From: a virus | Length of the DNA stretch: 27,029 bases | Virus record (IMG/VR): IMGVR_UViG_3300042691_019008 | Location: 1-27,029 of that record | Strand: one strand, 5' to 3' | In this document: piece by piece, positions 1-27,029 of the stretch | Layout: every line of letters begins with the position of its first letter | Position numbering within the stretch: position 1 is the stretch's first letter | The notes under the pieces: generated by a model | Told to the model about the DNA's origin: nothing | What the model saw: only the letters and a program-made list of their open reading frames with translations | Databases searched by the model: none | Position numbers and translations under genes: made by a program

Positions 1-1
1 A

Positions 2-3000
2 AGTTTAGAATCAAATTCTATTTTGTTTCTACAAAAATTGCAAAAATATTTAAATTCAGAAGGTGGTCTTGATGGGGACAATTATGGTGATTTATTGTTG
101 CAAATATCAAATGGGGTTTCAGAAAACTACCAAAGGTATTTAGATGGATATTACAACACAAATTACATAAATAATTTGGTATCTTATCCAAGTCAGATAT
201 ATAACATTGACACCTATACAAAACTAAGTGATAAATTTAGCAACCCAATTATGAATGACTTTGATGTTAATAAAATAGTAGATAAAATTAGACAAGCACC
301 AATAACTAACAATATTAATTGGGTGTATCCATATTCTGATCCAAACTGGGTAGAATCAAATTTAGGTATCAAGGATAATATATTAGATATATACAACACA
401 AAAGATACAATATTGTTTAATACAAGCAGGAATGTTATTACAAACTTTAGAGAGGTAAATGATATAATAAATAATAGGCCATTTAAATATTTTCCAGATG
501 ATAGGACTAGAAAAATAACATATGGCGAAATATATCAAGATAATTATTTGGCTAAAAAGAGCATTTCTTTGTTAAACACCCCAATCTTTATCAATGCTAT
601 TAGTTCTGGTATAGAGAAATGGAGAGTAAATAATAAGACCCCATTTGTGACAGCATCTTATATTTTTTTAAATTCATTACCATTAGCTAATCTAAATGAT
701 TTTTTTATTGACAAAAATACAAATAAAAAAAATGGATTTGTTTTTTCATCTTTTGTTAAATATTCTGCAATACATAAGTTACCTTATGCTTGGATATTAA
801 AATATGGTTCAATATGGCATAGATATAAGACTTATGTGAATAGCAATGTGGATATTCTTGATGAGGTTTGGAAAGATTTTGATTATAAACAAAATTATAA
901 TGCAAATCCAGATTTTGTTTACAACGTGAATATGGATATAAAAATTAAATTAAAGGATGATAAAAAAATAAACACAGGGTTTTATCCAAAATTAATAAAT
1001 GATTACAATGTTTTTGTTAATGGTTTTGATTTGTTTAAGGATTACACCAATGAAGAAATTAGTAATGCGGAAAATAGGGGGGTTAAAATTATAAATACAT
1101 TAAATTATAGTAATAAAAGTGGTTATACTTTTGACAATTGGGGTGTTCTTGTACCACAAAACATATACGATAGTATTTTCTTTTCAGATTATTGCGAAGA
1201 TAATCAATTTGATTTAACAGCCAAATATTATACTTTCCCATCATTTAATTCATTTAATCAAGAAACAGAAACAAGTTCATATTCAGAGGACGAATTATTA
1301 AAAGTAGCACATAATGGGTCAATTAGATTAATATATGGGGATGATGTTAATACTTTTGATTTTAATGATTTAAAAAAACCAAGTTATAATGAATATTTTA
1401 ATGTGCAAAAAGACACAGATAACGCATTCACCTTGGGGGATACAAACACAACATATTCAAGTATTGAAGATATATTTGCGGTTTTTGATTATGAAACATT
1501 AAATTTATTTGAGAAAGAGTTTTTAGATTTTAGCAAATCAATATACGATATTGATATTGTTGATGATGCTGCCCAAATAAGTTTATTGGGTTTAGATTAT
1601 CAAGATGAGAATACACAATTTAGAAATTTCCAATTATTGTTTAGACAGTTGATGGAAGTGCCACCTAATTCAACTAAATTAGATTTATATGAATTTTTAA
1701 CTCAATCAGAAATTTATCAATCAAATAATATAAGAAGAGTTTTATCGAACTTTTTAAATTATGATGTATTGTTTAAATATGGCAATCCAACGCAATATAA
1801 TCACATAACTTACAATTCATTACTTAACCATATTAGTAATAAGTCATCTATATCTAATCCAGTAAGATTCAATCCTTATGTTAGGAACACATTGCCAAAT
1901 GAGGTATCTTTATTGGTATCAGAGGCTGCAAATCCAGCAGCCTGGAAAGCACTTAAATTATATGTTGGGTTTTCAACAATAAATGGATTGAAATATGCAG
2001 ACACCAACTCAGGTATAACTGATTTCTTTATTGAGAATGGTATTGAATTCAATGAGGCTAATGTTATTAGATTTGCACATTTAATTAAAATATACGCAAC
2101 ACAGAAATATAAAAACCCCCAACTAACATCAAATGGGTTTTATGGTATTTTAAAAACAAATCAAGATACGTTAAATTCTTTATTATCCAACACTTTGACA
2201 AATACTTTGGATAAAGTTAAAGCGGATATTAGTAATGTTAGTATAGCCCAAGTAAATGTAATTGATACTGCTGTTGATAGTAAATTATCAAAATATGATT
2301 TGTATGAAACATTTAAAGCAATAAATGACAAATGGATTTCGGGTTCTGATTTTAGGAGTAGAACTTTATTTGAGGATGTTTTATTCTTGGATAGGGGTTC
2401 AAGAAACATTGGTGATTTATATTATGCAGATATATTTGATTTGAAGAAGATTTTTAATGATAGGAATATCAATCTTAATATGCCAGCATTTAATTTCATA
2501 GGTGGTTTATTAACAAAGAACAATTTCAATATTTTTCCAATGCCATCTTATGTTAATTTTTATGGCGCGTTATCACCTGGGGATTCAATAAATGATGTTG
2601 TGCAAAGTGCAACAGAAGTTGCTAATGATACTTGGGGTTTATTTACTAATGTTGATTATAGAAAATCTGGACCAAAATTGGTTTGTGTTTATTCTGGAAG
2701 GGATTCTACAACATTAAAAGGTAATAGGGATTTTAGGTTTCATGATGATTCTTTTGATTGGGATAGGTCGCAAGAAATACCTTTTTTGGAGGATCAAACA
2801 AATAAGAGTGATTGGTCGCAATCAAATAAATGTGTTAGTTTTCTTGTTGATGTTGGCGCACAAAATCAAGCAATTTTTTATGGTGTTGATGTTGACCAAA
2901 ATAATGGTACGGCAACAGCGGAATCAATCCAAATGATTGAAAATATAAGAAATTCAGTTTCAAATAGGGGGGTAGCCACACAGAATAATTCAATGTTCAA

Positions 3001-4495
3001 TTTGTATAAGAATTTAAGTTATACTGCGACAATAAGAAGTATGGGTAATGCGCTTATTCAACCAACTATGTATTTTAAATTACAACATTTACCAATGTTT
3101 GAAGGTCCATATTTTATTACAGAAGTTAGTCATGAAATAAATCCAGGTTCGTTCGAAACAATGTTTAAAGGGGTTAGGCAAAGTATTTATTCACCCCCAA
3201 CAATAGATACATACTTATCTAGTATAAATGAAAACTTACTTACCAAGATACAAAGTCAATTTTCAAAAACAATACAGAGTGATAAGATTGGTCAAGATAC
3301 CGCAACAAATAATAACCAAGCGTCAAAAACAGTTCCAACAAATAGTAGTGCTTGTGGTAGTTTACTATACACTTCATACGCACAATTCTCACAAAATAAT
3401 GAGGTTAAGATTGAAACAATCTCATCACAAGAGATGTATAAAGCGATAACAGAAAAAGTTCCAAATGTAAATTATGCTAATTTGATATACAAAATATCAT
3501 ATTTGGCATCTTTTGATGGGAAGAATTTCAAGGCAAACCATTTCAATTTTGGTAATGTTTGGTTGACCTATAATAGGGGTACAATAACAAATTATAATCA
3601 AAATATAGAACAGTTTTTCTGTGCTAAAAATTTGGTTACAGATAGTGAAACTCCGTTCGTAATATTCCCATCATTAATTACGTATATTGATTATATGGCT
3701 AGGGTTATTGAAAGAGTTTATGGTAAGCTGGATCAATGGAACGTTGCAAATCAAAATGATTCAAAACTAGACCCTACTGTTAATGCTTATGTTATTGATT
3801 GGCTATATGGTGAGGATTCGATGCAACAAGTTTTGGCATCTAATACTTATGCTAAATTAAATTCAAATGGTTATTATGATAAATTAAAGTTAAAATTAAA
3901 AGATGCTACAAATAGTATAAAAGCAATAAATCCAAAAGCATTTGAAGTGGAGGTTGAAAATGTGGTAAAAACAAATAATTCAATTAGTGGTACTAAAAAA
4001 ATAAACACCATTGAGGAAGGTTGCGTGTTTACATATAAAGCCCCAAGTGTCAAAACAAATATGCCAATAGGTGAGATAAAAGTTCCATATAATATTGTAA
4101 TTCAATATAGTGCCAAAAAAATTGAAGAACTATTTTATACTGAAAATGTGGTAAAAGAAATTGATAATGCTTTAATTAAGTTATACGCTTCAAATATTAG
4201 TCCAGAAATTGTTAATTTTGATATTGTTGTTAAATCAGGGGCAACTGGATATGATATAACGTTTAAAGCGGACATAATACCTTCAATTGATGTGCCATAT
4301 ACAAGTGTAAGTATATTAGGGTTTAAAAACTCAAGTAAAAAAACAATTGAAGAATTAGATAAAAAAATAAAATCTTCTCAAAATTACAACCCAAACGACA
4401 AAATAATTAGCAAAGAAAAAGATATTCCAGAGTATAGTATAGCTTTTTATTATGCTAACTACACAAAATTAAATTTATATCCTAAACTTGAATAG
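2..4495 (+). CDS. Giant virion protein, baseplate-hub-like, 5'-partial
   Basis: The frame is open from base 2 with no stop, so the gene starts upstream; a TTG at 23 is only an internal codon. At least 1,497 codons are present. Most of the protein is Asn/Asp/Tyr/Ile-rich without a family I recognise. At about residues 995-1060 (counted from the TTG) lies a segment with MGNALIQPTMYFKL, then GPYFITEVSH and a GxFxTxFxGVR pattern. This resembles the C-terminal part of phage hub proteins (gp27/late-control-D type), where similar wording ends the barrel domain. Further on (about 1110-1240) a region with ANHFNFGNVW and FPSLITYIDYMARVIERVYG loosely recalls glucosaminidase/lysozyme-like wall hydrolases. 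Both assignments are by eye. Its place beside other tail genes supports a baseplate or tail-tip role. I am confident it is a virion protein, less so of the exact module functions. Confidence 0.6.
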   Translation, partial: SLESNSILFLQKLQKYLNSEGGLDGDNYGDLLLQISNGVSENYQRYLDGYYNTNYINNLVSYPSQIYNIDTYTKLSDKFSNPIMNDFDVNKIVDKIRQAPITNNINWVYPYSDPNWVESNLGIKDNILDIYNTKDTILFNTSRNVITNFREVNDIINNRPFKYFPDDRTRKITYGEIYQDNYLAKKSISLLNTPIFINAISSGIEKWRVNNKTPFVTASYIFLNSLPLANLNDFFIDKNTNKKNGFVFSSFVKYSAIHKLPYAWILKYGSIWHRYKTYVNSNVDILDEVWKDFDYKQNYNANPDFVYNVNMDIKIKLKDDKKINTGFYPKLINDYNVFVNGFDLFKDYTNEEISNAENRGVKIINTLNYSNKSGYTFDNWGVLVPQNIYDSIFFSDYCEDNQFDLTAKYYTFPSFNSFNQETETSSYSEDELLKVAHNGSIRLIYGDDVNTFDFNDLKKPSYNEYFNVQKDTDNAFTLGDTNTTYSSIEDIFAVFDYETLNLFEKEFLDFSKSIYDIDIVDDAAQISLLGLDYQDENTQFRNFQLLFRQLMEVPPNSTKLDLYEFLTQSEIYQSNNIRRVLSNFLNYDVLFKYGNPTQYNHITYNSLLNHISNKSSISNPVRFNPYVRNTLPNEVSLLVSEAANPAAWKALKLYVGFSTINGLKYADTNSGITDFFIENGIEFNEANVIRFAHLIKIYATQKYKNPQLTSNGFYGILKTNQDTLNSLLSNTLTNTLDKVKADISNVSIAQVNVIDTAVDSKLSKYDLYETFKAINDKWISGSDFRSRTLFEDVLFLDRGSRNIGDLYYADIFDLKKIFNDRNINLNMPAFNFIGGLLTKNNFNIFPMPSYVNFYGALSPGDSINDVVQSATEVANDTWGLFTNVDYRKSGPKLVCVYSGRDSTTLKGNRDFRFHDDSFDWDRSQEIPFLEDQTNKSDWSQSNKCVSFLVDVGAQNQAIFYGVDVDQNNGTATAESIQMIENIRNSVSNRGVATQNNSMFNLYKNLSYTATIRSMGNALIQPTMYFKLQHLPMFEGPYFITEVSHEINPGSFETMFKGVRQSIYSPPTIDTYLSSINENLLTKIQSQFSKTIQSDKIGQDTATNNNQASKTVPTNSSACGSLLYTSYAQFSQNNEVKIETISSQEMYKAITEKVPNVNYANLIYKISYLASFDGKNFKANHFNFGNVWLTYNRGTITNYNQNIEQFFCAKNLVTDSETPFVIFPSLITYIDYMARVIERVYGKLDQWNVANQNDSKLDPTVNAYVIDWLYGEDSMQQVLASNTYAKLNSNGYYDKLKLKLKDATNSIKAINPKAFEVEVENVVKTNNSISGTKKINTIEEGCVFTYKAPSVKTNMPIGEIKVPYNIVIQYSAKKIEELFYTENVVKEIDNALIKLYASNISPEIVNFDIVVKSGATGYDITFKADIIPSIDVPYTSVSILGFKNSSKKTIEELDKKIKSSQNYNPNDKIISKEKDIPEYSIAFYYANYTKLNLYPKLE

Positions 4496-4503
4496 ATTAT
4501 TTC

Positions 4504-4511
4504 TATAAATC
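4504..4511 (+). promoter_or_regulatory. Possible late-promoter-like octamer TATAAATC
   Basis: The octamer differs at one base from the T4-type late promoter TATAAATA. It lies 27 nt before the ATG of the 71-aa gene, in a 42-bp gap. In DNA this AT-rich a chance match is easy, so this is weak support. Confidence 0.2.
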
Positions 4512-4537
4512 AGATATTTATTATAAAAAAAATAATT

Positions 4538-4753
4538 ATGAACATTACTGGAGAGTTAGACAACTACTTAAATAAAAGTAAAAAATCATTGCTAGATGAT
4601 GGTTCACATGAAGTTTGTGATTTAATAACAGGAGAATGTTATGTTGTTAAAGAAAAAGATGGATTGATTGAGCGTAATGAAAACCATAAAGTTTCAAATA
4701 GAAATGTTAAAGTTAAAACCCAAGGGGGTTTGAAAGAACTTTTAAATGACTAA
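4538..4753 (+). CDS. Small conserved-looking phage protein, 71 aa
   Basis: I do not recognise a family. The protein is charged and soluble, with no membrane segment or signal peptide. The central part reads CDLITGEC, giving two cysteines seven residues apart, followed by YVVKEKDGLIER; this compact turn-rich core looks like the conserved part. The Cys pair could bind a metal or form a disulfide, which the sequence cannot settle. The ATG follows an A-rich, SD-less leader typical of this window. It sits between the giant hub-like gene and the proline-rich gene, 19 nt before the latter, so the two are probably cotranscribed. Coding status is supported by the codon pattern, the tight fit between neighbours and the A-rich leader. 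Confidence 0.7.
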   Translation: MNITGELDNYLNKSKKSLLDDGSHEVCDLITGECYVVKEKDGLIERNENHKVSNRNVKVKTQGGLKELLND

Positions 4754-4772
4754 TTTATTAAAATAAAAAAAT

Positions 4773-5474
4773 ATGAAAATTGATCAGAAAATATTAAATG
4801 AAATTAATCGTTATCACAAGATAAATAATTACATTCTTGAACAGGCTGCACCGCCACCTCCTCCTCCATTAGAGGGTGAAGACCCACTTGCTATGCCAAA
4901 TGCGCCAGCAACACCCCCAGGCGAGGTATCGCCTATACCACCAACAGCCCCAGGTGGAACTGATCCTTTAAGCACAACTGAACCACAGCCTATTGATGTT
5001 ACTATGGATGATGATGTTACAGCTATTAATGATGAAGGTGATAGTGAAGAAAATGATGATGAAGGTGGGGGTTCTGAAGAATTAGATATTACAGATTTGG
5101 TTACATCCCAAAAATCAATTGAAACTAAGCAAGGGGAGTATTTTGACAATTTATTTGGTCAAATAAATCGTTTAGAAACTAAGTTGTCTGAAATGGATAA
5201 GATTTTTGACAAATTGACATCTATGGAAAGGACAATTGAGAAATATAGAGAAAAGACACCTGAAGAGAAATTGGAGTTAAGAACATATGATTCATATCCT
5301 TTTAATCAAAAATTATCAGATTTCTTTGATGACAAGAAGGTTGAGATGGAAAAAAGTGGAAAGAATGAATATGTTTTAACTACAGATGATGTTACAGAAA
5401 TTAATCCAGATGAAATAAAAAATACATTTAATTCGGATGATGAAGAGGATAATATTTTTGATGTAAAAATTTAA
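4773..5474 (+). CDS. Proline-rich acidic protein with coiled coil, 233 aa
   Basis: Function unknown. Three zones are visible. The N-terminus (about 1-25) is a charged helix with the pattern NRYHKINNYILEQ. Next comes a low-complexity stretch rich in Pro/Ala/Gly (about 25-75) with six consecutive prolines, running into a strongly acidic Asp/Glu segment (about 75-100). Last is a probable coiled coil (about 105-170, with QINRLETKLSEMDKIFDKL) and an acidic tail ending near DDEEDNIFDVKI. There are no cysteines and no membrane segment. Such a linker-plus-coiled-coil layout would suit a scaffold, adaptor or virion-associated protein, but no family supports that. A strong terminator follows within 3 nt, so this is the last gene of the upstream unit. 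Confidence 0.75.
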   Translation: MKIDQKILNEINRYHKINNYILEQAAPPPPPPLEGEDPLAMPNAPATPPGEVSPIPPTAPGGTDPLSTTEPQPIDVTMDDDVTAINDEGDSEENDDEGGGSEELDITDLVTSQKSIETKQGEYFDNLFGQINRLETKLSEMDKIFDKLTSMERTIEKYREKTPEEKLELRTYDSYPFNQKLSDFFDDKKVEMEKSGKNEYVLTTDDVTEINPDEIKNTFNSDDEEDNIFDVKI

Positions 5475-5476
5475 GG

Positions 5477-5502
5477 AAAGGGGTGAATAACCCCTTTTTT
5501 TT
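5477..5502 (+). terminator. Rho-independent terminator after the 233-aa gene
   Basis: A perfect 8-bp stem (AAAGGGGT at 5477-5484 pairing with ACCCCTTT at 5490-5497), loop GAATA, with a run of eight T at 5495-5502. It begins 3 nt after the stop codon and separates the structural-side genes from the replication cassette. Confidence 0.9.
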
Positions 5503-5530
5503 GCCCAAAACTTTACTATACTTGTATCAT
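5501..5530 (+). promoter_or_regulatory. Candidate promoter for the SSB gene
   Basis: A promoter is expected here because a strong terminator lies just upstream and the SSB ATG is at 5555. TTGCCC (5501-5506) and TATCAT (5525-5530) sit 18 nt apart, a fair sigma70-like pair. A TATACTTG (5517-5524) resembles the Bacteroidetes -7 box TAnnTTTG, but its distance to the TTTG at 5500-5503 (13 nt) is too short for that class. The exact promoter is unresolved. Confidence 0.3.
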
Positions 5531-5554
5531 TAATAAAACTTAAAAAACATAACT

Positions 5555-6415
5555 ATGGGTGCATTAGATGCCATAATGGCGCAGTACGAGAAAAATCAAA
5601 AATCAGGGAAGTCCCAAATGACAGAGGAAGAAAGAATGAAGAGGTATTTTACATTGTTGTTAGGTGATAAAGAATCATCAGGACAAAGACGTATTAGAAT
5701 CTTACCAACAAAAGATGGTTCATCTCCATTTAAGGAGGGTTGGTTTCATGAGGTTAGAGTAAAAGGTTACACACAGAAATTTTATGACCCAGGTCTAAAT
5801 GACAACGAGGCATCTCCATTAACAGACATCTACAACAGTTTGAAGTCAACTGGTAGAAAGGAGGATGAGGAAATGGCTAAAGAGTACAGGCCAAGGAAAT
5901 TTTACGTTTTGAAGGTGATTGATAGAGACCGCGAAGAAGATGGTATTAAGTATTGGAGATTTAAAGACAGTTACAAGAAAGATGGAATATATGACAAGAT
6001 TATTCCAATTTTTAGAGCAAAAGGTGATATAACTGATATTGATACTGGGCGTGATTTGGTAATTGAATTAGTTAAAACCAAAAATCCAAAAGGTAAAGAG
6101 TACACAACTGTGGCAACTATTATGCAAGATGATGCAACTCCATTGTCAACAAATGCAGATACAGTTAAAAAATGGCTTGAAGATGAATCTACTTGGAAGG
6201 ATGTATATACAAAAAAACCAAAAGAATATTTGGAGGCTATTGGTAGGGGGGAAACTCCACAATGGGACAACAACTTGGGTAAGTTTGTGTATTTAAATTC
6301 AACAAGTGATGAGAATTCATTTGGAGGTGGAGCACCTGTTGCAAAAAATGCAACAACTCAACAAACAAGCGTTGTTGTGGAAGATGATTACAGTGATGAT
6401 GATTTACCATTTTAA
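5555..6415 (+). CDS. 32: Single-stranded DNA-binding protein, gp32-like
   Basis: A 286-aa protein with the layout of T4 gp32: a basic N-terminal arm (about 1-30, for cooperative binding), a core with RRIRILPTKDG and then RKFYVLKVIDRD, YWRFKDSYKKDGIYDKI and IELVKTKNPKGKEY, and a Gly/Ala/Thr linker leading to an acidic tail. Its role is to coat ssDNA at forks and recombination intermediates and to recruit partners through the tail. There is no cysteine anywhere, so the zinc site of T4 gp32 is missing. The last residues are DYSDDDLPF, close to the tip of bacterial SSB (DDDIPF) rather than the T4 gp32 tail. It is first in the replication cassette and directly precedes uvsX. The ATG follows an A-rich leader. 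Confidence 0.85.
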   Translation: MGALDAIMAQYEKNQKSGKSQMTEEERMKRYFTLLLGDKESSGQRRIRILPTKDGSSPFKEGWFHEVRVKGYTQKFYDPGLNDNEASPLTDIYNSLKSTGRKEDEEMAKEYRPRKFYVLKVIDRDREEDGIKYWRFKDSYKKDGIYDKIIPIFRAKGDITDIDTGRDLVIELVKTKNPKGKEYTTVATIMQDDATPLSTNADTVKKWLEDESTWKDVYTKKPKEYLEAIGRGETPQWDNNLGKFVYLNSTSDENSFGGGAPVAKNATTQQTSVVVEDDYSDDDLPF

Positions 6416-6427
6416 TTAACCTAAAAT

Positions 6428-6476
6428 AGATTTTTTGCGCAAAGCACCATAAAACAGTACTTTGTGCAAAAAATCT
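6428..6476 (+). promoter_or_regulatory. Long imperfect hairpin in the uvsX leader
   Basis: Arms 6428-6444 and 6460-6476 pair over 17 bp with one G-U wobble; after a C/A mismatch two more pairs (46-47 with 57-58) close onto a small A-rich loop. The 5' arm begins with a T-tract and the 3' arm ends in an A-tract, the reverse of a terminator on either strand. It lies between the SSB stop and the uvsX ATG and ends 24 nt before that ATG, so an RNA regulatory or processing role is possible. Confidence 0.6.
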
Positions 6477-6500
6477 CTCTTCTTAAATCAAAAAAAATAT

Positions 6501-7505
6501 ATGGGCGCAATAAAGAAAAAGGCAGCAGCAACTAGCGTTGATGCTATCAAGGAGAAGTTTTCAACAAAAACAAAGTATAAGCCAGAGGATTATTATTCAT
6601 GTGGTGATGCTTTTTACAATGCTTGTGGTGTTCCTGGTCCAGTAATGGGTGGTATCAATATGTTCTTGGGTCATTCAAATACGAGTAAGACAACAGCAAT
6701 GATATTGGCGGCAGCTGATGCACAAAAGAAAGGTCACTTACCTATCTTCATTATCACTGAAAAGAAGTGGAATTGGGCTCATGCTGTTGAATTAGGATTG
6801 AATGCTGAACTCAATGAGGATGGTGAATGGGATGGTGATTTTATTTTTAACGATTCATTTGATTATATTGAGCAGATGACAGATTTCATTAATGATATTC
6901 TGGATGCGCAAGAAAAGGGTGAGTTACCATATTCTGTTTTATTCTTGATTGATAGTATTGGATCCATACCTTGTAAGATGACTTATGATGGTAAGGGTGG
7001 TAAGATGCATAATGCAGCGGTTCTTGCTGATAAGGTTGGAATGGGTATTCACTCAAGAATTTCAAAATCAAAGAAAGAGGATTACCCCTACCATAACACA
7101 ATGGTTGTTATTAATCAACCTTGGGTAGAATTACCAGACTCACCATTTGGGCAACCAACAATCAAGGCAAAAGGTGGCGAGGCTTTATGGTTGGCATCTT
7201 CATTAATATTCTTATTTGGAAACCAGAAGAATGCTGGTATTAACCATATTACCGCAACAAAGAATGGCAGAACTGTTTCCTATGCAATTAGGACAAAAGT
7301 ATCCATATTGAAGAACCACGTTACTGGTATAGCATATAAGGATGGCAAGATATTGGCAGTCCCACAAGGTTATCTACCAGACACAAAGGAGGCTATTGAA
7401 AAATATAAGAAAGAATATTCTCAATACTGGAATGGTATTTTATCCGGAGATGGGGACATTACTTTTTCTGAAAAGGAAGAAGAAGACGCAATAATTTTTG
7501 AATAA
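6501..7505 (+). CDS. uvsX: UvsX/RecA-like recombinase
   Basis: A 334-aa RecA-family strand-exchange protein. It would form filaments on ssDNA covered by the SSB and drive recombination-dependent replication. The ATP-site motifs are in order: Walker A-like GHSNTSKTT (57-65), the catalytic Glu of ITEKKW (87), Walker B VLFLID (146-151), the VINQ motif (203-206), and the loop with KGGEALWLASS (224-234). The Walker A has Ser where most RecA proteins have Gly before Lys; T4 UvsX also departs from consensus here. I chose the ATG at 6501, which follows an A-rich leader, over an in-frame TTG at 6462 that would lie inside the leader hairpin. The acidic C-terminus is typical. The FEN gene starts 1 nt after its stop. 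Confidence 0.9.
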   Translation: MGAIKKKAAATSVDAIKEKFSTKTKYKPEDYYSCGDAFYNACGVPGPVMGGINMFLGHSNTSKTTAMILAAADAQKKGHLPIFIITEKKWNWAHAVELGLNAELNEDGEWDGDFIFNDSFDYIEQMTDFINDILDAQEKGELPYSVLFLIDSIGSIPCKMTYDGKGGKMHNAAVLADKVGMGIHSRISKSKKEDYPYHNTMVVINQPWVELPDSPFGQPTIKAKGGEALWLASSLIFLFGNQKNAGINHITATKNGRTVSYAIRTKVSILKNHVTGIAYKDGKILAVPQGYLPDTKEAIEKYKKEYSQYWNGILSGDGDITFSEKEEEDAIIFE

Positions 7506-7506
7506 G

Positions 7507-8502
7507 ATGAAGAAAACCCTGCTAATAGATGGAAACAATTTATTTACAATTGGTTTTCATGGAGTTCGTGAATTTTATTCAGAAGGCAAACACATTGGTG
7601 GGGTTTTCCATTTTCTAAACACAATTAGGTTGTTTCTTGATAAACATAATCACGATAAAGTTGTTGTGTTTTGGGATGGGGCAGAGAATTCTTTATCAAG
7701 AAAAGAAATTTATCCTAAATACAAGGAGAATAGAATAAAGCCTGTTGATGATTACAAATATGAGTCTTATCTCTACCAAAGAGAAAGAGTTAAACAGTAC
7801 CTTGAGGAAATTTTTGTTAGACAATGTATTGTTGAACAAAACGAAGCAGATGATTTGATTGCCTATTATACAAAAATTGCTACTGATGAAACTATTATAA
7901 TTTTATCAGGTGACAAAGATTTAACACAGTTGGTTTCTAAAAATGTAACGGTGTTTTCGCCAACATCTAAATCGTATATTAAGAATGGTGATTTAGTTGA
8001 ATTTAAGGATGTAAAAATACCACATAGCAATATCTTTATTTATAAAGTTATAATTGGTGACAAATCAGATAATATTGATGGGGTTTTAAATTTTGGTGAA
8101 AAAAAATTAAAACAATACTTTCCTAATGTCGAAAAAAATGCTTATACTTTGGAACAATTACTAATTGAGGCTAAAGAGCATTACGATGTAAAACCAAACA
8201 AATCACTTAGTAATTTAATAAATGGTGTTAGCAAGTCAGGATTATCTGGTGATGAATTTTATGCGATAACAGGTAAAATTATAGATTTGAAAAACCCATT
8301 GATAACTAACTTAGGTATTGAAGCTGTGAATGAAGTATATGTTGAAAGCATAGACCCCACGGATAGAAGTTATAAAAATTTAGTTAGATTTATGTCAGAG
8401 GATGGGTTCTTTAAATTCTTGCCAAAGAAAGATGATGCTTGGGTTGATTTTGTTAGACCATTTATGAAATTGAGCAGAAAAGAAAAAAAAATTATTAATT
8501 AA
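7507..8502 (+). CDS. rnh: 5'-3' exonuclease / RNase H, FEN family
   Basis: A 331-aa flap-endonuclease-type nuclease, the counterpart of T4 RNase H, which removes RNA primers and adjacent DNA from lagging-strand fragments. The acidic metal-site motifs are all visible: LLIDGNN (Asp8), VVFWDGAENS (Asp57), the helical-arch basics YPKYKENR (70-76), NEADDLIAYY (Glu113, Asp115, Asp116), LSGDKDLTQL (Asp136, Asp138) and IGDKSDNI (Asp185, Asp188) leading into the helix-hairpin-helix region. The C-terminal part is less conserved. The ATG at 7507 lies 1 nt after the uvsX stop, so translation is probably coupled; the alternative TTG at 7498 would overlap uvsX and adds only three residues. No active-site residue appears lost. 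Confidence 0.9.
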   Translation: MKKTLLIDGNNLFTIGFHGVREFYSEGKHIGGVFHFLNTIRLFLDKHNHDKVVVFWDGAENSLSRKEIYPKYKENRIKPVDDYKYESYLYQRERVKQYLEEIFVRQCIVEQNEADDLIAYYTKIATDETIIILSGDKDLTQLVSKNVTVFSPTSKSYIKNGDLVEFKDVKIPHSNIFIYKVIIGDKSDNIDGVLNFGEKKLKQYFPNVEKNAYTLEQLLIEAKEHYDVKPNKSLSNLINGVSKSGLSGDEFYAITGKIIDLKNPLITNLGIEAVNEVYVESIDPTDRSYKNLVRFMSEDGFFKFLPKKDDAWVDFVRPFMKLSRKEKKIIN

Positions 8503-8516
8503 AAACAAAAAAAACA

Positions 8517-8972
8517 ATGAAACAAACTGATGTAACAAAAGTTGAATTTTTACTTACACTTAATGACAACATTATTGTACAAAGATTTTTGAATGTAAAA
8601 AACATTAATCCAAATGTTAAGAAATCTTATGAGTTGTATGAATCTGTAAGGTATTTTGCTGAAGAATTATCTTGGTTTTTGAAGACAAAAGCAGTTCAGT
8701 ATTTGACTGAAAATCAAACAACAATCACAATGGACCCAGATGTCATGAATACATCCTCAACAGATGGTGCAGAACATTTTAATATTTATATTAAGATAGC
8801 TGACCAATTGGTTTCACATAGGATTATTGATGGTAAATTGTATCCACCAAAAGTTAGATACACAGTTGATGTTAGACCTTTCATTAAAGACTATTTAAAA
8901 GAGTTAACATCAGTATTAGTTAGTGATAATCTTACTCATGAGTATTTAGAGAAAAATTTATTGTCTAACTAA
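8517..8972 (+). CDS. Unknown protein in the replication cassette, 151 aa
   Basis: I cannot assign a family. The protein is soluble, alpha/beta in appearance and without cysteines. The N-terminal part reads like a strand followed by helices (FLLTLNDNIIVQRFLNV, then YELYESVRYFAEELSWFLK). The C-terminal part, KLYPPKVRYTVDVRPFIKDYLKELTSVL, has the strongest look of a conserved core. It lies 14 nt after the FEN gene and 13 nt before the helicase, all on one strand, so it belongs to the replication operon. Position suggests a fork accessory role such as helicase loader or recombination mediator (T4 has gp59 and UvsY for these), but no motif shown here proves it and the similarity to either is not visible. 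Confidence 0.7.
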   Translation: MKQTDVTKVEFLLTLNDNIIVQRFLNVKNINPNVKKSYELYESVRYFAEELSWFLKTKAVQYLTENQTTITMDPDVMNTSSTDGAEHFNIYIKIADQLVSHRIIDGKLYPPKVRYTVDVRPFIKDYLKELTSVLVSDNLTHEYLEKNLLSN

Positions 8973-8985
8973 TAAAATTTTAAAA

Positions 8986-10353
8986 ATGTCCAAAAATTTT
9001 GATTACTTGGGGCAAACGTTCCAATTGCAGTTAATTAACCAAATAATTTTAGATAAGGAATTTGCTAGGGCTATAATTGATTTTTTAAAAGTTTCCTATT
9101 TTGAGAACAAATATTTTAAATTAATCATACAAATGATTAAGGAATATTATTCAAAGTATGATACATCCCCTAACTTTGAAACTTTGGAAGTTATTGCAAA
9201 GTCTGAAATAAGCCAAGAGTTAGCATTAAAAATTGTAATTGATACCATTACCAAAGTTAGAAATGCGCCTCTTGATGGTGTTGAAATTGTTCAAGATAAG
9301 GCATTAAAATTTTGCAAACAGGAGGAAGTTAAAATTGTTTTAGAGAAGGCTCAAAAAGTTATCAATGAAGGAGATTTTGAATCTTATGACCAACTTGAAG
9401 AATTATTAAGATATGCTTTGCAAGTTGGAGTAAAGGAAACGAATGGGTTTGAAGTTTTCAATGATTTGGTAAATGTGTTAGACGAGGATTATAGACACCC
9501 CATACCAATGGGCGTAAAGGGCATAGATGTTCTTTTAAAGGGGGGTTTGGCAAAAGGTGAGGTTGGTATTGTATTTGCAGGACCAGGTATCGGTAAATCA
9601 ACTCTATTGACCTTAATTGCAAACACAGCGTTCAACAATAATTATAATGTGCTTCACATATTTTTTGAGGATAATCCAAAGATTATACAGAGAAAGCATA
9701 TAACATTGTGGACTAAAATATCCCCAGACGAGTTACCAAATCATAAGGATATTGTTTATGATGTAGTAAATAATATTGAGAAAACGCATACAAATAAGTT
9801 GATTTTAAAGAAATTACCATCTGATACATTAACAATGAATCAAATTAAGAATCAAATTAGGAAAGTTATTGCTGATGGGATTAAACTTGATTTGGTTGTA
9901 TTGGATTATATTGATTGTGTTGTTCCAGATAGACAAGGTAATGATGAATGGAAGAATGAAGGATCAGTCATTAGACACTTTGAGGCTATGTGCCATGAGT
10001 TGAATATTGCTGGGTGGTTAGGTACACAAGGTAATAGGGCATCAATCTCTTCTAATGTGGTAACAAATGACCAGATGGGGGGGTCAATAAAGAAAGCCCA
10101 GGTTGGACATGTTATCATTAGTATTGCAAAGAGTTTACAACAAAAGGAGATGAATTTGGCAACTGTGGCAATAACTAAATCAAGGATTGGTAAAGATGGT
10201 ATTGTATTTGAGAATTGTAAGTTTGATAATGAAATGCTTGAAATTGATACCGACACAACATCAACTTTCTTAGGATTTGAGGAGCAACAAGTTGAACGGA
10301 AGAAAGAGAGGATAAAGGAATTGTTGGCTAAGAAGAATGATAATTTTTTATGA
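8986..10353 (+). CDS. 41: Replicative DNA helicase, gp41/DnaB-like
   Basis: A 455-aa hexameric 5'-3' helicase of the DnaB/gp41 family, which unwinds the fork and works with the primase. The N-terminal helical domain (1-150) is followed by the RecA-like motor. The motor carries Walker A GPGIGKST (199-206), catalytic Glu in FFEDN (228), Walker B LVVLDYID (303-310), the sensor TQGNR (347-351) and KSRIGKDG (398-405), the usual late basic motif. Length is close to T4 gp41. No primase domain or primase gene is present in the window. A seven-G run (10077-10083) occurs in the codons for Met364-Gly-Gly; the frame is intact through it. The gene ends the replication cassette, followed by a 75-bp gap before nrdB. 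Confidence 0.92.
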   Translation: MSKNFDYLGQTFQLQLINQIILDKEFARAIIDFLKVSYFENKYFKLIIQMIKEYYSKYDTSPNFETLEVIAKSEISQELALKIVIDTITKVRNAPLDGVEIVQDKALKFCKQEEVKIVLEKAQKVINEGDFESYDQLEELLRYALQVGVKETNGFEVFNDLVNVLDEDYRHPIPMGVKGIDVLLKGGLAKGEVGIVFAGPGIGKSTLLTLIANTAFNNNYNVLHIFFEDNPKIIQRKHITLWTKISPDELPNHKDIVYDVVNNIEKTHTNKLILKKLPSDTLTMNQIKNQIRKVIADGIKLDLVVLDYIDCVVPDRQGNDEWKNEGSVIRHFEAMCHELNIAGWLGTQGNRASISSNVVTNDQMGGSIKKAQVGHVIISIAKSLQQKEMNLATVAITKSRIGKDGIVFENCKFDNEMLEIDTDTTSTFLGFEEQQVERKKERIKELLAKKNDNFL

Positions 10354-10428
10354 TAAAGATATTTTATAATCAAAAAGTGATACTTTTATTTTTTGTTTTT
10401 ATATTTATCTTAACCTAATAATATAGAA

Positions 10429-11409
10429 ATGAAAAAGAATATTTTTGAAAAGAGGGTAAATATTTTACCTTATGAATACCCCTCCTTATTGTCGTATAAG
10501 GATGCGATTAGACACTCATACTGGATACACTCTGAATTCAATTTCACAACTGATATTGATGATTATAAGACAAAGATATCAAATGAGGAGAGGGAAGTGA
10601 TTAAAAGGTCAATGTTGGCTATTGCTCAAATTGAGGTAAATGTTAAGACATTCTGGGCTGATCTTTATAAAAGAATGCCTATAACTGAAATTGGTGATGT
10701 TGGTATGACATTTGCCGAGAGCGAGGTAAGACATAAGGATGCTTATGCTCAATTATTAAGAATTCTTGGATTGGAGGATGAGTTCCAGACCGTTATTGAA
10801 ATCCCTGCCATAAAAAATAGAATTAATTATCTAACAAAGTATTTGGATGGGACAAGGAGCAAAGAGAATAAAATGTACACGAAATCTGTATTATTATTTT
10901 CATTGTTTATTGAACATGTGAGTTTGTTTAGTCAATTCTTGATTATGATGTCCTTTAATAAGGAGAAAAATCTATTCAAAGGTATTTCAAATGTGGTTGA
11001 GGCCACCTCAAAGGAGGAGGAGATTCATGGTAATTTTGGATCAGAACTTATCAACATTATTAAGGAAGAAAATCCAGAATGGTTTGATGAAGAATTTGAA
11101 GCATTAGTTGTATCAGCCTGTAATAAAGCATATGCTGCTGAATGTGGAATACTAGATTGGATATTTGAGAATGGTGAATTAAGTTTCCTATCAAAAGATA
11201 CAATTAAACATTTCATTCAAAATAGATTTAACAATTCGTTGAATAGAATTGGAATGAAGCCAGTATTTGAGGTTGATTTTACAGAGATTGAGAAAACATT
11301 ATGGTTTGATGTGGAGATTTTATCAACAAAGGAGGGAGATTTCTTTTATAAGAAGCAGATAGATTATAATAAAAAGAGCAAGAGCATAACAGAGGATGAC
11401 TTATTTTAA
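10429..11409 (+). CDS. nrdB: Ribonucleotide reductase class I small subunit
   Basis: A 326-aa R2 subunit, which holds the di-metal/tyrosyl radical cofactor that starts ribonucleotide reduction in the R1 partner. Ligands can be aligned with E. coli NrdB by motif: Glu69 (in QIEVNVKTFW, in the place of Asp84), Glu99 and His102 (ESEVRH), Glu162 (FIEHVS), Glu197 and His200 (EEEIH). Tyr106 (KDAY) matches the radical Tyr122. Glu instead of Asp at the first ligand occurs in several bacterial R2 lineages, including, as I recall, Bacteroidetes. The C-terminus EDDLF is the likely R1-docking tail. There is no N-terminal ATP-cone. It is 12 nt upstream of nrdA and surely cotranscribed. The order is B then A. 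Confidence 0.93.
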   Translation: MKKNIFEKRVNILPYEYPSLLSYKDAIRHSYWIHSEFNFTTDIDDYKTKISNEEREVIKRSMLAIAQIEVNVKTFWADLYKRMPITEIGDVGMTFAESEVRHKDAYAQLLRILGLEDEFQTVIEIPAIKNRINYLTKYLDGTRSKENKMYTKSVLLFSLFIEHVSLFSQFLIMMSFNKEKNLFKGISNVVEATSKEEEIHGNFGSELINIIKEENPEWFDEEFEALVVSACNKAYAAECGILDWIFENGELSFLSKDTIKHFIQNRFNNSLNRIGMKPVFEVDFTEIEKTLWFDVEILSTKEGDFFYKKQIDYNKKSKSITEDDLF

Positions 11410-11421
11410 AAAACAAATAAA

Positions 11422-14172
11422 ATGAATAAAGAAAAATATTATTGGCTAAATGATGAGAGTAGGCTTTTCTTATCAAGGGGGTATATAAATGAAACTCCCG
11501 AACAAAGGATTAAAGATATTGCAAATAAAGCAGAGCAATATTTAAAAATTGATGGGTTTGCTAATAAGTTTGAGGATTATATGGCAAGAGGCTTTTACAG
11601 CCTATCAACACCTGTATGGATTAATTTTGGTAAGGAGAAAGGATTACCTATTAGTTGTTATGGATCAAACATTGATGACACATTAGATAGCATTTTGAAT
11701 GCTGGAAGAGAGATTGGAATGATGTCAAAATATGGTGGTGGAACAAGTGCATATTTAGGTAATATTAGAGCCAGGGGTAGTAAGATATCAACAGGTGGAA
11801 CAGCAGATGGTCCAGTTCATTATGCAAGGGTATATGATACAGTTGTTGATGTTTGTAAGCAATCAGAGGCAAGAAGAGGCGCGTGTGCGGTTTGGTTGCC
11901 AGTGGAACATGATGATATTATGGAGTTCCTGGATATTGGAACAGAAGGCAATCCAATCCAAAATTTGCAATATGGAATTACAGTTACAGATAATTGGATT
12001 AACGATATGAAGGGGGGAGACCCAACCAAGAGGAAGGTATGGGCAAAAATAATTCAAAGACGTAATGAGTTTGGGTTTCCATATATCATGTTCAAGGATA
12101 ATTCAAATAACAACACACCCTACAAAGAATTGGGTATGGAGATAACCGCTTCAAATCTTTGTTTAACAGAAGACCAAAGAGTTGTCACATCAAAAGGTTA
12201 TTTGACTGTTAAAGAGTTATATGAGAGTGGGGAGGAATTAGTTTTATTTAGTGGAAATGAAGCGGTTAAATCATCTCCTATGTTATTAAGAAATGAAGAT
12301 GCTGAAATATTGAAAATAACATATTCAAATGGAATGACACAAAAGGTGACATTCAATCATGGGATACCAGTTTTTAATGATACAACAAAAGATATTGTAA
12401 GAGTTGAAGCAAAAGATTTAAAAATTGGTGACTACGTTGCTTTGCAAACAAAAAAAGGTTTGTTTGGTAATTCGGATATGCAAGATGAGGCTTATTTGTT
12501 GGGATTATATCAATCAGATGGTACGCAAACCAAGGATGAGTTAATGATTGATGTTTGGGAGAATGATTTTGATTTAGTTGATGACATTCAAGAAAAGTTT
12601 AATAGAATACATTATAAGTATGGTTGTGATAGATATAGTATTGTAAATCAAACAGGTCAAATAGTTGGGATGAGAAGTAGAAACCCTGCAACATTTCATG
12701 ATTGTAAAGTAAGTCAATCTCTTGTCAAAAAGAAACGCTTAACGTCAAGAACTTTGAAAAAAGCATTAAATTTTGAGAAAGGTTATGTTCCATCTTGGAT
12801 TTGGGAATCAAATGAAGATACAATATGGGCATACTTAAAAGGGTTGTTATATGCAGATGGTGCAGCATTTAAGGGTACAGCAAATGGTGAGCCATTACAA
12901 ATAGCATATGCTGATATTAATAAAGATTTTTTGAAAGAGTTACAAATTTTATTTACAAATTTAGGATTAAGTTGTTCAATTGCCTTGTTGAGAAAAGAGG
13001 GTTCACATTTAATGCCTGATGGTAAAGGTGGGCATAACTATTATACTTCAAAAGATTGTTGGAGATTAATATTTGGTAGTAAAAATGATGCCTTAATTAT
13101 TGAAAATAAAACACAATTCTTGTCAAGAAAAAATATAATTATTGAGGAAAGAGAATATAGAGATAATACCAAAAAAAGGGCAAAGGTTGTTGCAATTGAG
13201 CAATTAGAAAATGAGCCAGTATATTGTCCAACAGTTGATAATGATGAACATATCTTTGTATCAAATGGGTTGAGAACATTTAACTGTTCAGAAATTCAAT
13301 TACCAACAGATTCATTAAATTCTTTTGTTTGTTGTTTGGGGTCATTGAATTTAGTTCATTGGGATGAGATTAAAGACAGTGATGCTATTGAGGTTTATGT
13401 TATGTTTTTGAATGCAGTTATGGATGAGTTCATTCTTAAATCTGGAAAGATGGCAGGGATGAAGAGAGCAAATAGATTTGCATCACAACATAGGGCAATT
13501 GGATTGGGTGTTATGGGTTATCATTCTTTATTCCAATCAAAATTAGTTCCATTTGAATCTTTGATGGCAAAACAATTGAATAATCAGATTTTCAAAATAC
13601 TTAAAGAAAAGTCAGACGCAACATCAAGATATTTGTTTGAAGAAAAAGGTTATAAATCATTGAGAGAGGGTTATGCAAACACCACCTTAATAGCAATAGC
13701 CCCAACTAAATCAAGTTCATTTATTCATGGCCAAGTTAGTATGGGTATTGAACCAATAAAATCAAATTATTTTATTAAGGATTTGGCAAAGTCAAAAACA
13801 ATTTATAAGAATCCTTATTTGGAAGGTGAGTTGCAAAAATATGGATTGAATACGCCAGAAGTATGGGAGAGTATTTTGAAGAAGGATGGATCAGTTCAAC
13901 ACTTAGATTTCCCAACTAAGGAGGTTTTCAAATCATTCATTGAAATATCACCAAAAGAACTTATATTACAAGCAGCACAGAGGCAAAAATATATTGACCA
14001 ATCACAATCACTTAACTTGATGATACACCCCTCAGTTCCAGCAAAAGATATAAATCAATTATATTTGTATGCGCATGAGGAGGGGGTTAAAACCCTATAT
14101 TATCAGTTTAGTCAAAGTTCAGCACAATCATTTGCAAGGAATATAAATGAATGTGTTAGTTGCGAGGCGTAG
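11422..14172 (+). CDS. nrdA: Ribonucleotide reductase class I large subunit with intein
   Basis: 916 codons encoding R1 interrupted by an intein; the spliced product would be 541 aa. R1 reduces NDPs to dNDPs. Motifs relative to E. coli NrdA: Cys79 (LPISCYGSNIDDTLDSI) matches redox Cys225, Cys622 matches the thiyl-radical Cys439 (SNL/CSEIQLPT), Glu624 matches Glu441, Cys637 matches Cys462, and the tyrosine pair in GVKTLYYQ matches Tyr730/731. The C-terminus NECVSCEA carries the CxxC redox shuttle. Only 78 residues precede the first redox Cys, against 224 in E. coli, so the N-terminal ATP-cone is absent. Without splicing the radical Cys context would be destroyed, so activity depends on intein removal. 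A bidirectional terminator follows the stop. Confidence 0.93.
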   Translation: MNKEKYYWLNDESRLFLSRGYINETPEQRIKDIANKAEQYLKIDGFANKFEDYMARGFYSLSTPVWINFGKEKGLPISCYGSNIDDTLDSILNAGREIGMMSKYGGGTSAYLGNIRARGSKISTGGTADGPVHYARVYDTVVDVCKQSEARRGACAVWLPVEHDDIMEFLDIGTEGNPIQNLQYGITVTDNWINDMKGGDPTKRKVWAKIIQRRNEFGFPYIMFKDNSNNNTPYKELGMEITASNLCLTEDQRVVTSKGYLTVKELYESGEELVLFSGNEAVKSSPMLLRNEDAEILKITYSNGMTQKVTFNHGIPVFNDTTKDIVRVEAKDLKIGDYVALQTKKGLFGNSDMQDEAYLLGLYQSDGTQTKDELMIDVWENDFDLVDDIQEKFNRIHYKYGCDRYSIVNQTGQIVGMRSRNPATFHDCKVSQSLVKKKRLTSRTLKKALNFEKGYVPSWIWESNEDTIWAYLKGLLYADGAAFKGTANGEPLQIAYADINKDFLKELQILFTNLGLSCSIALLRKEGSHLMPDGKGGHNYYTSKDCWRLIFGSKNDALIIENKTQFLSRKNIIIEEREYRDNTKKRAKVVAIEQLENEPVYCPTVDNDEHIFVSNGLRTFNCSEIQLPTDSLNSFVCCLGSLNLVHWDEIKDSDAIEVYVMFLNAVMDEFILKSGKMAGMKRANRFASQHRAIGLGVMGYHSLFQSKLVPFESLMAKQLNNQIFKILKEKSDATSRYLFEEKGYKSLREGYANTTLIAIAPTKSSSFIHGQVSMGIEPIKSNYFIKDLAKSKTIYKNPYLEGELQKYGLNTPEVWESILKKDGSVQHLDFPTKEVFKSFIEISPKELILQAAQRQKYIDQSQSLNLMIHPSVPAKDINQLYLYAHEEGVKTLYYQFSQSSAQSFARNINECVSCEA
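12160..13284 (+). mobile_element. Intein with LAGLIDADG homing endonuclease in nrdA
   Basis: Residues 247-621 of the nrdA product (375 aa). The intein starts with Cys1 (block A, CLTEDQRVVTSKGYLTV). Block B has the conserved Thr64 and His67 in VTFNHGIPV. Two dodecapeptide motifs of a LAGLIDADG endonuclease follow: YLLGLYQSDG (112-121) and YLKGLLYADG (225-234), each ending in the acidic residue needed for cutting. Block F is VYCPTVDNDEHIFVSNG (354-370). Block G ends TFN before extein Cys622. The penultimate residue is Phe374 instead of the usual His. All splice nucleophiles and both acidic endonuclease residues are present, so it looks active. It probably spreads by homing into intein-free nrdA alleles of related phages. 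Confidence 0.93.
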
Positions 14173-14188
14173 ATTCAATTTGTTAAAT

Positions 14189-14228
14189 AAAAAGCCCCCA
14201 GTCTATTAAATTAGATTTGGGGGCTTTT
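14189..14228. terminator. Bidirectional terminator between convergent genes
   Basis: AAAAGCCCCCA (14190-14200) pairs perfectly over 11 bp with TGGGGGCTTTT (14218-14228); an inner TCTA/TAGA stem extends it. The A- and T-tracts flanking the G/C block let it act on both strands. It lies 17 nt after the nrdA stop and 5 nt after the stop of the minus-strand gene, so it serves both. Confidence 0.9.
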
Positions 14229-14232
14229 AAAT

Positions 14233-14493
14233 TTATTTTCCACTCAATGTATCATAAATACGTTCAAGTTTTTTTACATCAGCCTCACTAAATGCAAAAT
14301 TAGTATTCTCAAATTTATCTTTCATTGTTGAAAGTTTATCCATAATTTTGTTAACCATAGATATTGCTTTTTTGCCAGTTTTTGCTTTACCTTCTTTGTG
14401 GTAGTCCATAAAGAGACCTTCACTTCCTTTTTCTTCAACAATTCTTGCAATTAATTTAGTTAAATTAGCTTCTGATAATGTTACTGTTTTCAT
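14233..14493 (-). CDS. Small minus-strand phage protein, 86 aa, unknown
   Basis: The only convincing minus-strand gene of the window. Product unknown: a lysine-rich, mainly helical soluble protein. It starts MKTVTLSEANLTKLIARIVEE; a short strand followed by a [LI][TS]E.[ND]L...I..I[VI] helix is a recurrent N-terminus in small proteins of Bacteroidetes-type T4-like phages, as I recall. The rest, ending SEADVKKLERIYDTLSGK, looks like two more helices. I chose the ATG at 14493, preceded on its strand by an A-rich leader, over an upstream TTG at 14517. It has its own candidate promoter and shares a terminator with nrdA, so it is transcribed as a single gene against the direction of its neighbours, possibly at a different time. 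Confidence 0.75.
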   Translation of the reverse strand: MKTVTLSEANLTKLIARIVEEKGSEGLFMDYHKEGKAKTGKKAISMVNKIMDKLSTMKDKFENTNFAFSEADVKKLERIYDTLSGK

Positions 14494-14504
14494 AGTTTTT
14501 TTTA

Positions 14505-14512
14505 TATAAATA
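14505..14512 (+). promoter_or_regulatory. T4-type late promoter candidate TATAAATA (gene 25)
   Basis: Exact match to the late-promoter octamer of T4-like phages, 64 nt before the ATG of the gp25-like gene and at the start of the structural block. It lies in the leader of the divergent minus-strand gene. The phage gp55-type sigma factor that would read it is not in this window. Confidence 0.4.
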
Positions 14513-14534
14513 TACAATAAAGTAAAATAGTTTA

Positions 14535-14542
14535 CAAATTTA
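14535..14542 (-). promoter_or_regulatory. Bacteroidetes-type -7 box for the minus-strand gene
   Basis: Read on the minus strand the sequence is TAAATTTG, a full match to the -7 box TAnnTTTG of Bacteroidetes promoters. About 20 nt further upstream lies TTTAG, a poor -33 match (TTTG expected). It leaves a leader of roughly 35-40 nt before the ATG at 14493. The opposite-strand octamer at 14554-14561 (TATAAATA on the minus strand) is an alternative. Confidence 0.35.
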
Positions 14543-14576
14543 TAAAAGGCATATATTTATATCTAAATAAGATATA

Positions 14577-15053
14577 ATGGCTGAAGGCTTTACATATGGT
14601 GTTGATTTTCCTTTTGACACTTCACCAAGAGGTGATGGGTTAAAGATGACAGAATATGTATCAGAGGAGATAAGAGCGTCTTTATTGCATTTGTTATTAA
14701 CAAGAAAAGGTAGTAGATACTATTTACCAGATTTTGGGACAAGGCTTTATGAATTTTTATTTGAACCTTTGGATGTTGTTTCTTTTGACATTATTGAAGA
14801 TGATATTAGGAGTGCTGTTAACAAATACATACCCAATTTAGTTTTGAACAAGATAACAATTGAGCCAATTTTGCAAAGCGATGAGGTTCAAACAAGTAAA
14901 TTAGACGTAGGTGAAATGGGGTCTAGTTCTGTGGATAAGATTTATAGATCCCCAGGAAAAGGTACTTATGAGAATACAGCAAGAATAAAAATAGAATATA
15001 CAACAACAAATAGCACTTTTGCTGGAAGTGATTTTGTAATTATAAATATATAA
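14577..15053 (+). CDS. 25: Baseplate wedge protein, gp25-like
   Basis: A 158-aa protein of the gp25/IraD family, a small wedge subunit that joins the baseplate to the sheath in contractile injection systems. The family core is clear: GVDFPFDTSPRGDGLKMTE near the N-terminus, then the helix EEIRASLLHLLLTRKGSRYYLPDFGTRL split here as residues 30-57, with the signature GSRYYLPDFG (45-54), and FLFEPLD (60-66). The C-terminal third, with a Gly/Ser-rich stretch around 115-130, is less conserved and a little longer than in T4 gp25 (132 aa). It begins the downstream structural block and is followed 1 nt after its stop by the gp6-like gene, the usual neighbour. Confidence 0.92.
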   Translation: MAEGFTYGVDFPFDTSPRGDGLKMTEYVSEEIRASLLHLLLTRKGSRYYLPDFGTRLYEFLFEPLDVVSFDIIEDDIRSAVNKYIPNLVLNKITIEPILQSDEVQTSKLDVGEMGSSSVDKIYRSPGKGTYENTARIKIEYTTTNSTFAGSDFVIINI

Positions 15054-15054
15054 T

Positions 15055-16887
15055 ATGGCAGACAAGAAAATATCTTATGGTGTTAGGGATTTCCAAGGAA
15101 TTAGAAGTGAACTAATAAATTATGTTAAAACATATTATCCTGATTTAATCAATGATTTTAATGATGCGTCTATATTTTCTGTTTTTTTGGACTTAAATGC
15201 GGCAGTTGCTGATAATTTACATTATCATATTGATAGAAGTTTACAAGAAACAGTTTTACAATATGCACAACAAAAGTCATCTATATATAATATAGCAAAG
15301 ACTTATGGTTTAAAAATACCTGGGCAAAGACCTTCTGTAACATTATGTGATTTTTCAATAACTATTCCGGTGTATGGAGATAAGCCAGACATTAGATATG
15401 CAGGATTATTGCAGAGGGGGGCTCAAGTTATTGGGAATGGAGTAATATTCGAAACATTAAATGATATTGATTTTTCATCTGATTATGATACACAAGGTAA
15501 TAAGAATAGAACGGTAATACCAAATAGGTTAAATAATATTATTATAAATTATACCTTAACAAAAAGAGAACCAGTTATTAATGGTACAACAAAAGTATTC
15601 AAACGTGTTATAACACCTTCTGATGTAAAACCATTTTTTGAATTGTTTTTGCCTGATAAAAATGTTTTAGGTATAACGAGTGTTTTATTGAAAAATGGAC
15701 AGATTGGGACAATTCCACCTAACTCTGACTTTTTAAGTGAAACTGATAGATGGTATGAGGTTGATTCATTGGCAGAAGATAGAGTTTTTATAATTGACAG
15801 CACAAAAGATACAGGCAATGCAGGAATAAAGGTTGGCAAGTATATACAAACAGAAAATAGATTTATTAGCGAATATACGCCAGAAGGGTTTAAGAAGATT
15901 ACATTTGGTAGTGGAGTTAACACAGCAATGGAACAATTGAATAATTTCACATTAAATGGACAATCCCCAACTTTGGAGAATATATTGAACAATTTTTCAT
16001 TAGGTAGAACACTAAGACCAAATACTACATTATTTATCCAGTATAGAGTTGGAGGGGGGTTAAATACAAATTTAGGGCCAAACACATTAACACAAATAGG
16101 TATTAATAATTTTGTTATTAATGCTGGTAATTCTGCGCAAGAGGCAGCGGTTGTTAATTCACTTAGGGTAAATAATTTATTCCCAGCAATAGGTGGGGCA
16201 GGTTTACCTAGTGTTGAAGAGGTTAGAAACTTTGTATCTTATAATTTTGCAGCACAGAAAAGAGCGGTTACAATTAGGGATTATGAATCCATCATACGCA
16301 ATATGCCACCTGAATTTGGTGCGCCAGCAAAAGTTTCCATCCAGGAGAAAGACAACAAAATCGAGATACTATTGCTTTCATATGATATAAATGGTAAATT
16401 GATAAGTGATAATTCAAAATATTTGGCAGACAATATTGCTAATTATTTGTCTAATTATAGGATGTTAAATGATTACATTGTGGTTACATCTGCCAAAGTT
16501 ATTGACGTTAGTATTGACATTAGTGTTGTATTATCAGCAGGGTTTTCATCAAAAGATGTTATTAACAATATAATTACAGTTATAAATACTTATTTTTCAC
16601 CACAAAAAATGCAATTAGGTACAAATGTTAATTTGTCTGAATTAAAGAGCAGCATACAAACATTGAATGGTGTTGTTGCAATAAGTGAGATGATGGTTAA
16701 GAATGAGGTTAGTGGGGATTATTCTGGGGGTGAAACATCAATGGAATATTCTGATATTAATAATAAGATTATACGACCAGTTGACGATACAATATATGCA
16801 CAACCATCAGAAATATATCATATACGTTACCCAGAAAGAGATATTAGGGTTAAAGCTAAGTTGGCGACAGGTATGACAATTGGGTAA
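15055..16887 (+). CDS. 6: Baseplate wedge protein, gp6-like (baseplate J family)
   Basis: A 610-aa protein matching the gp6/baseplate-J family, which forms the inner ring of the baseplate by dimerising around the hub. The N-terminal region has the typical pattern of an Asp-rich start, LDLNAAVADNLHYHID (46-60), a helix ending in ETVLQYAQQKSS, and AKTYGLKIPG (81-90). The later part carries NFAAQKRAVTIRDYESIIR (about 393-411), the family motif before the C-terminal beta/alpha repeats. Length is near T4 gp6 (660 aa). It follows gp25 with a 1-nt gap, so the two are coupled, and precedes the giant gene at the place where T4 has gene 7. Confidence 0.92.
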   Translation: MADKKISYGVRDFQGIRSELINYVKTYYPDLINDFNDASIFSVFLDLNAAVADNLHYHIDRSLQETVLQYAQQKSSIYNIAKTYGLKIPGQRPSVTLCDFSITIPVYGDKPDIRYAGLLQRGAQVIGNGVIFETLNDIDFSSDYDTQGNKNRTVIPNRLNNIIINYTLTKREPVINGTTKVFKRVITPSDVKPFFELFLPDKNVLGITSVLLKNGQIGTIPPNSDFLSETDRWYEVDSLAEDRVFIIDSTKDTGNAGIKVGKYIQTENRFISEYTPEGFKKITFGSGVNTAMEQLNNFTLNGQSPTLENILNNFSLGRTLRPNTTLFIQYRVGGGLNTNLGPNTLTQIGINNFVINAGNSAQEAAVVNSLRVNNLFPAIGGAGLPSVEEVRNFVSYNFAAQKRAVTIRDYESIIRNMPPEFGAPAKVSIQEKDNKIEILLLSYDINGKLISDNSKYLADNIANYLSNYRMLNDYIVVTSAKVIDVSIDISVVLSAGFSSKDVINNIITVINTYFSPQKMQLGTNVNLSELKSSIQTLNGVVAISEMMVKNEVSGDYSGGETSMEYSDINNKIIRPVDDTIYAQPSEIYHIRYPERDIRVKAKLATGMTIG

Positions 16888-16916
16888 GTTATTTATTTTA
16901 AACCAAATATTGTTAT

Positions 16917-16924
16917 TATAAATA
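16917..16924 (+). promoter_or_regulatory. T4-type late promoter candidate TATAAATA (giant gene)
   Basis: Exact octamer match in the 74-bp gap between gene 6 and the 1572-aa gene, 37 nt before its ATG. Another intergenic exact match precedes gene 25. Chance matches are frequent in AT-rich DNA, so only the position, twice before structural genes, makes it credible. Confidence 0.4.
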
Positions 16925-16961
16925 ATGAACAATAAAATATTTATATAAACAAATGGTTTAA

Positions 16962-19900
16962 ATGGACAATTCTTTTAGAATAAAGACAGAAATAGGTAAA
17001 GACAAGGTAATAAACTTTGATTTAAAACAAGATTTTGAATTTTTAGAAATATTATCTTTTAAAGTTAGGCAATCAGATGTTTTCTCATTAAATTGTTCTG
17101 ACTACGGTGTTGTTACAGGTAGGGTGACAGCAAACACAGGGTTTGGATTACCAAATGCAAAGGTTTCAATTTTCATACCAATAAGTGATGAAGATGCCAA
17201 CAATGAGGTTATAAATGCAATATATCCATATAAAAATGTGAAAGACACAAATGAAGATGGATATAGGTATAATTTATTACCTTATGAAGAATCTTATTTT
17301 GGGCATGTCCCAACGGGCACTTTTCCTTCATTAAACGATGTATTGTTTAATACGGTGGCCATTGAAGTTTTTGACAAGTATTACAAATATACAGTCAAAA
17401 CAAATTCAAGTGGCGATTATATGATATTTGGTGTGCCTCTTGGAGGTCAAGTTGTCTTTATGGATCTTGACTTATCTGATATGGGTGAGTTCTCATTAAC
17501 GCCAGAGGATATTATAAGAATGGGTTTAGCCACAAGAGACCAATTGAAAGATGGTAAGTTTAAGGCATCTACTGACTTGCAGATATTACCACAAATTGTT
17601 TCATTAACAAAACCAGTTGACATTTCTCCATTGTGGGGTGATGAAGAAACTTGTAGCCCTGCTATAAATAGGGTTGATTTTGATTTAAGGGATGATGCAA
17701 ACATAGATATACAACCAACGGCTGTATTCATTGGATCCATAATATCAACAACAGATAAGTTAGCAACCAAAATAAATTGCAATATCCCAAACAAACAAGG
17801 TGAATTATGCAATTTGATTGCAAACACCGGACAAATTCTAGCAATTAGGCAGGCTTTGGAATTGGATAAGTTTGATAAACCTATCTTGGAGCAATATGAA
17901 ATAGAAGGTGGGGGGTATGTGATTGATGATAATGGCGCTTGGATTGTGGATATACCTATGAATTTGGATTATGTTATCACAGATGAAAATGGGGAGCAAG
18001 TCATAACAAATGATAAGACAAGGGGAATCCCTACTAAGGGGAAATATAGATTTAAGGTTAAGTGGGAGCAGTCAGATGAATTAAATAAGTCAACAAAAAG
18101 GGCAACATATTTATTGCCTAATATTAAGGAGTATGGGTGGAGGAATTTGAATCCAACAGAAGACCCAATTAATAACACAAGTAGCCCAACTATTATTGAA
18201 GAACTTAGGAGTTCATATTATTTTGGCCTTGATTGGGATGGCTATGCAAATCAAGATGATGCAATTAAATGTGAAGATACGTTCTACGAATTCAATTATA
18301 ATAGAGTTTATACTGTAAGTAATTTAATAAGCAACTATCCAATAAAAGGTATATCTGATGATATATGTGATGCTAGGGTTAATAAATTTCCAACAAATGA
18401 TGGTATTAAACATCCAACATTTCTTGGGTTTATTATAAATTATTTTAATTTTTTCATATCACTTATAACCACATCTATTTTATTACCATTGGTAGTTGTT
18501 ATTCATATATTTTCAGCTGTGGTAAATTTGATATTAGATATTTTTACTATTATTAGTAAGATATTAAAAGCTATATTAGAATTTTTTGGTTTTGATGTTA
18601 ATAAAGTTTTGGGTGTAACAAGGTTTAAAATAAAGACAATAAAACTACCAATATTATCATATCCATCATGTACATCGTGCGAATGTGATTCAGTTACTAT
18701 TCTTGATGAACCAGATTCTTTATTGGATAGTGGGTTTTTGACACCAGTTAGTAATCCTAATAATTATTATAGAAAATATTTGGATTCATTATTGTTGGTT
18801 GATGGGGGTTTAAATAAGTTTTTTAATCAGTATGGTTTTAATATATTTGGCACAATATATAATCCACAAACAGGTGATGGAAAAGAAGATAGGCAATATT
18901 TTGCACAAGCAGTTAGTCAAGCATTTGGTGGCAAGCTAACAATATTTGATAATATAAATGATTATAAAGAAACCATATCAGAGGAGTTTGAGTTTGTAAA
19001 CTCTAATAAGTTCTTCACTTACCAATTAACTTTAAATATACCTGAAAGAATTAACTTATTTAATACTAGGGGGCAATATTTCTCTTATGCAAATAGAATA
19101 AGGGTTACATTTGCAAACAATGAAAATCTTGGAAAATATCATTATGATAATACTTTAACTGTGTTAACTCCAAAATTCTATACAAGTGGAACATTATTAA
19201 GTTTTATTGATCCAAAAACAACTTTTGATGATAAAAATACAGAAGTCTTAAATGGTAAGAAAGGCATTGCTGGAACAACAGTTGGTGGAAGTAATTTCAA
19301 TATTACACTAAATTATGTAGATTCAGATAAATCAGATAAGTCTATAATTTACACAATACCAAAGTCAGATGATTTGGTTACAAACTATGTATATCCAATG
19401 GATATTGAATACTACCAAATAATTACAGCTATAACATACACAGAGTTTATAAAAATGTCCAATCCAAGTAGTTTTGCTAGGTCATTCCCAACAATATTAA
19501 ACGGTTTGGGTGATACAAGATATAGTAGAAGTAATAATTCAAATATTGAAGCAAACACAAACAAGAAAACTTTGGATTATTATGAGAATATTGATGAACA
19601 ATATGTTGTGATTATGCAAAGAGGGGTGGATCCATATTCCCCCCTATTTACAAACGAGTATAGTCTTGGTAGAATATTTGGGTTTCAAGATGAATTGGCC
19701 ATAAAGGTAGAGACACAAACTAGATTAAATATTCCAATACAAAAAATAACCAATGGACAAACAATACAAAACCACAATAACCAGAGTGAAATATTTTATC
19801 CATCTTATTTTTTTACGCCAGGAAGTGAATTTAAGTCAGTAACCTTCCAAAATGGAGGTTATTATTCTGGATTTGATATTAGCTACATAAATAATAATAT

Positions 19901-21680
19901 AGCTTCAAATCCTATATTAAGTGAGTTAAATGTGAGTACAAGCATAACCCCAAAATCTAGTGATAATATATTTGTTCAAAATGGTTCTTATTTGACATTT
20001 GATGATTTGGCTGGGGGTAGTTTCTTCTTTAATAACAAATCAAATAATGATGTTACAAAGAAAATGGATTATGTTTCACCATCTCTATATGGCAGTTTCC
20101 ATGTTGCGCCTTATGTTAGATTAACAGATAAGTTTAAAAATGTAATGAGGACTGATAGACTTCCTTCGTCAGACCAGTTGGATAGGCCTGATGATAATTG
20201 GAATTTTAATGTCCCTTTATTACAACAAAACTTAATTTTTGGGGCTTATATATTCTCACTTTCAAGTGGGGGTGACGTGGTTGTTGATTCTGTTGGAACG
20301 GATGATTCATTTGGGGACATTGACTTGTCTGGGCTTACCAATAGTGATTTAATATCTAGTTTTAATGAATGTTCAAAGATGGTTGATTTTGATTGTTATA
20401 AAGGCGAGGGGGATGATTTTGGTATAGATGATAAATGTGTTGATAAAGGTAGTGTTGATAATGGGTGTTATGTTCTATTAAGAAGAAAAATTCTTGATAT
20501 TGGTGTTGATATATCAAATATATTAGAATGGAATCTTAGAAATTCTGTAACAAGGTCTCTATGCGCTGGTATAATATCTGAATCTTTCTTGAATAACTGG
20601 ATTAATGGTGTATTATATGCACCAGCTTTAAAGACAAATTTTAAAATAGGTAAAAGAAATAGTGTTATTGAAGCAAGGTATTGTAAAGCAACTGCATATT
20701 TTGATAACAAAACAAATAATTTATATTATAGATCAGCACCTTATTATAACGGTTCTTTTATTTCATTTGCGCCTTATGGTGTAGTTGGAAGGCCAACAAC
20801 CATTATGGATTTAGGTAAAAAAACATTTAGATATATTAAACATATAACAGACATACAAGATTTTAGATACATAATGAATAAAATGTCAAATACTTCGTAT
20901 CAAGAAAATGATTCGCTAGTTAATTTTTATGTTGTGTCAAGATTAATTAGTTCAACTTTCTTAAATAGTTTGATTGGTTCAAATGTGATTGATAAGTTTT
21001 TTACAAGAGAGTATGGTAATTTGAAAATGGTTGATGGAGATTTGGCTCAATTATTTAGTATAAACTCACAATTAGGGGTTTTAGAGTTTACGGCAGAAAA
21101 CTATGATGAAATAAACCCAAAGCCTATTCAAATTTTTAAGGTGGACAAAGGTATAGGTACAAAGAATGTTATTGGTGTATTTTTTTCTTCCTCAACAGAG
21201 GATTTGCAAATTAGGGATTATTTAACACCAAGTAGAATAAATGTTAGAAATGATAATGATTTGTTGCAAAGAAAAATTCCTATACCTATTAAATCACAGA
21301 AAGTGCCAATGTATATATGGGGGAGAAAAGGTAAAGATGCTAATAAATATATTTTTGGTACTGATGAAAACCAGTGGGTAGATGATAATACAAAATTAAA
21401 AGTTACAAGTAGGCGTTACCAGGAATTAGATAGGCTTGAAAAAATTAATGCTGAAAATAATTATTTTGTTAATTCAAAAACACTAGCAGGTAATTTAGCT
21501 GATGATATTTATAGTCGTGGCTATATATATGCTGTAGATTCTCAAAATAATAACGAAATAACCTTATTTGATAGTTTTTCTAGTACGAAGTTTTTAGTTG
21601 GTTCACCTTATTATTTTTATTTTGGGTTAATAAAAGGGGGTTCGGCTATGAATTTATTTAAAAATAGGTATCCATCATGA
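16962..21680 (+). CDS. Giant baseplate-locus protein with hydrophobic segment, 1572 aa
   Basis: No family recognised with certainty; it holds the place of T4 gene 7 (wedge). Visible parts: an N-terminal region (about 45-175) with GVVTGRVTANTGFGLPNAKVSIF and later TNSSGDYMIFGVPLG, the pattern of a prealbumin/carboxypeptidase-regulatory-like beta sandwich; a very hydrophobic stretch at 487-543 long enough for two or more membrane helices; immediately after it Cys570, Cys573, Cys575 (CTSCEC); a second cysteine group at 1137, 1145, 1159, 1169; and long Asn/Tyr/Ser-rich beta-type regions. No signal peptide. The stop overlaps the next ATG as ATGA, so translation is coupled. A virion role is very likely from context; the membrane-like segment is unusual for a wedge protein. 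Confidence 0.75.
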   Translation: MDNSFRIKTEIGKDKVINFDLKQDFEFLEILSFKVRQSDVFSLNCSDYGVVTGRVTANTGFGLPNAKVSIFIPISDEDANNEVINAIYPYKNVKDTNEDGYRYNLLPYEESYFGHVPTGTFPSLNDVLFNTVAIEVFDKYYKYTVKTNSSGDYMIFGVPLGGQVVFMDLDLSDMGEFSLTPEDIIRMGLATRDQLKDGKFKASTDLQILPQIVSLTKPVDISPLWGDEETCSPAINRVDFDLRDDANIDIQPTAVFIGSIISTTDKLATKINCNIPNKQGELCNLIANTGQILAIRQALELDKFDKPILEQYEIEGGGYVIDDNGAWIVDIPMNLDYVITDENGEQVITNDKTRGIPTKGKYRFKVKWEQSDELNKSTKRATYLLPNIKEYGWRNLNPTEDPINNTSSPTIIEELRSSYYFGLDWDGYANQDDAIKCEDTFYEFNYNRVYTVSNLISNYPIKGISDDICDARVNKFPTNDGIKHPTFLGFIINYFNFFISLITTSILLPLVVVIHIFSAVVNLILDIFTIISKILKAILEFFGFDVNKVLGVTRFKIKTIKLPILSYPSCTSCECDSVTILDEPDSLLDSGFLTPVSNPNNYYRKYLDSLLLVDGGLNKFFNQYGFNIFGTIYNPQTGDGKEDRQYFAQAVSQAFGGKLTIFDNINDYKETISEEFEFVNSNKFFTYQLTLNIPERINLFNTRGQYFSYANRIRVTFANNENLGKYHYDNTLTVLTPKFYTSGTLLSFIDPKTTFDDKNTEVLNGKKGIAGTTVGGSNFNITLNYVDSDKSDKSIIYTIPKSDDLVTNYVYPMDIEYYQIITAITYTEFIKMSNPSSFARSFPTILNGLGDTRYSRSNNSNIEANTNKKTLDYYENIDEQYVVIMQRGVDPYSPLFTNEYSLGRIFGFQDELAIKVETQTRLNIPIQKITNGQTIQNHNNQSEIFYPSYFFTPGSEFKSVTFQNGGYYSGFDISYINNNIASNPILSELNVSTSITPKSSDNIFVQNGSYLTFDDLAGGSFFFNNKSNNDVTKKMDYVSPSLYGSFHVAPYVRLTDKFKNVMRTDRLPSSDQLDRPDDNWNFNVPLLQQNLIFGAYIFSLSSGGDVVVDSVGTDDSFGDIDLSGLTNSDLISSFNECSKMVDFDCYKGEGDDFGIDDKCVDKGSVDNGCYVLLRRKILDIGVDISNILEWNLRNSVTRSLCAGIISESFLNNWINGVLYAPALKTNFKIGKRNSVIEARYCKATAYFDNKTNNLYYRSAPYYNGSFISFAPYGVVGRPTTIMDLGKKTFRYIKHITDIQDFRYIMNKMSNTSYQENDSLVNFYVVSRLISSTFLNSLIGSNVIDKFFTREYGNLKMVDGDLAQLFSINSQLGVLEFTAENYDEINPKPIQIFKVDKGIGTKNVIGVFFSSSTEDLQIRDYLTPSRINVRNDNDLLQRKIPIPIKSQKVPMYIWGRKGKDANKYIFGTDENQWVDDNTKLKVTSRRYQELDRLEKINAENNYFVNSKTLAGNLADDIYSRGYIYAVDSQNNNEITLFDSFSSTKFLVGSPYYFYFGLIKGGSAMNLFKNRYPS

Positions 21681-23341
21681 GTAATTATAAAGTAGTTCCA
21701 AATAAGTTTAAATTCAAAGCAGCTGAAGAAACAGATAGTTTATTGAGCATAGAACTTTTTAGTGACAGGAAAGAACTTATTGAGTTTGATAAGAACACAA
21801 ATATTGATTTGGCCGATTTATCAATAAAAGAAAGAAATGAGTCATATAAGTATAGACCAACAGTAAAATTAAATTTTGTTTATAACAATGTTTATACTGG
21901 GACTACGAATTATGATAAGTACAAGGATACTTTATTTTTTGAGTACACTGATAATTTGAATATCACAAACAAATATGGATATTTAAATAGTTATGAGTTT
22001 GATTTCTTTAGACCCCCAATCAATGTGGAGTATGATATTTATAATAGTTCAATATCGTATAAATATAATTGGTCTTATTGCTATACATATCCTTTTGATG
22101 AGGTTGATATAGAATTGTCTATTGATTTATATGATAAAAATTTAAAATGGATGGCATCTAATGGAATTCCTTTTGTTTCTGAACATGTTAAGTTAGGTGG
22201 AAAAGATTATATAAGATTAAAATGTGGTGTTAAGCATGGTATTTTGTTGTCTGAATATGTTAGCATTATAGTAAATGGGAATGAGAATATTGTTAAAGTT
22301 GCATCATTGGGGGATGAAAAATATGGATCAGAGGAATATATCATAAACATAGATATTGTGGATATTTCAAAACCAATAATACCAAATGATTATATTGGGG
22401 CGTTAAAGAGGGTTATAAATCCAAATAATATAGCAGAAACAAAATCCTCTTATTATATTAGAAGGCATAAAGTTATTAAATCTGTTGACCAAATAACTGG
22501 GGTTAAATCTGGGTATGAAAAAAACATTTATGATTCCCCATATAGTCTTGTTTTTTATGAAAATGACATAAAGTTGGGTAGGAGGAATTCAAATACATCA
22601 TATAATTTCACTACGGATGATGATATTGATTTAAGCGGTTTAATTGATAACAAGAAGAGGCCAATAACTGAATTGTACTTTTCTGTTATACACAAGGGTA
22701 TGGCTGGGTTTTTTAATAACCCAAATAATAATACAGGTTTAAAGGAAGGTTGGGAATTTAATATAACAAAAGAGCCTAATGGCTGGTGGGATTTGCCATC
22801 ATCTAATACAAATATACCAACAACAAGTTATACAAAAAGTAATGCTGATAACTCTGCTAGTTTTGATTTTTATTATAATAATAATTATAAGGTTGGAGAT
22901 ATAATCAATGGGGATTTTTGTGAATGGAATATTTCTGAACAGAATGAAAGGGTTGTTTCAGAATATAATCATAAGATAAAACATAATCCTGAAATATTTA
23001 AAATTGGTAATCAAAAAAATGGGTATTATTATAAACCACATAATAAAATTGTAATAAAGGTTTTCTCTGATTATATAGAAAGGGGTACAACAAAAGATGT
23101 TGACAATATACCAAACTATGCTGTGTTTTTAAAACAAACAAACGAGTTTATTTGGCGTGATTTGTATGATGTTGGTTACTTTGATGAGAAAACAAGGGGG
23201 GTTAATTACCCATTTACAAATAATGCGCATTATCCTTTTGGTTATTTTATATTTAGATTAACACATGAAGGATATTCATATGAAAATAAAATTAGTGGAA
23301 GTACAGAAAATCAAAAACCAATAATAGATGAGTGTGAATAA
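21677..23341 (+). CDS. Structural-type protein, 554 aa, unknown
   Basis: Function unknown. The product is rich in Asn, Tyr, Asp and Ser with alternating hydrophobic residues, as in beta-rich virion proteins, and lacks signal peptide and membrane segments. Recognisable local wording includes FDFFRPPINVEYDIYN (about 115-130), a SSYYIRRHKVIKS segment near residue 258 and GDFCEWN near 413. None maps to a family I can name. Its ATG overlaps the stop of the giant gene by 4 nt (ATGA), and its end overlaps the next gene by 14 nt, so it is translated as part of one coupled series. By position it could be a wedge component (T4 gp8 follows gp7) or a fibre-attachment protein. Confidence 0.65.
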   Translation: MSNYKVVPNKFKFKAAEETDSLLSIELFSDRKELIEFDKNTNIDLADLSIKERNESYKYRPTVKLNFVYNNVYTGTTNYDKYKDTLFFEYTDNLNITNKYGYLNSYEFDFFRPPINVEYDIYNSSISYKYNWSYCYTYPFDEVDIELSIDLYDKNLKWMASNGIPFVSEHVKLGGKDYIRLKCGVKHGILLSEYVSIIVNGNENIVKVASLGDEKYGSEEYIINIDIVDISKPIIPNDYIGALKRVINPNNIAETKSSYYIRRHKVIKSVDQITGVKSGYEKNIYDSPYSLVFYENDIKLGRRNSNTSYNFTTDDDIDLSGLIDNKKRPITELYFSVIHKGMAGFFNNPNNNTGLKEGWEFNITKEPNGWWDLPSSNTNIPTTSYTKSNADNSASFDFYYNNNYKVGDIINGDFCEWNISEQNERVVSEYNHKIKHNPEIFKIGNQKNGYYYKPHNKIVIKVFSDYIERGTTKDVDNIPNYAVFLKQTNEFIWRDLYDVGYFDEKTRGVNYPFTNNAHYPFGYFIFRLTHEGYSYENKISGSTENQKPIIDECE

Positions 23342-24131
23342 GTATAAAATAATAAAACCAAATATTGATGATTTATCAATAAATTTGCCTGTGCAGATGA
23401 ATTGGGATTATTTGGGGCAACAAGATAGTATTGATTCTTATGAAGATAGTGTTGTTGATAAAATTACACAAAACAAAATTGATTATGAATTAACTAGGTT
23501 TTCGCCCAAAAAATGTCAACCAGAAATGAATGTTCCACCAGAGAAGTGTTTCCAGTTGAATTTTGAGTTTTTTTTATTTAAAGATAAGGATGGTGATAAG
23601 ATTATTGATGATACGCAATGGATTTCTAGTTTTTTAAATGGTGATTTTTTAGAAAAAGATATTGTCTTTAATACAGATAAATTTAAGAACTCTTTTTTTA
23701 AATTAGATTTTTATGATTCACCAATATCAAAAGAACAAAAAATTTATTTAACATCAATATTTCCTCTTGAGAATGGTAATAAGAGTATTGGAGGATTAAA
23801 AACCCCAACTTACACACTAGATTATAATAGTAATAGCGAGAATTATTTTATTTACTGGTTAAAGGATAAAAACTATCTAAACATAGATACTTTCTATGTT
23901 TCAGCAACATATTTCAATAGTTCAGATGGATCCTTTACAAGGATGGCAAATTTGTGCCAGGGTAAATTACAAACCGACAAATATAATTTGAATTCTATTT
24001 TTGATTTTTATTATAAATTAGAATTAAATTATGATGAAAAAAATTATGAATATTTTGATATGAAGATTGAAAATTTAGTTGTGGGTTTAGCAAACAACCC
24101 AATAAAATGGTATGAATATGTTTCAGTATAA
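23328..24131 (+). CDS. Structural-type protein, 267 aa, unknown
   Basis: Unrecognised. It is acidic, Asn/Asp/Tyr/Phe-rich and beta-strand-like, with cysteines at about 63, 74 and 209. A region reading FFLFKDKDGDKIIDD has the look of an Asp-rich calcium-type loop (DKDGDK), which might bind a metal ion in a tail protein, but this is only a short motif. The start overlaps the previous gene by 14 nt, and the stop TAA shares its last base with the next ATG. Together with its neighbours it forms a tightly packed set of virion-type genes downstream of the baseplate wedge. Confidence 0.65.
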   Translation: MSVNKYKIIKPNIDDLSINLPVQMNWDYLGQQDSIDSYEDSVVDKITQNKIDYELTRFSPKKCQPEMNVPPEKCFQLNFEFFLFKDKDGDKIIDDTQWISSFLNGDFLEKDIVFNTDKFKNSFFKLDFYDSPISKEQKIYLTSIFPLENGNKSIGGLKTPTYTLDYNSNSENYFIYWLKDKNYLNIDTFYVSATYFNSSDGSFTRMANLCQGKLQTDKYNLNSIFDFYYKLELNYDEKNYEYFDMKIENLVVGLANNPIKWYEYVSV

Positions 24132-25171
24132 TGTTGTATAAAATAAAAATATCGCCAGAATCACTTTCAGATATAATCAAATATGTTGATTATAATGGAA
24201 AGCAAGTTGGTGTTTATGATTCTATTAATGAGGTTTTAACAGGAGGTACAACTTCATTTAATGTCCCTATTTTGTTAAAGCAAAATTATGTTGACTTTGG
24301 ATATTTTTCTGAATTTGATGGTGCAATCCTACAAAAAGAAACTGTTTTGAATTTTGTATTTAGTGCATTAACTGAATACAATTATATTGTCTATAATACA
24401 TCAAATGCGAAAAACACTTTTACAAAGGATTCAAATTATGTTATTGATTGGGGGGATGGATTGGTTGAAGATTTTGTTGATAATCCAATAACCCATACAT
24501 ATTCGAATAATTCGCCTGACAACCCAATAATATATTATACTATAACAATAAAACAAATAAATAATTTTGGCACTAATATTATAACAAAAAATATAGTAAC
24601 TCCATTTGATTCAACTAAAACAAGTGATGACCCAAATGGGAATGCTGAATTTATTCCAAGTGGAGGTCCGTGGAAAGACACACCATTGAATTATGACTAC
24701 ATTTTTAGTGGGGATAGTGCGCCAATAGAGGATTATATTAATAGCACTCATATGATAATAAGTGGCTATACTTATTCAAAATTAAAGGATTTGGCAACAT
24801 ATGGTGTTAATCCATATCCGGTTGGTAAACCTGTATACAAAGACAATGTTTTATTTGGTCAGATTGATAGTAAAAACGATGAATATACTGGATATACGAT
24901 ACAAGACATTGTTTATGTTGACTATAAGATTGGTTTGACAACATTTAATGTTGAAACAAGTGGTTTGACTTCAAACACAACAATATTAAGTGCAATAACA
25001 AAAGAAGATGTCCTATTAAAATCTGTGGCAAATACCCAAATATATTCTAATGTTTTCATTGAGAGGGGTAAATTTTCAGGGTATGAGAAAGTTCTTAGAC
25101 TTGGAGAGGTTAAAACTATAGAAGATTTAGAAAATTATGGATATGGGTTCTTCAATTTGGAAAATAAATAA
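24131..25171 (+). CDS. Structural protein with PKD-like domain, 346 aa
   Basis: Exact role unknown. Residues about 100-150 read VIDWGDGLVEDF, then NPITHTYSN and later YYTITIKQINN. This WGDG ... HTY pattern with a following strand is the hallmark of PKD (Ig-like beta sandwich) domains, frequent in surface and adhesion proteins of Bacteroidetes and in phage tail proteins. The rest has Gly/Asn/Ser-rich beta-type sequence, including repeated Gly-Tyr-Thr-Tyr-like strands around residue 215. No signal peptide or membrane segment. Its ATG overlaps the preceding stop by one base. A tail-surface or host-contact role is plausible from the PKD domain and the locus, but unproven. Confidence 0.7.
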   Translation: MLYKIKISPESLSDIIKYVDYNGKQVGVYDSINEVLTGGTTSFNVPILLKQNYVDFGYFSEFDGAILQKETVLNFVFSALTEYNYIVYNTSNAKNTFTKDSNYVIDWGDGLVEDFVDNPITHTYSNNSPDNPIIYYTITIKQINNFGTNIITKNIVTPFDSTKTSDDPNGNAEFIPSGGPWKDTPLNYDYIFSGDSAPIEDYINSTHMIISGYTYSKLKDLATYGVNPYPVGKPVYKDNVLFGQIDSKNDEYTGYTIQDIVYVDYKIGLTTFNVETSGLTSNTTILSAITKEDVLLKSVANTQIYSNVFIERGKFSGYEKVLRLGEVKTIEDLENYGYGFFNLENK

Positions 25172-25205
25172 AGAAATAAACTATTTATAAAATAAATAAA
25201 ATATT

Positions 25206-26099
25206 ATGGCAATTGGAGTATATGGTACAGTTAGACCTAGTGATGTTAGCCCCGAAGATGTAGAAATTATTATGATATATTCACCATCAAGAAATCAGAC
25301 AGAAAGTATTGTTCAAAAGAAGTTATCTGCAACAACACTCCTAAAACCATATTTTGATGATGTGAACACACAAGAATTGCTTGGGGGTTTATATAATTTA
25401 ACATTACCAGCGGCAGAATTTACTTCAATTGGTTTTTATACTTTATATTTAAGACCAGCGCAAATTAGGACAAAAATAAGTGATTGTGGCGTATTAAGTG
25501 CATTACCTAATGTTAAAGGAATTGTAATTAATTTAGATGAAGTTCCAGATGATTTTAGGAACAAGTTTGAAACAGCACAAGAATTAGTTGGGTATAGAGT
25601 TGAATATTTAAATAATGGCAAAAAAGTTCCTAATTTCTTTAGAGTTATAACATCTTCTTTCTTTTGTGAGCCAATTGTTACTAATGAAACAAATACTTCA
25701 CAAAAATCAATTAGATATAGGTATGTGGAAAACAATACGAATTTAGTGTTTTTAACATTATCACCAAGCAACTCGCCATCCAACAAAACAAACGCAGTTC
25801 CATTTATAGGTCAACCAGGGCAAAGTATTGTTATTACAAATACATATTTTAATCCAACAACATTAGAAGTTGAGATTGCCGAACACGATATATCAACATT
25901 AGCTATTGGTATATTTGGAAACCAAACTAAATCAATTGAGGATGGTATTTATACCATTTATGATAGTGAGAATAATATATATAAACAATATAATTTATTT
26001 GAAGTTAGGAATCAATTTAATGAATTGCTATATGAAGTTAGAGAAGACCGTGGTGATGATATTGATATAAGTAAAAACTTTGATAACATAATAGAATAA
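25206..26099 (+). CDS. Structural-type protein, 297 aa, unknown
   Basis: Unrecognised. The protein starts MAIGVYGTVRPSDVSPEDVEIIMIYSPSR, a short start followed by an apparently folded alpha/beta region that includes FYTLYLRPAQIRTKISDCG (about 78-96). Conserved-looking Gly/Pro turns such as FIGQPGQSIVI follow near residue 200. No signal peptide or membrane segment. It is separated from the PKD-domain gene by 34 nt containing an A-rich leader and an imperfect octamer (TATAAAAT at 25186-25193), the largest gap of this block. Its stop codon overlaps the next ATG (TAATG). The context makes a baseplate-peripheral or neck protein likely. Confidence 0.65.
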   Translation: MAIGVYGTVRPSDVSPEDVEIIMIYSPSRNQTESIVQKKLSATTLLKPYFDDVNTQELLGGLYNLTLPAAEFTSIGFYTLYLRPAQIRTKISDCGVLSALPNVKGIVINLDEVPDDFRNKFETAQELVGYRVEYLNNGKKVPNFFRVITSSFFCEPIVTNETNTSQKSIRYRYVENNTNLVFLTLSPSNSPSNKTNAVPFIGQPGQSIVITNTYFNPTTLEVEIAEHDISTLAIGIFGNQTKSIEDGIYTIYDSENNIYKQYNLFEVRNQFNELLYEVREDRGDDIDISKNFDNIIE

Positions 26100-27029
26100 T
26101 GCCAATAATTTATATTAAAAGAAGTCCAGGTAGTGGAATTGGAGTATTTGATAATTTGGTTGGATACCAACTTGTTCAAGGTGGGGGGTTGACATTTGGT
26201 AACTTTGAGTTCACCCCAAGTCTAACAGAGAAAGTAACACCAAGTTTCTATACAAATATTTTTGATAGACCAATAAATCTTTTGGATTTGGGGGTTAGTG
26301 ATGTTTTAGATATTAGAGATTCCATAGCCAAAGAACTAAATGTGATTCCTAATTATGATATATCACAAGTATTTAATTTTTCATTATATGGTTCTTTATC
26401 AAAGAGGATTTCAGTTTCGATAACTAAAATAATAAATTACTTCCCTGCTTCAATAGATGTTAGCATATACAAAGATGATTTAACAACAGGTTTCACAGCC
26501 ACCAATATTGTTTATGATATAAATACAAATGATACAACATTTGATATTGATGTTTCAAGAATAAAAAATCCATTTGGGATTGATTTCACAAAAAATTCGC
26601 CAATAAATGTTTCTACAAGTGAGATTGGGGTTAGTGAATATAGGGATTTAACAACATATTTTAAAGATTATGTTTTAGATGTTAATGATATTCAATATCC
26701 AATAATCTTTTTAACCCCAACAGATAGCCTAACATCAGGCACGTTAAAAATAACTGTATCTGGCAATTCATTTCCAGATCAGGTTAATATTGCTAATTCT
26801 TTTATTATTAGACCAAGTAATTTCTTATATGATTTAATTATTAAAAGTAATTTAGATGAGGTAGAACAATTTATTTTAAATACGTTATCTAATCCAAAAT
26901 ATACAGTTACTTTTCAAGTCCCCGAAGAAAAAGAAAATGGTGAATTTGTTATTGCTGACAATAGTTTAACTTGGCCATTAGATGGTTCTTGGAATTTAGA
27001 TATAACAACAGAGAACTTTGATAATTATC
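26099..27029 (+). CDS. Structural-type protein, 3'-partial
   Basis: An open frame from the ATG at 26099, overlapping the preceding stop by one base, runs without a stop to the window end: 310 codons and one base. The translation starts MPIIYIKRSPGSGIGVFDNL and continues with beta-type, Asn/Ser/Thr-rich sequence (for example FNFSLYGSLSKRISVSI and PADSLTSG-like turns near TPTDSLTSGTLKI). The segment TSGTLKITVSGNSFPDQVNI looks like an Ig-like strand pair. No family recognised. It continues the coupled series of virion-type genes; the C-terminal end is outside the window. Confidence 0.75.
   Translation, partial: MPIIYIKRSPGSGIGVFDNLVGYQLVQGGGLTFGNFEFTPSLTEKVTPSFYTNIFDRPINLLDLGVSDVLDIRDSIAKELNVIPNYDISQVFNFSLYGSLSKRISVSITKIINYFPASIDVSIYKDDLTTGFTATNIVYDINTNDTTFDIDVSRIKNPFGIDFTKNSPINVSTSEIGVSEYRDLTTYFKDYVLDVNDIQYPIIFLTPTDSLTSGTLKITVSGNSFPDQVNIANSFIIRPSNFLYDLIIKSNLDEVEQFILNTLSNPKYTVTFQVPEEKENGEFVIADNSLTWPLDGSWNLDITTENFDNY

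Follow-up and report, generated by a model that had tools for sequence, protein, structure and literature searches.

A putatively mobile LAGLIDADG intein before the radical cysteine of a T4-like phage ribonucleotide reductase and a candidate cutting footprint at intein-free sites

An intein in the bnrdE gene of Bacillus phage SPbeta (NC_001884) was reported by Lazarevic et al. 1998 (as cited in PMC3653736). It interrupts the large subunit of ribonucleotide reductase (RNR) at the point SNL/C (a slash marks an insertion point throughout), and inteins at SNL/C are also found in a Staphylococcus SPbeta-like phage, Vibrio phage ICP1, a Silviavirus and Salicola phage SCTP-2. The Aquifex aeolicus NrdB (AaR2) intein, which was shown to splice, is likewise of the LAGLIDADG type and interrupts an RNR active site; unlike the intein described here, whose splicing is predicted from its residues, it lies in the small subunit, between the metal ligands Glu228 and His231 (PMC8772380). 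Conserved sites have been argued to shield inteins, since hosts cannot easily evolve immunity there (Swithers 2009, PMC2814812). The present intein and its insertion site are of an already-known type, and the element is a further member at a known RNR site. It is very probably mobile, a LAGLIDADG element in the large subunit of the class I RNR of a T4-like phage, at a site that cycles between states; that this site bears a footprint of cutting is less certain.

The window, i.e., the whole stretch of DNA analysed, was a virus record of 27,029 bases. Its gene content was T4-like, with genes for gp32-like, UvsX-like, 5'-3' exonuclease, DnaB-like helicase, NrdB, NrdA and baseplate wedge proteins. 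Megablast comparison of 14 kb of the window with named phages gave no match. Two very large ORFs (23–4495 and 16962–21680; 1490 and 1572 aa) had no PHROGs match at E 0.001. The nrdB gene, encoding the partner small subunit (10429–11409), was located directly upstream of nrdA; these and all following features of the window are on the + strand. The NrdA precursor consisted of 916 aa in a single frame (11422–14172) without internal stop. It scored 659.8 bits against the NCBIfam model NrdE-prime (TIGR02510), above the cut-off of 602.25, and was assigned to this family. The match came in two stretches, the second beginning at residue 622, and alignments to the nearest solved structures (PDB 6dqx and 6dqw) broke at 247/622, with the same Cys on either side. 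The large-subunit family suggests a class Id RNR, in which NrdB would hold a dimanganese radical cofactor.

The intein was inserted between Leu246 and Cys622 of the precursor. The N-extein (residues 1–246; 11422–12159), delimited by the profile and PDB alignments and by intein-free relatives, ended in EITASNL; the C-extein of 295 aa with its stop codon (13285–14172) was delimited by the profile match and intein-free relatives. Intein-free alleles, 97–98% identical to the spliced protein, read ITASNL/CSEIQL with nothing added or missing. Because relatives this close lack the insert exactly, the intein boundaries are no guess. Alignment to E. coli K-12 NrdA placed C439, the thiyl-radical cysteine, at Cys247 of the spliced protein, which is Cys622 of the precursor and the +1 extein residue (13285–13287). 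In the same alignment N437, E441, C225, C462 and Y730/731 corresponded to N245, E249, C79, C262 and Y518/519; the C-terminal cysteines of the class I RNR alpha subunit were also present, and all class I alpha residues were aligned. AlphaFold modelling of an intein-free NrdA (contig L025) gave a pLDDT of 43, the input alignment being shallow and too uniform; because this model was poor, the placement in the active site rests on sequence alignment. The preliminary description had put an intein directly before the radical cysteine of RNR and had equated Cys622 with E. coli Cys439. The first statement agrees with the Pfam domains, the profile and PDB breaks at 247/622 and the precise empty alleles, and the second with the column assigned by the K-12 alignment. 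Comparison with other RNR inteins showed that the insertion site was known, in SPbeta bnrdE and ICP1 nrdA.

The intein consisted of 375 aa (Cys1–Asn375, precursor residues 247–621; 12160–13284), with boundaries exact from intein-free relatives. Pfam Intein_splicing matched precursor residues 262–617 with 37.8 bits (cut-off 35.8), and LAGLIDADG_3 matched residues 469–532. The N-terminal splicing region covered intein residues 1–104 (12160–12471; the 104/105 boundary is approximate) and the homing endonuclease region residues 105–338 (12472–13173). Two LAGLIDADG motifs were read from the translation, YLLGLYQSDG (112–121; 12493–12522) and YLKGLLYADG (225–234; 12832–12861), with the acidic residues D120 and D233; both were intact, and the full pair named in the preliminary description was thus present. 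The AlphaFold model of the intein had a mean pLDDT of 77.7, and Foldseek matched it to the TliVMA intein (7qss, E 4e-15), PI-SceI, PI-PfuI and I-DmoI, in keeping with a two-motif LAGLIDADG fold. The C-terminal splicing region (339–375; 13174–13284) had the pattern VYC...H364...TFN, in which H364 is the block F histidine.

The features of a class 1 intein were found: Cys1 (invariant in 26 family members), the block B TxxH motif (T64 and H67; H67 invariant and T64 in at least 90% of the 26-member alignment), and the C-terminal Asn375 followed by Cys622 at +1. The usual penultimate His was absent; this residue was Phe374, and other family members had H, S or G. Since inteins that lack this His can splice (Chen et al. 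2000, cited in PMC8772380), it is no defining requirement of class 1. Phe in place of His could slow Asn cyclisation. Cys356 in block F (F:4; 13225–13227) and Thr373 (G:5; 13276–13278) were also invariant in the 26-member alignment, despite the presence of Cys1 and the lack of the class 3 Trp.

The SPbeta bnrdE intein is a distant same-type relative of the window intein (about 27% aa identity over the whole length). The two share the SNL/C point, the RNR large subunit, a similar length, Cys1, the terminal Asn and LAGLIDADG; the SPbeta intein differs in its class Ib NrdE host, its penultimate Gly and an Asp, not Cys, in block F. The NrdA inteins of ICP1 and of the Staphylococcus and Salicola phages also lie at SNL/C before the radical cysteine, but they form a separate lineage, starting with CVAP and ending in GILTGQ, with Gln, not Asn, before the +1 Cys. 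The identity of the ICP1 and Staphylococcus inteins to the window intein was 24–25% where aligned. The NrdA intein of the uncultured huge phage LR756511.1 belongs to the same family (45.5% aa identity) and occupies the same site, but is more diverged and has a penultimate Ser; this nrdA has an additional intein at S/C225.

According to the conserved residues, the precursor would be translated whole and Cys1 would begin an N-S acyl shift. Cys622 would accept the N-extein by transesterification, Asn375 would cyclise, and an S-N shift would free the thiol of Cys622, which would then serve as the catalytic radical cysteine. The pattern of sequence evolution indicates that the endonuclease would cut SNL/C of co-infecting intein-free phages and that repair would copy the intein in. 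The site would cycle in the population between an empty state, a full intein, and a mini-intein with a dead endonuclease.

The window intein and that of contig L011 shared 94.5% nt identity with a dS of 0.19, whereas both exteins shared about 70% with saturated dS. The intein therefore moved without the gene, and movement between phages is shown by this comparison of sequences. A clean co-conversion tract around the L011 intein was sought and was absent; on the upstream side, no more than 60 nt from the insertion, identity was already down to 50%. The same intein family was also found at the same point in the eukaryote-type NrdA of related phages, with 31% aa identity between exteins and about 60% between inteins. 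In pairs of full inteins, dN/dS was 0.12 for the N-splicing region, 0.15 for the endonuclease and 0.07 for the C-splicing region; the endonuclease is therefore under purifying selection. From this selection and an intein dS far below the extein dS, we infer that the window intein cuts and still homes, as had been suggested from its motif pair.

Close-clade contigs were counted with a DNA pattern that lies upstream of the site and takes no account of the intein. The 60 contigs, which are not independent samples, comprised 43 with an empty site, 11 with a full intein, 5 with a mini-intein and 1 in which the contig ended within the intein. On the host-gene tree the states were interleaved, with 10 state changes (mean of 13.4 for shuffled labels). 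The preliminary description had held that imprecise loss would destroy nucleotide reduction and that the element is thereby locked in place. That such loss is lethal follows a logic already established (Swithers 2009, PMC2814812). The lock-in fails at the population level, because most close relatives have a precise empty site and the empty, full and mini states are interleaved on the tree; lethal imprecise loss does not imply it, because recombination with an intein-free phage is still possible.

The mini-inteins (L019, L020, L022, L023 and L024) had 239 aa; their first LAGLIDADG domain was gone, and the second had lost its acidic residue. LAGLIDADG_3 no longer matched the mini-intein remnant. 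Their splicing ends were 88–99% nt identical to those of close full inteins (window, L001, L002 and L011). The mini-inteins were mosaic, the middle remnant between the near-identical ends being only 54–63% identical to that of the close full inteins, which suggests that dead and live inteins have recombined repeatedly. The clade is of value because its closely related members include an empty site, a seemingly active intein and a dead mini-intein, all at a single insertion point exact to the codon.

An intein that splices and has lost homing, its patchiness being due to vertical descent together with the host gene and to gene exchange from time to time, appears improbable. Dead-endonuclease mini-inteins do occur in the same clade, and the evidence for mobility comes from sequences; however, the low intein dS beside saturated extein dS with L011, the two intact LAGLIDADG motifs, the purifying selection on the endonuclease and the silent-change footprint at empty sites described below all argue against lost homing. 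The invariant F:4 Cys and G:5 Thr, two of the three WCT residues, would fit a class 3 intein with Cys356 of block F as the first nucleophile. This is very improbable, as Cys1 is invariant; the class was rejected on position B:12, which is Ile69 (in HGIPV), not Trp. Defective splicing in a decaying nrdA is hardly credible. The penultimate Phe is non-canonical, and degenerate nrdA genes with inteins were reported in Campylobacter phages (PMC3653736), but the window gene had no frameshift or stop and kept all catalytic residues, dN between the window and its close-clade relatives was low in both exteins (0.005–0.06), and TFN was conserved across full and mini-inteins and two NrdA subclasses.

Synonymous change was scanned in 38 unique close-clade genes, all relatives being metagenomic contigs. 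The top window of the 541 codons was at codon 245 (p < 0.001 for all alleles, 0.002 for empty alleles alone; tree-aware permutation). Rebuilding the trees without each tested block (block-jackknife) removes an upward bias near the sites, and the peak at codon 245 stayed. It spanned codons 243–248, about 18 bp, with a 5' half in extein codons 243–246 (A-S-N-L; 12148–12159) and a 3' half in codons 247–248 (C-S; 13285–13290); codons 241 and 249–251 were almost invariant (0–2 changes). The second peak was at codon 76, at the other intein site, S78/C79 (11653–11658), and alone had p = 0.31 in the full data set. This site, immediately N-terminal to Cys79, the counterpart of the reducing cysteine Cys225 of E. 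coli, was empty in the window and held a second, unrelated intein in L022, L023, L051/L254, L081 and L103. In full-intein alleles the peak at codon 245 was absent, and codon 76, where their site is empty, was the top window (p = 0.023).

Switching between TCN and AGY codons in the 38 genes was confined to three of the 41 invariant serines, S78, S244 and S248, the serines that lie no more than three codons from S78/C79 or L246/C247. The tree required 5, 9 and 4 such changes, respectively, and none at the other 38 invariant serines; owing to contig recombination, these tree-based counts overstate independent events. A random draw of three of the 41 serines would give exactly these once in 10,660, a figure that ignores non-independence. 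At six places in the tree, by inspection, a full allele with TCN at both serines of the radical-cysteine site stood beside nearest empty alleles with AGY at one. Exceptions were four empty alleles with TCN at both serines (L026, L027, L048 and L448) and two full inteins beside an AGT serine codon (L011 and L117); the latter mean that AGT is no outright block to insertion or that the codon changed afterwards. Mid-distance clades had no more than a slight excess at the radical-cysteine site, which ranked 10 of 541, and no clear peak appeared in eukaryote-type NrdA. Several serines switched in a mixed, more diverged set of NrdB. In close-clade genes, 1 of 17 serines switched in NrdB, 1 of 12 in the DnaB-like helicase and 0 of 5 in gp25. 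Serine switching elsewhere is thus rare but present.

We lean towards reading the silent hypervariability as the footprint of endonuclease cutting, made up of variants that escape as targets, of scars from short repair conversions, or of both. The chances are about even that intein-free phages evade the endonuclease target, or undergo repeated breakage and patching there, by codon switching (notably serine TCN to AGY) at both NrdA sites with no active-site residue changed. Three processes could be involved: selection for poorly cut targets, repair scars without insertion, and co-conversion at past insertions. The first two are favoured because the peak is narrow and the variation is absent in full alleles. 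If co-conversion alone were indirectly responsible, insertions and losses would have dragged flanking codons from other lineages, there would be no selection for escape, and the remaining empty alleles would be uncut. Such an origin is rather unlikely. It fits the nearly single flank haplotype of full alleles across many backgrounds (TCA-AAT and TTA or CTT before the insertion point, TGY-TCW after it), and phage recombination is frequent, nrdA itself being mosaic (L001 N-extein dS 0.32 and C-extein dS 0.93). However, the variation is in empty alleles, not in full ones, a peak of about 18 bp is too narrow for tracts imported from outside the clade, and the other intein site has a peak of its own.

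The proposed cutting footprint has parallels in other systems. In the Torulaspora WHO elements and their target FBA1, target alleles likewise vary both in sequence and in how sensitive they are to an intein-related endonuclease, and gene-conversion repair of breaks creates resistant alleles; the yeast experiments demonstrated allele-specific resistance and conversion repair, with tracts of only 5–14 bp to one side (PMC7282813). The WHO elements are in yeast and lie outside the host protein, and their resistance is experimental, whereas for phage nrdA we infer it. The haloarchaeal mcm inteins also occupy several sites in one essential gene, and some empty alleles resist; there the resistant alleles have an amino acid change (proline at +1), whereas the phage NrdA protein is unchanged (PMC10643990). 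If the reading of the footprint is true, it would imply an arms race at the level of codons, located at sites deemed hard to escape since the protein sequence is fixed. Silent change at both insertion points suggests that the host may escape by codon choice, or that scars of cutting are visible.

Further inteins were observed in related nrdA genes. In L138 (1435–2526, + strand), and also in L115, L141, L144, L153, L156 and L157, an intein of eukaryote-type phage NrdA was located at WINQ/C...SCLVHN/GGKRRGS. Its +1 residue was glycine, with no Cys/Ser/Thr extein acceptor, and the empty allele L118 read WINQGGRRRGS. The reading frame of this intein was open and its HINT/LAGLIDADG match conserved; comparison with named phages gave no close match. 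The nrdA of L138 (571–6870) carried three inteins, at Q/GG, at SNL/C and, as a split intein with a separate 412-aa ORF between its halves, at PTAS/T. Both active-site cysteines were preceded by inteins in L022 and L023. In L066 (6739–8166), L067, L070 and L073 (IMG/VR), nrdA was fractured at SNL/C, the N-half with one part of a split intein being followed by the C-intein and C-half; the intervening ORF was in another frame and had an HNH-like motif (labelled by eye). L125 (8822–9382 and upstream) had two inteins in one gene, namely a mini-intein of 187 aa at the radical-cysteine site and another intein at KQG/C...GN/STRRGS.
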